In this document: positions 1 to 64,000 of the stretch, piece after piece
Layout: each line of letters starts with the position of its first letter
Position numbering within the stretch: the stretch's first letter is position 1
Made by a program: the position numbers and the translations under genes
The notes under the pieces: model-generated
Seen by the model: only the letters and a program-made list of their open reading frames with translations
What the model was told of the DNA's origin: nothing
Database searches by the model: none
Source: Thermoplasmataceae archaeon
GTDB taxonomy: Archaea > Thermoplasmatota > Thermoplasmata > Thermoplasmatales > Thermoplasmataceae
Assembly (NCBI GenBank): GCA_038729425.1
Contig: JAVYSB010000004.1
Span: 1 to 64,000, forward strand
Direction: 5' to 3'
DNA length: 64,000 bases

Positions 1-68
1 ATATCAACTACCTTAAACATTTCGTTGATTTTCCATAATGCATAATCAACAGGGACTTTATCGCTCAT
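1..68 (-). CDS. N-terminal fragment of an unidentified protein
   Basis: The first 22 codons of a minus-strand gene run off the left edge of the window. The readable N-terminus is MSDKVPVDYALWKINEMF followed by KVVD. The start is well supported: GGTGAGG, a near-perfect Shine-Dalgarno match to the archaeal 16S tail, lies five bases upstream of the ATG. A TATA-like stretch (ATAAT/TTTATAAT) lies a little further upstream. Too little protein is visible to name a family. It reads in the same direction as the small reading frame just upstream of it and the ATPase gene beyond. Confidence 0.6.
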   Translation of the reverse strand, partial: MSDKVPVDYALWKINEMFKVVD

Positions 69-149
69 TCGATCCTCACCATTGTTTTATTATAAACTTT
101 AATCGCTTTCCCCTGATTCAGCATATTCTTTTGATACCATAGAGTTGAC

Positions 150-281
150 TTATTTATGCGTTTGGCTTTCCTTTTCCCTGGCGTTATTTATAATCCTGTC
201 GAGGTTCTCCTTCCCGAACTCATCCCCGTCGGTTTTGGCATTGTCGAGCCATCCCTGCGTGTATACTGATGTGTCATCCAC
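150..281 (-). CDS. Possible small protein of 43 aa, or remnant of a longer gene
   Basis: A 43-codon minus-strand frame (GTG start, TAA stop) encodes a polar, acidic, coding-like peptide containing YTQGWLDNAK and ENLDRIINNA. The composition is unlike the low-complexity translations of the other five frames. The frame stays open a few codons upstream to a TTG, and a TGA precedes that. No ribosome binding site is obvious for the GTG, so this may be the C-terminal remnant of an older gene. I do not recognise a family. It lies between the ATPase gene and the partial gene at the window edge, all on the same strand. Confidence 0.4.
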   Translation of the reverse strand: MDDTSVYTQGWLDNAKTDGDEFGKENLDRIINNAREKESQTHK

Positions 282-401
282 TAAAAGGAAACTAGATACG
301 AATTGCGATTGCAATCAAGAAACAGAGTTATGGCACCACGCATGAACGAACGGTTCTCCGTAGCTACTGAATCTCCAAATCCTCTCACATATAAAGGGTA
401 A

Positions 402-2765
402 TCATATGCCGAAATGGCGGAAAACGACATTTTTCGCAAGATCAATGATCGCCATGGAGACGAACGTCACCAGGAGAACCATTAATACGTCTGCCAGTGG
501 AATTGGAGTGACGAGTATTCCCAACCATGAGATCAGGGTTATCACAACAATATCAGCTGTGGATGCTGTGAGCAGCCACCGGGACGGCCTGGAATCCCAG
601 AACCTTCTCCTGGATCTTACCATGTAAACCGTGAACTGCCCGGAAAACACAAGCATATCAAATATGAACGTATTTATCTGGCTTATGTTCAGTCCCAGTA
701 TAATACCGATTTCCAGTATAGCAAATGATTCAAGGAGTATCATAAGGGCAAGGCTCATTGATGATCCAACAAGTGATCTTACATTCCACTTCTCAGGGCG
801 TCTGGAATAAGTTACGTTATCCGTGGCAATTGCCATGGTCACGAAATCATTCGCAAAAAGTAGCAGTATCACGTCAAATGGAGTTGTTACGAAAAAACGA
901 AAAATGAAGAAAGAGGTTGTGAGGAATAACGCGACCTGTATAGTTTTTATAATCTTGTTAAGGGTATATGTGAGCATCCTCTGGAATATTTTTCTGCCGT
1001 TCTCCACTGCACTGACAATGTCTGCGAGTCCCTCATGCGTCAGCACAATACTCGCAGAAGCCTTCGCAACGTCAGTCGCAGAGGCAACGGCAATGCCCAC
1101 CTCAGCCTGCTTGAGTGCTGGAGCATCATTCACTCCGTCGCCGGTCATGCCGGAAATATAGCCTTGATCCTGCAGCTTCGTAACTATGGCGAACTTATCT
1201 TCGGGAAAGACCTCTGCAAAGGCATCGCAATCATCAATTTTCACCTTGCCAGACTTAAGATCGCCAATCTTGCAAATTCTCTCTCCGATACCCACTTCTT
1301 TTGCGATTTCTAGGGCAATTGCGGTTGAATCGCCCGTGGCCATCCTCGTTTTGATCCCGAGATCCTTGAGCTGCCCGACAAGTTCAGAAGAATCCGGTCT
1401 CGGAGGGTCATGAAGAGGTATTATACCGCAGAATTGCCATTCAGAATTTCTCCTCACTCCTACACCCAGAGTTCTGTAACCTTTAAGGGAAAGAGTTCTG
1501 ACTCTGGACATTACGTCTTCTTGGTTATCAAGATGACACACGCTGACAATTACCTGCGGAGCTCCCTTGGTCACAGTCACTCTCGAACCGTTGATCTCGA
1601 CTTCGGATTCAGTACGTTTGAGCGCAGGGTTGAATGGAGTAAATTTGATCCGGGTGACGGAATGGGTATCAATTCCGTTCGCTTTCCCATAGGCAAGTAT
1701 AGCATTATCGATGGAGTCCATGCTCGCCTCATCAGACGCAAGCATTGCATATCGGATAAGATCTGCTTGATCGCATCCCAAGGCGATGGGGGCTACCACG
1801 GAAATCCTATTCTGTGTCAGCGTCCCTGTCTTGTCAAAGCATATGTATTCCATTGAGGCGGCATCTTCTATTGCACTTAGCTTGGTCACAAGGGCGCCAT
1901 TTTTCGAAAGATCAATTGCGCCGTACGCTGTAGCAATCGTAAACGTGGCTGGAAGGGCAACTGGAATCGAGGCTATTAAGACAACCAGTGAAAAAGGCAG
2001 AGCATCCAGTATGGAAACCCCATATAAAACTGCGAATCCTATGAGAGCCACGACAAGAACAGCATCTATGGCCGCAAGATATTTCACGATGGAAAGTATG
2101 AGTGATTCGAGATGGGAACCTGCCTTTGCCTGATTAACCAGTTCAGCTGTTCTTCCGAAGAAGGTCGTGCTTCCGGTAGCAACAACAACACCAGTTACCT
2201 CACCACCCCTGGTAACGGAGCCAGAATATATCCTGCCATCAGTTGACCTTCGTACGGGTTCGGATTCTCCGGTGAGTGCAGACTGGTCCGAGAGAACCTC
2301 TCCAGAGATTACCTTGATGTCGGCAGGGACGATGTCACCCATCCGAACATGGACAATATCTCCTGGAACGAGTTCAGCCGATGGAATAAGTTTCCAAGTT
2401 CCATCCCTGAGTGTCCTAGCTGAAACATTAACCCTTTCAGTGAGCATTTTGACCGCATCATCAGCTTTTGATTCCTGAAAATAGCTTATTATACTGTTGA
2501 AGAGTAGCAATGCGACAATGATGTATGTGTCAAGTTGTTTCCCGATTAAATAGGTGAACACAGCGGTAATCTCCAGCATCCAAGGAACAGGAGCCCAGAA
2601 TTTCCTGAGCAGTTTTACGACACCGCTTTCTCCCTTTTCCTCTATTACATTGCGTCCATATTTCTCCTGCCTTTGGGTAACTTCCCCAGTATTCAGTCCA
2701 TTTTCGGATGAATTCAATATTCTGAGGCTTTCTGCAGATGAAACTTCATCAAACTTATCTGGCAA
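402..2765 (-). CDS. Plasma-membrane proton-efflux P-type ATPase (P3A)
   Basis: This 787-aa protein is a P-type ATPase that uses ATP to export protons across the cell membrane. The phosphorylated aspartate is Asp311 in DKTGTLT. The dephosphorylation loop TGES is at 165-168, the membrane motif PVALP at 268-272, and the hinge motif GDGVNDAP lies in the C-terminal half of the cytoplasmic region. The sixth membrane helix carries an Asn-Asp pair (FANDFVTMAI), matching the proton-binding Asp of plant and fungal P3A pumps. The protein lacks heavy-metal-binding N-terminal domains and the long regulatory C-terminal tail of plant pumps. The start is a TTG preceded by AGGGGG. In an acidophile it would help keep the cytoplasm near neutral. 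Family assignment is firm; H+ specificity is inferred from the motifs. Confidence 0.95.
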   Translation of the reverse strand: MPDKFDEVSSAESLRILNSSENGLNTGEVTQRQEKYGRNVIEEKGESGVVKLLRKFWAPVPWMLEITAVFTYLIGKQLDTYIIVALLLFNSIISYFQESKADDAVKMLTERVNVSARTLRDGTWKLIPSAELVPGDIVHVRMGDIVPADIKVISGEVLSDQSALTGESEPVRRSTDGRIYSGSVTRGGEVTGVVVATGSTTFFGRTAELVNQAKAGSHLESLILSIVKYLAAIDAVLVVALIGFAVLYGVSILDALPFSLVVLIASIPVALPATFTIATAYGAIDLSKNGALVTKLSAIEDAASMEYICFDKTGTLTQNRISVVAPIALGCDQADLIRYAMLASDEASMDSIDNAILAYGKANGIDTHSVTRIKFTPFNPALKRTESEVEINGSRVTVTKGAPQVIVSVCHLDNQEDVMSRVRTLSLKGYRTLGVGVRRNSEWQFCGIIPLHDPPRPDSSELVGQLKDLGIKTRMATGDSTAIALEIAKEVGIGERICKIGDLKSGKVKIDDCDAFAEVFPEDKFAIVTKLQDQGYISGMTGDGVNDAPALKQAEVGIAVASATDVAKASASIVLTHEGLADIVSAVENGRKIFQRMLTYTLNKIIKTIQVALFLTTSFFIFRFFVTTPFDVILLLFANDFVTMAIATDNVTYSRRPEKWNVRSLVGSSMSLALMILLESFAILEIGIILGLNISQINTFIFDMLVFSGQFTVYMVRSRRRFWDSRPSRWLLTASTADIVVITLISWLGILVTPIPLADVLMVLLVTFVSMAIIDLAKNVVFRHFGI

Positions 2766-2802
2766 AGAAGCTGCCCCCTATTTCTGTTTTGTACTCCTCG
2801 CA

Positions 2803-2943
2803 ATGTGTTCCTGTGGAAATAAAACATTTCAAAAATTCCGAACATTCCCATTTGTGTGCGATCAATATTGCTGGCACTGTGCCTTGAATGAATTCATAAG
2901 TATTAAAGATGTTCTCTGCGATATCTGCGGGAACGCTGAATGA
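2803..2943 (+). CDS. Small Cys-rich, probable zinc-binding protein (46 aa)
   Basis: A 46-codon frame starts at ATG 2803 and ends at TGA 2941-2943. The product has Cys pairs in the order MCSCGN, then CDQYCWHC, then CDICGN near the C-terminus. This spacing suits one or two zinc-binding knuckles. It is divergent from the proton ATPase, whose start lies 38 bases away. The frame is open further upstream, but that stretch is antisense to the ATPase and unlikely to be translated. I do not recognise a named family. The density and pairing of cysteines is the main evidence that it is real. It could also be a degraded end of a larger zinc-ribbon protein. Confidence 0.5.
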   Translation: MCSCGNKTFQKFRTFPFVCDQYCWHCALNEFISIKDVLCDICGNAE

Positions 2944-2953
2944 CTAACAAAAC

Positions 2954-3067
2954 ATGTTGTCAAAATTGAAGTTCGGCAATGACATTATTCTAAAGCCAGA
3001 GCTAAACGAGTTGCCTCCGCATTATCAGTTTCTAATTCCGGAATTAGGTCTTGCTGCCAGAAAATGA
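2954..3067 (+). CDS. Possible 37-aa peptide after the Cys-rich protein
   Basis: An ATG ten bases after the stop of the Cys-rich gene opens a 37-codon frame of coding-like composition (for example NDIILKPELNELPPHYQF). It could be a second small protein in the same transcript, or the remains of a larger one. No family is recognised and no strong ribosome binding site is visible. Confidence 0.25.
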   Translation: MLSKLKFGNDIILKPELNELPPHYQFLIPELGLAARK

Positions 3068-3425
3068 TTTTTATGCACACTATGGCAGTGGCAGCATAAA
3101 TTAATTATATTTCTTCATATAGCCTTAACAGTGTTTCCAGGGTCGTTTCCGCGTTGTGTGGATGCAAATAATGGACAAATGCGGCATGCAGGATCACGTC
3201 ATAATATGCCTTTGCTCAATGTCAGGATAATTATTCATAGTAGTTATGTTCAAGAAATATCAGTCCATTCCTGGCATCTAACGCTGAAGTCCAGGAAAGC
3301 TGGAACACGGGTCTGCTCATTGTTTCCAGGAGTAGATGATCTATTCCATCAGCTGCCTGTTACGTTTATTGGAGGTCTCGGGAAAATAAGTCGAACTGGA
3401 GAGATGAACGCGTGAGGAGTAAAGC
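3068..3425. other. Intergenic stretch with no convincing gene
   Basis: A plus-strand frame of 94 codons (3131-3415) is open here, but its product has no recognisable domain and a mixed composition typical of chance frames. AT-rich sequence around 3095-3125 may hold a promoter for the gene at 3426. I see nothing else. Confidence 0.4.
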
Positions 3426-3722
3426 ATGAAACCCAATAGTGAGAACTTTGAGGAAAACTTCGTATACAATGCTCTTAGGACTAAAATCGGAAAAGTTATT
3501 GAAATTTCGTACGTCATAGGTGAAGGACCAAACACGAATACTGGAAAATTCCTTCTGGAGAGCTTGGACAGAAAGCAAGCCATGGTTCGCAAAACTGCAT
3601 GGAACGAACAGGGAAAGCGCGTCCCAGTGGGTAATACCTTTTCAATTCCGCTGGACGTTATTATTTCCTTTCCCCACGGCGGCACCAGGGCTAATTTCGA
3701 GGAAGACTCGGAGAAGCAATAA
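3426..3722 (+). CDS. Conserved-looking hypothetical protein, 98 aa
   Basis: The ATG is preceded by GTGAGGAG at good spacing, which supports this start strongly. The product is a soluble 98-aa protein with a mixed charged and beta-strand-like pattern (KVIEISYVIG, GKFLLESLDR, NTFSIPLDVI). This is compatible with a small beta-barrel, but no family is recognised. There is no signal peptide and no membrane segment. It stands alone, about 330 bases upstream of the YbjQ-family gene. Confidence 0.65.
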   Translation: MKPNSENFEENFVYNALRTKIGKVIEISYVIGEGPNTNTGKFLLESLDRKQAMVRKTAWNEQGKRVPVGNTFSIPLDVIISFPHGGTRANFEEDSEKQ

Positions 3723-3972
3723 CAATTCTCTGGTTAACTGCTGTACGGAAATTGCTCTTGCACGGAATGATATGCAAGTGTACTGATATTAAGATCAGGT
3801 AGCATACGAACTAGAAACAGCCGCACGGTTTTAGAAAAATCGCGGCATGCTTAAGAAACATGGGTCGGTGGGTTTACCTCGCCCAGAATAGTAAAGATCG
3901 GTTCTCCTCTATTATATCGGTTAAGATGCCTGGCAACCTAAATCCGCCGTCATGGAAACATCGTACGGAAAG

Positions 3973-3982
3973 TTTTATAAAT
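3973..3982 (+). promoter_or_regulatory. TATA box for the YbjQ-family gene
   Basis: The sequence TTTTATAAAT lies about 68 bases before the ATG at 4050. A transcript starting some 25 bases downstream would have a roughly 40-base leader that carries the GAGGAG ribosome binding site. The rest of the 3723-4049 interval shows no convincing gene. A weak inverted repeat (CTTGCA/TGCAAG) lies near 3758-3779. Confidence 0.5.
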
Positions 3983-4049
3983 GGAGTGAAGTTAGGGTGT
4001 TATATCCCTAATAGAACAGGTAGAACTGTAATGAGGAGGAGTGTTTGAA

Positions 4050-4415
4050 ATGGTGAACGAAAAAATAATCCTTGTAACAACTAATTATGTACCCGGTATG
4101 AAAATAACGAAGCTTATAGGAACGATTTTTGGAATTACAGTGAGGAGCCGCGGACTTGGCGGAAACATAATGGCTGGATTGAGGTCCCTTGCTGGTGGCG
4201 AAATAAAGGAATATACGAAGATGCTTGGCGATGCTAGAAACATGGCCATGGAACGCCTAAGGGAAACAGCGGAACAGGTTGGCGCCAATGCAGTCGTGGA
4301 GGTCAGATTCGACACATCCGAGGTCGGAAATGTAATGAATGAAATAGTCGCATACGGAACTGCAGTGGTTGTTGAGGATGTCTCCGGCACAATGGAGAGA
4401 GTGTCCCTATCATAA
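4050..4415 (+). CDS. YbjQ/UPF0145 family protein
   Basis: A 121-aa soluble protein of the YbjQ (UPF0145, 'putative heavy-metal-binding') family. Recognisable features are the N-terminal TTNYVPGMKI strand-turn, the central GGEIKEYTKML helix, and the C-terminal GANAVVEVRFD strand. The family forms small oligomeric barrels, and its biochemical role is not settled. I place the start at ATG 4050, nine bases after GAGGAG. The in-frame GTG at 4041 would sit on top of that site. The gene lies 12 bases upstream of a membrane protein gene and is probably co-transcribed with it. Confidence 0.88.
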   Translation: MVNEKIILVTTNYVPGMKITKLIGTIFGITVRSRGLGGNIMAGLRSLAGGEIKEYTKMLGDARNMAMERLRETAEQVGANAVVEVRFDTSEVGNVMNEIVAYGTAVVVEDVSGTMERVSLS

Positions 4416-4427
4416 GCAAGTTCTAGA

Positions 4428-5147
4428 TTGATTCCGCAAACTGGAGGAAGATTTCTAACGCCTGAGGACAAATTATCCAGCGGAAAGAAGGCAATTACGG
4501 CATTCCTCCTCGGCATTCTTTTCATGTTTGTAGCTTTGATTGTGCAATCTGTATTTCAGGTCGCTCCACTATTCATTTTTGCCGAAATCCATGGGTCAGG
4601 AATAACCGCATCCGCAAAGGCCTATTCAATACTGGAGAGGAACAATTTTATCATTTTTTCTATTTATCTTGGAGCAATTGCGGGAATTTTACAGGAAACT
4701 GCGAAATATGTTGCAGTAGACACGAGAAATAAATTCCTCACCATTTTCATTGGCCTTGGCTTTGCAGCCGTGGATATCATTGATCTCCTGTTATTAAATA
4801 TCATAGCCGGGGCAGCTTACGCAGGTCTACTTATGATTCTTTCGGTTCTGAATATTATATTTTCCATCCTCTTTCACACTGGTACTGCGGCATTTCTGAA
4901 ATCTGGCCTTATATCAGGATCAGGCAGGGTTTATCTCGCAGTATGTATCATTCTGCACTCCGCAGTTGACGGGGGCCTGGTAGGCGCCGACTACCTGGTT
5001 TTTTTCCATCCAGGCAGTTCGCTGGCCATAAAAATCATATACTGGGCACTTACACTGCTAACGGGCGTAATAATTTTCACTGTTGGAGTAATCAAGCTGA
5101 AAAGATCAATGGAAGAAAGGCAGCCCAGTGAAGCCATAGTTTTCTAA
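4428..5147 (+). CDS. Multispanning membrane protein, YhfC-like, with altered active-site motifs
   Basis: A 239-aa protein with about seven hydrophobic helices. The pattern resembles the YhfC family of putative intramembrane metalloproteases: QETAKY where the family has an EExxR-type motif, GFAAVD where it has an HxxxE-type motif, then FHTGTAAF and ILHSAVDG where it has conserved histidines. The second motif appears to have lost its histidine, so catalysis may be impaired. The start codon is TTG, 12 bases after the YbjQ-family gene, and GGAGGAAG lies just inside the frame, so the true start is uncertain. It is convergent with the Asp-box gene. Confidence 0.6.
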   Translation: MIPQTGGRFLTPEDKLSSGKKAITAFLLGILFMFVALIVQSVFQVAPLFIFAEIHGSGITASAKAYSILERNNFIIFSIYLGAIAGILQETAKYVAVDTRNKFLTIFIGLGFAAVDIIDLLLLNIIAGAAYAGLLMILSVLNIIFSILFHTGTAAFLKSGLISGSGRVYLAVCIILHSAVDGGLVGADYLVFFHPGSSLAIKIIYWALTLLTGVIIFTVGVIKLKRSMEERQPSEAIVF

Positions 5148-5175
5148 GGGCCCCGAACTGTTCCCCCATATGGCT

Positions 5176-6267
5176 TCATGAAACCAGTGCTGTAATTCCC
5201 TGAATTCTTCCCAGTCCGCTTGCAACCTGTCTCCAGCTATTTCCCAGATCAGTGGAGCAGTAAACTTCGCCTGTCGTGGTTCCAAAGTAGACACCGGGAA
5301 CTCGAAGTGAATCATGACTGAAAGAATCCCTCAAAACAGCGGTATGAACGTTTCCAGGCAGGCCCTGTGTCTCTTTCTTCCATTGTTTCCCTGAATCAGG
5401 GGTTGTATATACGGAAAGCTGGCCCTGTATGCACGAATTATGCTCGTCACATATTCCCTGGCCCGATGGTATCACGAACACATTCTCATGTACGGCATCA
5501 ATAGGGAACCCATGTCGCATGTCATTACCAGGGCTTATGTCAGTCCAGGTATTCCCGAAATCATTGGACACATAAACGCCGCAATGGTTCTGCTGGTAAA
5601 TCGTCGCATGGTTATTAGGTGAAATTACGATCTTGTGGGAGCAAGAATGAACGCTTTCGAGGTGTTCTTTCATCTTGACTTTCCGTTCCTCATTTGGGAT
5701 GCCAGGCGCCAAATCAGCATTACTCACGGGGCAACTGTCCTTAAGACCTTCCTTCAGGATCGACCATGTATTCCCGGCATCATCACTCCTGTAAATACCC
5801 TTGCCCGACGCAATAATGAAAATCCTTTTACTTTTTTCCGGGTCTGATATTATAGTGTGGATAGTCAGACCAGTAGTGCCGAATCCCCAGTCTACGCCCC
5901 ACTCTTTTCTTCCTGGAGCTTCATGTAGCCCAACGACTTCTGTCCAGTTTCTTCCGGCGTTATCTGACCTGAAAAGGTGCCCGTATTGTGTTCCAGCGTA
6001 AACAACACCTTTTTCATGTACGTCCTCTGCAAGTGACCAAACTTTCCTGACATTGAGCCCCCTGCTCGACGGTTTCCATGTTTTTCCAGAATCCTCGGAC
6101 GTAAAAACGCCCTCGGAAAGGGTGGCAGCGTACATCCGGCCACTGCTATCAGTGATTACCTTATTTACGTCTTCATCGGCAAGGAATCTATCGCCGTTAT
6201 ACCATTGATCTCGGTCTTCATCCGACTGCAAAACAACTCCACCTTTCTGGGTCGAGACAACCACCAT
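5176..6267 (-). CDS. Six-Asp-box beta-propeller protein (BNR/sialidase-like repeat)
   Basis: About 363 aa with six copies of the Asp-box S/T-x-D-x-G-x-x-W: SEDSGKTW, SDNAGRNW, SDDAGNTW, SNDFGNTW, TPDSGKQW and STDLGNSW. These sit at the blade turns of beta-propellers such as sialidases, photosystem II assembly factor Ycf48 and VPS10 domains. The repeats span the whole protein, which fits a complete propeller. I see no catalytic sialidase arginine triad, no signal peptide and no membrane anchor, so a cytoplasmic binding or scaffold role is more likely. ATG 6267 is chosen because GGAAGGA lies six bases upstream; an in-frame GTG at 6285 is the alternative. Confidence 0.82.
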   Translation of the reverse strand: MVVVSTQKGGVVLQSDEDRDQWYNGDRFLADEDVNKVITDSSGRMYAATLSEGVFTSEDSGKTWKPSSRGLNVRKVWSLAEDVHEKGVVYAGTQYGHLFRSDNAGRNWTEVVGLHEAPGRKEWGVDWGFGTTGLTIHTIISDPEKSKRIFIIASGKGIYRSDDAGNTWSILKEGLKDSCPVSNADLAPGIPNEERKVKMKEHLESVHSCSHKIVISPNNHATIYQQNHCGVYVSNDFGNTWTDISPGNDMRHGFPIDAVHENVFVIPSGQGICDEHNSCIQGQLSVYTTPDSGKQWKKETQGLPGNVHTAVLRDSFSHDSLRVPGVYFGTTTGEVYCSTDLGNSWRQVASGLGRIQGITALVS

Positions 6268-6468
6268 AACATCCTTCCGCGACACAATAGTGAATAGCTA
6301 TACTTAGTTAATAATCTTTATTATATGTGGTCTAAATAGAATCTGGGATAGGGTTTCAGGATTGAAATCATTCAGTTGAAGTAGCGATTCAGGTTTGACC
6401 GCTAAGACACGGTTAACCCTACTGATCTGAGAATGGCTTCACGAATTTCAGGGCATAGATAATTAAAT

Positions 6469-7461
6469 ATGATATTAATGGACGAAAGAGATCTACATAT
6501 GTGGGATTCCGAGGTCTTGCGAAACTGTATTATTGTCAGGGTAAGAGGGATCTTGCCAAAGATAGCTGGACTTCACGGTAGAGAGATCAAGCTTGACAAT
6601 ACCTTTTTTCTGATCGGGATCGAAGGGGAGCGGGTTTACATTTATCGAAACCTTGGCGAGAAGATCTCACCCTTAGAGAGAAACAATATTGAAGGTTATA
6701 GTGGGAGTGGTTCAAGCATATTTGTTATGGGGGACACCGTGCTGAGACTTTCTGTGCTTGAGACATTTTGGAAAATTCTGAATAAAATAAACGGTTTGCC
6801 AGGATTCAGAATGAACCCATGCATTCTTTCTCATTCCACCGATTTGTACGTTCAGATTGACTACGATGAGCAATCCCTCGGGAAAAATTTTAAAGTTGCG
6901 ATGGAAATCTTGAATTCCCTGATTGAAAAAAATGAGATAATATACATGGGACCACAGCCTGCCGCTTATCCATACCTGATCAAGCTCTACAGGGATTTTG
7001 GTTGCCCCATGGATGACCTCACGCTCGTTAAGACAGAGTGGAATATGACGCCGCAGGAAATAGACCTAGAAAATAAGGGGATCTTCAGGAACAACGGGAT
7101 ACTTGTTCCAAAGTTCTTTACAAATGCTGTCAGCGATACCATACTGTTCAAGCTTTATTCCAAGGAAGTTATGGGCGAAGCATTATACAGGCCAGTCAAT
7201 GATGACAACCTTATAGAAATGGATCTGGAATCGAAGTTTTTCTCAGATGTGTACAGGGAAGTTATCATGGCCTATTATGGTACCCTTTTTTACTGGGCGG
7301 AGGTAAAAGGTCAGGTGATGACCTCGAATTTCATTATAGATACTTCACTGATCAACAAGTTTCTTATCGGGCTGAGAAACCACTGGAATATAGCTACTAG
7401 AAAAAATCACAGCAATGCGGTTGTGAGAGTATCAAAGGTCAATGATCAAGGGCTTGACTGA
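6469..7461 (+). CDS. Hypothetical protein, 330 aa
   Basis: A soluble 330-aa protein without signal peptide or membrane helices. I recognise no domain. The N-terminal third is beta-rich (CIIVRVRGIL, FFLIGIEGER, VYIYRNLGEK). The middle and C-terminal parts are mixed alpha/beta and contain several Tyr-rich stretches. It is a single-gene unit between the divergent Asp-box gene and the thermopsin gene. ATG 6469 and ATG 6478 are both possible starts. The region just upstream is AT-rich (AGATAATTAAAT). Confidence 0.7.
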   Translation: MILMDERDLHMWDSEVLRNCIIVRVRGILPKIAGLHGREIKLDNTFFLIGIEGERVYIYRNLGEKISPLERNNIEGYSGSGSSIFVMGDTVLRLSVLETFWKILNKINGLPGFRMNPCILSHSTDLYVQIDYDEQSLGKNFKVAMEILNSLIEKNEIIYMGPQPAAYPYLIKLYRDFGCPMDDLTLVKTEWNMTPQEIDLENKGIFRNNGILVPKFFTNAVSDTILFKLYSKEVMGEALYRPVNDDNLIEMDLESKFFSDVYREVIMAYYGTLFYWAEVKGQVMTSNFIIDTSLINKFLIGLRNHWNIATRKNHSNAVVRVSKVNDQGLD

Positions 7462-7614
7462 AAAAAGCTGAAATTTCATATTGTGACATTGTCCTGCCAA
7501 AATTTCTCTTTGCTGAACAGTCTCGGTTGTTGCAGATTATAATTTAGGGAATTTAAAAATAGTGCGAAATTTTTTCTAGCAAATAACACAAAGTATTTTC
7601 TATAACTAATTATA

Positions 7615-9258
7615 ATGACATCTGTGAAAATGAAGTCCAAGAGGATCGTGGTGTTGTCCACTGTTATCGTGTTTTTACTTTCGTTATCATTTACTTCTGG
7701 AGTTATCGGTGGAGCAGGGCATTCAGGGATGATGGCAGTTCCCGCTACAACGCATTCTATGACAAAAGGGGGCGTTCCGACTAATACATTCATTACCCAG
7801 TCAAAAGTGGATGTATCAAAACTCTACAAGAACGAACCCGCTCCAATGGGGATAGCAGATTTCGGGATCGGGCCTTCGGGTTCTTCTTACTCATATAACA
7901 GCTCCTCGTTTGAGGGTATTATAAACGTAAATAGCCTGTCAACTTATAATAGCAGCCTGAACCCAGATAAATATTATGGAGGCTATTACGGCCTATCTTT
8001 CCAGCTCAACACGGTCCTGACCTTTAGCCTGGCGGGGAAGAGTTACGTGTACTGGACTCAGGACGTGGTTCTGTTCAGTGTGCAGAATTATACACCCATG
8101 ATAATAAATAACATCTGGAATTTCTCGTCAAGTTCATCTTATCTACACCCTGGATCAATCTCGGGAAACGGTACACTATACACCACATCTAATTCTCCTC
8201 TACAGAATTTCTATATTGCAACTGCTTCTCACAGTTTACAAGGTTCTTATAAAAACCTGACTGCCAATTTCACGTTGGAACTGAGGATGACTGCATCACT
8301 TGCGTCAGGCAAGCCGCAGGTGGCTTTCCAGTATAATGATGGTTTCGGGTGGCAGACCTTTGATACGCCTGTTTTCACGTTTGCCGAAGGAGCAACCATT
8401 CCTGTATTCTTGGTGGATGGCAACAGCTATACACCGCTAGGGACGTACTATGACTCTGAACTCATATTGGGTGGGCCTGCTGGGAGTTCCAATACCTCCG
8501 CGGTCGGCGGAAACCTTTCGCTGCAGCTTATGTACTGGAACGGCCACAATTACCAGAATGTTCCAAATGCATTCAATCACGGAAGCGACACTGCAGAAGG
8601 AATAAACAACGTCGCAGTCACTGAGGGGCCTGCTTCCGGGGGCGTTTCACCATCAGCGAACATGGGTGCCGGTACCGGCAGCCTTGGCATGATATACAAC
8701 AGTTCTTCTGTCTCTTTTCTCAATGTTAACGTTCTTGGATTTACGAGCGGTTCCCTATTACTGAATGGAACAAGTTACCAGTTCACAGGCTCTTATGTGA
8801 ATGTAACAATTATGCCTGGGACTTATGACGCAACGATTGTCTCGTCAAATCAAATTTATAGAATTGGCAATTTCACGATATCAGCCGGGCAGACACTGAA
8901 TCTGTTTTCAGGCAGGATTTATCAGATCACATTCACTGAAACAGGTCTTCCCTATGGAACGGCGTGGTCTGTGAAGATCTACAACTATTCCGGGATTGAA
9001 AACACCTTCAGTTCAAAGCTGTCAACATTATCTTTTGGGGTTCAGAACGGAACCTATTCCTACAGCGTGAGTTCGTCTGACTCAAATTACGTGAACTCGA
9101 CAATTGGGCAGTTCACAATTAATGGTTCAGACCATTCAACAATCAGTGTTGTTTTTCAAAAGGTAAACGTTTCTGGATTTACAACTGGTGTTGTGGCAAT
9201 TGCCATTATGCTGGTAGCGCTCATAGGGATAGGGCTCTGGTTGAGACGGAGAAAGTGA
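7615..9258 (+). CDS. Thermopsin-family acid protease (peptidase family A5)
   Basis: A 547-aa secreted protein matching the thermopsin family, pepstatin-insensitive acid proteases of thermoacidophilic archaea. It has an N-terminal hydrophobic signal (residues about 8-28). The characteristic mature start follows (EPAPMGIADFGIGPSG) with a YNSSSFEGIINV segment, then a long Asn/Ser/Thr-rich domain with many N-glycosylation sequons. A C-terminal membrane helix ends in the stop-transfer sequence LWLRRRK. It would act on the cell surface at low pH, degrading external protein to peptides. The active-site residues of this family are not established, so none are assigned. It is convergent with the radical SAM gene, nine bases away. 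Confidence 0.9.
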   Translation: MTSVKMKSKRIVVLSTVIVFLLSLSFTSGVIGGAGHSGMMAVPATTHSMTKGGVPTNTFITQSKVDVSKLYKNEPAPMGIADFGIGPSGSSYSYNSSSFEGIINVNSLSTYNSSLNPDKYYGGYYGLSFQLNTVLTFSLAGKSYVYWTQDVVLFSVQNYTPMIINNIWNFSSSSSYLHPGSISGNGTLYTTSNSPLQNFYIATASHSLQGSYKNLTANFTLELRMTASLASGKPQVAFQYNDGFGWQTFDTPVFTFAEGATIPVFLVDGNSYTPLGTYYDSELILGGPAGSSNTSAVGGNLSLQLMYWNGHNYQNVPNAFNHGSDTAEGINNVAVTEGPASGGVSPSANMGAGTGSLGMIYNSSSVSFLNVNVLGFTSGSLLLNGTSYQFTGSYVNVTIMPGTYDATIVSSNQIYRIGNFTISAGQTLNLFSGRIYQITFTETGLPYGTAWSVKIYNYSGIENTFSSKLSTLSFGVQNGTYSYSVSSSDSNYVNSTIGQFTINGSDHSTISVVFQKVNVSGFTTGVVAIAIMLVALIGIGLWLRRRK

Positions 9259-9267
9259 TTCACAGGG

Positions 9268-10953
9268 TCAGTTGCTCGTTACGGCTCTTCTGACGGTTTC
9301 ATACAGCGAATAAGACAGGAGCATCAGTGAAAATGCTCTCACTCCATGCTTCCTTGACCAGTCTATCTCCTTCACGAGGTAAGTGAGATGTTTGCTCTTG
9401 TCACTCTGCGCTGTATAGGATTCCCCGTTCATATAACTCAGGATATTATTCACAATTCTCTTGCCGTTGACGCTGTCAATATAACCGAGCTTTGTTCCCG
9501 ATTCAACCATCTTGATTCCGGAACGATACGTCGCCTCAACAAGATCATCTCTGCTCATGGATTTGCTCTCATAATTTAGAAAGTCCTGCCATATTCTTCC
9601 CTTATCGAGTAAATTGTAATAATCCATGATCCCCTTGGCGGTTATTGTGTATCCATAGCGATCTGGCATCTCATAGAACAGCGATCCCGGATCAAGGAAT
9701 GGGGTAAGAGGAGAAATGAATCCATAAACTGGCATTTTCTTAGTCGAGTATTTTTTCATAATGGTTTCAAGATAATCAGCATCCCTCAGGACACTGTTCA
9801 TATCCTGGCCGGGAAGACCTATGGAGAAATACACGTCAAATTTCTTTGAATCATGTTTGGCCGCGTTCTCAATGGATCTTTCAAGATCGTGGTTTGAATA
9901 GAATCTTCCTGTTTCCCTCCGTATCAAATGGTCGGAAGAATCGGGGGAGATTTCGCATGCATAATTCTGGACAAATCGACTCAGTGTTGCGAAATACTCC
10001 TCAGGTGGCGGAACAAAGTATTCCGTAAGCAGAGGGAGATCGAGCCCCCTATTTTGTATTATGTTTAACAGTGCTGTATAATATTTTTCCCCCATTGCAT
10101 TAAGATCGCCTGCCATGAATACCGGGGAATTGATGGTTTCATGAATGCCTTCCAGCTCCAAGCCTATAACCTCAGGGTCTCTCCTTACGGGTGATATGCT
10201 GTTGTAATATTTTGAGTAAGCATAATGTGACCCGCCGCAGAAACCGCAGTTGAACTGGCAGCCCCTCTGCAGTATGGTCATCGCAACAGGGTTCTCTACC
10301 CATGCATAATAAGGGAGATGGCCCCGGATATCATGATGGAAAATGGCATTCCTGACAAGTGTTTTGTAGTCTATGAAGACTTTCTTAACGGCATCTGGAT
10401 CATCAGCCCTTGGGGTTCTCTTTATTGCACCGTTTACTCTGTATACGAGGTTTGGCACGGTTTCAAGGTTAAGGTTGTCTTCCACCGCCAGCGCCAGTTT
10501 TCTCATCTGTTCTTCCATGAAATCTCCAGCAAGAATATAGTCAACGCTGCTGTTGTTCTTGAGAATATCTTCCGCAAAATATGAAGAGGAAAACCCGCCA
10601 AACACAACTTTCGATTCCGGGTGAATTTTTTTGACAAGTTTTGATACCTCAAACGCCCCCTGCGTGTGAGGGAGCCAGTGAAGGTCTATACCGAATATAT
10701 CCGCATCAATCCTCTTGATGTATTTCTCGGCATTGAAATTCCTGTCAGAGAGCATCAGCACGGCCAGATTCGAGATCCTCGCAGAAAAGCCATTCCTAAC
10801 CAGATAGGAGAGCATGCTAATGAAGCCAACAGGATACATCTCGAATACCGGGGTCGAGGGAACAACGTCACTGATTGGCCCCTCTTTCAAATCTCTCGTT
10901 CTGAAATCATAGATGCTGGGGGCATGCAGGAAGCAAACATTCACCGAACCCAT
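9268..10953 (-). CDS. B12-binding domain/radical SAM protein, Ta0216 family
   Basis: A 561-aa protein. The N-terminal 200 residues resemble a cobalamin-binding Rossmann domain (ADIFGIDLHW at about 85-93, KVVFGGFSSS at about 115-124). The radical SAM core follows, with the [4Fe-4S] cysteines Cys232, Cys236 and Cys239 in CQFNCGFC. The layout matches the archaeal family named after Thermoplasma Ta0216. Substrate and product are unknown; relatives of this architecture are often methyltransferases or ring-forming enzymes. The B12 domain lacks an obvious DxHxxG lower-ligand motif, so any cobalamin would be bound base-off without protein histidine. The ATG start is clear, and the gene stands alone. 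Confidence 0.88.
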   Translation of the reverse strand: MGSVNVCFLHAPSIYDFRTRDLKEGPISDVVPSTPVFEMYPVGFISMLSYLVRNGFSARISNLAVLMLSDRNFNAEKYIKRIDADIFGIDLHWLPHTQGAFEVSKLVKKIHPESKVVFGGFSSSYFAEDILKNNSSVDYILAGDFMEEQMRKLALAVEDNLNLETVPNLVYRVNGAIKRTPRADDPDAVKKVFIDYKTLVRNAIFHHDIRGHLPYYAWVENPVAMTILQRGCQFNCGFCGGSHYAYSKYYNSISPVRRDPEVIGLELEGIHETINSPVFMAGDLNAMGEKYYTALLNIIQNRGLDLPLLTEYFVPPPEEYFATLSRFVQNYACEISPDSSDHLIRRETGRFYSNHDLERSIENAAKHDSKKFDVYFSIGLPGQDMNSVLRDADYLETIMKKYSTKKMPVYGFISPLTPFLDPGSLFYEMPDRYGYTITAKGIMDYYNLLDKGRIWQDFLNYESKSMSRDDLVEATYRSGIKMVESGTKLGYIDSVNGKRIVNNILSYMNGESYTAQSDKSKHLTYLVKEIDWSRKHGVRAFSLMLLSYSLYETVRRAVTSN

Positions 10954-11221
10954 GGTATCTAAACAGTATTACTGTATTGATTTTAAACTTGCCAGATGAC
11001 ATATACAGGTTTACCAGTTGTACGATGAGGAAAAACACTGATGTACGTATATCTTAAGGCACTATCTGGGTTCATTTCTAGACTAAAATCATATGTGAAA
11101 GTGATCATTCACGGATCGCATTAGCGGTGCTGCTTCAGTTAAATACTAGTTTAAGATACTGGAGTGAGAATAAAAGCGGGATAAATAGAACATTCTGATT
11201 TTTATTTGCAAGCGTGTTAAA

Positions 11222-12517
11222 ATGACGAAATTCGAGGAATTTAACTTAAAGGAACAATTGGTAAAGGCACTTGACAGCATGGGATTCGCAACACCAACTG
11301 AAGTTCAGGAGAGGGCAATACCCATTGCCCTGGAAGGCAAGGATATTGTAGTAAAATCAAAAACAGGCACTGGAAAGACCGGCGCCTTTCTTATTCCGAT
11401 AATCCAAAAACTCAGCCCCAAGGATAAAATGGCTGCCACCGTAATAGTGCCAACGAGAGAGCTGGCAATACAGGTATTTGACGTTTTCCAGAAAATGTCA
11501 GCAGGATCCGGCATAAAGGGATGCCTTGTCTATGGCGGCGCATCCATAAATGTTCAGATAGATTCGCTCAGGAGACTTCCAAACTTTGTTGTTGGCACCC
11601 CGGGCAGAATAATAGACCTGATGGAAAGAGGAGAGCTAAAGGTAAACCACACAAAGATACTGATACTTGACGAAGCCGACATGATGCTTGATCTTGGGTT
11701 TATAGAGGACATTGAGTACATTATGTCGATAATGCCCTCGGAAAAGCAAATAATGCTTTTTTCAGCCACAATACCGGACAGGATAGCCGGGCTATCTAAG
11801 AAGTACATGGAAGATCCTCACTACCTCAATATCAGCCAGGACAAGGAGCTGACAGTCAACTCAATATCGCACAGGTATGCACTTTCAGAGAGATCATCCA
11901 AACTGCAGACGCTCCTGACATTCATACGTGAATATAAACCTAGAAAGTCTATAATCTTCTCCGACACGAAGAGGAATGCAGACTTTCTGTACAGAGCACT
12001 GGTGAAGCAGGGATACAAAGCGTCTGTGATGCACGGGGATCTTTCCCAGTCGCAGCGGGAGAAGGCACTTCAGGCATTCAGGAGAAATTCGCAGTTTCTT
12101 GTTGCCACTAATGTGGCGTCCAGGGGGCTCGACATTACAGATGTGTCAGATATTATTAATTATGACACGCCGTCGGAACCATATGTTTATGTCCACAGAG
12201 TTGGAAGATCCGCAAGAATGGGCGCGGATGGTTCAGCATTTTCGATTGTCAGTCCGGACGAGTCTGTCCTTATTAGGGACATCGAACGCTCAGTGAAGAT
12301 AAGAATTAAGCACATAGAACTGGACAGCCAGATAAGGGCCGCAGTTTCCAAGGAAATGGTAAATGTAACGCAAAACCACTATGGTGACAGGCGGGATACT
12401 AGGAGAACCGGCTTCAGCAGAAACAGGGAGAGAAACCGGCCGAGCTATAGGAACGAGAAGAAAGGCGTCGATTTTAGTTATGGCGATTATTCCGATCGTC
12501 CTTATACCGGAGAATAA
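11222..12517 (+). CDS. DEAD-box RNA helicase
   Basis: A 431-aa ATP-dependent RNA helicase with all core motifs: the F and Q-motif segment at the N-terminus (ATPTEVQERAIP), SKTGTGKT (motif I), PTRELA (Ia), DEAD (II), SAT (III) and HRVGRSAR (VI). A short basic tail rich in Arg, Asn and Tyr follows the helicase core and probably binds RNA. Archaeal proteins of this type act in RNA remodelling, cold adaptation and ribosome assembly. The gene is monocistronic, with an AT-rich promoter region upstream. It is convergent with the ABC-2 permease, 12 bases away. Confidence 0.95.
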   Translation: MTKFEEFNLKEQLVKALDSMGFATPTEVQERAIPIALEGKDIVVKSKTGTGKTGAFLIPIIQKLSPKDKMAATVIVPTRELAIQVFDVFQKMSAGSGIKGCLVYGGASINVQIDSLRRLPNFVVGTPGRIIDLMERGELKVNHTKILILDEADMMLDLGFIEDIEYIMSIMPSEKQIMLFSATIPDRIAGLSKKYMEDPHYLNISQDKELTVNSISHRYALSERSSKLQTLLTFIREYKPRKSIIFSDTKRNADFLYRALVKQGYKASVMHGDLSQSQREKALQAFRRNSQFLVATNVASRGLDITDVSDIINYDTPSEPYVYVHRVGRSARMGADGSAFSIVSPDESVLIRDIERSVKIRIKHIELDSQIRAAVSKEMVNVTQNHYGDRRDTRRTGFSRNRERNRPSYRNEKKGVDFSYGDYSDRPYTGE

Positions 12518-12529
12518 CTACCTCTATCA

Positions 12530-13252
12530 TTATTTTTCTCTCCATCTTGTAAAGTAGCTTGCAAGCAAGAGGTAAACCACAGTTTCTACCAGTAGTACCG
12601 GTATCATAAGGATAAACACAGGTGACAGCCCGTAGGCTCCCTGCAGAATGATCGAAGCAGGTGTGGCCGGTGAAATCGCGAGAAAATATATCACAAATTT
12701 TGGCAGGTATGTATAGGGATAAAAAGTCGGCGGTATTACTGTCATTATGATGGAAAGTATGCCGGTTATGCCCCAGACATTCCTTATGTGCTTTATTGCA
12801 CCGGCAATTATAAACGATATTGCTGAAGTTGAAAGTGACAGCAGGAAAAGAACTCCTACCAGCTCAAGGACTCTCAAAACCGTAAATAGGTGGTATAAGA
12901 CTGCCAGGGCAGCGTAAAGCACGATGCCAGGCGTTGTGAACAGTAGGAAGCTCAATGTCAGCCCAATCATGTAATCTACGGAACCTATGCTGGTAGCAAT
13001 GAAGAGATCCTGGATTCTTGCCTGCAGTCTCAGGAATGCTGCATCAGATGCGCTTGTAAGCCCGTTGGAAGCAATCATGGTAACAAATCCGCCCACTACT
13101 GCGAATTGCACGAGCCGACCGTTAGACAGAACAAAAACTAGGAATAAAAGGGTCAGAGGAGTCACAATTGATGCGATTACATATGAAGTACCTCTCCCGA
13201 TTACCCTGAATCCATAATACCATGCAAAGTAAAAGGAGAACTTAGGATTCAA
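12530..13252 (-). CDS. ABC-2 type transporter permease
   Basis: A 240-aa membrane protein with six predicted helices and the layout of ABC-2 exporters: an N-terminal amphipathic stretch, paired helices, and the central loop before helix five. It overlaps the preceding ATP-binding gene by 11 bases, starting at a TTG inside it, so the two are translated together. The substrate is unknown; homologous systems export drugs, lipids or polysaccharides. Confidence 0.88.
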   Translation of the reverse strand: MNPKFSFYFAWYYGFRVIGRGTSYVIASIVTPLTLLFLVFVLSNGRLVQFAVVGGFVTMIASNGLTSASDAAFLRLQARIQDLFIATSIGSVDYMIGLTLSFLLFTTPGIVLYAALAVLYHLFTVLRVLELVGVLFLLSLSTSAISFIIAGAIKHIRNVWGITGILSIIMTVIPPTFYPYTYLPKFVIYFLAISPATPASIILQGAYGLSPVFILMIPVLLVETVVYLLLASYFTRWREK

Positions 13253-14081
13253 GGTCTACCCCCCGATCTATGAAAATGTCATCAAGGGTTACTTTCTTAA
13301 TGGTACATCCCAGTGAAATGTATTCCTGTGCGTCTGCTTCTGGTATATATTTGATAAAGGTGTTTGAAATCTGGTAAGCTCCATCTATAGGAACGTGACT
13401 CTCTGCGCGTAGTTTTCCGTGGAACCTTGAGAGAAGTGACTTCACTTCTCCGCTCTCAATGATATTCCCTCTGTCAACCATGTATACCTCCTGAGCAAGC
13501 TCTTCTGCTTCTTCCATATAATGCGTCGTTACTATGATCTTGCTGCTCAATTTTCTTATGGAAGACCACACCTCCATTCTGGACACTGGGTCGAGGCCTG
13601 TTGTAGGTTCATCAAGAAATACTGTGTCGGCATTTGCTGCTATTGCCATGGCAACAAATATCTTCCTTTTGGTGCCGCCGGAAAGCGTATCTGCAGGGTG
13701 GTTGACGTATTCGGAAATGCCCAGGTTCTCTAGGGCTATTTTTGCCTCTTTCTGTGCATCTCTGTGGGAGAAATTTCTGGCCAAAAGGTAAAGGGTTACG
13801 TGTTCTAGTGGAGTTAGTATGCCTATCGGTGTTGCTTCCTGGGGTATGCTCACGATCTTCTTTCTCACAGCGGCAGTTTGTTTCATTATGTCAAGCCCAT
13901 CAATTGTCACGGTGCCTGAGGTTGGCTCCAGCTGTGTTGACAGTATACGCATCAAAGTCGTCTTGCCGGCCCCATTTCTGCCTATAACGGAGGTGATTCT
14001 GCGTTCTATACTTGCGTCTATGCCGTCAAGTGCCACGGTTCCGTCGTCGTATACCTTTCTCAAAGAGGCTATCTGTATCAT
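13242..14081 (-). CDS. ABC-2 type transporter ATP-binding protein
   Basis: A 279-aa nucleotide-binding subunit with Walker A GRNGAGKT, signature LSGGTKRK, Walker B VFLDEPTTGLD and H-loop VTTHYMEEAE. It powers the permease encoded directly downstream. The last 70 residues form the DUF4162-like extension often seen in drug and lantibiotic exporters. Upstream lies a TATA-like TTTAAATATT and, just beyond it, a perfect 18-base palindrome. This suggests the operon is controlled by a dimeric repressor or activator. Confidence 0.93.
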   Translation of the reverse strand: MIQIASLRKVYDDGTVALDGIDASIERRITSVIGRNGAGKTTLMRILSTQLEPTSGTVTIDGLDIMKQTAAVRKKIVSIPQEATPIGILTPLEHVTLYLLARNFSHRDAQKEAKIALENLGISEYVNHPADTLSGGTKRKIFVAMAIAANADTVFLDEPTTGLDPVSRMEVWSSIRKLSSKIIVTTHYMEEAEELAQEVYMVDRGNIIESGEVKSLLSRFHGKLRAESHVPIDGAYQISNTFIKYIPEADAQEYISLGCTIKKVTLDDIFIDRGVDLES

Positions 14082-14136
14082 TTTTCGCGTGCCTTCGGTG
14101 GAATTTTGCTATATTGCCTGAATATTTAAAATGTGT

Positions 14137-14154
14137 GTCAAACAGAGGTTTGAC
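14137..14154. promoter_or_regulatory. Perfect palindrome, candidate operator of the ABC-2 exporter
   Basis: GTCAAAC-AGAG-GTTTGAC has seven-base perfect arms around a four-base spacer. On the minus strand it sits immediately upstream of the TATA-like element at about 14120-14132 that serves the ABC operon beginning at 14081. A dimeric regulator bound there would touch the BRE/TATA region. It could also form a small RNA hairpin, but there is no T-run after it. Confidence 0.5.
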
Positions 14155-14305
14155 GGGACAGAATGGCAAGAGATGAGAATATTATTCGGTAAATGACTGA
14201 ATCAATGTGATGGACTTTATCAGATAATCATTAATATTGTAAGGGTAAGCAAAAATACCGGGATAACATGAGTAAGTCGATAGTACCTGCGAGAAGTTGA
14301 TGATT

Positions 14306-15040
14306 ATGTGCAGAATGTTTGCTTTAAATGGGGAGTTCAGCGAAGATTTTAATTCAATATTTTTGGCTCTTCAGGATGTGGCACAGCATGATCCGCTTCT
14401 TGAATCCGGATCGGAACTTTTACCTAGTCATCCCGATGGCTGGGGATACGCAAATTTAAGCGATGGCGATCTTGCGTTCTGGAAGTCCAATCTACCTGTT
14501 TATGAGTCTCCAATACCTGTTATCAAAAACGGCATCCTAATGATGCACGCAAGGAAAGCTTCTCCCGGGGAGCCAAAAGGACTGTTCAGCTCACACCCAT
14601 ATCACGGCACGACTCAAGAGATCGAGATTTTCATGGCACATAATGGAGCATTTGAAAAGAAAGGGATTGCGAAAAGGTTAGGCATTTCAGACTGCTCTAA
14701 CATCACGGATAGCGAGCTTTTCCTTCATCTCGTTCTCTCAAAGGGAGGCAGTCTTTCGGAAAGGGTAAGCAGGTCCATCGATGAGATCCGTGATGATGAC
14801 TTATTGAAGGGTACTCCAAATTTACTTTTCATTGGAATAGATAGAAACAGGAAGGAGCCTGAAGTGTTGTACTATACCGACAGTGCTTCGAATGAACAGT
14901 ATGTGGAATACAACAAATTATACAGGATAGATCAGGGAAATTGGTCTGGCATCTTCTCATCCAGCATTTTAAAATCCGAATACTTTCCGGAAGGCTATCC
15001 AGCGAAAGAAGTGAAGAGAAATAGCATAACTTATCTGTAA
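14306..15040 (+). CDS. Class II glutamine amidotransferase (YafJ-type)
   Basis: About 244 aa. Class II amidotransferases use an N-terminal cysteine exposed after Met removal. ATG 14306 gives Met-Cys-Arg-Met-Phe, so this start is chosen over the in-frame ATG at 14300 and TTG at 14297. Other active-site segments are visible: HPDGWGYA, LMMHARKASPG and FMAHNGAF. The protein is a single glutaminase domain resembling E. coli YafJ/YafV-neighbour proteins and EgtC. It has no fused acceptor domain, so the ammonia acceptor is unknown. No partner gene is adjacent; an SDR oxidoreductase follows 46 bases later on the same strand. Confidence 0.88.
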   Translation: MCRMFALNGEFSEDFNSIFLALQDVAQHDPLLESGSELLPSHPDGWGYANLSDGDLAFWKSNLPVYESPIPVIKNGILMMHARKASPGEPKGLFSSHPYHGTTQEIEIFMAHNGAFEKKGIAKRLGISDCSNITDSELFLHLVLSKGGSLSERVSRSIDEIRDDDLLKGTPNLLFIGIDRNRKEPEVLYYTDSASNEQYVEYNKLYRIDQGNWSGIFSSSILKSEYFPEGYPAKEVKRNSITYL

Positions 15041-15086
15041 GGTTTGACCTTAATTTCATACCTCACTATGAATAATTGGTGATACC

Positions 15087-15857
15087 GTGACTGGAAAGCT
15101 GGAAGGTAGAATTGTGGTTGTTACGGGTGCTGCGATGGGCATTGGAAAAGCAACAGCGATGGCTGTAGCCAGGGAGGGGGCGAGAGTTGCAATCTGTGAT
15201 TTTAACGACAAAGAGGGAAAATCCACGGAGAATGCAATCAATAGCAGAAACGGTCAAGCAAAATTTTACCACCTCGATGTTTCAAGGGAAAATGAAATAA
15301 AGGAAGGCTTTAACAGAATCTCAAAGGATCTGGGTCCGATATATGGTCTTGTAAATAACGCTGGAATCGCTGGTACGAGCAAACCCACGCACGAAATTTC
15401 TCTTGAGGAGTGGAATAGGGTCATAGAAATAAATCTCAACGGAGTTTTCCTATGCACAAAATACGCTATACCAGACATGTTGAGAATGAAGAGCGGAAGC
15501 ATAGTGAACCTTTCATCCATATATGGTATCGTTGGATCGCAGGATGCGCCACCATACCACGCCTCAAAGGGTGCTGTTAGGCTGATGACCAAAGTAGACG
15601 CCCTACTTTATGCAAAAAGCGGAATAAGGGTAAACTCCGTTCATCCAGGATTCATAGATACCCCGATGGTTCAGGGATTCGCAGAATCGGCTGGAAACAA
15701 AAATGAAATCCTCAATGCACTTAAGGCACTTCACCCGATGGGAAGGCTCGGAAGGCCTGAGGAGATCGCAAATGGAATTATCTTCCTGTTAAGTGACGAA
15801 TCATCGTTCATGACAGGTTCGGAACTCGTAATAGATGGCGGATACACCGCCCAGTGA
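15087..15857 (+). CDS. Short-chain dehydrogenase/reductase (SDR)
   Basis: A 256-aa classical SDR. It has the nucleotide-binding TGAAMGIG near residue 12-19, the NNAG strand motif, the catalytic Ser of NLSSIYG, and Tyr/Lys in YHASKG. The acidic residue after the second strand (ICDFND) suggests preference for NAD+ over NADP+. Glucose 1-dehydrogenase and 3-oxoacyl reductase are both possible. The GTG start is supported by GGTGAT four bases upstream. It follows the glutamine amidotransferase closely, but a functional link is not apparent. Confidence 0.88.
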   Translation: MTGKLEGRIVVVTGAAMGIGKATAMAVAREGARVAICDFNDKEGKSTENAINSRNGQAKFYHLDVSRENEIKEGFNRISKDLGPIYGLVNNAGIAGTSKPTHEISLEEWNRVIEINLNGVFLCTKYAIPDMLRMKSGSIVNLSSIYGIVGSQDAPPYHASKGAVRLMTKVDALLYAKSGIRVNSVHPGFIDTPMVQGFAESAGNKNEILNALKALHPMGRLGRPEEIANGIIFLLSDESSFMTGSELVIDGGYTAQ

Positions 15858-15974
15858 ATTCAAAGATCAATTATTAACCCTTATTTTTTTTGATCTAAAA
15901 GACTGGCGGGCGGAGAAAAGATTATCCTGTAAACTGCATTATGCCTGGTATGGCCACAGGTATTTTCGTCTTTC

Positions 15975-16154
15975 TCATATTTTCCCAATATATGTAAGCC
16001 TGTCCTGTAACTTCTCAATATTGTCAAATATTGCCTTGAATCTGGAAACGAGGCCTTAAAGGATGAATGGATCCGTCTCCGGAAGATCTGCTGGCATATC
16101 AAGAATTCTTTCTAGTGATCTTTTGACGAATATATCTAAGGCATTTATGGACAA
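15975..16154 (-). pseudogene. Coding-like remnant with an internal stop, downstream of tRNA-Met
   Basis: Reading down the minus strand from a TTG at 16154, one frame gives an alpha-helical, coding-like sequence (ALDIFVKRSLERILDMPADL). It then has a TAA at 16056-16058, and continues in the same frame with GLVSRFKAIFDNIEKLQDRL to a TGA. The two halves look like one helical protein split by a nonsense codon. No family is recognised. The remaining part of the 15858-16176 interval shows nothing. A short intact 32-residue protein ending at the TAA is the alternative. Confidence 0.3.
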
Positions 16155-16176
16155 TCCATTCCGGGCAGCATCGGTA

Positions 16177-16269
16177 TGCCGGGATCGGGGATCGAACCCG
16201 AGACCTTCGGATTTCTCAGACTTTCCATCTCTTATGAGTCCGACGCTCTACCAACTGAGCCACCCCGGC
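16177..16269 (-). tRNA. tRNA-Met (CAT, elongator) with a 20-nt intron
   Basis: The transcript begins GCCGGGGTGGCTCAG and ends with acceptor strand TCCCGGC plus discriminator A. The D-stem is GCTC/GAGC, and the T-arm has the loop TTCGATC. The anticodon stem TCGGA/TCCGA encloses CTCATA, then an intron at 16213-16232, then A. Exon and intron form a textbook bulge-helix-bulge: outer helix GGA/TCC, central helix CTCA/TGAG, three-base bulges TAA and AAA. Cutting between bulge bases two and three places the intron at the canonical 37/38 position. The 5' half is typical of archaeal elongator tRNA-Met; a CAT-tRNA-Ile is the alternative. No CCA is encoded. It starts eight bases after the eS1 stop codon. 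Confidence 0.93.
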
Positions 16270-16277
16270 AAATATAT

Positions 16278-16925
16278 CTATGAGACGGCTTCGGAAGTAG
16301 TTTCTGGCACGGTCTCTGAGGGAGAAGTTTCAGTAGTTGTTCCCATGGCGAGAACCTCAGACTTCCTTATTTCTATCTTCTTAATCGGATAGATGTCTTT
16401 TGCTGCCTCTATAATATCATTTGAGATCTCTTCACCAATGACATATCTAGAAAGGTCCTGGAAATTCATGGGCTGGCTCTTAGAATGAAGAAAGTCTTCT
16501 GTCACTTTCCTGATTGTAGCTCTCTTAGAGGTAGTTAGCTTCCCATCAGTGACTATCACCGTTTTCACTGCTAGCTTGTAACCATCGGTGCTGTTCAACG
16601 GGGTGATGATATCTATCCTCTCTTTTCTTCTCCTGACCATCCTCCTGATGTAATCATCGTTTATGCTGTGACCAAGAAACATAGTCTCACACTTAGTACC
16701 TTGGCAAGATACAACTCTAAAAACTATCTTTGCACTGGATCTTTTAAAGTTACCCGTAAAATCTGAAACTGGAATCTCTATATTCCTGCCTATTATGAAA
16801 TCAGCACTGCTTGCAGGTGTAGTCGTAAGCTCCTTTCCACCAAGATAATTTGGTGAAACTAGAGTATACCATGTTTTTTCTTTCCACTTGTCTTTGCCTT
16901 TTTTCTGACCCTTCTCGGTTGCCAT
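16278..16925 (-). CDS. rps3ae: 30S ribosomal protein eS1 (S3Ae)
   Basis: A 215-aa protein of the eS1/S3Ae family, recognised from the basic N-terminus (KGKDKWKEKTWYTLVSP), then GRNIEIPVSDFTGNFKRS and the TVIVTDGKLTTSKRATIRK core. It lies on the small-subunit platform near the mRNA exit. It has the archaeal length, without the eukaryotic extensions. The ATG is preceded by GAGGGATT. Only eight bases separate its stop codon from the tRNA-Met gene on the same strand, so mRNA and tRNA probably share a primary transcript. Between 16926 and 17203 I see no other convincing gene. Confidence 0.95.
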   Translation of the reverse strand: MATEKGQKKGKDKWKEKTWYTLVSPNYLGGKELTTTPASSADFIIGRNIEIPVSDFTGNFKRSSAKIVFRVVSCQGTKCETMFLGHSINDDYIRRMVRRRKERIDIITPLNSTDGYKLAVKTVIVTDGKLTTSKRATIRKVTEDFLHSKSQPMNFQDLSRYVIGEEISNDIIEAAKDIYPIKKIEIRKSEVLAMGTTTETSPSETVPETTSEAVS

Positions 16926-17203
16926 TAAATCCCTCTAAACTCCATCAATATGAAGCGTAATAGGCACCTAATAGTGAAACCGAATTAAATCTTTCTGTTT
17001 CACTGCGTGCCTCTCCAACCTCTTGATAGGAGTAAAGGAGCAGCATTGGTCTATGCTGAGGGATGCATGTTCAATTGCAACCTGTATAGGCTGCCTCGCC
17101 TCAATATAAATAGCATTAGCTGAGAAGAAAATAATAAAATCAAAGAATAAATACGGGAGAATCTGAGAATTAGGTAAATCCAACATTCAGGAGTAACAAA
17201 CAT

Positions 17204-18955
17204 TTGGCAAATGGCAGTTTTTTTGGGAGAATTCTGTGGGTTTTCGACCCGTTGCTGTTCGGTCTGAAATATCTCTCTAAAAACAAGTACGCGATTTATG
17301 TTGTGTTGGGAGCCGCCATCGTATCAACAATTGCAAGATTGTACATTCCCATTCTGATTGGAGACTCAGTTACTTCAATCGAGGGACTTAACCTCCCTCA
17401 CCTTGAACACTTTGCAATACTGATCGTAGAAGTCTCGGTCATTTCCGGCTTCTTTCAGTTCATTGTAAACTACGGCTCATTATATCTTGGGCAGACTTAT
17501 TCATACAATCTTCGAAACAATGTTTTCAAGCACCTTTTAAAAAAGAAATTTCTTTTCTTCGAGAATCAGACCACTGGAGACCTGCTTTCGAGAACCACAA
17601 TGGATATTGAAGCATCAAGGAATTTCATAACTTCAACACTTTCTCAGCTATTTCCAACAGTGTTTATGATTATTTTCGGGGTGTATTTCCTGCTGACAAT
17701 TGATACTCTATATGCCATTGTCTTCATTTTTTCGGTTCCCGTGATGCTTTACATAGGGATGGTATTCCAGAAAAAACAAAGGTTACACTGGAGAAACATA
17801 AGGGGCTATTATGGGAGGATGAATGAAGAACTGCAGGAAAACATCATCGGGCAAAGAGTTGTGAGAGGGTTTTCTGCAGAGGAGTTCGAAGTCGAAAAAT
17901 TCAGAGGTACCACCGACAGTTACTATCAAGAATATATCAAGGTCGCAGAGCTTAGGGGGTTCTACAATAATTTGCTCCCGCTGGTACTAAGTGCTGCCTC
18001 TACAATTATTCTGGTATATGGCGGGTTCTTCACCATGTTCTCTGGTATAGCCGTGGGCCCGCTTGTTTCGGCGTTAAATATATTCGCTCTTGTAAGCCCA
18101 TCTGTGAGCTCCATGGGGAGACTCGTTGTATTCTCTGAAAATGCGAGGGCCGGTATACAGAGGATTGGGGACATACTAAATGAAAGTGACATTGAGGACT
18201 CCGTGACCGGTGGATCCGGTGCCGAATCATCAGTGATCTCTTTCGAAAATGTGACTTTTCTAAGGGGGAAGAGGGTTATACTTAACAACGTAACTTTTTC
18301 CATACCCGCGGGGGAATTTGTTGGGATAACTGGAAATACCGCGGCTGGGAAGAGCACCATGGTTAATTTAATTTTAAGGTTTTACGAACCAGCCTCTGGC
18401 GTACTGAAACTGGGAGGGACGGATATAAGGGATATTCCTTTGAACGTCCTGCGCAAGTTTGTCACAATGGTCCCTCAGGAGGTTACGCTGCTCTCAGGAA
18501 CTATCAGGGAAAACATAGCTTATGGCTCCCCCGAAGTAACCACAGAAGGGGTAAGAGAGGCAGCGGACATTGCCAATATATCTGAATTTATAGAAGGTTT
18601 ACCAGAAGGTTACTCCACAATCATAGGGGAGAGAGGAATCACTCTCTCTGGTGGGCAGAAACAGAGAGTCGCTGTGGCAAGGGCCATTATTAGTCATCCA
18701 AGAGTTCTCATACTTGATGATGCAACCTCAAGCGTGGATCCGGAAACAGAACTTGAGATGTTCAGGAAAATAAAGGAAAAACTAACCGGAACAACCATAA
18801 TAAACGTAACCCACCGGCATTCTTCTCTAAAGTACGCGGATAGAATACTGAAAGTTGATCGCGGTTCTGTAATCCTCGATTCTGGAGACGGTGAAGCAGC
18901 GGTGAGGGATTTAGGAACTAACGATTTTTCCTCGGGGGGTGAAATGGACGCCTGA
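17204..18955 (+). CDS. ABC exporter half-transporter, subunit 1 (degenerate Walker B)
   Basis: A 583-aa fused six-helix membrane domain and nucleotide-binding domain. Walker A is GNTAAGKST at about 375-383, the signature is canonical LSGGQKQR, and the switch histidine lies in NVTHRH. Walker B ends in LILDDATSSVD: the catalytic Glu after the Walker B Asp is Asp here. That is typical of the partner with a non-hydrolysing site in heterodimeric exporters of the TM287/288 or LmrCD type. The start codon is TTG with GGAG about ten bases upstream. It overlaps the next gene, encoding the other half, by 17 bases. The cargo, probably a lipid or drug, is unknown. Confidence 0.93.
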   Translation: MANGSFFGRILWVFDPLLFGLKYLSKNKYAIYVVLGAAIVSTIARLYIPILIGDSVTSIEGLNLPHLEHFAILIVEVSVISGFFQFIVNYGSLYLGQTYSYNLRNNVFKHLLKKKFLFFENQTTGDLLSRTTMDIEASRNFITSTLSQLFPTVFMIIFGVYFLLTIDTLYAIVFIFSVPVMLYIGMVFQKKQRLHWRNIRGYYGRMNEELQENIIGQRVVRGFSAEEFEVEKFRGTTDSYYQEYIKVAELRGFYNNLLPLVLSAASTIILVYGGFFTMFSGIAVGPLVSALNIFALVSPSVSSMGRLVVFSENARAGIQRIGDILNESDIEDSVTGGSGAESSVISFENVTFLRGKRVILNNVTFSIPAGEFVGITGNTAAGKSTMVNLILRFYEPASGVLKLGGTDIRDIPLNVLRKFVTMVPQEVTLLSGTIRENIAYGSPEVTTEGVREAADIANISEFIEGLPEGYSTIIGERGITLSGGQKQRVAVARAIISHPRVLILDDATSSVDPETELEMFRKIKEKLTGTTIINVTHRHSSLKYADRILKVDRGSVILDSGDGEAAVRDLGTNDFSSGGEMDA

Positions 18956-20720
18956 AGCCGGATCTTATGACGACAGGGAAGATCAGTATTTCGGAAAGCT
19001 AGATACCAGGAAAAGCCTTATCAGGCTCATCCACGATATTTTTTCATTCAAGAGGGACAGCAGGCTGGTTGTTATTTCCGTGGCTATTACGGCCATATCC
19101 GGCACACTATACCCGGTATCGCTGGGGCTTGCAATAAATAGCATTCTCTCACATAATATTCCAGACTTAATTTTCTTCGGAGTAGCATTCTTTGGTCTTT
19201 ATCTGGTTCAGTTCTTCTCAAACAGGATAAGAACAATATCATCCACAAAGGTTGCCCAGGCTACGATCAAGAGCATGCGGGATCGTGCTCTTGCAAACAT
19301 ACAGAAAGTTCCCCTGACATTCTTCGGTAAAGTTAAAACGGGTTATCTTATAAGCAGGATAACCAATGACGGTGAAGCACTGAGCGAATTCCTGACTTTT
19401 CAACTTCCTCAGGTAGTTTCAGGCGTGGTTACCGTATTAGTGTCAATTTCGGTTATGATTTATCTAAACCTTACTCTTACCCTTTATTCTTTGATCGTGA
19501 TACCTATATTGATAGCATTTACGTTTACCATCCAGCCGAGGGTAAGAAAGAATTATCTGAGAACGAGAAGGACTATTGCTGCCATAACCGGCAATCTCAG
19601 CGAGAACATAAATGCAATAAGGCTCATAAAATCCTTCAATACTGAGGATAGGACCGCGAACAATTTCAACGACCTGAACAGAAAGAACTATGCTGCCAAT
19701 TTGAAAGCAAACAGACTTTCATCGACATATGGAGCTATAACCGGCATTATTGAAGCACTGGGTATAGCTATAGTCATCATTGCGGGAGGAGATCAGGTTT
19801 TTTCTGGTGCATTGTCAATTGGGATTATGGTCGCTTTCGTCGGCTATTTGCAGGAGTTCTTTGCACCGGTAATTCAGCTCTCACAGACATACACATCATA
19901 CCAGTCCGCTATTGTTGGTGTCGGAAGGATTTACGCCATAATAGACAGTGAGGTAGAACCGGACTCATTTTCAGGGAGAAAGGAAATGATCTTTAACGAG
20001 AGCATAGACCTGAAGGAAGTCAGCTTCGCCTACGACGGCGAGAACGCACTCAACCGCGTCACGATCCAGATCCCAAAGGGTTCTAGGATAGGCATCGTTG
20101 GCCATACCGGTGCCGGGAAAACGACACTGAGCAATATACTCCTGAAATTCTACGACATAGACAGCGGATCAATAACGGTGGATGGGAGTGACCTGAAATT
20201 AATCAAGACCACCAGTTACAGGAAGATCATCGCACCTGTGCTTCAGGAACAGTTCCTGTACCGCGGCACGATATATGAAAACATAAACTTTAACAGGCCT
20301 GAGATAGGCAGGAAAAACATCGACGATCTTTGCAGCACCTTTGGATTTGACAAGATATTTGCGGGACTCGAATTCGGGTTTGATACGAATATAGGTGAAA
20401 TGGGCAGGAACCTCTCAGAGGGACAGAGACAGGCTGTATCCATTATCAGGGCACTGGTCAGGGACCCCGAGATACTGATTATGGACGAACCCACTTCTCA
20501 GATTGATCCCGAATCCGAAGGGATTATAAAGGAAGCCCTTTTAAAATACCTGAAGGGAAAAACACTGATACTCATTACCCACCGTTTCAGCATGGTTTCA
20601 CTGGTGGATAAAATAATAGTACTGGATCATGGGAATCTCGTAGAGGAGGGTAAGTTTGAAGACCTCGTAAAATCAAATGGGATCTTCGCTAAACTCTACA
20701 GGATCCAGACGGAAGGATGA
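18939..20720 (+). CDS. ABC exporter half-transporter, subunit 2 (degenerate signature)
   Basis: A 593-aa partner of the upstream gene, with its own six-helix membrane domain and ATPase domain. Walker A is GHTGAGKTT at about 387-395, Walker B is ILIMDEPTSQID with the catalytic Glu present, and the H-loop is LITHRFS. The signature is LSEGQRQA rather than LSGGQ. Combining this signature with subunit 1's Walker motifs gives the inactive site; the other pairing gives the active one. The GTG start lies inside the end of subunit 1, consistent with translational coupling. It would form an obligate heterodimer in the cell membrane. Confidence 0.93.
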   Translation: MKWTPEAGSYDDREDQYFGKLDTRKSLIRLIHDIFSFKRDSRLVVISVAITAISGTLYPVSLGLAINSILSHNIPDLIFFGVAFFGLYLVQFFSNRIRTISSTKVAQATIKSMRDRALANIQKVPLTFFGKVKTGYLISRITNDGEALSEFLTFQLPQVVSGVVTVLVSISVMIYLNLTLTLYSLIVIPILIAFTFTIQPRVRKNYLRTRRTIAAITGNLSENINAIRLIKSFNTEDRTANNFNDLNRKNYAANLKANRLSSTYGAITGIIEALGIAIVIIAGGDQVFSGALSIGIMVAFVGYLQEFFAPVIQLSQTYTSYQSAIVGVGRIYAIIDSEVEPDSFSGRKEMIFNESIDLKEVSFAYDGENALNRVTIQIPKGSRIGIVGHTGAGKTTLSNILLKFYDIDSGSITVDGSDLKLIKTTSYRKIIAPVLQEQFLYRGTIYENINFNRPEIGRKNIDDLCSTFGFDKIFAGLEFGFDTNIGEMGRNLSEGQRQAVSIIRALVRDPEILIMDEPTSQIDPESEGIIKEALLKYLKGKTLILITHRFSMVSLVDKIIVLDHGNLVEEGKFEDLVKSNGIFAKLYRIQTEG

Positions 20721-20756
20721 ATTTTAAGTGCACCACCCGAAACTCACTCTTTCAGA

Positions 20757-21212
20757 TCAGAGAATTCTGGCTGTTTTGATAAATATCTTGTTCTGGGGGC
20801 TATCGTTGTTATCAGTTTTTGCCTTGCTTATCGAGTCCACCACGTTCATGCCATCGATAACTTTTCCAAACACTGGGTGTTTTCCGTCAAGGTAATTATT
20901 GTTGACAACGTTTATAAAAAACTGGCTCCCACCGGTGTTAGGGCCTGCATTTGCCATTGAAATTGTTCCCCTGTCGTTTCTATTTGTCTTCGTAAATTCG
21001 TCCTTGATACTGTAGCCAGGCCCTCCCATTCCAGTGCCGGTTGGGTCTCCGCCCTGTATCATGAAATTAGGTATTACCCTATGGAATATGGTACCATCAT
21101 AGAATTTGCTCTCTACCAGTTTCCTGAAGTTCCCCGCCGTTAACGGCATCTTATCTTCGAAAAGTTCCAGTTTTATATTCCCAACATTAGTTTCTATAAG
21201 GACTGTAGACAT
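20757..21212 (-). CDS. Peptidyl-prolyl cis-trans isomerase, cyclophilin type
   Basis: A 151-aa single-domain cyclophilin that isomerises X-Pro bonds during protein folding. The catalytic segment FHRVIPNFMIQGGDPTGTG carries the conserved Arg, Phe and Gln. GTISMANAGPNTGGSQFFI and the C-terminal KHPVFGKVIDGM segment complete the fold. There is no signal peptide, so it is cytoplasmic. ATG 21212 is preferred because GGAG lies eight bases upstream; an in-frame GTG lies at 21227. It shares strand with the next upstream gene, 65 bases away. Confidence 0.94.
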   Translation of the reverse strand: MSTVLIETNVGNIKLELFEDKMPLTAGNFRKLVESKFYDGTIFHRVIPNFMIQGGDPTGTGMGGPGYSIKDEFTKTNRNDRGTISMANAGPNTGGSQFFINVVNNNYLDGKHPVFGKVIDGMNVVDSISKAKTDNNDSPQNKIFIKTARIL

Positions 21213-21277
21213 TTTGTTCGTCTCCACTATGCTTTGATTGCTTATCTAACTTATTAGCACTGCGATTGATAATTGGC

Positions 21278-21862
21278 TCAACTTTGCTTGAAAGAGTCAA
21301 GGCGCCTGTATAGCTCGTCAAGCTTGACGTTTATCTCCTTGATATTTTCAGATATCCTTGGAATCGCTGCTGTGTACAGGGATTCCATGTGATCTACAAT
21401 TCTTATGAGATACTCCAGGCGGGTCTGCAGCACCTCAATGGCAATAGAAAACTCCTGCCCAGAGCTACCCGTCTGTTGTTGTGTCTCTCCGTCTTTGACG
21501 GTTGCTGTGCCTTTAAGAGCATCCTGCGGAATTTCAAAGTCGACCGCATGAGGATATTTGATGGCCATATAATCTGGCAGCTTCATCCCTTTCTGCTGCG
21601 CTGCGGTGCAGTCTCCTTTTTCAAGGTTCACCCAGGTGGCATTTATGAAAATGATTTTCATGGAAACATTATCGCAGTTTGGGCTCTCAAACAGCCTGAT
21701 CTTTTCGGCCAGCCTTCCTTTGATATTTGCATAGACTGAAAATGGATACTTGCTGTGCATTTTCCAGATTTCATCCTGCAGCGCAATGAGACTCCTGTAA
21801 CGATTGATGCTGTCTATTCTGGTAAGCATCTTATGATAATCGTCGGACTCTCGGGTTTCCAC
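21278..21862 (-). CDS. Hypothetical protein with C-terminal coiled coil, 194 aa
   Basis: A soluble protein of unknown family. The N-terminal half is mixed (RYRSLIALQDEIWKMHSKYP, MKIIFINATWVNLEKGDC). A Gln/Gly/Thr-rich linker (about 125-135) leads into a long amphipathic helix at about 140-192 ending in EINVKLDELYRRLDSF, which should form a coiled coil. The GTG start has no Shine-Dalgarno. A TATA box (GCTTTATAAGC, 21881-21891) lies about 20-28 bases upstream, so the mRNA is probably leaderless. Oligomerisation through the C-terminal helix is inferred. Confidence 0.7.
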   Translation of the reverse strand: METRESDDYHKMLTRIDSINRYRSLIALQDEIWKMHSKYPFSVYANIKGRLAEKIRLFESPNCDNVSMKIIFINATWVNLEKGDCTAAQQKGMKLPDYMAIKYPHAVDFEIPQDALKGTATVKDGETQQQTGSSGQEFSIAIEVLQTRLEYLIRIVDHMESLYTAAIPRISENIKEINVKLDELYRRLDSFKQS

Positions 21863-22086
21863 AATTTGAAATTGCGTATAGCTTATAAAGCTTTATGTCA
21901 AAAACATAAAATCAATTATTCCCTGAAGAGGGATAACCGGTATTTCAAATGTTTCAGCTGGATTGCCGTCTAATAGCCTGATACCGTCCCGTTAAAAAAG
22001 AAAGGTTAATACCATGAAGTTGTGCCAGTAAGTTTTATTCATAAATAACCCTTAAGTAAGTGGGGATTTTGTTGGAAAAACGTGGC

Positions 22087-23250
22087 ATGGCCGGTGATGT
22101 GTATGTGGTGGAATCCAAGAGAACAGCAATTGGCAAGCGTAATGGAAAATTCAAGAACAAGCATCCAGTGGACCTTCTTTCCGATCTCATGAAAAATGTT
22201 GTCGGGAGTAATGATGCCTACTTTCCTCTGGTGGAGGATGTCATCATTGGTTGTGTTACTCAGAGTGGAGAGCAATCTACTAACATTGCAAGGAATGCAT
22301 GGCTTTCCGCAGGTTATCCTGAATCTGTTCCCGGCACTACCATAGACAGGCAATGTGGATCCAGTCTCCAGGCCGCAACCTTCGCTTCGTATGGAATAAT
22401 GTCAGGGAATTACGATTTTGTTGTCGCTGGCGGGGTGGAGTCAATGACCCGTGTCCCGATGTACAGCAATTTCAATAATGGGTATTCCCCTCTATCGGAA
22501 GGAATAAGAAAAAGATACGGAATGGATGGCGGGTGGTTCAGCCAGGCTGCTGGAGCGGAAATGATTGCAAAAAAATGGAACATATCTAGGGGAGATCTGG
22601 ATAATATGGGAGCGCGCAGTCACAGACTCGCCTACCAGTCAAAGGAAAGGACCAGCAGAGAGATAGTAAAGGTCAGTTCCAGTCTGGACGATGGCACTGA
22701 AATATTGGTTTCCGAGGACGAGGGGGTACGAGAAAAAATAGACATGGACAAAATGGCGAAACTCCCGCCTGCGTTTCCGGGACTTACCATGATCACGGCC
22801 GGGAACTCAAGCCAGATCTCGGACGGAGCAAGCCTCGCCATCCTGGCTTCAAAAAAAGCTGTGGACGAACATGGTCTTCGTCCTAGGGCCAGGATCATCT
22901 CATCCGCGGCTGTCGGTGTTGACCCGGTTACCATGCTCACCGGCCCAATTCCCGTAACTAAAAAGGTACTCCAGAAAGCAGGCATGAAAATCGACGACAT
23001 AGACCTTTTCGAGGTTAATGAGGCATTCGCTTCTGTGGTACTTGCGTGGCAGAAGGAGTTTCATGTGCCATCGGAAAACCTGAACGTACATGGCGGCGCC
23101 ATAGCCATTGGTCATCCCCTTGGGGCCACTGGTACGAGAATCCTTTCAACAATGATTAACGCCTTAGAAATGGAAAAAAAGAAGACCGGGCTTATTGCAA
23201 TATGCGAAGGTGGCGGAATGGCCAACGGCCTAATAGTGGAAAGATTATGA
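22087..23250 (+). CDS. Acetyl-CoA acetyltransferase (thiolase)
   Basis: A 387-aa thiolase. The nucleophilic cysteine is Cys90 in DRQCGSS. The second-half motifs are NEAFAS, the catalytic histidine in GGAIAIGHPLGATG, and a C-terminal CEGGG. It cleaves 3-ketoacyl-CoA to acetyl-CoA, or runs in the synthetic direction. ATG 22087 matches the usual thiolase N-terminus (DVYVVESKRTAIGK). In-frame TTG and GTG codons at 22060-22074 are possible, and a TATA-like CATAAATAA near 22041 would suit the TTG at 22072. It is followed after 21 bases by a 3-hydroxyacyl-CoA dehydrogenase, forming a beta-oxidation pair. Confidence 0.92.
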   Translation: MAGDVYVVESKRTAIGKRNGKFKNKHPVDLLSDLMKNVVGSNDAYFPLVEDVIIGCVTQSGEQSTNIARNAWLSAGYPESVPGTTIDRQCGSSLQAATFASYGIMSGNYDFVVAGGVESMTRVPMYSNFNNGYSPLSEGIRKRYGMDGGWFSQAAGAEMIAKKWNISRGDLDNMGARSHRLAYQSKERTSREIVKVSSSLDDGTEILVSEDEGVREKIDMDKMAKLPPAFPGLTMITAGNSSQISDGASLAILASKKAVDEHGLRPRARIISSAAVGVDPVTMLTGPIPVTKKVLQKAGMKIDDIDLFEVNEAFASVVLAWQKEFHVPSENLNVHGGAIAIGHPLGATGTRILSTMINALEMEKKKTGLIAICEGGGMANGLIVERL

Positions 23251-23271
23251 CCACTGTGATGATATGAGATC

Positions 23272-24033
23272 ATGGACATAAGTGGAAAGGCATTCGTTAT
23301 CACTGGATCTGCATCTGGACTTGGGGCAGCCACAGCTGAACTCATCCATTCAGCTGGCGGGAATGTTGTAATAGCCGATCTGGACTCAGAACATGGAAGA
23401 GCAGTGGCAGAAAAGTTTAGCGGCATTTATGTAAATACAGACGTAACTAGCGAAGACAGTGTGAAGAACCTCTTCAGCAGAGCTATTGAAAAGTACGGAT
23501 CAGTATCAGGACTCGTAAATTGTGCAGGTATAGCTATAGGAGAGAAAGTAGTCGGGAAGACGGGGGCCCACTCTCTTCAAAGTTTTACAAAGGTCATATC
23601 TGTTAACCTGATTGGTACATTCAACGCCATTCGCATATTTGCTGAGCATGCCGTGAACAATTCACCTGATCAGGGAAAGGAAAGAGGAGTCATAGTGAAC
23701 ACCTCATCGGTTGCGGCATTTGAGGGACAGATAGGACAGGCGGCTTATTCTGCCTCAAAGGGCGGAATAGTTGGAATGACTCTCCCAATAGCGCGCGATC
23801 TTGCACCTTTCGGAATTCGTGTGGTTACCATTGCCCCAGGCATATTCGACACACCGCTTCTCGGAAAGATGCCAGAGGAAGTAAGAGAAAGTCTGGGCAA
23901 ACAGGTGCCATTCCCTTCCAGGCTCGGAAAGCCTTCGGAATTCGCAGCTCTGGCCGTTCATATCATAGAAAATCCAATGCTTAACGGTGAGACCATACGT
24001 CTAGACGGAGCCATAAGGATGCAGCCCCGTTAG
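23272..24033 (+). CDS. 3-Hydroxyacyl-CoA dehydrogenase, type II (SDR, HSD10-like)
   Basis: A 253-aa SDR with [11 protein letters not shown] at the nucleotide-binding turn, ADLDS after the second strand (an NAD+-preferring Asp), NCAGIA, the catalytic Ser in [14 protein letters not shown], and YSASKGG. The [16 protein letters not shown] stretch and the [10 protein letters not shown] segment are characteristic of mitochondrial HSD10-type 3-hydroxyacyl-CoA dehydrogenases. It would oxidise 3-hydroxyacyl-CoA, or 2-methyl-3-hydroxybutyryl-CoA in isoleucine breakdown. That product is the substrate of the thiolase encoded directly upstream in the same operon. Confidence 0.9.
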
Positions 24034-24074
24034 GTGAAATATTATTAAGGAAGCTACATTTTCCTTCATTCAAG

Positions 24075-24147
24075 GGGCCTGTGGGGTAGCCTGGTATCCT
24101 TCCAGCTTCGGGAGTTGGAAACTCCGGTCCAAATCCGGACAGGCCCA
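24075..24147 (+). tRNA. tRNA-Pro (CGG)
   Basis: A 73-base tRNA with a perfect seven-pair acceptor stem GGGCCTG/CAGGCCC and discriminator A. The D-stem is GGGT/ATCC. The anticodon stem CCAGC/GTTGG encloses the loop TTCGGGA with anticodon CGG, reading the proline codon CCG. The T-stem is TCCGG/CCGGA. The T-loop is TCCAAAT, so base 55 is C where T is nearly universal. There is no intron and no encoded CCA. It follows the hydroxyacyl-CoA dehydrogenase gene by 41 bases. Confidence 0.93.
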
Positions 24148-24624
24148 CTCAGAAGGTTATCCAAGAAATGTTATGGCGAATGAAGTAAAAGCTTGGATTA
24201 AAAGCAGGGTACCCAGTTATTGTCCGGGGCAGTTTGCCCGACAAGAAGAGAAAAATCATCACGGTTTCAGTTAGTTTCATAAAGTCTCTGCTGGATTCAT
24301 TTTTTTTTGCAATGTCCTGTATTCTTCATAGTCAGTGCTGAGGTGATCACAGACACTTTGACTAGATTCAGATTAAAGGGCAGACCAACAGCAGATTATA
24401 GGGGATATCAGGAAAAATCCAAGGTATTATTTATATAAAGCAAAGCTCGGAAATTTTACTGCCAATAGCTTACTTCCAAACCGATAAATCAGCTCTGCAT
24501 GTGGTAAAACCAGTAGGTCTGTCCTTTTGCAGTTCATACTTTTGAAAATTCGCGTTAATATATCCTTTTCACCTTTTTTTCCACGATTATAAAACGGCCG
24601 GAAAGCTTTAATTCCGGTTTAAAC
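24148..24624. other. Long intergenic region after tRNA-Pro
   Basis: It holds no convincing gene. A run of nine T at about 24300 and several AT-rich blocks (24420-24440, 24545-24600) could be terminator or promoter material. A 33-codon plus-strand frame from ATG 24173 is too weak to call. Confidence 0.4.
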
Positions 24625-24861
24625 ATGGTTTCACCAATAGATTTACTTGCATTGAATAGCAGCACCGTAAGTGCAACACTTAAGGTGCGGTTTTTACACG
24701 CAGGAACTTACGCATCTTGCTGGTTCGGCTGGGCTTACAGTTTTGATAATTATAAAACCCATGGACTGACAGTCTGGTTGGTACCGGTGCCGTGGCTAGT
24801 TGCGGCAATCGTGGCACCTGCTCTCGTCTCATCCGCTTTAGTACTTGATCTTATCAACTAG
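24625..24861 (+). CDS. Possible small membrane protein, 78 aa
   Basis: An ATG-started 78-codon frame in a gene-poor region. The product has one clear hydrophobic helix at about residues 53-75 (WLVPVPWLVAAIVAPALVSS) and an aromatic stretch before it (YASCWFGWAYSF). AT-rich sequence containing TTTAAAC lies just upstream. No family is recognised and no ribosome binding site is obvious. It may be spurious. Confidence 0.35.
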   Translation: MVSPIDLLALNSSTVSATLKVRFLHAGTYASCWFGWAYSFDNYKTHGLTVWLVPVPWLVAAIVAPALVSSALVLDLIN

Positions 24862-25002
24862 ATAGGCTGGTACCAAGGGATATATCCTGCGGAATCAACT
24901 AATTGGCTTGCCACTTTTATTTGTATCCTCCAGCATGGATCGCCAATAAGCCTACCTCTGGGGAGATACGGAGTAAAGGTAACTTAGCGTAAAAGATGAA
25001 AA

Positions 25003-25092
25003 ATGGCGAAAGATAAGAGTGTCTTTTCCTTCTTTTACTTTTTGCTTGTAATATTCGAGATAATCGGTATTTTGAACTGGGCGGGTACCTAA
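25003..25092 (+). CDS. Possible 29-aa single-helix membrane peptide
   Basis: A short ATG-started frame encodes a basic N-terminus (MAKDKS) followed by one hydrophobic helix (FFYFLLVIFEIIGIL) and the tail NWAGT. The layout is that of a genuine membrane micropeptide, but at this length chance cannot be excluded. The rest of 24862-25370 holds no other candidate before the GntR promoter. Confidence 0.3.
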   Translation: MAKDKSVFSFFYFLLVIFEIIGILNWAGT

Positions 25093-25340
25093 AAACCGGA
25101 TGAATGCCGAATACCTTAACCTTAATTAATTTAGAAAGTGCAGGAATTCTAGCTACTACTCTTGCTACAGTAGTGTTCAAGAGAAATTCTTTCGCTAGGA
25201 GTATGACATAAAAATTGGCAGTATGCTGCATTCAGGGAATTTCCCCAGGTAGACAAAGTAATTTTACATGATGATTTTTGTACTCGTATAATGTCTGCAT
25301 ATGAATTCCAGGATCAGTCGGCTGTGAGTATTTTACTTAT

Positions 25341-25351
25341 ATTTTTATATA
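25341..25351 (+). promoter_or_regulatory. TATA box of the GntR-type regulator gene
   Basis: ATTTTTATATA lies 20-30 bases before the ATG at 25371, so transcription probably starts at or beside the start codon (leaderless). GTATT at about 25328 and AATAC at about 25355 are inverted copies flanking the TATA element. They could be half-sites for the regulator's own product. Confidence 0.45.
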
Positions 25352-25370
25352 GCTAATACATTATTATCCA

Positions 25371-25775
25371 ATGGAAAAGGGACTGTTTATCAAGGTAGAA
25401 TTCAACTCTGATATACCACTTTATCAGCAAATACGGGACCAGATAGTTGAAGCAATTGCAAATGGCTCCCTTAGGGAGGGACAAATAATCCCATCTGCCA
25501 GAGCAATGGCTAAGAACCTTGAGATAAATTACCACACTGTCAACAAAGCTTACAATATACTGACTCTGGAAGGATTTATCAGCATGAACTCAAAGAAACA
25601 GCTTCTTGTTCTTCCTGCCAGTGGCGCTCAGGTGAAAAGATTTCTTGACGACTGGAGTTCGGTGGAAATCAGCCTGATAAACGAAGCTAGGGCCATGGGA
25701 TTTCAACCGGACAAGATCATGGAGCTGTTGAAGAAACTTGTCTTTTCCGGTAAGACTGGTGATCAGATAACCTGA
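25371..25775 (+). CDS. GntR-family transcriptional regulator, YtrA type
   Basis: A 134-aa protein with the GntR winged-helix domain at the N-terminus: IPLYQQIRDQIVEAIANGSL, then PSARAMAKNLEINYHTVNKAY (recognition helix), then LEGFI. The short C-terminal part (about 60 residues) has two helices only, as in the YtrA subfamily, and has no ligand-binding FCD or UTRA domain. YtrA proteins usually repress their own operon, which encodes membrane or transport proteins. The next gene, 36 bases downstream, encodes a DUF1648-type membrane protein, fitting that pattern. Confidence 0.92.
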   Translation: MEKGLFIKVEFNSDIPLYQQIRDQIVEAIANGSLREGQIIPSARAMAKNLEINYHTVNKAYNILTLEGFISMNSKKQLLVLPASGAQVKRFLDDWSSVEISLINEARAMGFQPDKIMELLKKLVFSGKTGDQIT

Positions 25776-25811
25776 TATTTAATCTGAGGTTTGTTTAGGA
25801 AGGGTGCAAAT

Positions 25812-26915
25812 ATGCAGCTCGTGGCAGTAGAGTTCCCCGTAATTTTCTTCTTAATAGCTGCCCTATATTGGGTAGTGCCTTATACCTCACAAAACACTAT
25901 CAGATTTGGTGTAAGGATACCGCCAAATAGGATGCATGATCCCATTTTGGTCTATTTCAATGCACTGTATCGCAAAAGGCTCGAGTTTGCCACAATTTCC
26001 ATTTTTTTTGCGCTGATTGTAGTTCCGACTTTATTTGGAGCTTATCAGATCGAGCTTGCCGCAATTTTCTCCGAGATCATTTTCGCTCATGTATTTTTTG
26101 TTCTTGCTCATCACAGCCTGGCCAGGGTAAAAAAGGAAAGGGGGTGGTATCAGGGGATTAAGGAAGCGGCAGGTATAATAATATTAGAAAACAATAGCAC
26201 CGATAGAGGTGACAAGATCTACAGTGCCCTCCTGGCAATGTCGGCTTTGATTATCGCGGCGACCGCAATAATGGGAGCTTTAATGGACTCCAGAATTCTT
26301 GCACAGATAAATATACTTGCCGAAGAGGGAGAGGCTACAGGACTGGTATATAGTTCAAGCCTGCTGAACGCGTTTTCAATATCAATCGCGCAAACTTTTC
26401 TGACCGCACTTCTGGCATTACTTTCATACGTGATAATGAGATCCAGACAGGAACTGGAAGTGTTTAGACCACGGACTTCCTATGTTCAGCAGTACAAATT
26501 CAAGAGATACACTAGGTACACAATAATGGCCTCTTCCATAATGATCAACATTTCGTTTCTTCTCATCGCGATAATAGGTTGGGGATTACTTAACAAGAGT
26601 TATTCATCACTGATTTCCTACCTTCCACTCAGCTCTCTTCTTGTCTTCTTTTTACCAATGATCCTCCTTGGACAGCAGGGGAGCCACATTAAAGTTGATT
26701 TCGAGGAAGATTATACGAGTCTTGCGAACAGGAACGATGACCAGTACTGGAAAGGAGGCATATTCTATTTCAACCCTGGAGACAGTTCTTTTGTGGTAGC
26801 GAACAGGTTTGGCGTTGGATGGTCTATGAATTTTGGAAATCCCCTGACCTGGGTTGTGATCTCTTTCGTCGTAGTAGGGTTTTTATTGACCGGAGTTTTC
26901 TTCAACGCCCTCTAA
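25812..26915 (+). CDS. DUF1648/DUF5808-type membrane protein
   Basis: About 367 aa with roughly eight membrane helices. The N-terminal region has the DUF1648 signature (a helix, then IRFGVRIPPNRMHDP). The C-terminal part has the DUF5808 pattern with DDQYWKGGIFYFNPGDSSF followed by a final helix. Related proteins (the SdpI group in a broad sense) are commonly paired with YtrA-type GntR regulators, as here. The function is not established; a link to cell-envelope stress or immunity is inference. ATG 25812 is chosen because GGAAGGGT lies just upstream; the frame is open to a TTG at 25791. Confidence 0.85.
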   Translation: MQLVAVEFPVIFFLIAALYWVVPYTSQNTIRFGVRIPPNRMHDPILVYFNALYRKRLEFATISIFFALIVVPTLFGAYQIELAAIFSEIIFAHVFFVLAHHSLARVKKERGWYQGIKEAAGIIILENNSTDRGDKIYSALLAMSALIIAATAIMGALMDSRILAQINILAEEGEATGLVYSSSLLNAFSISIAQTFLTALLALLSYVIMRSRQELEVFRPRTSYVQQYKFKRYTRYTIMASSIMINISFLLIAIIGWGLLNKSYSSLISYLPLSSLLVFFLPMILLGQQGSHIKVDFEEDYTSLANRNDDQYWKGGIFYFNPGDSSFVVANRFGVGWSMNFGNPLTWVVISFVVVGFLLTGVFFNAL

Positions 26916-26968
26916 AAATGTATTTTTACAAGTTTCGAGGTAAGACTTTTGCTGAAAAGGTTATCCCA

Positions 26969-27787
26969 TTACCTTGTCATACGTAAGTTTGTGTAGAATG
27001 ACACCACTCTGGGTTTCATTTTTCCGTGTGCTCTTTGCATATCCGTTTTCCCATATGTCTTCGTGAACGTTGGAAACCCGAATATTTCAAGGAGATTGTC
27101 GTCAACGCGATCTAAATTCATGACATAGTTTCCCTCTATGGATCCGAGAGCTGCGGATAAGTCCCTGTAATCAATATCAGAAAATGACGCTTCATACCAT
27201 CTCTTCCCGGGGTATGGAGGGTCAAGATAAAATAGAGTCCCACTGGAATCGTATTTCCGGATTATCTCACGAAAATCAAGGTCTTCAAGTGTCCACAATC
27301 TAACCCGTTCAGATATTTTCCCAAATTCTCCAATGGTCTTGGCCAGATATGGAACCACCGATTTTTCGTGACTGGTTGCATAGGTTTCACCCTCACCCCC
27401 GAAACTTTTACTGTAAGTCAGGATTGTATCCAACGCCCTTTTTATTTCTGATTCATGTATTGATTTCCTGTTATTTACCACCCCAACTGTTTCACTGGAT
27501 ATATAATATCTAACATACTTGTGACCAACATCCAATTTCGCAATTTCTCTCTTCAGCCCTGCGTATATAACCTCTGGATTCAGCTGAATTGATCGGAACA
27601 TTTCAACCAATCGCAGGTTTATGTCATTGTAAACAATACGCTTCGTGGGTAGATTCAATGCCATAGTGCCTGACCCACCGAAGACATCGACGAATACCCC
27701 TGGTCCGGCTACCTTCTCCAGCCTTAACAGATCGCCTATAAGGGCGCTTTTTGCGCCCGGGTACTTGATGAGCCTCAAATATTTCAT
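26969..27787 (-). CDS. DNA adenine N6-methyltransferase (Dam/D12 class)
   Basis: About 272 aa. It has the alpha-type D12 methyltransferase motifs: YPGAKS (motif X), FVDVFGGSGTMAL (motif I, SAM binding), YNDIN, and the catalytic DPPYPG (motif IV). It transfers a methyl group from SAM to adenine in a specific DNA sequence. No restriction endonuclease, specificity subunit or modification partner is encoded nearby, so it looks like an orphan methylase. ATG 27787 is preferred over the in-frame TTG at 27799. It is divergent from the aldo/keto reductase. Confidence 0.9.
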   Translation of the reverse strand: MKYLRLIKYPGAKSALIGDLLRLEKVAGPGVFVDVFGGSGTMALNLPTKRIVYNDINLRLVEMFRSIQLNPEVIYAGLKREIAKLDVGHKYVRYYISSETVGVVNNRKSIHESEIKRALDTILTYSKSFGGEGETYATSHEKSVVPYLAKTIGEFGKISERVRLWTLEDLDFREIIRKYDSSGTLFYLDPPYPGKRWYEASFSDIDYRDLSAALGSIEGNYVMNLDRVDDNLLEIFGFPTFTKTYGKTDMQRAHGKMKPRVVSFYTNLRMTR

Positions 27788-28005
27788 GAACTTTTCCAAA
27801 CAGCATAACTTGAATCCGCTATAACCTTTTTTTCAGGTTGCATAGAGAAGAAGAATGAGTTTATTTGGGCTTAGTTTTGCGAAAACCAACATGAAAAAGA
27901 TCGTGCACCGAAGACATACCGAATATCGCAAAAATGGTGCAGTAAATAATCCTTTAACGACTGAGATGAAAAAAGGATTATATCGTTTATGGGACTCTTG
28001 TTTAT

Positions 28006-29022
28006 ATGAAGAGCAAGAAACTAGGCAATACGGGAATTATCGTTAGTGAACTCTGTCTCGGGACAATGACTTTCGGCTGGCAGGCTGATGAGAGCAGTAG
28101 CCATAAAATACTTTCACAATTCTTTGAAAATGGAGGCAATTTCATAGATACTGCAGATGTCTATTCTGATGGCAAGTCTGAAGAAATCATAGGAAAGTGG
28201 CTAGAGGGGAATGATCGCGAAAATGTTATCCTTGCTACGAAATCGAGATTCAGGACCGGAGCTGGGAAAAACAGTGTGGGGCTTACAAGGAAGCACCTTT
28301 ACTCCGGCGTTAAAGCCAGTTTGAAAAGGTTACATACTGACTATATAGACATACTTCAGACCCATGCATGGGATCCACTGACCCCATTGGAGGAAACTTT
28401 CGGGGCATTAAATTCACTTGTTGAAGAGGGACTCATAAGATACGTCGGGATAAGCAATTTCAGGGGATGGCAGTTTGAAAAGGCACTTCAGTTATGCAAA
28501 TCCAAAGGTTGGAGCCTGCCCATAAGTATTCAACCCCACTATAACATCTTAGTGAGAGCGACTGAATTTGAAATATTGCCGATGGCTCTTGCCGAGAACA
28601 TAGCAGTGATCCCATGGAGCCCACTTGCAGGTGGAATTCTAAGTGGAAAGTACAAGTCTGGTATAGGCAAAGCAGAAAGGGGAACAAGAGTCGGGGACTC
28701 GTCTTCCCCGGAAATGTACAGAAGATACGAGAATGAGAAAACAAAGAAGGTGCTTGAAGAGCTTGAAAGAATCTCCAAGGAAATAGGAAAGACAATGGCC
28801 CAGATATCACTTAACTGGCTCATGAGAAACCCAGCGGTCACTTCGCCAATAATCGGAGCCAGAACCACTGATCAATTGAGGGAAAACCTCGGATCTACGG
28901 GGTGGCAGTTGACAAAGGAGCAGATTGAAGCCATAAATCGAGTAAGCTTTCCTGAAGTCAGCTACCCCTATGACCAGAGGGCGGAGGAGCAGCAGACCAG
29001 AGACAGGGAGATCAAGGAATAA
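28006..29022 (+). CDS. Aldo/keto reductase
   Basis: A 338-aa (beta/alpha)8-barrel NAD(P)H-dependent oxidoreductase of the YajO/Tas-like group. The catalytic tetrad is visible: Asp and Tyr in FIDTADVYSDGKSE, Lys in ILATKS, and His in LQTHAWD. The C-terminal cofactor segment is SPIIGARTTDQLREN. The physiological carbonyl substrate cannot be told from sequence. A TATA-like TTATATCG near 27978 lies about 25 bases before the ATG, suggesting a short or absent leader. It stands alone, with a decayed region downstream. Confidence 0.92.
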   Translation: MKSKKLGNTGIIVSELCLGTMTFGWQADESSSHKILSQFFENGGNFIDTADVYSDGKSEEIIGKWLEGNDRENVILATKSRFRTGAGKNSVGLTRKHLYSGVKASLKRLHTDYIDILQTHAWDPLTPLEETFGALNSLVEEGLIRYVGISNFRGWQFEKALQLCKSKGWSLPISIQPHYNILVRATEFEILPMALAENIAVIPWSPLAGGILSGKYKSGIGKAERGTRVGDSSSPEMYRRYENEKTKKVLEELERISKEIGKTMAQISLNWLMRNPAVTSPIIGARTTDQLRENLGSTGWQLTKEQIEAINRVSFPEVSYPYDQRAEEQQTRDREIKE

Positions 29023-29136
29023 AATCCTTTCCCGCTCTTCATTTTACAAATCTTCCCAGACCAAAAATCTGGTTGTTTGTTCGTCTTTCCTGTTAAGCAA
29101 TTTCAGCGATCTGCATTATGCTGAGCTGATTTAAGA

Positions 29137-29431
29137 ATGCCAGATTCATTGGTACCCTTTGAGGTTAAGGTAGTTGTCATCATTGTTACAGAGACTCCAT
29201 CTCTTCTCTTTAATACTGAACTATTTGCGGATCCTGACATTTCCAAGTTCATTGAATCTGCATTTGCTAATGAAGCGTATAATTTACCTCTATATTCTGA
29301 AACTGGCTATGCTCATTAATGGAGTGATGATACCGGGCAATCATAGCTACTGCCATGAGGAATCGAAGTTGGCAAAACTAGGTTTCTTAGTAGGTTCGCA
29401 TTGTCTCTTGCCAGAAACAATAGATTTTTAA
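29137..29431 (+). pseudogene. Frameshifted coding remnant
   Basis: A plus-strand frame gives coding-like sequence (TETPSLLFNTELFADPDISK) up to a TAA at about 29319. The sequence then appears to continue in another frame (MIPGNHSYCHEESKLAKLGF) to a TAA at 29431. The two parts look like one gene broken by a frameshift. No family is recognised. It belongs to the 29.0-29.98 kb region that holds no intact gene. Confidence 0.3.
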
Positions 29432-29477
29432 GAATTTTATCTTCGACCATGAATCTCTAAGGTGTTTCACAATGAGT

Positions 29478-29798
29478 TCATGTCAATTTCAACAACATTC
29501 GTTCACGCCTCACCTCTGATATCTTCCTTGTAATATGCCCATGACAGTGGCTTTTGTCTTGAAAGATTTTGAGCACGGCACTTACCAGCTTTTCATCGAC
29601 ATTCATGGTAAGTGTCACCATAAACCATCGGTCAGGAGGTAGGATGGTTCAAGGTCTCCAAAGAAACATTTACCCATGCCACCGTGTTTTGAGGTACTTA
29701 TTCAGGGCAAGAGAGCCTATCCAAGGAAATAACATTCTTATAAAAGTATCTCGCAAGCGGAGATTTTCAAAGGCTGAAAGACATCTTCTCTCAAACAT
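29478..29798 (-). pseudogene. Broken gene with two frameshifts, minus strand
   Basis: From ATG 29798, one frame reads MFERRCLSAFENLRLRDTFI and on through GSLALNKYLKTRWHG to a TAA at 29670. A second frame picks up with CFFGDLEPSYLLTDGLW. A third continues with WFMVTLTMNVDEKLVSAVLK to the end at 29478. Together they suggest one protein interrupted twice. The basic, aromatic-rich composition would suit a transposase or nucleic-acid-binding protein, but I recognise no catalytic motif. Confidence 0.4.
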
Positions 29799-29977
29799 TG
29801 CATGTTCTAATCAATAAACCTGTTTTCACTGAGACAACACATCTGGAAAATCACTTAAACCTCCGGCATCATATGACCTCTAATAGTTTGATGGAAATAT
29901 GACCCGTAAGGAACCGACAAAAATCACGTGAAAAAGATCCAGGAAAGATTCATATTTGAGGGTATGTTAGGCATCGG

Positions 29978-31450
29978 ATGGACTTAAGCCCCAATGAAAT
30001 AACTGTCTTTAGATTGATACGTGAGCAGATCAAAGGAGGCAGGATATCTGAAAATGAAATAGTTGCAGAAGGGCTCAATTTGAGGGAAATATCAAGTTCC
30101 ATATCTTGGTTGGAAAAGAAAGGGCTCGTGAGGATAGAGACCATCCAAAGAGAAAAGATTAGAATAGGCCGAGAGGGGGAAAAATATCTGGTTGAGGGTC
30201 TGCCTGAGCTCAGGCTTGTTAAAATGCTTAAAAATGCAGGTCCTTCCAATTTTGAAAGGATTCTCAGGGAGCTCGGAAAGGAAACGGGAACAATAGCAAT
30301 AACACAGTTTTCAAAACTAGGAATAAAGCCAAAATCTGGCATGCTTAACCTTGCAGATAATTCAACAATTTCAGAAAAGGTCAATGCTAGGCAGAACGCG
30401 CTGGAATTTATCGCTTCTGGAAACTTGAACGTAGATCAGGAGATATTGGACAATTTCAGGTCCCGCGGAAACATGTTGGAAATAAAGAGAATCAGTTCAA
30501 GAATCGTTTCGCTTACTGATGAAGGAGAAACTTACAGGTTACCTGACTCATCAGAACTGAAAATTGAGGAAATTGACCGAGATGTAATAACTTCCGGGAT
30601 CTGGAAAGGACGATCATTCAGGACCTATGACCTCGAATCCCCTGTGGAATCACTCAGGGGGGCTAGTGTTCATCCAATTACCTACCTTATAGAAAATGTA
30701 AGGAGGATCTTCCTGGAGCTCGGTTTCAGCGAAATTAAAGGACACTATGTGGAATACGCAGGGTGGAATATGGACGCTCTTTTTATTCCACAGCATCACC
30801 CAGCAAGGGATATGCAGGACACATTCTATGTCGAGGTCGACAGAAAATTAGAGTTTGAAAACCAGGAGATTTTGCCAGCGGTCAAAATAGCACATGAAAA
30901 TGGTATTAAAGGGTACCGCGGCTGGGGATATCCATGGAGTGAGGATGAGGCCCGTAGAACTCTACTAAGAACACATACTACAGTCAATACGATCAGATAT
31001 CTGTATAATCATAAGGAACCCCCCGTAGCTGTATTTTCGATAGAAAAAGCATTCAGGCATGAGAGTGTTGACTGGACGCATCTTGCTGAGTTGCACCAAA
31101 TCGAAGGGGTATTCTACGGGAAGGAAGCAAGCGTTTCCTCTCTGAAGTGGCTGATAAAGGAGTTCTACTCTAGGCTGGGGTTCAAAGAAGTCAGGCTAAT
31201 TCCATCTTACTACCCATATACCGAACCAAGCATGGACGTCGTGGCAATTATTAACGGAAAAGAAGTTGAAATGGGAGGTTCCGGTCTCTTCAGGCCAGAG
31301 GTAACAGTACCACTTGGGCTCAAAGAGCCGGTGATAGCATGGGGGTTGGGTCTCGAAAGATTGGCAATGATGTATTTTGGAATATCTGACATACGCGAAA
31401 TATACAACTCAGACCTCAAATGGCTACAGTCATATAGATTTAGGAGTTAA
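29978..31450 (+). CDS. pheS: Phenylalanyl-tRNA synthetase, alpha subunit
   Basis: A 490-aa class II synthetase subunit of the archaeal/eukaryotic type. About 200 N-terminal residues form winged-helix tRNA-binding domains (NEITVFRLIREQI, LREISSSISWLEKKGLVRIE). The catalytic core follows. Motif 2 lies in AFRHESVDWTHLAELHQIEG, and motif 3 in GLGLERLAMMYFG. It charges tRNA-Phe as an alpha2-beta2 enzyme. The beta subunit gene is not adjacent in this window. The 3' end overlaps by 11 bases the convergent small zinc-finger gene. Confidence 0.96.
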   Translation: MDLSPNEITVFRLIREQIKGGRISENEIVAEGLNLREISSSISWLEKKGLVRIETIQREKIRIGREGEKYLVEGLPELRLVKMLKNAGPSNFERILRELGKETGTIAITQFSKLGIKPKSGMLNLADNSTISEKVNARQNALEFIASGNLNVDQEILDNFRSRGNMLEIKRISSRIVSLTDEGETYRLPDSSELKIEEIDRDVITSGIWKGRSFRTYDLESPVESLRGASVHPITYLIENVRRIFLELGFSEIKGHYVEYAGWNMDALFIPQHHPARDMQDTFYVEVDRKLEFENQEILPAVKIAHENGIKGYRGWGYPWSEDEARRTLLRTHTTVNTIRYLYNHKEPPVAVFSIEKAFRHESVDWTHLAELHQIEGVFYGKEASVSSLKWLIKEFYSRLGFKEVRLIPSYYPYTEPSMDVVAIINGKEVEMGGSGLFRPEVTVPLGLKEPVIAWGLGLERLAMMYFGISDIREIYNSDLKWLQSYRFRS

Positions 31451-31595
31451 AGACCAAGCCGCCAAATTTTTCCTGGCAATGGATACAAATGTTACCGCGC
31501 TTTGAGAGATGCGCGTCGCATGTCGGTTCATGGCACATCCTGCATATGGACGTGGAAGGCGATCCGCAAATGTGGCACAGCCCTTTCACAGACAC
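31440..31595 (-). CDS. Small zinc-finger protein, 51 aa
   Basis: A minus-strand 51-codon frame (GTG start, TAA stop). The cysteines and histidines are arranged CHIC, CRMC, then C and H in TCDAHLSKRGN, then CIHC. Four Cys/His pairs fit two cross-braced zinc sites, similar to a B-box or HIT-type finger. The sequence then ends FGGLVFNS. The regular ligand spacing makes it convincing despite its length. GTG 31595 and GTG 31589 are both possible starts. The gene is convergent with pheS and overlaps its stop codon. A protein- or RNA-binding role is inferred. Confidence 0.75.
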   Translation of the reverse strand: MSVKGLCHICGSPSTSICRMCHEPTCDAHLSKRGNICIHCQEKFGGLVFNS

Positions 31596-31665
31596 TCTAT
31601 TAGCATACCTTGGAGTTATTTATCACTATCGCGAGCTATCTGAAGATGACTAGATTCTACACAAT

Positions 31666-31680
31666 TATATTTATATATAG
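31666..31680 (+). promoter_or_regulatory. Strong TATA box for the secreted-protein operon
   Basis: TATATTTATATATAG, an unusually good archaeal TATA element, ends 24 bases before ATG 31704. Transcription would begin only a few bases before the start codon. This fits an abundant surface protein. Confidence 0.6.
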
Positions 31681-31703
31681 AATTTAAATTCCCACGAGAA
31701 AAT

Positions 31704-32219
31704 ATGAACAGAAAAACTTTCCTGTTTTTTGCAATTGTAACTGCTGCGTTACTGCCGGCAACTGCGACTGCTGCGATCATCATTAATGATCCTATCCTAG
31801 TGTCAACACACCAGAATAATGCTGTCGTCTACATTGCCAATGGACCAGGATATGCACAGGCCCAAGCATATGGATTTATGTCAACTGATTACTCTGCTGC
31901 GGGGGAAAATGTAACAATTGATCTCAACTATACCCAGCACGGTGGTGTCAGCATAACAAACGCGCTTGAACTGGTCAATGGGGCTTCCTCCGCTGCCAGC
32001 GTTTATCTCAATGGTACACTGCCAGATTTCATAACGTGGTATTACTCAGCTTCCCCGGTTTCATCAGCTACAGCACCATACGGTACTCCGATTACTACGG
32101 GTACTCCGATTACTGTTAATGCCAATAGCCAGGTCTACATAACTGTGGTTATTAATACGCTTAACAGCCCGGGATACATCACCAGCGCCGATCTAACACT
32201 ACAATATACTCTATCGTGA
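31704..32219 (+). CDS. Secreted surface protein, candidate filament subunit (171 aa)
   Basis: A 171-aa protein with a classical signal peptide (basic MNRKT, hydrophobic FLFFAIVTAALLPA, Ala-rich cleavage region at about 23). The mature N-terminus reads IIINDPILVST. The remainder is beta-strand-rich, Asn/Ser/Thr/Tyr-rich and nearly free of charge and cysteine. There is no membrane anchor or sorting signal at the C-terminus, so it is released or assembled outside. The size and the strand-like free N-terminus resemble TasA-like or archaeal 'thread' subunits that polymerise by donor-strand exchange. That is inference. It leads an operon with a larger protein sharing the same N-terminal pattern. 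Confidence 0.75.
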   Translation: MNRKTFLFFAIVTAALLPATATAAIIINDPILVSTHQNNAVVYIANGPGYAQAQAYGFMSTDYSAAGENVTIDLNYTQHGGVSITNALELVNGASSAASVYLNGTLPDFITWYYSASPVSSATAPYGTPITTGTPITVNANSQVYITVVINTLNSPGYITSADLTLQYTLS

Positions 32220-32229
32220 GGACGCCAAT

Positions 32230-34251
32230 ATGGGGGGCCTACAACGGGTAATAGTATTTTCGATCGTTGTGGCATCCCTAGTTACAATTTCCGGTGTTGC
32301 CACTGCCAGTATACTTTTTAATAATCCAGTAGAGATTTCATCTTATAATAATCCTCCAGGTATGGAATTTTCCACCACTGGCTCTTCTCCTGGAGTGAAT
32401 TCTTTATTATCATCATCTTTAACTTCATTGAGTGCAAACGTGTCATTTAAAGGTTTTGCTACCAGTTCAAACCATTCAACTTCTGAGATTACGTTGAAAG
32501 AAGGGAACTACTCTTCGGATGTGAATATCCCAAACAACTACAGCACCTCTATTAACCCAATTTTCATAAACGCTTCTTCACAGGCTAATTTCTACGGGAT
32601 TTTATATCAGCCGCTTAATTTTACAAACTATAGCTTCTCAACATCCACAGTATTCCAACAGAAACCGTTCGCGACAGAAAGCGATCCTCACTCGTGGCAC
32701 TTCAGAATACGTTCTACGGTAAAAGAATTTACCCTATCTAATGGAGCATTTGTTAATACACTATCTTTGCTGCTATCTGGAAAGGGGGTCATATATGTTT
32801 CTATAGGTACTACTGTTCTGGGTGGTCAGGTCCTGGAGAAGGAAAGCGTTCATGTGAACGGTCTGAATTATTATACTGTAGCATTTCCAGATGCGTTTCT
32901 TGCAGGGAATACCCAATATTTCCTGAACCTTTATAATGTGTCTTCACACCATCTACTGAGGTCTTCGATTGAAAGTGGCGTGAGTTCCACGGGTTTGGGT
33001 AACCTCAGCGTGACTGCATCCTCGGAGAAATCCCAACAGGGATCACAGTTTGTCTCCGTGATAACTGGAGGAAACCATGGTAATCCACATGCCGTTTTTA
33101 CTGGCACTTTTACCATTGGATTTGATCCTAAAACGGGAGCGCTTCCGAGAGACGCTCTTTTTTTCTATGATTACGGCCTGAATAACGGTAGCATATGGTC
33201 TGTAACTCTTAATGGTACCACATATACGAGTCAGAACAGATTTATCCAGGTGGACGGGCTTAAGGGTTCCTTTACATATAAGGCGGGATCAGCCAGCGGG
33301 ATGCTCCCACTGATAGCTGACGGTACCATTGCAGTAAATACGTCTTCCTATCCCAAAATTGTTCCTGTGGTTTTCTATGACCCAGCAAAGACGCCTGTTG
33401 CCGGGATCAATTCGTCGATGGTGGCGTACGGTATTACCGGTGTCTCACAGAAATTCAATGTTGCAGATGGCGGCATAATCAATCACATTGCGGTAATGCT
33501 GAAGGGCACTGGTAGCGTAAACGTATCCCTTGGTTACACGCCGCACGGAAACCAGATAATGAAAAACGAGACGATCAAAACTTCAGGATCATCAGGAAAC
33601 TGGTATTCCCTTATGGTTCCTGACACCTTTTTCAGCGGCTCAGAAAATTATTACATCAGCGTATTTGGCATAATGGGTAACGTTGAATGGGCTTTTTCTC
33701 TGTTTCCATTTCCTCCATACGACCCTTCCTACCATGTTGCAAGTGGCTTCGCATCACCTTTTCTAGACTCGGGTTATATCTTTAACCTAAGTTACTCTCC
33801 TGGAATTTCCACCAGCGAAAATAGCAGTGTTTTCTTCATTGAGTACGGCCTTACCAGCGGGACAGCCTGGGGGGTGGGAATACTAGCCGGGGCCAATCTT
33901 GTTATTGGGTCACTGGTGTCTCTTAATGGTGGTTCCTGGATGTCAGTTGCGAGTCTTTATGCCGTATCCGGAATTAAAAACAATATGAGCCTGACATTTG
34001 ACCTTTCCAATGGTTCATCATTGGTGTCACAGTTCTCCTATAAAAATAACAATACTACCACTTCTGGAACGTATGTCACTCTTTCACCGGAAGGCAGACT
34101 GATAATGGCAATATCCATAGTGCCAGATGGTTACGGACATGGAGTGGAGTCTTTCGTTGTATACATATCGTCTACGTCCACTGGGTCTCATGTCAGGGTA
34201 ACTTATGCTGTCACAATCAATGTCGCATTCTCATTTTTTGGGAATATCTAG
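32230..34251 (+). CDS. Large secreted surface protein, partner of the upstream gene (673 aa)
   Basis: A 673-aa protein with a signal peptide (RVIVFSIVVASLVTISGVA) followed by ILFNNPVEISS. This resembles the mature start IIINDPILVS of the upstream protein. The body is beta-rich with many N-glycosylation sequons and two similar modules with matching segments (GKGVIYVSIGTTVLGGQ near 195 and GTGSVNVSLGYTPHGNQ near 430, each followed by WYSLMVPDTFFSG-like strands). There is no C-terminal membrane helix. The ribosome binding site GAGGA lies right after the upstream stop codon, so the pair is co-translated. It could be a tip, anchor or accessory subunit of an extracellular filament; this is inferred. 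Confidence 0.75.
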   Translation: MGGLQRVIVFSIVVASLVTISGVATASILFNNPVEISSYNNPPGMEFSTTGSSPGVNSLLSSSLTSLSANVSFKGFATSSNHSTSEITLKEGNYSSDVNIPNNYSTSINPIFINASSQANFYGILYQPLNFTNYSFSTSTVFQQKPFATESDPHSWHFRIRSTVKEFTLSNGAFVNTLSLLLSGKGVIYVSIGTTVLGGQVLEKESVHVNGLNYYTVAFPDAFLAGNTQYFLNLYNVSSHHLLRSSIESGVSSTGLGNLSVTASSEKSQQGSQFVSVITGGNHGNPHAVFTGTFTIGFDPKTGALPRDALFFYDYGLNNGSIWSVTLNGTTYTSQNRFIQVDGLKGSFTYKAGSASGMLPLIADGTIAVNTSSYPKIVPVVFYDPAKTPVAGINSSMVAYGITGVSQKFNVADGGIINHIAVMLKGTGSVNVSLGYTPHGNQIMKNETIKTSGSSGNWYSLMVPDTFFSGSENYYISVFGIMGNVEWAFSLFPFPPYDPSYHVASGFASPFLDSGYIFNLSYSPGISTSENSSVFFIEYGLTSGTAWGVGILAGANLVIGSLVSLNGGSWMSVASLYAVSGIKNNMSLTFDLSNGSSLVSQFSYKNNNTTTSGTYVTLSPEGRLIMAISIVPDGYGHGVESFVVYISSTSTGSHVRVTYAVTINVAFSFFGNI

Positions 34252-34255
34252 GATA

Positions 34256-35533
34256 TCATGTTCTATTGAGAGCAGCTGTCATGCAGTGTGCTCCGCCGTA
34301 TCCTCCCGTGAGCTCGCTTAGCTCCAGCGTGATATTGTCAATGCCATAGTCAGATATTTCTTTCCGATCTGGAAACAACTTATCAGGACCCGACTTCTCA
34401 AGATCACTTCTGACCTTGCTGTACAGCGTGTCCGAAAATACCTTCCTGCTCATCAGTTTCTGAATAACGTCTTTAACGTTCACTGTCAGTATCTTCCTAT
34501 TGGAAAGTGTAAGGAAGTTTGAAGAATAACCCATCTGCTCACTTAGCCTCAAATTTATGAAACTGAAGTTCTTCTCTCTCAAGTAATCAAACAGGCTGAT
34601 TGACCTGGCATTTCTGTAAACGCCACGAGACTCCTTTTCCATCACTATGCCCTTGGCTTTTTTTGCAAGGTCAAGTGAGGTCACAGCTATGCCATCACCA
34701 GCAATATTGAAATAAGTGTCAAGATGCATGTTTATCATGGAGTCTCTGGTATTTTCTTCCATAAAATCGTATACAGGGTTATCCACAACGAGTATTTCAT
34801 CATAATCAAATTTCCCGGAATTTATTACTTCCATAGCACCATTCATGTCAGTTCTTGGGCCCGTTCCGATAAGCGCGAAATTTCCAGCTGGAATAAAATC
34901 TCCGCCTTCAAAAATACCATTATCTGAAACCCTGAAAACTTCCTTTTCGTGAAGGATATGCCTTATAACGAATTCAGTTATTTCAGTCTCCCTCGATCGC
35001 TGCCCCTTCTTCATGTTCCCTACAACAACGCCATTGTTTCCAACAGCCTGCTGGTCTCTCATGAAGTAAAGGTTTGCCAGAGGTATATTGGAATAAACCG
35101 TGGGGTATTCTACCTGCATATCCTCAGCATCTCTCTTGAGGTCTATTGAGGGCTCAAGCGTGAGTATCTGGAGCAACGTTGACGAGTCTATTATCTCTAT
35201 GTTCTTGCGAAACTCACCGGAAGCTCTGTTCGCTGAGTCCACGGTGCCAAAGAACCTGACAGTCGATATCACCTTCTGCTCAAGTGCTTTCCTGAAATCA
35301 GAGGACTTCTCAGCTTCATCGACTACCATGTCCCTCAAGACTCTCACATTTACTCCCGCTTCCTTCATTGTCTGTTCCAGAAGCTCATGTTCTTTTGCTG
35401 CTCTGGATATCCTGAAGGGGCGCTCGAAAAGGAAGGGCCTAGGGGCCAACATTGCATAAGCAATCTCTATACCTGGCCTGTGTATCATAACATCATTAAG
35501 CCTGTCCCACTCGGCTTTGATTCTCATGTCCAT
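34256..35533 (-). CDS. arcA: Arginine deiminase
   Basis: A 425-aa guanidino-group hydrolase converting arginine to citrulline and ammonia. Visible features are the N-terminal WDRLNDVMIHRPG, IFEGGDFIP, MHLDTYFNI (catalytic His/Asp region), and the C-terminal nucleophile Cys in GGAHCMTA. The frame is open to 35710, but the extra 59 residues do not resemble the family. ATG 35533 fits the family N-terminus, and a TATA box (35595-35605) lies about 60 bases upstream. Ammonia release can counter acid, and the citrulline can feed ATP synthesis. Ornithine carbamoyltransferase and carbamate kinase are not encoded here. Confidence 0.92.
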   Translation of the reverse strand: MDMRIKAEWDRLNDVMIHRPGIEIAYAMLAPRPFLFERPFRISRAAKEHELLEQTMKEAGVNVRVLRDMVVDEAEKSSDFRKALEQKVISTVRFFGTVDSANRASGEFRKNIEIIDSSTLLQILTLEPSIDLKRDAEDMQVEYPTVYSNIPLANLYFMRDQQAVGNNGVVVGNMKKGQRSRETEITEFVIRHILHEKEVFRVSDNGIFEGGDFIPAGNFALIGTGPRTDMNGAMEVINSGKFDYDEILVVDNPVYDFMEENTRDSMINMHLDTYFNIAGDGIAVTSLDLAKKAKGIVMEKESRGVYRNARSISLFDYLREKNFSFINLRLSEQMGYSSNFLTLSNRKILTVNVKDVIQKLMSRKVFSDTLYSKVRSDLEKSGPDKLFPDRKEISDYGIDNITLELSELTGGYGGAHCMTAALNRT

Positions 35534-35594
35534 GGAATGCGAGGTTGAAATATTAATCTTGGCTGCTTTGCTTGGATAACGGCTCAGTACTGAA

Positions 35595-35605
35595 CATAAA
35601 TTTTT
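35595..35605 (-). promoter_or_regulatory. TATA box of the arginine deiminase gene
   Basis: On the minus strand the sequence AAAAATTTATG lies about 60 bases upstream of ATG 35533, inside the open frame that extends to 35710. This is a further reason to reject the longer start. Confidence 0.4.
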
Positions 35606-35931
35606 GTGCTTCTGAATACAGGTTCGATTCTGAATGAAGCATCCCTCTCTTAGATCTGATCCCAGCAGGTCAGGTTTACGGTATATTCGAAAGTGGTCAA
35701 GGGAATCCAATAATTGACGATAAAACCGTGATGGTCTTCTGGTGCTGTACTATCGATCTGCGGTTTACTCTTTGTGCTGGGTAATTATTAAAGGAATTGT
35801 GTTCAAAAAGCGTTTAGGTCAATGGGGAATACCTGGCTTTGCCATGTGATCCAGGTCACGGAAACTGGCAATAGATTGGATATTGACAGCTTAAAAAATT
35901 CAACACATTTTGTAAAATTCTGTGCTGACGC

Positions 35932-36936
35932 TCAAAATAATCTATCGTTGTACTGATAGAGGTAGACATCCTGCGAATCTGCTTTGACTCGTAAGGTTGT
36001 TAGCTTGAATCCATCTGGATCCATTAATTGAGTTTCATCGCCATCTCTGGACACTACTATGAATCTCTTCCTTTCCAATTTTTTCTCAAGCACTTTGTAG
36101 TCATCTTTCAATAGAGCCTCGGACTTTATCGCACTGTCCTTGCCACTGTTGATATCAGTTACCCGAGTAATTTCCTTCCCAACAGACCTGATGAGAAAAG
36201 TGCCTTCTCTCGTTGAAATGACTGAACCCTCAGTTAGGCTCAGAATACGTATCCCATAAGTGAACCTGTAGAAATCTTCACCCTCTTTTCTCCCGCTCAG
36301 TGACTTGGTAACGACAAGGCTCGCCGGCCGTGTTTCGGTTATGCTCTTGACTATCCGCATAGCGTCGTTCTTTCTTCCGAGAAAAATATCTATCCCTTCT
36401 GGCTTCTTTTCAATTTTTGACACAAAGGAATTAGCGTGCTTCTTCTCAAGACTGTGTTCAATTGACAGTGCAATTGATACGGCATCATCCACGGAAGGAT
36501 CATATTGTCCGTAAGAGGATCTTATCTGGACTACGGCCTCATAATATGAACCTGTCTTCTTGTTGCACTCCGGGCAGCTGTTAAAGGTCTTTTTCAGTAT
36601 TGTATCCCCTGGGAAAATGTGAGATATTCCTCCCGTTGTTGTTACTCTGGAAGAAAAATGGATCATGTGGTCAGAAATAAGGTTAAAGGGCTGAAAATAG
36701 GTATGCAGGTCTGAATCCACCATTCCGTTGACGCGAATTCCTGCGGAAAGTATCCTCTTCATGCTCGTCTCTGAATCTCGGTGATACCACTTTTTGCCAA
36801 TCTTCACTGCGTCGCATTTTGGGCATATCACTACTTCTTCTCCACGATTATAAGAAAGATAGACAGATTTGAATAGGCAATCTTCGCAGAGCCCTTTTTC
36901 AACGGATTCTTTCTTGCCACAGAGGATACATTTCAT
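35932..36936 (-). CDS. NMD3-family ribosome-associated protein
   Basis: A 334-aa protein of the NMD3 family. The N-terminal zinc-binding region has Cys pairs in MKCILCGK, GLCEDCL, CPKC and CPECNK. It is followed by the family's alpha/beta domain (SIALSIEHSLEKKHANSF) and an SH3/OB-like C-terminal part. In eukaryotes NMD3 exports the 60S subunit from the nucleus; archaea keep the protein for late large-subunit assembly or anti-association. It begins three bases after the stop of the acyl-CoA dehydrogenase gene, so the two are co-transcribed although functionally unrelated. Confidence 0.9.
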   Translation of the reverse strand: MKCILCGKKESVEKGLCEDCLFKSVYLSYNRGEEVVICPKCDAVKIGKKWYHRDSETSMKRILSAGIRVNGMVDSDLHTYFQPFNLISDHMIHFSSRVTTTGGISHIFPGDTILKKTFNSCPECNKKTGSYYEAVVQIRSSYGQYDPSVDDAVSIALSIEHSLEKKHANSFVSKIEKKPEGIDIFLGRKNDAMRIVKSITETRPASLVVTKSLSGRKEGEDFYRFTYGIRILSLTEGSVISTREGTFLIRSVGKEITRVTDINSGKDSAIKSEALLKDDYKVLEKKLERKRFIVVSRDGDETQLMDPDGFKLTTLRVKADSQDVYLYQYNDRLF

Positions 36937-36939
36937 ATT

Positions 36940-38097
36940 CTAGTCTGGCATTCTGTCATAGTTCATATAGCTTTTAATCAATCCTGATGAAATGATCTTC
37001 TTCCGAATTTCTGTGGTTCCAGCTCCTATCTGACCGAGGATTGCATCTCGCATCAGCCTTTCAACCTCGAAGTCCTTGACGTATCCATAGCCTCCGTGGA
37101 TCTGGATCGCTTCCCTGGCTATACTTTCAGCCGACTCTGCAACGTAAAAAATGGCGGTCGCAGCTGACATCGCATCCATACGGTCCTCCTCAAGTTTCCT
37201 GAGAGCTTTCATTGCCAGCAGTTTTCCCGCTTCGTACTTTGCGTACATGTTCGCAAGTTTATCCTGAATCATCTCGAACTCATAGAGGAATTTTCCACTC
37301 TGTTTCCTTCTCATGCTGTATCTAACAGAAAGGTCAATCGCCCTTCTCGCAAGCCCTATAAATATAAATGCAAGTATCACTCTTTCAGAGTTAAGGCCAC
37401 TGAGGATTATTTCCCTGCCAGCACCTATTTCTCCGACTATTCGTTCCTTGGGAACCTTTATAGAATCAAAGAATACCTCTCCTGTGGGCGAGCCTCTCAT
37501 CCCCATTTTGTTGAATTTAGATCCTCGGGAGAATCCTCTATCGCTGCTCAGAACCACAAAGGGAGTAAATTCGTCTCCAGTGCGGGCATAGGTCAGAAAG
37601 AGATCGGCGTATGGTGCATTGGTTATGAGCGTCTTGCTCCCAGTAATGACATATTCATCTCCGTCCCTCACTGCAGTGGTTTTCATGGACAGTGCATCAG
37701 AACCCGATCCGGGTTCAGTCAGCGCCAAAGATCCGATCCATTCCCCGCTCGCAAGCTTTGGAACGTACTCACTTCTTATGTATTCCGAACCGTTCCTATA
37801 TAGACTATCGAGGCAGAGATTGCTGTGCGCACCGTAAGAAAGGGCGAACGATGCTGATGCGTAGCCAAGTTCTTCCTCTATTATGGCTTGTGCCACGTAA
37901 TCCATCCCCCCTCCACCATATTTCTCAGGGATGGTAATACCAAGGTAACCCATATCACCCATTTTCCTGAAAATATCCATGGGAAAAACATCATCCGCGT
38001 CCATTTTAACGGAAACGGGTGCGATTTCTCTTTCCACAAACTTTTTCACGGATTCTCTCAGGGCTCCGTAAACATCATCGCCTGACATTTCCAGCAT
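36940..38097 (-). CDS. Acyl-CoA dehydrogenase, isovaleryl-CoA dehydrogenase type
   Basis: A 385-aa FAD-dependent acyl-CoA dehydrogenase. Family segments include YGGGGMDYVAQ, LTEPGSGSDA and HGGYGYVKDFEVERLMRDA. The position of the usual catalytic Glu near the C-terminus reads IGAGTTEIR with Ala. A Glu is present in LNSERVIL, the location of the catalytic base in isovaleryl-CoA dehydrogenase. That points to a branched or long acyl substrate, for instance leucine breakdown. ATG 38097 is chosen because a TATA-like CTTATAATT lies about 25-30 bases upstream; the frame is open to 38184. It is the first gene of an operon with NMD3. Confidence 0.92.
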   Translation of the reverse strand: MLEMSGDDVYGALRESVKKFVEREIAPVSVKMDADDVFPMDIFRKMGDMGYLGITIPEKYGGGGMDYVAQAIIEEELGYASASFALSYGAHSNLCLDSLYRNGSEYIRSEYVPKLASGEWIGSLALTEPGSGSDALSMKTTAVRDGDEYVITGSKTLITNAPYADLFLTYARTGDEFTPFVVLSSDRGFSRGSKFNKMGMRGSPTGEVFFDSIKVPKERIVGEIGAGREIILSGLNSERVILAFIFIGLARRAIDLSVRYSMRRKQSGKFLYEFEMIQDKLANMYAKYEAGKLLAMKALRKLEEDRMDAMSAATAIFYVAESAESIAREAIQIHGGYGYVKDFEVERLMRDAILGQIGAGTTEIRKKIISSGLIKSYMNYDRMPD

Positions 38098-38184
38098 AGA
38101 ATAAGTATACGCGATACCGTAATTATAAGTTACGTCTGCCTCACATACAGGTATCAAGAAGATTGACCCTAAATAACACAACAT

Positions 38185-38360
38185 TAATAGTTAGGATAAA
38201 CATCTCCAAACTGTGCCACTTCGGGTCTGTGCCTGGACGGCCGCGGGAGTCATTATTGCCGCTGTGCAGATTGCCGTTGTTTCCTGGAGACCTGATTGCT
38301 GTTCCTCTGGTATCGGAACAAGCACGAATTCAAGTTAGATTGCAAAGGAGCGAGTTCTAA
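38185..38360. other. GC-rich leader region upstream of rpo7
   Basis: This 176-base interval is visibly richer in G and C than its surroundings (for example CGGCCGCGGGAG near 38240). A plus-strand frame of 65 codons ends in TAA directly before the rpo7 ATG, but its Arg/Leu/Pro-rich product has no recognisable domain. It may be a structured leader, an unrecognised RNA, or the eroded end of a gene. Confidence 0.35.
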
Positions 38361-38954
38361 ATGTATATAATGATTGAGAGCGAAAACATAGCAAGAATCC
38401 CACCCGATATGCTGGTAAATGACTATTCAGAGTCCCTAATGAATGTCGCGAGGGAGACGATTGAAGGGAAACTCATTGATGTGGAAGATGAAGAAACATT
38501 AAAGGTTCAGGGAAAGTGCTATGTGGTATCAGTTGTAGACGTGAAGCCAATCGGCGAAGGCGCAATTGTTCACGGAGACGGCGGAGTTTACCAGACCATA
38601 AGGTACAAAGCGATCGCATACTATCCACAGATGCATGAAGTCGTTGACGGGGTCATAATTTCTATCAAGGAATTTGGGGCTTTCGTTAAAATCGGTCCAT
38701 TTGATGGCCTTCTGCACATCAGCCAGATTATGGATGATCGAATTGATAAAGACATAGCAAACCAGAGACTTATCGGGAAAGATACAAAGAGGGATCTGAA
38801 GGTGGGAGACCGTGTCAGGGTGAGAATTGTGGCCATGAATCTCAATTCCTCATCGATTCATGACAGCCAGATCGGGCTCACGATGAAACAGATCGGCCTT
38901 GGGAAGCTGGAGTGGCTGGAAAAAGCAAGAAACAAGGAACAGGGTCAACAATGA
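38361..38954 (+). CDS. rpo7: DNA-directed RNA polymerase subunit Rpo7 (E')
   Basis: A 197-aa stalk subunit of archaeal RNA polymerase. It has the N-terminal RNP-like tip domain (YIMIESENIARIPPDML) and a C-terminal S1/OB domain (VDGVIISIKEFGAFVKIGPF, LHISQIMDD, GDRVRVRIVAMN). With Rpo4 it binds emerging RNA and assists open-complex formation. Its stop codon overlaps the ATG of spt4 (ATGA), starting a chain of overlaps through the operon. Confidence 0.96.
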   Translation: MYIMIESENIARIPPDMLVNDYSESLMNVARETIEGKLIDVEDEETLKVQGKCYVVSVVDVKPIGEGAIVHGDGGVYQTIRYKAIAYYPQMHEVVDGVIISIKEFGAFVKIGPFDGLLHISQIMDDRIDKDIANQRLIGKDTKRDLKVGDRVRVRIVAMNLNSSSIHDSQIGLTMKQIGLGKLEWLEKARNKEQGQQ

Positions 38955-39145
38955 AAGTCGTACTAAAAGCATGCAAAAAATGCAAGCGCCTGACTGACGG
39001 CAAAGTCTGCATTTCACATCCAGAAGAGAAACTTTCTTCTGAGTGGAGCGGTTTCATTTACGTAAAGGAGCACAGGTATTCAGTTATAGCCGAACGTGCA
39101 GGCATAACATCTGAAGGCATGTATGCCATTAAAGTCAGGCAGTAA
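38951..39145 (+). CDS. spt4: Transcription elongation factor Spt4 (RpoE'')
   Basis: A 64-aa zinc protein that pairs with Spt5 to keep RNA polymerase processive. Zinc ligands are CKKC near the N-terminus and the Cys-x-x-His of VCISHPEE, an unusual last ligand compared with the usual CPxC pair. WSGFIYV and the C-terminal strand follow. ATG 38951 overlaps the rpo7 stop. The gene overlaps the following kinase gene by 23 bases. Confidence 0.93.
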   Translation: MKVVLKACKKCKRLTDGKVCISHPEEKLSSEWSGFIYVKEHRYSVIAERAGITSEGMYAIKVRQ

Positions 39146-39626
39146 GTATATTGTCTCCGAGGATCTCCGGAGGGAAATTGCTTCGGGTAGCAATAATCTC
39201 TGCCAGCTAGAAGACCTTTTAGAGAAGGCAAAATCGAAAAAAATAATAGCCGTTGGAGATGTCACGGCACAGAGACTCACTGAAGCGAGAATCAACCTCT
39301 TCATAGAAGTCGTTGATCTTAAGACCAAGAGAAACGAACACCGCCATTTTTCCCATGTGCCTGGTTCTTTCGAGGTGGTGAATGATCCTGGAACAATTTC
39401 CCTTCAGCTGTTCAATCTCATAGGCCGCCTGATTCGAAAGAACACCGGTGGGCGAATAGAGGTAATCGGAGAAGAGGATCTGGCTGTAATACCAATAATT
39501 TATTATTCAGACTTTGATACAGTTGTTGCTTACGGCATACCTGACAAAGGGCTTGGCTGTATTGAGGTGAGCCCCGCCATTAAGGATACTGTTAATAAGC
39601 TCGTTGAGAGGATGAAACTGGAATGA
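39123..39626 (+). CDS. GTP-dependent dephospho-CoA kinase (DUF359)
   Basis: A 167-aa enzyme for the last step of archaeal CoA synthesis, phosphorylating dephospho-CoA with GTP. It belongs to the DUF359 family, unrelated to bacterial CoaE. Family features are VGDVTAQRL, VVDLKTKRNEH, VNDPGTIS, GEEDLAVIPI and a GIPDKGLGCIEV end. It lies between spt4 and the eS24 gene, a placement conserved in many archaea. It overlaps both neighbours, so translation is coupled. Confidence 0.93.
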   Translation: MPLKSGSKYIVSEDLRREIASGSNNLCQLEDLLEKAKSKKIIAVGDVTAQRLTEARINLFIEVVDLKTKRNEHRHFSHVPGSFEVVNDPGTISLQLFNLIGRLIRKNTGGRIEVIGEEDLAVIPIIYYSDFDTVVAYGIPDKGLGCIEVSPAIKDTVNKLVERMKLE

Positions 39627-39925
39627 CTGAAATCAAGATAGAATCGACAAAGGATAACGTGCTGCTGAAAAGGAAGGAAATACGGTACAGGATAATATAT
39701 TCTGGAAGCGGTTCTCCTAATAGAGACTCTGTCAGAGACATAATTGCCAAGAATACGGGATCAAAGAAGGAACTTGTAATAGTTGACTCCCTGAAGCAGG
39801 AATCTGGGAAGAGGGAACTCATAGGCTACTGCAAGGTTTATGACGACAACAAAAGCGCAATGCTATACGAACCAGACTACGAACTTATACGCAACGGTCT
39901 AAAAAAGAAAGAGGCCAGTGAATAA
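39623..39925 (+). CDS. rps24e: 30S ribosomal protein eS24
   Basis: A 100-aa small-subunit protein. It has the eS24 pattern: [22 protein letters not shown], then [14 protein letters not shown] and [17 protein letters not shown]. The ATG overlaps the kinase stop (ATGA), and the gene is followed after two bases by eS31. Confidence 0.95.
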
Positions 39926-39927
39926 AC

Positions 39928-40080
39928 ATGATGAAAAGAGAACTTTACAGGATAGATGGTGACAAACTTACGCGGCTAAGGCGATTCTGTCCAAGATGTG
40001 GACCGGGAACATTCCTGGCTGAACACGAAAACAGGCTAACCTGCGGTAAGTGTGGATATACTGAGATAAAGAAGAAATAG
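39928..40080 (+). CDS. rps27ae: 30S ribosomal protein eS31 (S27ae)
   Basis: A 50-codon gene for the zinc-ribbon protein eS31. The Cys pairs are FCPRCGPG and LTCGKCGY, which together bind one zinc. The short basic tail EIKKK is typical of the archaeal form, which lacks the ubiquitin fusion found in eukaryotes. It begins two bases after the eS24 stop and ends the operon. ATG 39931 is an alternative start. Confidence 0.93.
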
Positions 40081-40090
40081 AGTCAAACTC

Positions 40091-40100
40091 TTTATAATAT
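40091..40100 (+). promoter_or_regulatory. TATA box of the DUF763 gene
   Basis: TTTATAATAT ends 18 bases before ATG 40119 with no ribosome binding site between. This indicates a separate, probably leaderless transcript after the ribosomal operon. Confidence 0.5.
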
Positions 40101-40118
40101 AATTTTTATTAGCTTTTT

Positions 40119-41222
40119 ATGGAGAGAAGAGGTACTTCCATTTTACCATTGCATTACGGACACCCTCCGGAGTACCTTTTCAAGAGAATGATTGAACTTG
40201 GCGGGACGCTCAGTGAGATTATAATAAATGAGTATGGTGTTGAAACTTTCCTGGAGAAATTATCCGACCCATTCTGGTTTCATTCCTTCTCCCTTGTCAT
40301 CGGGTTTGACTGGAATTCAAGCGGGACTACTACTGCAACTCTCGCGGCCTTGAAGGAGTATTACGAAAAACACAGCGGCGAGATCGCAATCATGGGGGGA
40401 AAAGGACAAAAGATGTCCATGGTCCGTGGAGAGGCTGAAAAGCTGATCAAGGATGGGTATATGAGCGATACAAAAGTCCACCCCATTCTCGAAAACGCCA
40501 GGAAAGTGGCGAAAATAGACAACAATCTTCTGCAGGATGGATATGATCTGTACCTGCAATTCATAATAACAACCCCTTCTGGAAAATGGTCTGTGATACA
40601 ACAGGGGATGGACCAAAAACTGAGAATGGCGCGCAGGTACCACTGGATCTGGTCCGCCGCCAGAGACATGTACAATGATTCCAGATCTGGCATCTCTTCT
40701 TCAGATATCAGGCCCATGACTCTTGACTTATCCACAAAGAAGAGTGCTGGAAACAGGAATTCAATGGTAGAGGTTGCGGGAGAAAAGCCTGGCGAGACGC
40801 GATCGAAGTTGATGGTTGGGGGCCAGAGAACGCTGGATTCATTCGGGAATTTTTTCCCGGAATTGAGAATGGACTATACCATAAACTGGGCAAGATTGCA
40901 GGCTATCTATGAATATGATCCGAAGGATTTCAATGAACTCATGAACCTGAAAGGTGTGGGGAAATCTACAATCAGAGCCCTATCGTACCTCGCAGAAATA
41001 ATCTATGGCAACAGCCCTTCCTTTGAAGATCCTGTCAAGTTCTCTTTCGCTCTTGGCGGGAAAGACGGGGTTCCGAAACCCGTGAATGTCCACGACTATG
41101 ATGTTGCGATATCATTCTACAGGGACGCACTGGGAAAGGCTGGATCCGGTGACCCCAACACGAGAAGACTGATAAGGAATCTTTCGGAGATGAGTTACAG
41201 TTTCACGGGGAGACAGCAATAA
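40119..41222 (+). CDS. DUF763 family protein with helix-hairpin-helix motif
   Basis: A 367-aa protein of the DUF763 family, found in archaea and some bacteria, without an assigned function that I can name. The N-terminal part has the family start GTSILPLHYGHPPEYL and VIGFDWNSSGTTTATLAALK. The middle has conserved basic and aromatic residues (RMARRYHWIW). Near residue 280-295, FNELMNLKGVGKSTIRAL is a helix-hairpin-helix motif of the kind that grips the DNA backbone in repair nucleases. There is no signal or membrane segment. It is followed, 106 bases later on the same strand, by a giant Lhr-type helicase, suggesting a joint role in DNA maintenance. Confidence 0.88.
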   Translation: MERRGTSILPLHYGHPPEYLFKRMIELGGTLSEIIINEYGVETFLEKLSDPFWFHSFSLVIGFDWNSSGTTTATLAALKEYYEKHSGEIAIMGGKGQKMSMVRGEAEKLIKDGYMSDTKVHPILENARKVAKIDNNLLQDGYDLYLQFIITTPSGKWSVIQQGMDQKLRMARRYHWIWSAARDMYNDSRSGISSSDIRPMTLDLSTKKSAGNRNSMVEVAGEKPGETRSKLMVGGQRTLDSFGNFFPELRMDYTINWARLQAIYEYDPKDFNELMNLKGVGKSTIRALSYLAEIIYGNSPSFEDPVKFSFALGGKDGVPKPVNVHDYDVAISFYRDALGKAGSGDPNTRRLIRNLSEMSYSFTGRQQ

Positions 41223-41290
41223 ATTCTCAAGGATTCTGCGTCATACTGATTCTACAACCCTTATCGCCGATGCCTTTTCTATCCAAAATC

Positions 41291-41300
41291 GTTATATATG
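41291..41300 (+). promoter_or_regulatory. TATA box of the Lhr-type helicase gene
   Basis: GTTATATATG ends 28 bases before ATG 41329. GAAGGA between them can serve as a ribosome binding site on a short leader. The helicase therefore has its own promoter even though it follows the DUF763 gene. Confidence 0.5.
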
Positions 41301-41328
41301 GATTCTAACTAAAAGAAGGATTTAACAG

Positions 41329-44300
41329 ATGGATGTGGCAAGTGAGATATCCTATAGGGTAGAGGATGAACTACCGTTCCTAGATCCAGTGATAGCAAAA
41401 TGGTTCAACAGGAACTACACAGGTCTCACTGAGCCCCAAAAAAGGGCTATTCCCTTGATACACGGGAAAATAAGCGTCCTTGTGTCCAGCCCAACCGGAA
41501 CCGGAAAGACTATGACCGGTTTTCTTTCCATACTTAATGAACTCTTTCTAATGTCCCGGGAAGGAACACTGGAGGATAAAATCTACTGCCTGTATATCAG
41601 CCCTTTAAAGGCGCTAGCCAATGATATCGACAAGAATCTTAAGAGACCCCTTTCTGAAATTGCACAGATTTCAAAGGAAAGCAATAACAGTTTTCCTGCA
41701 ATAAGGGTATCAGTCAGATCCGGGGATACTCCGCAGTCAGAGCGCCAGAAGATGCTGAAGAAACCTCCGCACATCCTTATCACCACTCCAGAATCATTCT
41801 CCCTGGCACTATCCGCTCCAAAATTCCGCGAGAAATTTCTAGGGCTTAAGTACGTTATTGTGGACGAAATTCATGAAGTGTCTGCCACAAAAAGAGGATC
41901 GCTGCTCTCCATAAATCTTGAAAGGCTTGAGAATATTGCCGGGCATTTCGTGAGAATCGGGCTTTCTGCCACTCAGGCACCCTTAAATGTAATAGGGCAG
42001 TTTCTCTGCGGTTATTCAAACGGGGAGCCGAGAAGTTTTGAAATTGTAGATGTCGACACGAAGAAGTCGCTAGACCTCAGCACCATTACCCCTGTAAAGG
42101 ACCTCAGCAGGGCCAATTACGAAGTCGCAAATGACAAGATGTATGATGTTCTTGCAGGCTTGATATCAGAACACAGAACGACGCTTGTATTCACCAACAC
42201 AAGGAGCGGAACGGAACACGTGGCGTTGCGTCTTAAGGCAAGGGGGATTGAGAGCATTGAAGCGCACCATTCGTCTCTCGGAAGAGAAACGAGGCTGGAT
42301 GTTGAGAACAAACTCAAGAACGGAGAACTGAAATGTGTAATCACATCCACATCGCTGGAGCTTGGAATAGACATAGGTAACATAGACCTTGTTGTGCAGA
42401 TAGGCAGTCCCAAGTCTGTGTCTAAAGGTCTACAGAGAATAGGAAGATCCGGTCATGGACTGAATCAGCTTTCAAAGGGCAGGTTCCTTGTCTTTGATCT
42501 TGATGATCTGATGGAATGCGCTGTTCTTACAAAGGCTGCTTACGACAGGGAGATTGACCGGGTTGTTATTCCGGAAAACCCGCTCGATGTTCTTTCGCAG
42601 GTACTGGTGGGCATGTCTCTGGAGAAGGTCTGGGGCTTCGATGAAGCTTACGATTTAATAAGGAAATCCTACACGTTTCACACTCTTGAGATAGAGGATT
42701 ACAGATCTACGATAAACTACCTCAGCGGCGAAATAGAGGATAGCACCATATATTCAAAAATATGGTTTGACAGGGATAAGAACACATTCGGTAAGAAGAA
42801 GAGCAGTCGGATGATATATTTCATGAATGTCGGTACCATCCCGGAAGAGGCTGATTACCAGGTCGTGAATGAAAGGGGCAAGCACCTTGGGCAACTGAGT
42901 GATAAGTTTGTGGAACGGCTCAAACACGGCGATGTGTTCGTGCTCGGGGCTAAAACATATATGTACATCAGGTCCACTGGTAACAGAGTCAGCGTGAAAG
43001 ACGCGGTTGGGATGAGACCCACAGTCCCCTCCTGGACAGGTGAGATGTTGCCAAGAAATTACGACCTCGGTGTTCTTGTGGGAGAATTCAGGGAAGAACT
43101 GTATAGGAGGATAAGAGACAGAGAAGAAACTGTTCACTGGTTAATGGAGTACTACAAACTCGACGAGTACGGGGCGAACAGTCTTATATCCTATGTCAAG
43201 ACTCAAAGTCAATTCGCTCTTCCAACAGACAGGAAACTGCTTGTCGAGGGATACATTGATTCCAAGAACCTCTACAGCATAATATTTCACATCCCCCTAG
43301 GCAGAAGAATAAATGACGCACTTTCGCGTGCCTACGCCCAGGCCATATCCAACCAGTATTCTGTGACCACAAGGATCACAGTGACGGATGATGGTTTCAT
43401 GCTGACGGCTCCGCAGAAAATCCCACTCAAGGAGCAGCTGACGCTCATAAATGCCAGCAACTTTGAGGACATGGTTTCAAGATCGATAATCAATACTGAG
43501 GTCTTCAAGCAGCGTTTCAGGCACTGCGCTGCCAGATCACTTATGGTTCTGAGAAAATACAAAGGTTATGACATATCAATCGTAAGGCAACAGCTGCGCA
43601 GCGACAAGGTCTTGCGAAGCCTAGAGAGCATAAAGAACTTTCCAGTCATCAAGGAGACATACCACGAAATAATGAACGACATGATGGATGTTCCACGTGC
43701 TCTGAATTACGTCAAGGACGTCATAGACAGAGGCAACGTCTCGATCCTCGATTACAGGGAGGATACCAGTCCATTTTCATACGGGATCATTCTGACGGGA
43801 GTTTCTGATATAGTCCTGATGGAGGACAGGTCCAAGCTTCTCAAGGAATTGCAGAGCAAGATCATTGACAGGGTCTTCGGGGAACAGAAAATAAGCTTCA
43901 TGTTCAACGACTCAAAGGTCGTTGAAAACTATTTCAGGAGCAAGGTTCCCCGCATAAGGGACGAAGAATCATATGCGGCACTCGCCGATCACTTCCTTTA
44001 CATCGATCCCTTCAGGGATCGTTTCAATTCACCTTTCCCATACAGTGATATTGATCCAAACGAGATCACGGAGAGACTCATTAATAACGGGGTAATTTCC
44101 TCGGTGTACATCAGGTCATCAGCATGGGCCTCGAGGACAAGTTATGGAATACTGAGAAGGTTGTTTGCCAGGAAACTGGAAATGAACCATACAAGGAAGA
44201 AACTGGTTGAATTGTGCGATGGATCCACATTCAATGAGTTGAAATCCAGATCGGGAATGAATGAAATTGAGCTGAAAGACGAATTGATAAGGCTGGAGTC

Positions 44301-46470
44301 TGCCTTTCTCATAGGAAGGAAGCTCCGGGGCGGGATCGTCGAATATTACTCAACACCCTTTGCAACAAAGCCTTGGACTGAGGATGACGTTCAATACTGC
44401 CTGAAAAAGATTCTTGGATCTTATGGCCCCCTTACGCTGGATGAAATCCAGATACGTCTACCCTTTGAATCCCAGGATTTGGAAGGTGTATTGAAAAACA
44501 TGGTCTCGGGAGGTGAGGTAGTTCTTGACTATATATCTCCTGTTTTCTCCAAACAGTACATAATGAAAGAGGATCTGGATGCTCTTGTGGGCGAAAGTAA
44601 GCGGGACATTCAGTCGGAAAGGATAAAGAGATTCAGTGAACCCGTAGACACCCTGAAGAAGTTCTTCGAAGTTTACGGGTTTGCCGTGGATACCTGGGAC
44701 ATAAGGGCAAGATATCCCGGGTTCACCCTGAGAGAACTCCGAGAAGCGTTATCTTCCGGAGAGATAGTTTATGGCAAGTTCATAAAACACCGCTCAACTT
44801 ACATGTCAATGGGCCTTGCCAGCACATTGAATTACCTGAGATATGATAGAATTTCCAAGGAGGAATCGGAAATTCTATCATACATTGGGGAGGGGTATGA
44901 CAGCGATAGGGCCATTGTAAAACGATCTGCATATGATATAAAGATCATCCGGCAGATTATCAGGGTGCTCGAGTACAAACTCGCGATCTGCAGGGACGAG
45001 AATGACAATCTGAGAGTACTCTTTGGAGACAAGAGATCAGCGGGTGACATAAGGTTCCTTGTGAATCTGTATGGACCTGTAACGCTGGGAGAGCTTTCGC
45101 GGACATTTTGGTTTCACGGCGACGAGGAGATCAAGGCAAGCGGGTTGAAACCTTTCTACTACAATCGGGAACTTTACTATGGTGATCAGAACGTTACCGG
45201 ACCTAAAGGTAACAGCATTTTACTGACAATACTTGATCCAATAAGCATGTACATGGGAAAGCTCTACACAAGGGATATAGAATTCAATTCCCGCCTTTTC
45301 AGTAACGGTACAGAAATAGCAGACGTCCAGTATGAAATGAAGGATAATGTGCTCTGGATTGAAAGCGTTCAGGAGATTCCAGGCACAGATTACGTTCAAA
45401 TTCTTACAAGCCTTGAACAGATCAGAAAAAGAATTGGGCTCGATGCTCTTGTTCTGTATGACGAAAAAAAATCGTTTCCCGACCGGCTTGAGGACCATGG
45501 TTTCAAGCGTACGGGAGATATTGTTATAAACCTTGAAGCCGAAAGCCAGGGTATGGGCGAAGAATCGCTTCTGAAGGCAGCAGTTTCACAGTTCTCAAGG
45601 GCGAGACCGTCAGAGGCAATTCTATTCAATTTTCTAAGGGACAGAGTGATTGGCATCAGGAGTGAGATCGAAGCCAGTTCTATGGGTATAACCAATAACC
45701 AGTTGAGAAACTACTTCCAGTCGAGGCTGCTGTACACGTTTAACGGTCCTTTTGGAGTTCCTGCCCTCGGGGCGCTTGAAACAATATCCCTTTTCAGGGC
45801 ATTGAAGAATCACAAACTGACAGATGACGAGGACAGAATTGTAAGCGTGATCCTGGACAACAGCGGAGCAACTGAAGAAGAAATTCTGCAAACTGTGAGA
45901 AGGAATATACCCGGAATCAGGGCCGTTATAAAGAGCCTTTATTCAAACGACGTTCTGGCGAAGGACTATAACCGCAAGTACGTCTTTGTTCCAGAAAAGT
46001 ACACACAACGTGAAGCTGTTGATATCATCCTTGATTTTCTCCTTAATGAGCTGTTGTTCTTCGACAAGGATAAATTTGAAAGCGTTACTGGGTCAGAGGC
46101 TGGCAAGGATTATCATGAAGCTGTTGATAAGCTTCTTCTTGGGAAGAAGGTAAGAAAGGTTATCAATGCAGACGAGAAAAGAGTCAGTTACGTTTCTACA
46201 AAATATAAACCAGAAAAGAGGATTCCCTCTGGAACAACAATAATAATGGGGCCGAAAGACATACTGCCGCTCTATTTCGCTGCACTTATCAAGAGAAAAT
46301 TCTCAGTGAGGAATTACTTTTACCTTTACTCAGGGGATTTTGTCAGCGCATTCACAGGCAAAAAGAGAGGAAAAATTATTGAGGTCACAAAGATAATCGG
46401 TGATAAGAAGTACAGGGAAATAATCCGTAGGGAAATGAACAGAATGGGATTTGCCCTGACCTTCCGGTAG
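41329..46470 (+). CDS. Lhr-type ATP-dependent helicase with long C-terminal extension (1713 aa)
   Basis: The N-terminal half is a superfamily 2 Lhr helicase. It has the Q-like TEPQKRAIP, Walker A SSPTGTGKT with Lys60, DEIH at 179-182, LSATQAP, and TSTSLELGIDIG and QRIGRSGHG in the second RecA domain. Winged-helix and Lhr-specific domains follow. The usual archaeal Lhr core ends around 900 residues; this protein continues for another 800 with repeated winged-helix-like segments (GPLTLDEIQIRLPFE, GPVTLGELSRTFWFHG) reminiscent of YcaQ/Lhr C-terminal domains of long bacterial Lhr. Lhr enzymes translocate on single-stranded DNA and unwind forks and RNA:DNA hybrids in repair. No frameshift or internal start is apparent. 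Confidence 0.92.
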   Translation: MDVASEISYRVEDELPFLDPVIAKWFNRNYTGLTEPQKRAIPLIHGKISVLVSSPTGTGKTMTGFLSILNELFLMSREGTLEDKIYCLYISPLKALANDIDKNLKRPLSEIAQISKESNNSFPAIRVSVRSGDTPQSERQKMLKKPPHILITTPESFSLALSAPKFREKFLGLKYVIVDEIHEVSATKRGSLLSINLERLENIAGHFVRIGLSATQAPLNVIGQFLCGYSNGEPRSFEIVDVDTKKSLDLSTITPVKDLSRANYEVANDKMYDVLAGLISEHRTTLVFTNTRSGTEHVALRLKARGIESIEAHHSSLGRETRLDVENKLKNGELKCVITSTSLELGIDIGNIDLVVQIGSPKSVSKGLQRIGRSGHGLNQLSKGRFLVFDLDDLMECAVLTKAAYDREIDRVVIPENPLDVLSQVLVGMSLEKVWGFDEAYDLIRKSYTFHTLEIEDYRSTINYLSGEIEDSTIYSKIWFDRDKNTFGKKKSSRMIYFMNVGTIPEEADYQVVNERGKHLGQLSDKFVERLKHGDVFVLGAKTYMYIRSTGNRVSVKDAVGMRPTVPSWTGEMLPRNYDLGVLVGEFREELYRRIRDREETVHWLMEYYKLDEYGANSLISYVKTQSQFALPTDRKLLVEGYIDSKNLYSIIFHIPLGRRINDALSRAYAQAISNQYSVTTRITVTDDGFMLTAPQKIPLKEQLTLINASNFEDMVSRSIINTEVFKQRFRHCAARSLMVLRKYKGYDISIVRQQLRSDKVLRSLESIKNFPVIKETYHEIMNDMMDVPRALNYVKDVIDRGNVSILDYREDTSPFSYGIILTGVSDIVLMEDRSKLLKELQSKIIDRVFGEQKISFMFNDSKVVENYFRSKVPRIRDEESYAALADHFLYIDPFRDRFNSPFPYSDIDPNEITERLINNGVISSVYIRSSAWASRTSYGILRRLFARKLEMNHTRKKLVELCDGSTFNELKSRSGMNEIELKDELIRLESAFLIGRKLRGGIVEYYSTPFATKPWTEDDVQYCLKKILGSYGPLTLDEIQIRLPFESQDLEGVLKNMVSGGEVVLDYISPVFSKQYIMKEDLDALVGESKRDIQSERIKRFSEPVDTLKKFFEVYGFAVDTWDIRARYPGFTLRELREALSSGEIVYGKFIKHRSTYMSMGLASTLNYLRYDRISKEESEILSYIGEGYDSDRAIVKRSAYDIKIIRQIIRVLEYKLAICRDENDNLRVLFGDKRSAGDIRFLVNLYGPVTLGELSRTFWFHGDEEIKASGLKPFYYNRELYYGDQNVTGPKGNSILLTILDPISMYMGKLYTRDIEFNSRLFSNGTEIADVQYEMKDNVLWIESVQEIPGTDYVQILTSLEQIRKRIGLDALVLYDEKKSFPDRLEDHGFKRTGDIVINLEAESQGMGEESLLKAAVSQFSRARPSEAILFNFLRDRVIGIRSEIEASSMGITNNQLRNYFQSRLLYTFNGPFGVPALGALETISLFRALKNHKLTDDEDRIVSVILDNSGATEEEILQTVRRNIPGIRAVIKSLYSNDVLAKDYNRKYVFVPEKYTQREAVDIILDFLLNELLFFDKDKFESVTGSEAGKDYHEAVDKLLLGKKVRKVINADEKRVSYVSTKYKPEKRIPSGTTIIMGPKDILPLYFAALIKRKFSVRNYFYLYSGDFVSAFTGKKRGKIIEVTKIIGDKKYREIIRREMNRMGFALTFR

Positions 46471-46480
46471 GTGTGGTATC

Positions 46481-46753
46481 TTGTCGTTCTCGTATGGAAT
46501 CATTGTGTCTGGCATTTCAATAGTTATCTCCATCTTTTTGATAACGGTGTCCCTCAAAGGTGCGAGGAAGACAGGATCTCCTGGAATTTTATACGTTGGA
46601 ATTGCTTTTGTTATCATTCTGCTGGACAATGTCATTTATACTTTGTCTTCACTGGAAATACTCTTCTCCAGCCAAATTTTTATTCCCGCGTTCCTTGTTT
46701 CTGATCTAATAATACTCCTATTTTTTTATATGGGGGCTATAAGAGGTAGATAA
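46481..46753 (+). CDS. Small three-helix membrane protein, 90 aa
   Basis: A 90-aa protein with three hydrophobic helices (about 5-24, 36-58 and 66-84) and a basic loop GARKTGS between the first two. It starts at TTG, ten bases after the helicase stop, with GGTGTGG upstream. Its stop codon is immediately followed by the start of a winged-helix regulator gene. The arrangement of a small membrane protein translated directly before a DNA-binding protein suggests a two-piece membrane sensor. The family is not recognised. Confidence 0.75.
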   Translation: MSFSYGIIVSGISIVISIFLITVSLKGARKTGSPGILYVGIAFVIILLDNVIYTLSSLEILFSSQIFIPAFLVSDLIILLFFYMGAIRGR

Positions 46754-47254
46754 TTGCCAGACCCAGATAACGTCAGGGACAGAATTCTACTGTTTATCGA
46801 GAAAAACCCAGGGATGCATTTCAGGGAAATCCAGAGACAGACAGGAACTGCCGTTGGCCAGCTAGAATACCATCTGTATTCCATGGAGAAAGACGGAAGC
46901 ATTAAGGGTGAAAAGGATGGTAAATTTGTCAGGTATTTTCCTCTGTCGGAGGGATCGTTCCAGAACATGATTCTGTTCCTTGTCAGGAATCTCAGGAAGA
47001 GGGAAATGATTTTTAAACTGCTCAGGGAGGACATCCCTGAGGAGAAACTTATGCCGGTTAATGAAAAGAAGAGAAACTACGCTCTGATAATTCTTCAGGA
47101 GCTTGAAGCACTGGCCATAGTATCAAAGAGAGAGGAAGAAGGCCATAACATATATTCCATAAACAACAGAGATAGAATAATAGAAACTCTGGTTAAGTAC
47201 AGAGAAAGCTTCCTTGACTATACGTCCAGTAATTTTATAAATCTCTTCAAATAA
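46754..47254 (+). CDS. Winged-helix transcriptional regulator, 166 aa
   Basis: The N-terminal domain is a winged helix (VRDRILLFIEKNPGMHFREI, then TGTAVGQLEYHLYSMEKDG with the recognition helix, then a wing KDGKFVRYFP). This is the MarR/ArsR-like fold common in archaeal regulators. A second winged-helix-like domain (RNYALIILQELEALAIVSKR) follows. The TTG start touches the upstream stop codon, with AGAGGTAG as ribosome binding site. Its 3' end overlaps the convergent surface protein gene by eight bases. The preceding membrane protein is the likely signalling partner (inferred). Confidence 0.88.
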   Translation: MPDPDNVRDRILLFIEKNPGMHFREIQRQTGTAVGQLEYHLYSMEKDGSIKGEKDGKFVRYFPLSEGSFQNMILFLVRNLRKREMIFKLLREDIPEEKLMPVNEKKRNYALIILQELEALAIVSKREEEGHNIYSINNRDRIIETLVKYRESFLDYTSSNFINLFK

Positions 47255-48197
47255 ACTTCCTTCTTCTGTACATTATGTAAGGAACTGCTAACAGGACAGC
47301 TCCCATTGCCATTCCCACGCTCAATAATTCTTCATGCTGCAAAATGAAATTTACTATGGACTGCTGAACCGAAGATATGTGAAGGGTAGTAATATTCACC
47401 CCCGCGGTAGCAAGGTAAGGGTCCTGATAAATGGTACTAGCCATTCCGCTGACGTTGAATACAAAGTTTATTGCGGTCTCTGGGAAGTTAAAGTCATACT
47501 TATTGCCCGTTGAATTTAATAAGGTCTGACTCCCACCGTTAAGGTTGTAGGTGTCGTTCCACCAAAATAGTGCCTGGTATTTTCCGGGATTAAAAAAGTA
47601 CCCGTTGACCATTGATCCTGGGTGACCTGGCATCTGTCCATCTCCGTAAAAGTCATCCCGTCCTAGGTTCATGGTATTGTTCTTTGCGCTGAAATCTGAC
47701 ACAAGAATGACCAAGGCACCTGGTCCCACTGCTGTGAGGGAAGAGAAATGAATGTAGACACTGACTTTATAGTAAGTATATTCTGAAAAGTTGCCGAGAT
47801 TAGAGCTGTTTAATGAGAATAGTTTCTCTGGTGTAGCATTCTCAGGGGTAACGTTGATGATAACGAGAAAACTTTGCCCATTTGAACCATATCGATTATG
47901 TCCACTTTCCTCTCCGCTGTTTGATATTGTGAAATTCGAACTGTATGAGAGGTTTCCATTATTGTCAACGCCATGCCAGTTATCATTAGCAAAGTAATTA
48001 ACAGATGGCTGCCCCTGGTTAAGATAAATAAGGCCCAGATATGTGAGGTTATAACTTATATTTCCTGGAAGCTGAATGTTTATATTGGGAATATTACCAT
48101 AGATTACACTCCCTGCTCCATCATCGCGCGGGCCAAGAGCATGAATGCCTAGGCCTGTTATAAGCACCACTGCAAGAATAACTACCGGGAGGTTCAC
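47247..48197 (-). CDS. Surface-anchored protein, 316 aa
   Basis: A secreted, Asn/Tyr/Gly-rich protein with an N-terminal hydrophobic signal (LPVVILAVVLITGLGIHAL). It has about ten N-glycosylation sequons and a C-terminal membrane helix followed by YRRRKF, so the bulk faces outside. No catalytic motif is seen. The layout resembles the thermopsin precursor and other Thermoplasmatales surface proteins, but the family is not recognised. The start is GTG with an AT-rich upstream region (CATAAATCATAA), probably leaderless. Confidence 0.72.
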   Translation of the reverse strand: MNLPVVILAVVLITGLGIHALGPRDDGAGSVIYGNIPNINIQLPGNISYNLTYLGLIYLNQGQPSVNYFANDNWHGVDNNGNLSYSSNFTISNSGEESGHNRYGSNGQSFLVIINVTPENATPEKLFSLNSSNLGNFSEYTYYKVSVYIHFSSLTAVGPGALVILVSDFSAKNNTMNLGRDDFYGDGQMPGHPGSMVNGYFFNPGKYQALFWWNDTYNLNGGSQTLLNSTGNKYDFNFPETAINFVFNVSGMASTIYQDPYLATAGVNITTLHISSVQQSIVNFILQHEELLSVGMAMGAVLLAVPYIMYRRRKFI

Positions 48198-48246
48198 TTA
48201 TGATTTATGCCATGGTAAAATAATTTATTTTTGGTACAATCTTGCT

Positions 48247-48405
48247 TTACGAAAACTCTTCTTCAAGTTCTACCATCACATCGTTCAGGACTTCGTCAAA
48301 TGTGTTCCCCGTGTATTCCCTGAGCCCACCTATTTCTGTCCTGAGCTTTGCTATAAACTGATCATCATCTTTGTCAAATTCTATATTGCATATCATTTCC
48401 TGCAT
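48247..48405 (-). CDS. Small acidic protein, 52 aa
   Basis: A minus-strand 52-codon frame starting at ATG 48405 with TGGTG about nine bases upstream. The product is strongly acidic and mostly helical (NIEFDKDDDQFIAKLRTEIG, FDEVLNDVMVELEEEFS). The frame, start site and composition all look genuine. I do not recognise the family; the profile suits an antitoxin or a small adaptor, but no toxin-like partner is adjacent. Confidence 0.6.
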   Translation of the reverse strand: MQEMICNIEFDKDDDQFIAKLRTEIGGLREYTGNTFDEVLNDVMVELEEEFS

Positions 48406-48792
48406 GGGAAGCACCAAAGATCGCAATTAACGGTCTGATAAAAACATTTGGTTTGTTATGTACTCTTCAGAAGAGATTCTGAGAATTATGAATCAGAACA
48501 CAATCCGGTTAATTCTGATTTCACCGTCAGTGATCACAGGACCTGAAACATCTGTGTAATTATTTTTGCGCATATGCCCTTTCACACACAGTATCGTTAT
48601 CCATATGTACAGATTGGAGGATTATAACCTGTGACAGGCTGAACACCAAAATTGGTTCAAAACAATAAAATGTCTTCCTTATATTTCCCGAATAGAACCA
48701 TGTCTGCAAAACTAATGAAGTTCATTGTAATCTGTGGCCCAAGATGTTCAGCACGAAAAAAAGTCTGGGCAACAGAGGCATGACTTCTTCAT
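48406..48792. other. Intergenic region with only weak candidates
   Basis: Between the 52-aa gene and the DUF2173 gene there is one coding-like minus-strand frame of 26 codons (48493-48573, MRKNNYTDVSGPVITDGEIR) with GAAAGGG before its ATG. It may be a gene remnant. AT-rich blocks near 48660-48690 could be promoter elements. I see nothing else. Confidence 0.3.
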
Positions 48793-49146
48793 TTATCTTC
48801 CATAATTGCAGAGGCTATATAGTCTCTTCTTTATGCCGTCAAAATTCACTTCGCTGTCCTTCACTATCACGCCAAGGCAGGCCCTGGATCCGCATTGTAG
48901 GAACAAAGAGTATTCTATGCCCTGTATCGTAACGCTTTGGAATGGTGCTATATTGACGCCACAATAATTGGTGTACAGTGAAGTAATGGTTTCCAGGAAA
49001 GACACCAGCGATCCACTGAGCCTTGAGGTGGAGTCTGCCTGCTGTCCAGTGAGTGTTTTCGAATGAAAAGATCTTAGAGTGCCTAGCTCATCAAATTCGC
49101 CTACTGCGACGACACCTTTCATGTTTTCGAATTCGTTAAGGTCCAT
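48793..49146 (-). CDS. DUF2173 family protein
   Basis: A 117-aa protein of the DUF2173 family, whose members start MDLNxLxxxKGVVAAGEF. Here MDLNEFENMKGVVAVGEFDE is clear, followed by a central helix pair and YSLFLQCGSRACLGVIVKD. The fold is expected to resemble roadblock/LC7 domains; the function is unknown. Three cysteines in the second half (NYCG, LQCG, RACL) are notable. The start at 49146 is preferred over 49167 because it matches the family N-terminus and lies 19 bases after the TATA box at 49165-49174. Confidence 0.85.
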   Translation of the reverse strand: MDLNEFENMKGVVAVGEFDELGTLRSFHSKTLTGQQADSTSRLSGSLVSFLETITSLYTNYCGVNIAPFQSVTIQGIEYSLFLQCGSRACLGVIVKDSEVNFDGIKKRLYSLCNYGR

Positions 49147-49164
49147 AGAATTGTAATATTCATA

Positions 49165-49174
49165 CATTTAAAGG
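49165..49174 (-). promoter_or_regulatory. TATA box of the DUF2173 gene
   Basis: On the minus strand CCTTTAAATG ends 19 bases before ATG 49146. This indicates a leaderless transcript and rules out the upstream ATG at 49167 as the main start. Confidence 0.45.
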
Positions 49175-49279
49175 TTTGATACCTTATAGGTAAAGGAATA
49201 TCAAAAAGGATGAATCTCGAAAATTTTTGAAAACACCGGATTGCAGGAGCTCGAAAATAAAAAAAAAGAATCTGGGAGT

Positions 49280-50449
49280 TTATAGCAGGCTGGCTTCAGC
49301 CTGCATGACTCCCAAAAGGCTTGTTTGAGATAATTGTACTCCAACATACTCAACTTCGATAATATACGATCCGTACAGGGCAATAGTTAAATCGGTTTCG
49401 TTTCCGCTAGAATACGCAGTTGCGTTTGCGTATTCCAGCTTTACACCACTTGTTGTGTTTCCGTAAGTGGGAGCCTGTCCTCTTAATTCTCCCAGAATGA
49501 GGCTTGCATTCTTGAACGTTTCATTAGCAGCTGCTGTACTGGTCATTCCAACATATCCTAGCTCGAGCCCAGCATCTGATTTATTTGTGAATAGGGAAAA
49601 GCCCATTGAACTGATATTTGAGGTGAAGTTACCAGCCTCGTTGGTGACCATCGAGTATCCAGTGCTGTTCAGGCTGCTGTTTATTAGTCCAGAAGCTTTG
49701 AAGAGTGTTATGCTGGCGTTAAATACGCTAACCCATCCCGAGTTTGACAGGTTGTTATTGATGGTGCTGGCCTGAATTAGCTTCTCTGATGCCTTGAAGC
49801 TAGTGTTGTAGGAATTTAGGACGTTAACCTGATTAGTTAAGAGATCAGTAAAATGCGAAAGTGAAAGATTCGAACTTCCGTTATATACCCCATACATTAG
49901 GCTCTGCTTATATATGGCATAGACGACACTTTCGTAAGATTGGCCGTAATGGTAAGATACATAAGCGTAAAGGGCACCATTGGTGGTTGTGCCCTTCACG
50001 GCATAATACCCTGGCTGGCCGTTAATCATTGATATGTTTTTAAAGACTGATCCATTTATCATGTCTGCCAGTTTTACCGATGACAGGCCAAGGTACCCGA
50101 ACAAGAGAGCGCTATTGTTCGTGGTGGACTGGAAACCAGCGAGCTGCAGGGAACTCACTTGAGCTGTCGTATTGTTAACTAGCATTTCAAGTGGGCCAGT
50201 GAAGAGGTATGGGTATCCCTTATACAGTTGGCTGATATTTCCTATTCCTCCGTTAACTGCAAACACCTCAGACCAGTGACCTCCCATTGAAGTATTCACG
50301 GTACCGGTCGAAACGATATTGAGCCCATTTAGAGTTGGGGGAGTAGATTTGCCACCTGAAAACAAAGAGGGATCAGTATAAACAATATATCCCACGCTCG
50401 CAACCAGAACCACTGCGACAACAACTACGACCATACTTGTGGATTTCAT
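49280..50449 (-). CDS. Membrane-anchored surface protein, 389 aa
   Basis: An N-terminal hydrophobic helix (SMVVVVVAVVLVASVGYIVY) serves as signal or anchor, with no C-terminal helix. The outside part is Ser/Asn/Gly/Tyr-rich with many N-glycosylation sequons and few charges, as expected for a protein exposed to acid. Segments repeat loosely (FKASEKLIQAS/FKASGLINSS, GYLGLSSVKLAD/GYVGMTSTAAAN), suggesting two related halves. No enzymatic motif is visible and the family is not recognised. It is a single-gene unit. Confidence 0.7.
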   Translation of the reverse strand: MKSTSMVVVVVAVVLVASVGYIVYTDPSLFSGGKSTPPTLNGLNIVSTGTVNTSMGGHWSEVFAVNGGIGNISQLYKGYPYLFTGPLEMLVNNTTAQVSSLQLAGFQSTTNNSALLFGYLGLSSVKLADMINGSVFKNISMINGQPGYYAVKGTTTNGALYAYVSYHYGQSYESVVYAIYKQSLMYGVYNGSSNLSLSHFTDLLTNQVNVLNSYNTSFKASEKLIQASTINNNLSNSGWVSVFNASITLFKASGLINSSLNSTGYSMVTNEAGNFTSNISSMGFSLFTNKSDAGLELGYVGMTSTAAANETFKNASLILGELRGQAPTYGNTTSGVKLEYANATAYSSGNETDLTIALYGSYIIEVEYVGVQLSQTSLLGVMQAEASLL

Positions 50450-50545
50450 TGAATAGCATGTTGAATCAAGTATAAATTAATATGCTTTTGGAAAATTTTT
50501 ACAAACAACCTCGTCGGAGGCAGTTTGCCCATAGGAGGAGGTATT

Positions 50546-51559
50546 TTATAGTTTTATCATCACCCTTCCGAGGCTCTTTCTGTTTCTTATATCACTGTAG
50601 GCTTCATTTATCCTGTCGAGTGTAACTAGCCGATTGGAAATCGTGTGGATCTTCCCAGATGCGCTCATTCCAAGTACCTTCTTCATGTCCTCACGCGTGG
50701 AACTTATACTCCCAGTGATCCTGTTACCTTTGAGTATTACCAGTCCAAGGGGGAGGCTTACGGGATCAGGGATAACATTGCCAATTACCACCATCCTTCC
50801 CCCAGTTTTAAGGCTCCTCAATGAACTCTCAAAGGTCGGCTTGCCCACGTCCTCAAGTACAATATCGACTCCGCCGCCGGTCAATTCTTTCACTTTCTTG
50901 CTGAAATCCTCTTCAGCAAACACAACTTCATCAGCGCCTGCTGCGAGTATTTCATCCGTTTTCCATTTCGAGGAAGTCTCTGCGATCACGCGTGCCCCAA
51001 GTGCCTTAGCAACCTGTATGGCATGCATGCCAACCCCTCCACCGGACCCGGTGAGGAGGATTGTCTCTCCTTCCATGATCCCACCTTCAACCTTGATTGC
51101 ATGGTAAATCATTCCAGTAACGCAGGCAGAAATCGCGGCTTCATGATCGCCGACGCCTTCTGGAACAGGAACGGCTGACCTCTCCGATATTTTCACATAC
51201 TTTCTGTATGAACCGTCCAGAAGTTCCCCGAATGTCTTCTTGTTCGGGCAAAGGTTCTCCCTGCCAGAGGTGCAGAATTCACATTTTCCGCAAGGGATAT
51301 AAATTAGGCTTGCAACTCTCTGACCAACCCTGAAATTCTTGACTTCAGGCCCAATTTTTGTTATTCTGCCCGCGATCTCATGTCCAGGAATTATGGGGAG
51401 TCTTACCCTTGGAAAGAAACCGTCCATTGTCAAAATGTCACGATAGCAGACGCCTGTAACTTCCTGTTCTAGAATGATTTCGTCTCCTAAAGGTTCTTCA
51501 GGTTCGGTTTCCCTGACTACCAGTGGTTTTTTTAGTTCGGTCAGATAGGCTGCTTTCAT
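50546..51559 (-). CDS. Zinc-dependent alcohol dehydrogenase, acryloyl-CoA-reductase-like
   Basis: A 337-aa medium-chain dehydrogenase. Catalytic zinc ligands are expected from TGVCYRD, PGHEIAG and the later conserved positions. The structural zinc is bound by the four-Cys lobe CGKCEFC...C (PCGKCEFCTSGRENLCP). The NAD(P) site is GSGGGVGMHAIQ. The pattern resembles archaeal acryloyl-CoA reductase and related enzymes, so an enoyl-thioester substrate is as likely as an alcohol. It is divergent from the HAD phosphatase gene. Confidence 0.9.
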   Translation of the reverse strand: MKAAYLTELKKPLVVRETEPEEPLGDEIILEQEVTGVCYRDILTMDGFFPRVRLPIIPGHEIAGRITKIGPEVKNFRVGQRVASLIYIPCGKCEFCTSGRENLCPNKKTFGELLDGSYRKYVKISERSAVPVPEGVGDHEAAISACVTGMIYHAIKVEGGIMEGETILLTGSGGGVGMHAIQVAKALGARVIAETSSKWKTDEILAAGADEVVFAEEDFSKKVKELTGGGVDIVLEDVGKPTFESSLRSLKTGGRMVVIGNVIPDPVSLPLGLVILKGNRITGSISSTREDMKKVLGMSASGKIHTISNRLVTLDRINEAYSDIRNRKSLGRVMIKL

Positions 51560-51628
51560 GACCTGTTATATGTTTGGCATATTTCTTTGCTTCGGAAAAG
51601 ATAATATCTCCAACATAATACGCCAAAA

Positions 51629-52249
51629 ATGAAAATTGAAGCGGTCATCTTTGATCTTGATGGGACCCTCCTAGACTCTTTCGGACTCAGGGTCGAAGCG
51701 TGGGCGCACGCCTTCATTAAATTTGGCGTAATGCCTGAAGTGTCCGAGATACAGCCGCTGATCGGTCTTCCCGGCCAGACTCTTGCCGCAAAATATTCTG
51801 ACGATCCTTACGCCGTCGAAATGGAAGAGGAGCGTTTCTTTGAGGAACGTATGTCGCAGGTTTCACTCTATCCCGATGTGGAAAGCACATTTGCAAAATT
51901 GAGTGACATGAACATTCCGGCTGCAATAGTGACCTCATCACGGCGGAAACTGGTCAGCAGGATGAGACTTCCTACGGAGAAGATCGTGACCATCGATGAT
52001 GTTTCAAAGGGGAAACCGGACCCTGAACCTTACAGGAAAGCAATGCAGATGCTTGGAGTAAGTAAACCTATGAACGTCGTGGTTGTCGGAGACGCAATGA
52101 CAGATATAATTCCTGCAAATGACATTGGTGCAATTTCAGTTCTAATCAAACATGGAAAGGATTATGAAACGGATTCTCCAAACTTCATTGTTGACGAAGT
52201 TTCGGAGGTCCTAAAGGTAATAAAAAATCTGGAAAAATCCGGCGCTTAG
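51629..52249 (+). CDS. HAD-superfamily phosphatase
   Basis: A 206-aa haloacid-dehalogenase hydrolase. The nucleophile Asp9 and acid/base Asp11 lie in FDLDGTLLDS. The Thr/Ser of motif II is in AIVTSS, the motif III Lys in VSKGKPDPEPY, and the motif IV acids in VVVGDAMTDI. A helical cap (about 15-80) places it among beta-phosphoglucomutase and phosphoglycolate phosphatase relatives. The metabolite cannot be specified. It stands alone. Confidence 0.9.
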   Translation: MKIEAVIFDLDGTLLDSFGLRVEAWAHAFIKFGVMPEVSEIQPLIGLPGQTLAAKYSDDPYAVEMEEERFFEERMSQVSLYPDVESTFAKLSDMNIPAAIVTSSRRKLVSRMRLPTEKIVTIDDVSKGKPDPEPYRKAMQMLGVSKPMNVVVVGDAMTDIIPANDIGAISVLIKHGKDYETDSPNFIVDEVSEVLKVIKNLEKSGA

Positions 52250-52384
52250 TTCAGTGGTTTCAATCATTGTTATTGAATCGGAAACCCTCAACAGATTAAT
52301 GTGTGGATAGAAGCCCCTGCCGGTAGTTATCGCTCGGCACTGCCATCGAAAGGATAAAGTGAAAGCCTTTTATCGCAGGAAAAA

Positions 52385-53572
52385 TCAATTGCCGCCTGAT
52401 GAACCAATCCTTGTGAGTTCTCTAAGAGTACGTTCCCTTATTTTCTTTGCAGTATCATATTCTTCAGTGAGTTCACCGTCGCTCAGGAATTTTTTTAGCA
52501 AGGGCTCCATTTTTCCACCGCAGCTGCATTCAGTTATCTCATTTCCAAATGGAAATACCCTAATAGTGTTGCACCTGTCACACCTCAGTACGTTCTTCCT
52601 GCCGGAAAGTTTTCCCTTCTTCGTTCCTGCCTTTCCGTTTATTTCCACGAGGTCCATTGCGAAGTCAAAGGGTTTTGCCGCGGATATGCTCGTTCCAACT
52701 CCAAAAGCATCTGCTCCAGCTTTTTTTAGCTCCCTAACGCTCTCTTCGTCAAGACCACCGGATACCATGATCTTCACCCTGTTGTAGCCTCTCAGGTCAA
52801 GTTCCCATCTGACCTCCCTGACAATTGCTGAAAAATTTCCCCGCCTTGAAGATGGGGTATCCAGCCTTATATAATCTATGTCCGGAAAACTTTCCGCTGC
52901 TTTGAGAGCTGCAAACTTCTCGTCGCTGAAAGTGTCTATCAATACAGTTCTTGATCCGGGAGCGGAGTTTTCAATCACACTTTCCCAGGCGCGGTTATCT
53001 CCAACAAGGAGAGACAGGGCATGGGGCATTGTTCCAATCGGCTTTTCCCCTATTATTTGAGCACCAAGAATTCCTGAAACTCCGTCAGCTCCGCCAATAT
53101 AAGCTGCCCTGTCAATCATTGGGGAGAGAGCTGGATGCATCCTCCTGATTCCAAAGGAATAGAACTTCGAGTCACCAGCAGCGATCCTTATCTTGCTTGA
53201 TTTAGTGGAAATGCCGGAAGACTGGCAGAGAAAACCAAGGATCGGCGTCTCACATCTGCCGAAAAGCGAATAGTCTCCCTCAATCCAGGCGAACGGGACA
53301 GGGAGCCCCCGAGAATCCCTAGGATTAATGATGGTACCTTCCGGGATTGCATAAAGATTAATTTTCCTTCCCCTGAGGAGGGAAATGACCTCGTCCAGTC
53401 CAGAAAAATTGACCCAGGTATCAAGTGGACCGGATACAGTAACTTCTGCCACTACATCATTCTCTCTGCTCATGATCTCCAGGGATTTTAGTGACCTCTC
53501 GAAGTAAACATCTGAAGCCTGGCATTCTCTTATTTCCCTGTCAGTTGCAACATTGAATTTTCTTTCTCTCAC
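52385..53572 (-). CDS. pncB: Nicotinate phosphoribosyltransferase
   Basis: A 395-aa enzyme that joins nicotinic acid to PRPP to give nicotinate mononucleotide, entering NAD synthesis. It matches the archaeal family typified by Thermoplasma: FSFGIRRMHPALSPM-like active-site region (here YSFGIRRMHP), GTMPHAL, VMVSGGLDEES-like phosphate loop and GVGTSIS. A C-terminal zinc knuckle follows, with CDRC and CSCG. The GTG start overlaps the nicotinamidase stop by four bases (GTGA). With the preceding gene it completes nicotinamide-to-NaMN salvage. Confidence 0.94.
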   Translation of the reverse strand: MRERKFNVATDREIRECQASDVYFERSLKSLEIMSRENDVVAEVTVSGPLDTWVNFSGLDEVISLLRGRKINLYAIPEGTIINPRDSRGLPVPFAWIEGDYSLFGRCETPILGFLCQSSGISTKSSKIRIAAGDSKFYSFGIRRMHPALSPMIDRAAYIGGADGVSGILGAQIIGEKPIGTMPHALSLLVGDNRAWESVIENSAPGSRTVLIDTFSDEKFAALKAAESFPDIDYIRLDTPSSRRGNFSAIVREVRWELDLRGYNRVKIMVSGGLDEESVRELKKAGADAFGVGTSISAAKPFDFAMDLVEINGKAGTKKGKLSGRKNVLRCDRCNTIRVFPFGNEITECSCGGKMEPLLKKFLSDGELTEEYDTAKKIRERTLRELTRIGSSGGN

Positions 53573-54108
53573 AATAATTCCTCCAGCGTCTTTTTTGAAT
53601 TCATTATCCTTGCACCATAATTCCTGTGCATGTCCTCTAGTGCCTTTTCATGATTTTTCAGATCAATGGAAGAGCATAAATCAGATATTACAGTGATATC
53701 ATAATTTCTGAAAAAGGCGCCAGATACCGTGTGCAAAACACAGATGTCAGTGGATATGCCGGAAACAAAAATACCTGATATGGAATTCGCCCTCAGTATC
53801 CCGTCCAGATCTGAATCGAAGAAGGAGTCGAAGTGGCGCTTTTTAATCCTATACCCTGGAAATGATTCCAGTTCACTCACCAAGTGACTTCCTTCTGTGC
53901 CAGCAACACAGTGTTGCTTCCACACCCTGAATTCAGGATCATTTTCCAGATGGCTGTCCATGGTGAAAATTACCTGGTATTTCCCTCGGAGCTTATCGAG
54001 AAAGCCCCTAGTGCGTAGCGCAGTTTTCTTTGCCTCTTCACTGCCAAAAACGCCGTTTACAAAATCATTGACAAGGTCCACAACAACAATCGCACTATTG
54101 TTGATCAT
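53569..54108 (-). CDS. pncA: Nicotinamidase (isochorismatase fold)
   Basis: A 179-aa hydrolase deamidating nicotinamide to nicotinic acid. The catalytic triad is Asp11 (VVDLVNDF), Lys90 (KKRHFDSF) and Cys123 (STDICVLHT). Metal ligands are expected from Asp51 and His53 in TMDSHLEN with His67. It is placed between cysS and pncB with four-base overlaps on both sides, so all three are translated as a unit. The context with pncB makes nicotinamidase the best reading within the isochorismatase family. Confidence 0.92.
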   Translation of the reverse strand: MINNSAIVVVDLVNDFVNGVFGSEEAKKTALRTRGFLDKLRGKYQVIFTMDSHLENDPEFRVWKQHCVAGTEGSHLVSELESFPGYRIKKRHFDSFFDSDLDGILRANSISGIFVSGISTDICVLHTVSGAFFRNYDITVISDLCSSIDLKNHEKALEDMHRNYGARIMNSKKTLEELL

Positions 54109-55475
54109 GCTTTTCTCCAGCCAGTTCCTTTTTCACCGTCTTCAACCATTATCCCGTTCTCCGCAAGTATGTCGCGAACTTTGTCTGAAATGGCGAACAT
54201 CTTCTCAGCACGAAGGTCACCCCTCAGATCAACAAGGTCGTCTATCAACTTGGACGGAATACTGCAACTAGACTCTTCATTTAGAACACCCATGAAGGAA
54301 TTGAGCCATCTGAATATTTCCAGATACTCCACCCCTTCCCTTTCGTTAATGGAGTCAAATCTTCTATTTATTTCTGAAACCATGGTCAGTATCTCAGCAA
54401 AAAAGCCTCTTGTATCAAAATCATTCTCAAGGTACCGCATCAGGTTCTTCTTTATCGAGCTGTTTTCAGGCTTCCCTGAACCTGTATTTCCATACAGACC
54501 TTTCAGCCTGTCAAACGCATTCTGGATTTTCTTCAGTGCTTCAGAACTTTCCTTCATTGCGGAATCCGAGTATATCATTGTGTTCCTGTAGCTCGCGTTA
54601 AGCAGAAAAAACCTGATCTGCTCCTTGCTGTACAGTTTCATAACCTCGTCTATCGTTATGAAATTCTTCAGTGATTTTGACATCTTGTCGCCATTTACGT
54701 TAAGCATACCAAGGTGCATCCAGTAGTTTACAAGGATCGGGAGGCCGCTGATTCCCCTCATCTGCGCTATCTCCCCCTCATGATGTGGAAAGATCAGATC
54801 AGAGCCCCCGCCGTGAATGTCGTATTCTGGGCCAAAATAGCACTCAGTGATCGCAGTATCCTCAATATGCCAGCCGGGTCTTCCTTGCCCCCAAGGGGAG
54901 TCCCAGGAAGGTTCACCGGGTTTCTGCTTTTTCCAAACAACAAAATCGCCGGGGTCCTCCTTGTTTTCGTTTACCTCTACTCTCGAACCGGGTTCAACCT
55001 GTTCTATTTTCTGGCCAGATAACTTCCCATAATCCGGAAAATTTCGTATGCGGAAGTAAAGCCCATCTTCCGTTTCGTATACATATCCTTTCCCAATAAG
55101 CCTTTCAATCTGGTTGATTATTTCCTCCATGTACAGAGTTGCTCTTGCATATAAGTTGACGCTGTCAATACCTAGTTTTCTCACAATATCCATATAGACG
55201 GAGTAGTATCTTTCAGCGACATTCTGGTAATTTTCCCCATTCTCGACGGCCTTCTTCAGTATCTTGTCGTCTATATCTGTTATATTTTGAAGGTAGAATA
55301 CAGAAAGCCCCTTAATCCTAAGGTACTTAGCCACCATATCGAAGAATACGTAAACTCTTGCGTTGCCAATATGTGGTATGTCGTACACTGTTGGACCACA
55401 TACAAACATGTTTACTCTTCCGGGATGGATCTCCTTGAAGAGGGTTTTTCCCTTCATGGTGTCCTTTATATACAT
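54105..55475 (-). CDS. cysS: Cysteinyl-tRNA synthetase
   Basis: A 456-aa class I synthetase charging tRNA-Cys. The HIGH motif appears as PHIGNAR, and the KMSKS loop as DKMSKSLKNF. The discriminating zinc site uses the Cys of FVCGPTVY, the Cys of ITECYFG, and the His pair in FPHHEGE. A C-terminal anticodon-binding helical domain ends the protein. Its presence means direct Cys-tRNA charging, as opposed to the SepRS/SepCysS route of many methanogens. It heads the cysS-pncA-pncB operon, and overlaps pncA by four bases. Confidence 0.95.
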   Translation of the reverse strand: MYIKDTMKGKTLFKEIHPGRVNMFVCGPTVYDIPHIGNARVYVFFDMVAKYLRIKGLSVFYLQNITDIDDKILKKAVENGENYQNVAERYYSVYMDIVRKLGIDSVNLYARATLYMEEIINQIERLIGKGYVYETEDGLYFRIRNFPDYGKLSGQKIEQVEPGSRVEVNENKEDPGDFVVWKKQKPGEPSWDSPWGQGRPGWHIEDTAITECYFGPEYDIHGGGSDLIFPHHEGEIAQMRGISGLPILVNYWMHLGMLNVNGDKMSKSLKNFITIDEVMKLYSKEQIRFFLLNASYRNTMIYSDSAMKESSEALKKIQNAFDRLKGLYGNTGSGKPENSSIKKNLMRYLENDFDTRGFFAEILTMVSEINRRFDSINEREGVEYLEIFRWLNSFMGVLNEESSCSIPSKLIDDLVDLRGDLRAEKMFAISDKVRDILAENGIMVEDGEKGTGWRKA

Positions 55476-55583
55476 AAGATTAAGTGCCGTATTCTCTGAG
55501 TGTATTAAAAGTTAACAGAAAACTCGTGCCCTGACTGCTTTTAAGGGAAATAAGCAATAGTTATTAATACGGATATAAAATTA

Positions 55584-56057
55584 TTGTTCGTGAATCGGGT
55601 AGACAGGTCCAAGTTCATTGAAAAAATTCGAGAAGGGGTTGCAAAAAGCGGGAAGAATTACATGCGGGAACTCTGTAAAACCCTGAGAACATTCAATAAT
55701 AAATATGACTGGGTCGGTGTTTACGTACTTAAAGGAGATACCCTTGTTCTCCACAGTTATTCAGGGGAGAAAACAGAACATGAGAGGATATCTCTGGGTG
55801 ATGGGCTTTGCAGCCAAGCGATAGTGCTGAACGCCATAGTTAACGAACCTGACGTTAAAGCGAACTCCGAATACCTCGCATGCTTCGTTAATACAAACTC
55901 TGAGCTTGTTGTTCCGGTGCGATACGACGGGATCGCGGTGGGAGAGATCGATATAGATTCAGACACGAGGGGAGCATTTACAAAAGAAGATGAAAGCTTC
56001 ATTTCTGAAATAGCAAGCGAGATATCAAATGTCGTCAGATCCATATCTCTTTCCTGA
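55584..56057 (+). CDS. GAF-domain protein, free methionine-(R)-sulfoxide reductase-like
   Basis: A 157-aa single GAF domain. It shares the fRMsr pattern: GLCSQAI with the first Cys, ECLACF-like second Cys (here YLACFVNTNSELVVPV), and the strand GVGEIDIDSD-type core (here AVGEIDIDSD). fRMsr reduces free methionine-R-sulfoxide using three cysteines. Two are clear here; the third is not at its usual place, although a Cys lies in MRELCKTL. Function as a reductase is therefore likely but not certain. The start may be TTG 55584 or GTG 55590. It is divergent from cysS. Confidence 0.8.
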   Translation: MFVNRVDRSKFIEKIREGVAKSGKNYMRELCKTLRTFNNKYDWVGVYVLKGDTLVLHSYSGEKTEHERISLGDGLCSQAIVLNAIVNEPDVKANSEYLACFVNTNSELVVPVRYDGIAVGEIDIDSDTRGAFTKEDESFISEIASEISNVVRSISLS

Positions 56058-56187
56058 TCTGGCAAAATCGTATTCCACGTGGAGATACCGTCTTTGTCCA
56101 GAATCCTCCATGGACTTGGGTCCGGGGTGGGCTTCAATATATTGCAATGTGTAGTGCAATAACGGAGTGCCCGTCAAAACAACACAA

Positions 56188-56754
56188 TTAAAATGATTTC
56201 CTTACTGCCTCACTTGGTTTCAGAGAGCCAATGCTTAATACTCTGCTTTCTGAAAGGTCAACGACCGAAATAGAGGCGAATCTTATCTCAATACCATAAC
56301 TGTCAAGTTCAGAGAGCCCCAAGTAATTGGCAATTACCGCCCTGATAGGAAGAGCATGGCTGATATAAATATTCTTACCTTCGTGTTTCTGCAAGGCTCT
56401 CTCCATCCTCTTCACCAGAGATGGCCATGGCTCCATTCCAAATTCCTCCCTCCCACCAAATGGTAAGCTATGAAAGGGTTTTCCGTTCATATTCCCGAGC
56501 CCACTTTCACGTATGTCGTCCTCGATCTCCACCTGAACACCTAATACGTCTGAAACGATCTCCGCAGTTTCCCGTGCCCTCAGAATAGGGCTGGAGTAAA
56601 TCCGGTCAATGTGACATCCCTTCAACATTTTTGCAGAACGTTCTGCCTGCTCTCTGCCATTTTCTGTAAGGTGGTAGTGATCAATATCTTCCGAAACTAT
56701 ACCCTTGACATTGGCTTCGCTTTCACCATGTCTTATAAGGAAAGCTTCTTTCAT
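56188..56754 (-). CDS. Histidine phosphatase (phosphoglycerate mutase-like)
   Basis: A 188-aa protein of the histidine phosphatase superfamily. The phosphorylated His lies in LIRHGESEAN at residues 7-16, the second Arg in YSSPILRARETAE, and the acid/base His in YISHALPIRAV. The short length and lack of mutase-specific insertions favour a phosphatase over a cofactor-dependent mutase; the substrate is unknown. ATG 56754 is chosen because it matches the family start and GAGAGG lies upstream; the frame continues to 56778. Confidence 0.88.
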   Translation of the reverse strand: MKEAFLIRHGESEANVKGIVSEDIDHYHLTENGREQAERSAKMLKGCHIDRIYSSPILRARETAEIVSDVLGVQVEIEDDIRESGLGNMNGKPFHSLPFGGREEFGMEPWPSLVKRMERALQKHEGKNIYISHALPIRAVIANYLGLSELDSYGIEIRFASISVVDLSESRVLSIGSLKPSEAVRKSF

Positions 56755-56890
56755 CAAATTTGTAATACCTCTCGTCATTATTAATTATACCTGAAATCGA
56801 GGGAACCCCTGATTTCACGTATTAGCGCAGACAGGTAAATTCATAGCAGCCAGAATTATAAGGTGAAAGTAGCCCGGGGGGCATGTTACT

Positions 56891-56900
56891 TTTAAATATT
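56891..56900 (+). promoter_or_regulatory. TATA box of the DUF255 (YyaL-type) gene
   Basis: TTTAAATATT ends 23 bases before ATG 56924, with no ribosome binding site between. This favours a leaderless start at that ATG over the TTG at 56903. Confidence 0.45.
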
Positions 56901-56923
56901 GATTGTGCAATGTGGCCAGACAG

Positions 56924-58993
56924 ATGAACAAGCACGAAAACAGGCTCATACATGAAAGGAGTCCATATCTTCTCCAGCACGCGCATAATCCGGTAGACTG
57001 GTATCCATGGTCAGGGGAAGCATTCAAGAGAGCACAAAACGAAGATAAGCCAGTATTTCTCAGTATTGGTTATTCTACCTGCCACTGGTGCCACGTCATG
57101 GAAAGGGAATCCTTTGAGGACGAAGATGTAGCGGAAGCCATGAACAGGAACTTTGTTTGCATCAAGGTGGACCGTGAGGAGAGACCCGATATAGATAACT
57201 TTTACATGACCGCAAGCCAGATGCTCACCGGAAGCGGTGGATGGCCCCTGAATGTCATTGTCACACCTGACCGCAAGCCGCTCTTTGCGATGACGTATAT
57301 CCCTAGAAATTCTAGAGGAGACCGCATGGGCATAATTGATCTCTCAAACGCCATTGGGGAATTGTGGAAAAACAACAGGAAAGAACTGGTGGAGAAGGGG
57401 GAAGAAATAGTCTCAAGACTGGAGAAGCAGCCAGCCTCGGCCCCGGGAAATCTTGTTGACGAGCGGTTTCTCAATGAATCATTCAATGAACTGAAGGATA
57501 ATTACGATGTCGAGAATGGTGGATTTGGAATAGCCCCAAAATTCCCCACGCCTCATTATATGCTTTTCCTCATACGCTATTTCCTGAGAACAGGAGAAAG
57601 AAAAGCACTGGAAATGGTCGAAATGACCATGAGGAAAATGAGTCTAGGCGGCATCTACGACCAAATTGGCGATGGCTTCCACAGATATTCAACAGACGCT
57701 GGTTGGTTCCTGCCTCACTTTGAAAAAATGCTTTATGATCAGGGAATGATAATGACCGTGCTTGCTGAACTGTATCGTGTTACTCATGACAGCTTTTACA
57801 GCGATCTTATTTCCAGAATTCATGACTTTCTTCTGAGGGATCTTCACTCAAAAAGCGGAGGATTCTATTCCGCAATTGACGCCGATAGTGAAGGTGTGGA
57901 GGGGAAATATTACACATGGACCTTGGGGGAGATATTAAAATTCCTCGGCGACGAGGATGGAAGGTATTATGCTAGGCTATTCAACGCTAACTCGGAAGGA
58001 AACTTTCACGACGAGGCAACCGGCAGGCATACTGGAAGAAACGTACTCTACCTCGACAAGGAGCTGGCAGAAATCTCAGAAGAAGAGGGAATCAGCGAAG
58101 ACGAACTTAAAGGCAGGATTGAATCGGCAAGGAAGAAGCTGTTCGAAGCAAGGACGAGGAGAATTCCGCCGGCCACTGACACAAAAATTATAACCGCAAC
58201 AAATGGAATAATAATTACTGCGCTTGCAAAGGCATACTCTGCGACTGGAAACAAACAATATCTTGATCTGGCCTTGCAAACGGCAGATTTCATTCTTGAA
58301 AAACTTGACGCGGGCCAGGATCGGTTATTTCACACCTATTCGGAAGGAGTTCCTTCTGTAGAGGGATTCATTGATGACTATGCCTATATGGTACAGGCAC
58401 TGCTTGATCTATACGAAGCGACATATGATTCAAGTTTATTGGAGAAAGCCATCAGGTTGAATGACAGAACCCTCACAGAGTTCCTTGATAAGACCAACTT
58501 TGGATTTTATTTTACCGCCATTTACAGAAATGAGATCGGAAACAGGCGAAAGGAAGGATATGATGGCGCACTTCCTGCAGGAAATTCTATTCAGATACTG
58601 AATCTCCTCCGCTTATCCCAACTACTCGAGAACGATAGACTGAGAGAAGTTGCCCTCAAATCCATTAATTCCGAGTATGAAACGGCATCGAGATCCACCG
58701 TTTTTCACCTTTACCTGATGTGTGCTGTTGACTTGGCAATCGGCCCCGTTATACAGATTAGAATCTTCAGCGGAAAGGACCAGGTATCAGAGTCCATGAT
58801 CGCCAAGGCAAGAGAAAAATTCAATCCCCTGCTGTCTGTACTTGTCATAAATGACTCCAACAGGGAATTACTGGGAAAATACACTGATATTTCCACCGAA
58901 GCTGCTGAGAAGACATCTGCACTTGTATGCAGAAACTTCTCGTGTCTCCCACCTGTTTACACACCTGAAGACCTTATGGCACACATATCGTAA
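56924..58993 (+). CDS. Thioredoxin-like DUF255 protein (YyaL/SPATA20 type)
   Basis: A 689-aa protein. The first 160 residues are a thioredoxin-like DUF255 domain with the family start [20 protein letters not shown] and the redox motif CHWC in [16 protein letters not shown]. The remaining 500 residues form an (alpha/alpha) barrel resembling glycan-processing or N-acylglucosamine 2-epimerase folds ([37 protein letters not shown]). The family is widespread and conserved, but its reaction is not established to my knowledge. There is no signal peptide. The gene is monocistronic. Confidence 0.92.
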
Positions 58994-59015
58994 AGGACAG
59001 GGGACACGAGACGGA

Positions 59016-59510
59016 CTAGACCGTAGATGGTGAATAAGTCGTTATGGTCGCGTGGGTCTGGGTATCTATAAGTTCAAGATAAGAAACGGACTGGGGTCCG
59101 ACTTTGCTCTGAAGCCCTATGACAGGATCTTCGCCAAGGTAGTTGCCAGCAGACACTGAAATTATCCAAGACGAGACAGTGACTTGCGCAGTGCCAGTAG
59201 ATTTTGCGAATCCAAGGGTTGTTTCAGTTATGTTGCCGGTGTTGTTGGTTATCATTAGCTCAACGTTAGAAAGTGAAATATTACCGTTTGGGCTGACACC
59301 GGTTATATAGATCTGGTAATTCTCATTTGTGTTTGTGGTAGTTGGAATTAGTTTGATACTCGCAGTAGGCGTAGTTCCTCCAAGGTATGAGGTATATCCC
59401 TGAATCACAGAGTATAACGTGGCCGCAAGGACAACCGTAATCGCTATCAGAAGTATGGTTGCAATGATCGGTGATACTGCTTCATCATCCTTATGCATTA
59501 CTTTCTTCAA
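59016..59510 (-). CDS. Archaeal type IV pilin
   Basis: A 164-aa pilin precursor. The class III signal peptide ends in a charged stretch (HKDDEAVSP) just before the hydrophobic assembly helix IIATILLIAITVVLAATLYS. This is the archaeal Pilin_N pattern, processed by a FlaK/PibD-type peptidase. The mature domain is Thr/Asn/Ser-rich with N-glycosylation sequons. The TTG start is supported by the strong ribosome binding site GGAGGGGAG at 59517-59525. The assembly ATPase and platform protein are not in this window. Confidence 0.92.
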   Translation of the reverse strand: MKKVMHKDDEAVSPIIATILLIAITVVLAATLYSVIQGYTSYLGGTTPTASIKLIPTTTNTNENYQIYITGVSPNGNISLSNVELMITNNTGNITETTLGFAKSTGTAQVTVSSWIISVSAGNYLGEDPVIGLQSKVGPQSVSYLELIDTQTHATITTYSPSTV

Positions 59511-59516
59511 CCTAAT

Positions 59517-59525
59517 CTCCCCTCC
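59517..59525 (-). promoter_or_regulatory. Strong ribosome binding site fixing the pilin TTG start
   Basis: GGAGGGGAG lies six bases upstream of the TTG at 59510. It decides between this start and the in-frame ATG at 59498, which would shorten the pilin signal peptide. Confidence 0.6.
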
Positions 59526-59609
59526 GGTTCACTTATTACCATTTTTTCATATTAAAACCTTTCCACGTTTTTTATTTAATATGGCTGACAATATATTATA
59601 AACATTATA

Positions 59610-60173
59610 TTAATTACCAGAAATATCTCTGCTTCTTGCCCGATGCATGAAGTGTGCGCGTATAGCCTGGCCATCAAGCATACCGGTTGCTATGGAAAGA
59701 ATACCAGTAAAGAGGAGATTGAAATTAGTTGCCGGAAAATAGATCACAAAAATAAACTCCAGGATGAAGGAAAGAGTCCAAAAGAGGCTTACTGCAAGGG
59801 ATTTCCTGAAATATTCTCCTCCATTTTTTTTGTAAAACTTCACATTCTTCCCGGCAGCCATACCAAGAACGAAGCCCACAGCTAACCCCAACGGTATAAG
59901 TAGAACAAATGATCTCAGCACGTAGGGGGTACCGAGGATCGAAATATTCGTTCCAACGGTCTGGTAAAATAGGTACAATGAGAAGAGTGTATACAGTATC
60001 GGCACGAAAGCTAAGCGAAATGTTGTATATCTTGTGCCGTGCATTGCAAGTGTCAATCTTACAGAGAACAGAAGAAGGATAACAATGATTATGCCTAAGA
60101 AGCCAAGCTGCAAAAGATTCAGGGAACCCAGCAATGATTCTACCGAAGGGATGGTGAAACCTATCAAATGCAC
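59610..60173 (-). CDS. Membrane protein, possibly CcdC/DUF1453-like (187 aa)
   Basis: A 187-aa protein with about five hydrophobic helices. The segments FRLAFVPILYTLFSLYLF and LLIPLGLAVGFVLGMAAGKN, followed by a Lys/Tyr-rich loop KFYKKNGGEYFRKSL, resemble the CcdC/DUF1453 arrangement, but this is tentative. The GTG start lies 16 bases after a palindromic TATA element, so the transcript is probably leaderless. It is on the same strand as the permease operon upstream, but has its own promoter. Confidence 0.6.
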   Translation of the reverse strand: MHLIGFTIPSVESLLGSLNLLQLGFLGIIIVILLLFSVRLTLAMHGTRYTTFRLAFVPILYTLFSLYLFYQTVGTNISILGTPYVLRSFVLLIPLGLAVGFVLGMAAGKNVKFYKKNGGEYFRKSLAVSLFWTLSFILEFIFVIYFPATNFNLLFTGILSIATGMLDGQAIRAHFMHRARSRDISGN

Positions 60174-60188
60174 GACAGATAAGTGTGT

Positions 60189-60206
60189 ATTCTATTTAAA
60201 TAGAAT
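60189..60206. promoter_or_regulatory. Palindromic TATA element
   Basis: ATTCTATTTAAATAGAAT is a perfect 18-base palindrome centred on TTTAAA. It lies 16-33 bases before the GTG start of the 187-aa membrane protein gene on the minus strand, and 24 bases after the permease stop. The symmetric form could be read by TBP in either direction or overlap a dimeric regulator site. Confidence 0.5.
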
Positions 60207-60229
60207 TGCTTCAATACGGGAATTTGCAG

Positions 60230-62080
60230 TCACTGCTCATAGGATTGCGCTTTTATCCTCGTTCTCCTCAGGACCAAAACGTCTGTGAGAACGTTAATGG
60301 AGAGGAGGATGCTGCTGATGAGCAACACCATGGGTGCTACTATCAGAGCATTTCTTCCAATTTCACCAATGAATGAAGAGGAGTCTATTCCGTAGCCTTT
60401 CAGACTGAACCTGAATACAGAAAAGACGTAAAAAGATACAAGATTGAAAATAATAATAAAAATTTGAAGTCCAATGGAGCCAAGATTTATAATATCGTAC
60501 ACCAGAAAGCTTAAGAGGATTGCAAGGAAACCCAGCAGTACAACAGATGGGCTAAGTAAATAAACCGAAATTCCTACTATAAAACACATTGTGCCTACAA
60601 TTATGGGGTAAAAATCCTTTCTTTTGAGCGCTCTGAAACTCACATGTCTTAGCCACAGGGAGGAGAAGTTGATCAGACCAAGGCTGATGAGAACCATGAA
60701 ATCGGTAATGTTGACCAGGAAATCACTTCCCGCAAAAGAAAGCACTGTAATTACTATCAGGGTGAATGCCCATGAAAGTGATCCGAACGATGCAGGAAAA
60801 TAGCCATCCTCCGACAGTGCTTTCAGGTGCCTGGAAGCAGCCAGAAATGCCGGAACAAAGGTGGTGATGGTTGCTATCATGAACGAAATGGCTACTACCA
60901 CCTCCCACAAAGGACTGAAATACTCTCTTGCTACATACAGTGCAGGAATATTGGAGGCGTAAAGGGAAGCGAGGTTAGGATGGAGACTGTAAATTGCAAG
61001 TCCATAGAATATTTCAACCGTAGCTGAGATGATCACCGTGAGAGCCATGGCAAGCCCCATGTAGGTTACCCTAGTTACTTTTTTTCCTGTGATCTTAGTA
61101 TATATTGGTATAGAACTTTCGTCGACCGTTTCCCTATTCAGCACCTGTATTTCCTGGAAGCCGAAAAATAGTATGAAGAGATAGCCAGTGTTCGTTATGA
61201 GTGCAATGACAGGACTTCCACTGGAGAGATGTAGGATTCCCGAGAGGTTAAACGAGGTCTTCGAGAAAATTGCAGCACTCTGAATAACGAGAATGGAAAC
61301 CATGACAATTACCATTACGATCTGTACTCTTCCAATCCCCCTAAGAAACGTGTTCTCAAAGAAGGCGTTAATGAGGAACCAGAATACAAAAATTGAAATT
61401 ACAATAAAAACGATTGCCTGACTGATCAACGGGCTAAATCCCAGCCCAGAGAGAAGGGAAGGAACAACACTGAACGCAAACAGGATAAAGAAAATTGAAG
61501 AAAAAGCCGCCAGGGCTGTGTTTGCTATCCACATCGAAAATCTCGTGATAAAGTAACGGAGGCTTCTCTGCCCGAGGGCTTCCCTGGAAAAGGCAGGGCC
61601 GCCTACGGCATCTAGGCTCTTCTCGTTTGCATAAGCATTCATATCTCTGTAGACTTTTGCCATTAACAACGAAAGAGCTGCGGCGATTATCAGGGATCCA
61701 ACTGAAAGAATAGAGTACTCCACTATATTCTCAGGTATGATTACAAAAAGCGGAGACCCAATCGTTGAACCAATACCGATTGCCAAAAGTGTTGTGAACC
61801 CATAGGTAGGCCTTGAAATACCTTTGAGGTCAGGCCTGCGGAATCTAACTCGTAGAGAATCCGGTAATGCAATGATCAGGGCAGATCCACTTATCATACA
61901 GCCAAAAAAGGCAACGAGCGTAAATACAAGATCCATATTGAATGGAACACCCTCGAGAAGAAGCCGTATCATAGTAACAAGGTACGATCCACCCATGATA
62001 AGAATTAATACGCCAATACATACCGTAGCGAGTTTGAAACTTAGAACAAGCGTTTTCCTGTTTATATCTAATCTGAGCAT
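60230..62080 (-). CDS. APC-superfamily amino acid permease
   Basis: About 616 aa with some 14 hydrophobic helices. The APC signature appears early (LLAIGIGSTIGSPLFVIIPE), corresponding to the GIGxxIGxG substrate-binding break in helix 1 of amino acid permeases. There are two additional helices ahead of it (residues about 15-75), and a longer than usual C-terminus. It would import or exchange amino acids, fitting peptide-based growth; the substrate is unknown. ATG 62080 is preferred, with GGTG nine bases upstream; a GTG at 62092 is the alternative. It follows a small membrane protein gene, with which it forms an operon. Confidence 0.85.
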   Translation of the reverse strand: MLRLDINRKTLVLSFKLATVCIGVLILIMGGSYLVTMIRLLLEGVPFNMDLVFTLVAFFGCMISGSALIIALPDSLRVRFRRPDLKGISRPTYGFTTLLAIGIGSTIGSPLFVIIPENIVEYSILSVGSLIIAAALSLLMAKVYRDMNAYANEKSLDAVGGPAFSREALGQRSLRYFITRFSMWIANTALAAFSSIFFILFAFSVVPSLLSGLGFSPLISQAIVFIVISIFVFWFLINAFFENTFLRGIGRVQIVMVIVMVSILVIQSAAIFSKTSFNLSGILHLSSGSPVIALITNTGYLFILFFGFQEIQVLNRETVDESSIPIYTKITGKKVTRVTYMGLAMALTVIISATVEIFYGLAIYSLHPNLASLYASNIPALYVAREYFSPLWEVVVAISFMIATITTFVPAFLAASRHLKALSEDGYFPASFGSLSWAFTLIVITVLSFAGSDFLVNITDFMVLISLGLINFSSLWLRHVSFRALKRKDFYPIIVGTMCFIVGISVYLLSPSVVLLGFLAILLSFLVYDIINLGSIGLQIFIIIFNLVSFYVFSVFRFSLKGYGIDSSSFIGEIGRNALIVAPMVLLISSILLSINVLTDVLVLRRTRIKAQSYEQ

Positions 62081-62092
62081 GTTACGGAGCAC

Positions 62093-62581
62093 CTATACCT
62101 TCAGGCCTGCATCGCTCAATTCCTCTGCGGCCCTCCTAAGGATATAAAACGCTGATGCGAGCAACAGTACCGCGAGAACGTAATTTATCAATAGAACCAG
62201 CGCTGCCGAATTACCGAGATTATAAAGATTCACTTCCGCCATGGAGAAATAGTGAACAATTCCAGTCGGAGAAAAGGGAGTACCAAGCAGGGAAGGAAAT
62301 ATGATCCCGATTCCCGTTATAACCATTACTGAAGCAAGGGCGATTTCGCCTATTGATATCAAAATTATCCCCAAGACGTTAATTTCCTTTGACTTCTGGA
62401 TTATTTTCCTGAAATCCTGTACGTCACTATCCACAGAACCACTAATTTTCCTCTCCAGAAGGTCACTTAATGAGGAATCTGTCTTTGCGATCAGCATAAC
62501 CGCCTTGATATCCAAAATTAACCTGTCCAAAATGTCATCGTTTTTTCCGGAATCTGATCTCTGCACGTCTAACCAATCCAT
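62093..62581 (-). CDS. Membrane protein, 162 aa, partner of the permease
   Basis: An N-terminal soluble helical region of about 70 residues (DDILDRLILDIKAVMLIAKT, DVQDFRKIIQKSK) is followed by two or three membrane helices (INVLGIILISIGEIALASVM, AALVLLINYVLAVLLLASAF). The family is not recognised. Its stop codon is 13 bases from the permease start, so both are co-transcribed. It may be an accessory subunit, with the permease's two extra N-terminal helices as a possible contact (inferred). The TATA-like TTTATAGTTTA upstream suggests a leaderless ATG start. Confidence 0.7.
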   Translation of the reverse strand: MDWLDVQRSDSGKNDDILDRLILDIKAVMLIAKTDSSLSDLLERKISGSVDSDVQDFRKIIQKSKEINVLGIILISIGEIALASVMVITGIGIIFPSLLGTPFSPTGIVHYFSMAEVNLYNLGNSAALVLLINYVLAVLLLASAFYILRRAAEELSDAGLKV

Positions 62582-62722
62582 GTGACTTTAGATAAACTAT
62601 AAACCTTTGTATGTTGGTTTTATTGAGTGATTTTCAGTTTCCAAAACCTTTTCGGGCTTGGGCAAAAGTAAACCAGTTAATATATGCCAAACTATTATAC
62701 CAGCACATGAATACACAGAATC

Positions 62723-63883
62723 ATGGTTCCAGATAATGTCGATAAACCAGGGTCACGTTATACTTATTTAACAAAAGGCATACTTTCGGACCTTTTTGAT
62801 GCCATAATTTATTCCAAAAGATCCTCAGACAAGAAGGAAGATACCGAGAAGGTTCAGAAGGAATTATCCACGAGACTGGTTAGAACAGATGAACTTCTCC
62901 AGTCAATCTCCCGTCTAATCAAGCAATATATAGACGAGGTGGGTCTGGAAAACCTCAAAGAAAACCTTGATCCAATAACCAGCTTCGCAACAACAGCGCT
63001 GGATCAGGTAAAGTCAAAATTGAATAAGATATACTCAAATAAAGTAAACGAGATAACTGGTGAAATCGAGTCCAGCAGGACCCTATCTTTGAAATCTCTG
63101 GAAGCATTTGTTTCGGGAAGCTATTTTCGTGTTCATGAGAAAGGGATCATTCTAAAAATGGTTGAAGGCGGATATGAAGCTCGGGCAAAATATCTCTGCG
63201 ATGGCGATATTGAATACGATTTTTCGCTTAACGCCAGGAATATAGAAATTTTTAGGGATGTATTGTTCTTCTCTGCACTTATTAAATCATTTAAGATCCC
63301 TGTTGGAACAGCTGGAACGTGGATAAGTAAGGAACCTGCAATAGACTATGAAAGACTGGACAAATATGCAATGGCATCGGCCGAATTGTCCGGAAGCAAT
63401 CTTATTTGTAATTTCTCTGACACCTCAAAGAAATCCAACTTTAAGTTTATTTACTCCAATGATAACAAAGGATCTACTTTAAGTGTGGACTATACGGATC
63501 CTACTAAACAGGTCGACGTTACGTCTCAACCTGCCCTGAACAAGAACCTGGATATGGAATCTCTTGAAAGCGCCATGAAGGCAATTTTTGAAGCAATCCA
63601 CGCACTTGAGGTGCACAGATTGAAGCTGCTTAAGCTTTCAGTAGCCGGAAATGACATACTTGCCGGAACGGATTACATAAAAGTTCTTCAGGCGGTCATT
63701 GGAATCTCAGGACAAGATTATGTTGATTTCTTCTCTGCCGTAATCAAAAACGATTTTCAGCCAACAGAAGGTCTAGAGGAGGCTGGTATCACAAGAGACT
63801 ATGTGGCCAGCAGGATCAAAAGCATCGGTGATGTTGCAAATGAAATTCAAGACTCCCTGGACAAGATCAGCCTGAAGAAATAA
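62723..63883 (+). CDS. Hypothetical coiled-coil-containing protein, 386 aa
   Basis: A soluble 386-aa protein. The first 130 residues are predicted helical with heptad-like stretches (TEKVQKELSTRLVRTDELLQ, LDQVKSKLNKIYSNKVNEIT). The middle (about 140-270) looks beta-rich, and the C-terminus is helical again. I recognise no family and no catalytic motif. A TATA-like TTAATATATG near 62677-62687 precedes the ATG. It stands alone at the right end of the window. Confidence 0.7.
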   Translation: MVPDNVDKPGSRYTYLTKGILSDLFDAIIYSKRSSDKKEDTEKVQKELSTRLVRTDELLQSISRLIKQYIDEVGLENLKENLDPITSFATTALDQVKSKLNKIYSNKVNEITGEIESSRTLSLKSLEAFVSGSYFRVHEKGIILKMVEGGYEARAKYLCDGDIEYDFSLNARNIEIFRDVLFFSALIKSFKIPVGTAGTWISKEPAIDYERLDKYAMASAELSGSNLICNFSDTSKKSNFKFIYSNDNKGSTLSVDYTDPTKQVDVTSQPALNKNLDMESLESAMKAIFEAIHALEVHRLKLLKLSVAGNDILAGTDYIKVLQAVIGISGQDYVDFFSAVIKNDFQPTEGLEEAGITRDYVASRIKSIGDVANEIQDSLDKISLKK

Positions 63884-64000
63884 GTTAGTTTGCAATTGAG
63901 CAAAACGCATCTAGGAGAAACCTTGTATCCGCTGTCCTGATCTGTCTAAGAAACCATGGCAAAGGCGAATGGTAAGATCATGCGTTGGCATCGCAATAAT

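Follow-up and report, generated by a model that had tools for sequence, protein, structure and literature searches.

Experiments in other archaea have established thread-like fibres built by donor-strand exchange, and TasA forms such fibres in Bacillus. In Sulfolobus acidocaldarius, the thread subunit Saci_0406 shares one operon with Saci_0405, a similarly folded but less expressed protein that was proposed to cap the filament, and relatives of this thread were reported only for Crenarchaea (PMC9715654). For the Thermoplasmatales, which have an unordered external protein shell instead of an S-layer, a 2025 cryo-EM study of their surfaces reported only type IV pili and archaella (PMC12448462). 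In the literature surveyed, the AbpA work aside, donor-strand fibres are undescribed for the Thermoplasmatales group, in which the genes considered below are common.

The DNA analyzed here is a stretch of 64,000 nucleotides from an acid-loving archaeon of the Thermoplasmataceae, referred to as the window, in which the original prediction had proposed, from gene layout, a two-gene operon for a TasA-like or archaeal-thread filament. We consider it probable that this operon codes for a surface filament of the archaeal thread/bundling-pilus type, secreted through Sec, in which subunits would exchange strands, based on the signal-peptide-like N-termini of the two proteins, the similarity of their first strands, the match of the modelled fold, the gene cassettes found in other genomes and the co-occurrence of their components. 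The two adjacent open reading frames at 31704-34251 are both real and lie where they had been placed (Table 1), on the forward strand and separated by 10 bp. They are flanked on one side by a 490-aa gene that we read as the alpha subunit of phenylalanyl-tRNA synthetase, and on the other side by a convergent arginine deiminase gene. The same gene pair with the same two neighbours was found in another genome (G044), with 64% identity for the subunit and 35% for the large protein, and the dN/dS of the pair against G044 was well below 1, with dS near saturation. In G046, which belongs to the same genus, a 151-aa subunit ORF stands alone with no large gene adjoining. The very strong TATA box that had been claimed for the operon was borne out in part: the element TTTATATA is present and the G044 orthologue has a TATA-like element at comparable spacing upstream, but its strength is less certain, since the octamer occurs in 5 copies in the window versus 3.1 expected and is thus not rare.

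Table 1. Features of the two-gene operon and the evidence for each (positions in the window)
Feature	Position	Strand	Basis
TATA-like element TTTATATA, putative operon promoter	31670..31677	+	Sequence; ~30 nt 5' of ATG
Proposed major subunit of the thread, secreted, 171 aa	31704..32219	+	ORF, family, fold; mature form without Lys, Arg, Cys
Sec/SPI-type signal peptide, 23 aa, ..ATATA↓AIII	31704..31772	+	Sequence and family alignment; putative cleavage site
Proposed donor strand AIIINDPILVS	31773..31805	+	Unpaired in monomer model; hydrophobic 2, 3, 4, 8, 10 conserved
Proposed acceptor domain: beta-sandwich head of mature residues 17-148	31821..32216	+	AlphaFold model, structure matches
GAGGA, overlaps the 3' end of the first gene; possible ribosome binding site for the second	32218..32222	+	Read from sequence
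Secreted 673-aa protein with modules; proposed thread cap/tip subunit	32230..34251	+	ORF, module and profile comparisons
N-terminal strand SILFNNPVEIS, pattern as in the 171-aa protein	32308..32340	+	BLOSUM62 comparison
Module A, residues 158-345	32701..33264	+	Homology with module B and with parts of large proteins from Thermoplasmatales
Module B, residues 400-583	33427..33978	+	Repeat of module A
C-terminal segment, residues 593-668, common to long second-gene proteins elsewhere	34006..34233	+	HMM E 3.7e-5, hhalign 94%

In both proteins, one strongly hydrophobic segment stands at the N-terminus and ends in AxA, with the best Kyte-Doolittle windows starting at residues 5-12, which agrees with the signal peptides assigned to them by the original prediction; judging from these sequences, both precursors would be exported by the Sec pathway and cleaved by signal peptidase I. 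The further claim that neither protein has a membrane anchor holds clearly for the 171-aa protein, in which no transmembrane-like stretch was found beyond the signal peptide (best Kyte-Doolittle value 0.9), but less clearly for the 673-aa protein, in which one borderline hydrophobic window occurs at residue 547 (1.73); read by eye, this stretch is less hydrophobic in the G044 homologue. The mature proteins had also been said to begin with similar strands, and the comparison of the two 11-residue stretches listed in Table 1 confirmed this with a BLOSUM62 score of 28, which ranked first among 637 positions in the large protein (the next best position scored 14) and first among 138 in the reverse comparison, while 0 of 22,635 other 11-mers in the window reached the same score.

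To describe the fold of the 171-aa protein, an AlphaFold2 monomer model was built on 8 rows, comprising the window sequence and sequences from related loci. The model was of medium confidence (pLDDT 74.5, pTM 0.73) and predicted a beta-sandwich with an unpaired N-terminal strand, the arrangement looked for in the strand part of the earlier structural test, with mature residues 1-16 left unpaired at a pLDDT below 50. The Foldseek search against the PDB ranked the Sulfolobus thread Saci_0406 first (7pnb; E 1.8e-3, probability 1.00), and in VIA-align the AbpA bundling pilus of Pyrobaculum (7ueg) and the thread 7pnb tied at the top with Z 8.0 over 134-135 residues and with the N-terminal strand aligned; the next chain had a Z of 6.8, and FimG, PapE, CsuA/B and the Natrinema pilus were lower. 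Because a Z of about 8 can reflect common arrangements, we placed the weight on the fact that both top matches are archaeal donor-strand filaments and that the strand is aligned. The closest solved structures are thus of the kind that had been proposed from layout. Sequence comparison was less telling: the family HMM searched against PDB sequences had its best match in 7pnb with an E of 0.037 that came largely from the signal-peptide junction, 7ueg was absent from this search at E <= 10, and the profile of the mature family against mature Saci_0406 was not significant (9 of 150 shuffles scored equally), with the N-termini aligned in register. On the fold and the precedents, the 171-aa subunit after cleavage would be a beta-sandwich head short of one strand, preceded by a hydrophobic N-terminal strand that is left free, and the strand of each subunit would complete the head of the next to give a head-to-tail linear thread.

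Similarity and profile searches placed the 171-aa protein in a family without annotation that is spread across the Thermoplasmata. The 171-aa query matched in 41 of 117 genomes of the order (E <= 0.1), and jackhmmer over the regions around those matches collected 76 members, with Thermoplasma species among the named loci (L103, L104). With a profile, members were detected in 50 of the 400 genomes sampled from the class, other families included, and outside the class in a single genome among those sampled from the phylum; the viral contigs searched held no relatives. Nothing useful was obtained from Pfam/NCBIfam for the family members, and single-sequence phmmer against the PDB gave no convincing match for either protein. 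A carnocyclin match in the phmmer search (E 0.13) was put down to chance, and a weak 'paralogue' at G000:C1:133230 was set aside as the KdpC region of a kdp operon, which contains a stop.

Related pairs had been proposed as something to seek in other Thermoplasmatales, and many genomes have them: directly downstream of the subunit gene, mostly no more than about 50 bp away, lies a second gene for a secreted protein with a similar N-terminal strand. In many genomes this cassette is completed by c2, a protein that spans the membrane several times and is about 230-290 aa long. Of the 25 genomes of the order in which c2 was found, 23 also carry the family (Fisher p 5e-14, uncorrected for kinship). 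In the window's own genome, c2 lies apart from the operon (G000:C1:101504-102352; L187:7364-8365), and the c2 genes of G044 and G045 likewise lie apart from the pair. At L090, L091 and L095-L097, c2 is located upstream of three tandem subunit genes, and in G073 (L090:10018-10809) a signal peptidase I-like gene, matching TIGR02228 at E 2.8e-4 and under the curated cut-off, directly precedes c2 and the subunit array. On this association, c2 is a candidate assembly or anchoring factor, one that may assemble the fibre or fix it to the cell. At L087, L090, L091 and L095-L097, three to five subunit paralogues stand in tandem and have mature proteins that start with Asp (AVA↓DVM); by analogy with Crenarchaeal threads, these Asp-starting arrays could possibly form isopeptide-linked threads.

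The composition of the subunit is unusual in that the mature 171-aa protein (148 residues) contains zero Lys, Arg and Cys, and the family has a median Lys+Arg of 1.3 per 100 residues in comparison to 11.2 in the ORFs of the window. For N-glycosylation sequons, no enrichment was observed in the mature subunit (3 versus 2.7 expected), while the large protein is enriched (21 versus 11.7, P 0.0015). A mature subunit free of Lys and Arg would not be seen by trypsin-based proteomics, and this tryptic blindness may explain why such fibres stayed unnoticed. Two secreted, beta-rich proteins, the smaller of them K/R-free, might also be non-polymerising parts of the unordered protein shell described for the Thermoplasmatales (PMC12448462), and many large proteins of the order do contain counterparts of the two modules, A and B, found in the 673-aa protein. 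We nevertheless regard such a role as unlikely, as it leaves unexplained the matching N-terminal strands, the presence of a strand that is conserved and hydrophobic yet unpaired, the joint top fold matches to two filaments, the tandem arrays and the linkage with c2.

With the filament taken as the preferred reading, the part played by the 673-aa protein has to be considered. Its description as a two-module protein was correct, the repeat of module A in module B being detected at E 4e-14, and the expectation that it lacks an enzymatic domain agrees with the searches of Pfam and NCBIfam, in which no domain was found for either window protein. The AlphaFold model of this protein, built on 3 rows, was unusable (pLDDT 37). 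A C-terminus profile trained on eight long or modular second-gene proteins, none of them from the window's genus, gave residues 593-668 of the 673-aa protein as the top independent match among 2,192 ORFs (E 3.7e-5, a duplicate of a training sequence aside); the G044 orthologue by itself was not matched by this profile, and three orthologues of the large protein taken jointly aligned with the long second-gene C-termini at an hhalign probability of 94%. The N-terminal part of the large protein with its signal peptide was linked to the short second-gene proteins and the subunits at an hhalign probability of 90%, which became weak (18-28%) without the signal peptide, and the C-termini of the short second-gene proteins (about 205 aa), used as a profile, showed no significant link to the large protein of the window. 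As far as these profile comparisons go, the long second-gene forms, the window's included, share a common C-terminus around different modules. Second-gene proteins of ~500 aa at L137:1237-2715, L139:801-2309 and L083:788-2278 contain blade-like stretches when read by eye, possibly an inserted beta-propeller. At L079:7297-7855 (G097) a shift of frame close to the start apparently interrupts the second gene, which is open in the Thermoplasma-group loci L080 and L101. In distant Thermoplasmata (family f15; L152:7806-8480, L153:6351-7025, L141:7153-7833), subunit-like genes are followed by a small secreted protein of 224-226 aa.

The N-terminal strand pattern is identical in kind in both proteins, and tandem arrays of similar subunits exist (L087, L090, L091, L095-L097), which would be in line with a donor-strand filament in which both proteins co-polymerise, alternating or mixed. 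We judge this improbable, since a second gene whose product varies from about 180 to 873 aa among relatives and diverges faster than the subunit (35% versus 64% identity, G044) is unlike a lattice component, and Saci_0405, its counterpart in the known pair, is a proposed cap (PMC9715654). By analogy with Saci_0405, the most likely role of the 673-aa protein is that of a cap or a tip adhesin, with its modules inserted between the N- and C-terminal parts, and not that of a co-polymerising subunit; the protein would donate its own N-terminal strand into a terminal subunit and would be present once per filament, carrying its two adhesin-like modules. Of the original prediction of a small and a large protein as a thread pair, the filament thus stands as the preferred reading, and for the large protein the role of a cap/tip adhesin fits better than that of a filament subunit. 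It is very improbable that the pair is only a self-contained secreted binding protein and a large adhesin whose N-termini resemble each other through signal-peptidase and secretion constraints, for although mature residues 1-10 are just moderately more conserved than the rest (1.69 versus 1.34, rank 37 of 130 windows, above average and not exceptional), an in-register match over 11 residues with hydrophobic positions 2, 4, 8 and 10 goes beyond the needs of a cleavage site.

A broader reading of the filament, which we offer tentatively as somewhat less likely than not, is that the Thermoplasmatota have a widespread, as yet undescribed donor-strand pilus that operates in the absence of an S-layer, with a near-Lys/Arg-free subunit, a cap that serves as scaffold for interchangeable adhesin modules, and c2 as a polytopic membrane protein dedicated to assembling or anchoring the fibre. 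If true, donor-strand fibres would also reach through a further archaeal phylum, and there into an order without S-layers in the members studied; its genomes would offer two things missing from the Sulfolobus system, a candidate membrane assembly factor (c2) and a set of cap/tip proteins that differ in their inserts. The gene is carried by species of the cultured genus Thermoplasma, and the idea is therefore directly testable.

In comparison with known systems, the window subunit differs from type IV pili and archaella in its SPI-type AxA junction (no class III signal peptide) and in its short strand-like mature N-terminus, for which no N-terminal helix was predicted. It resembles the chaperone-usher pili (FimG, PapE, CsuA/B) in an incomplete sandwich that would be completed by the strand of a partner, and several of these matched in VIA-align at Z 5.2-6.3; the structural scores are lower, however, and no usher or periplasmic chaperone was recognised in the neighbourhood. 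TasA/camelysin with SipW in Bacillus is similar as a donor-strand fibre of a Sec-secreted beta protein, and the sipW-tasA layout is resembled by G073 with its signal peptidase I-like gene, c2 and subunit array, but 36 family members gave no Peptidase_M73/camelysin Pfam match, and no signal peptidase gene was seen beside the window operon. The AbpA bundling pilus (Pyrobaculum, 7ueg) shares the fold with an N-terminal strand (Z 8.0, 134 residues), but at 12% identity.

The archaeal thread is similar in several respects: like Saci_0406, the window subunit has a Sec/SPI-type signal peptide and an N-terminal beta-strand followed by a beta-sandwich head, and like the Saci_0406/Saci_0405 pair it has an operon partner with a similar N-terminal strand; on the model, a donor-strand polymer would be expected. 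The differences are that the mature sequence has no significant similarity to Saci_0406, that the isopeptide-donor Asp is Ala in the window protein, with AIII in place of the YYY motif after the SPI site, and that the mature subunit carries only three sequons; a mature N-terminal Asp is found in 20 of 74 family members, mainly those of tandem arrays. The partner differs as well, being a protein of 673 aa with extra modules and a signal peptide, whereas Saci_0405 was reported without one. As the modelled fold is that of the thread, but significant mature homology and the Asp and YYY residues are lacking, we place the 171-aa protein outside the Saci_0406 family, as one that would work like a thread.
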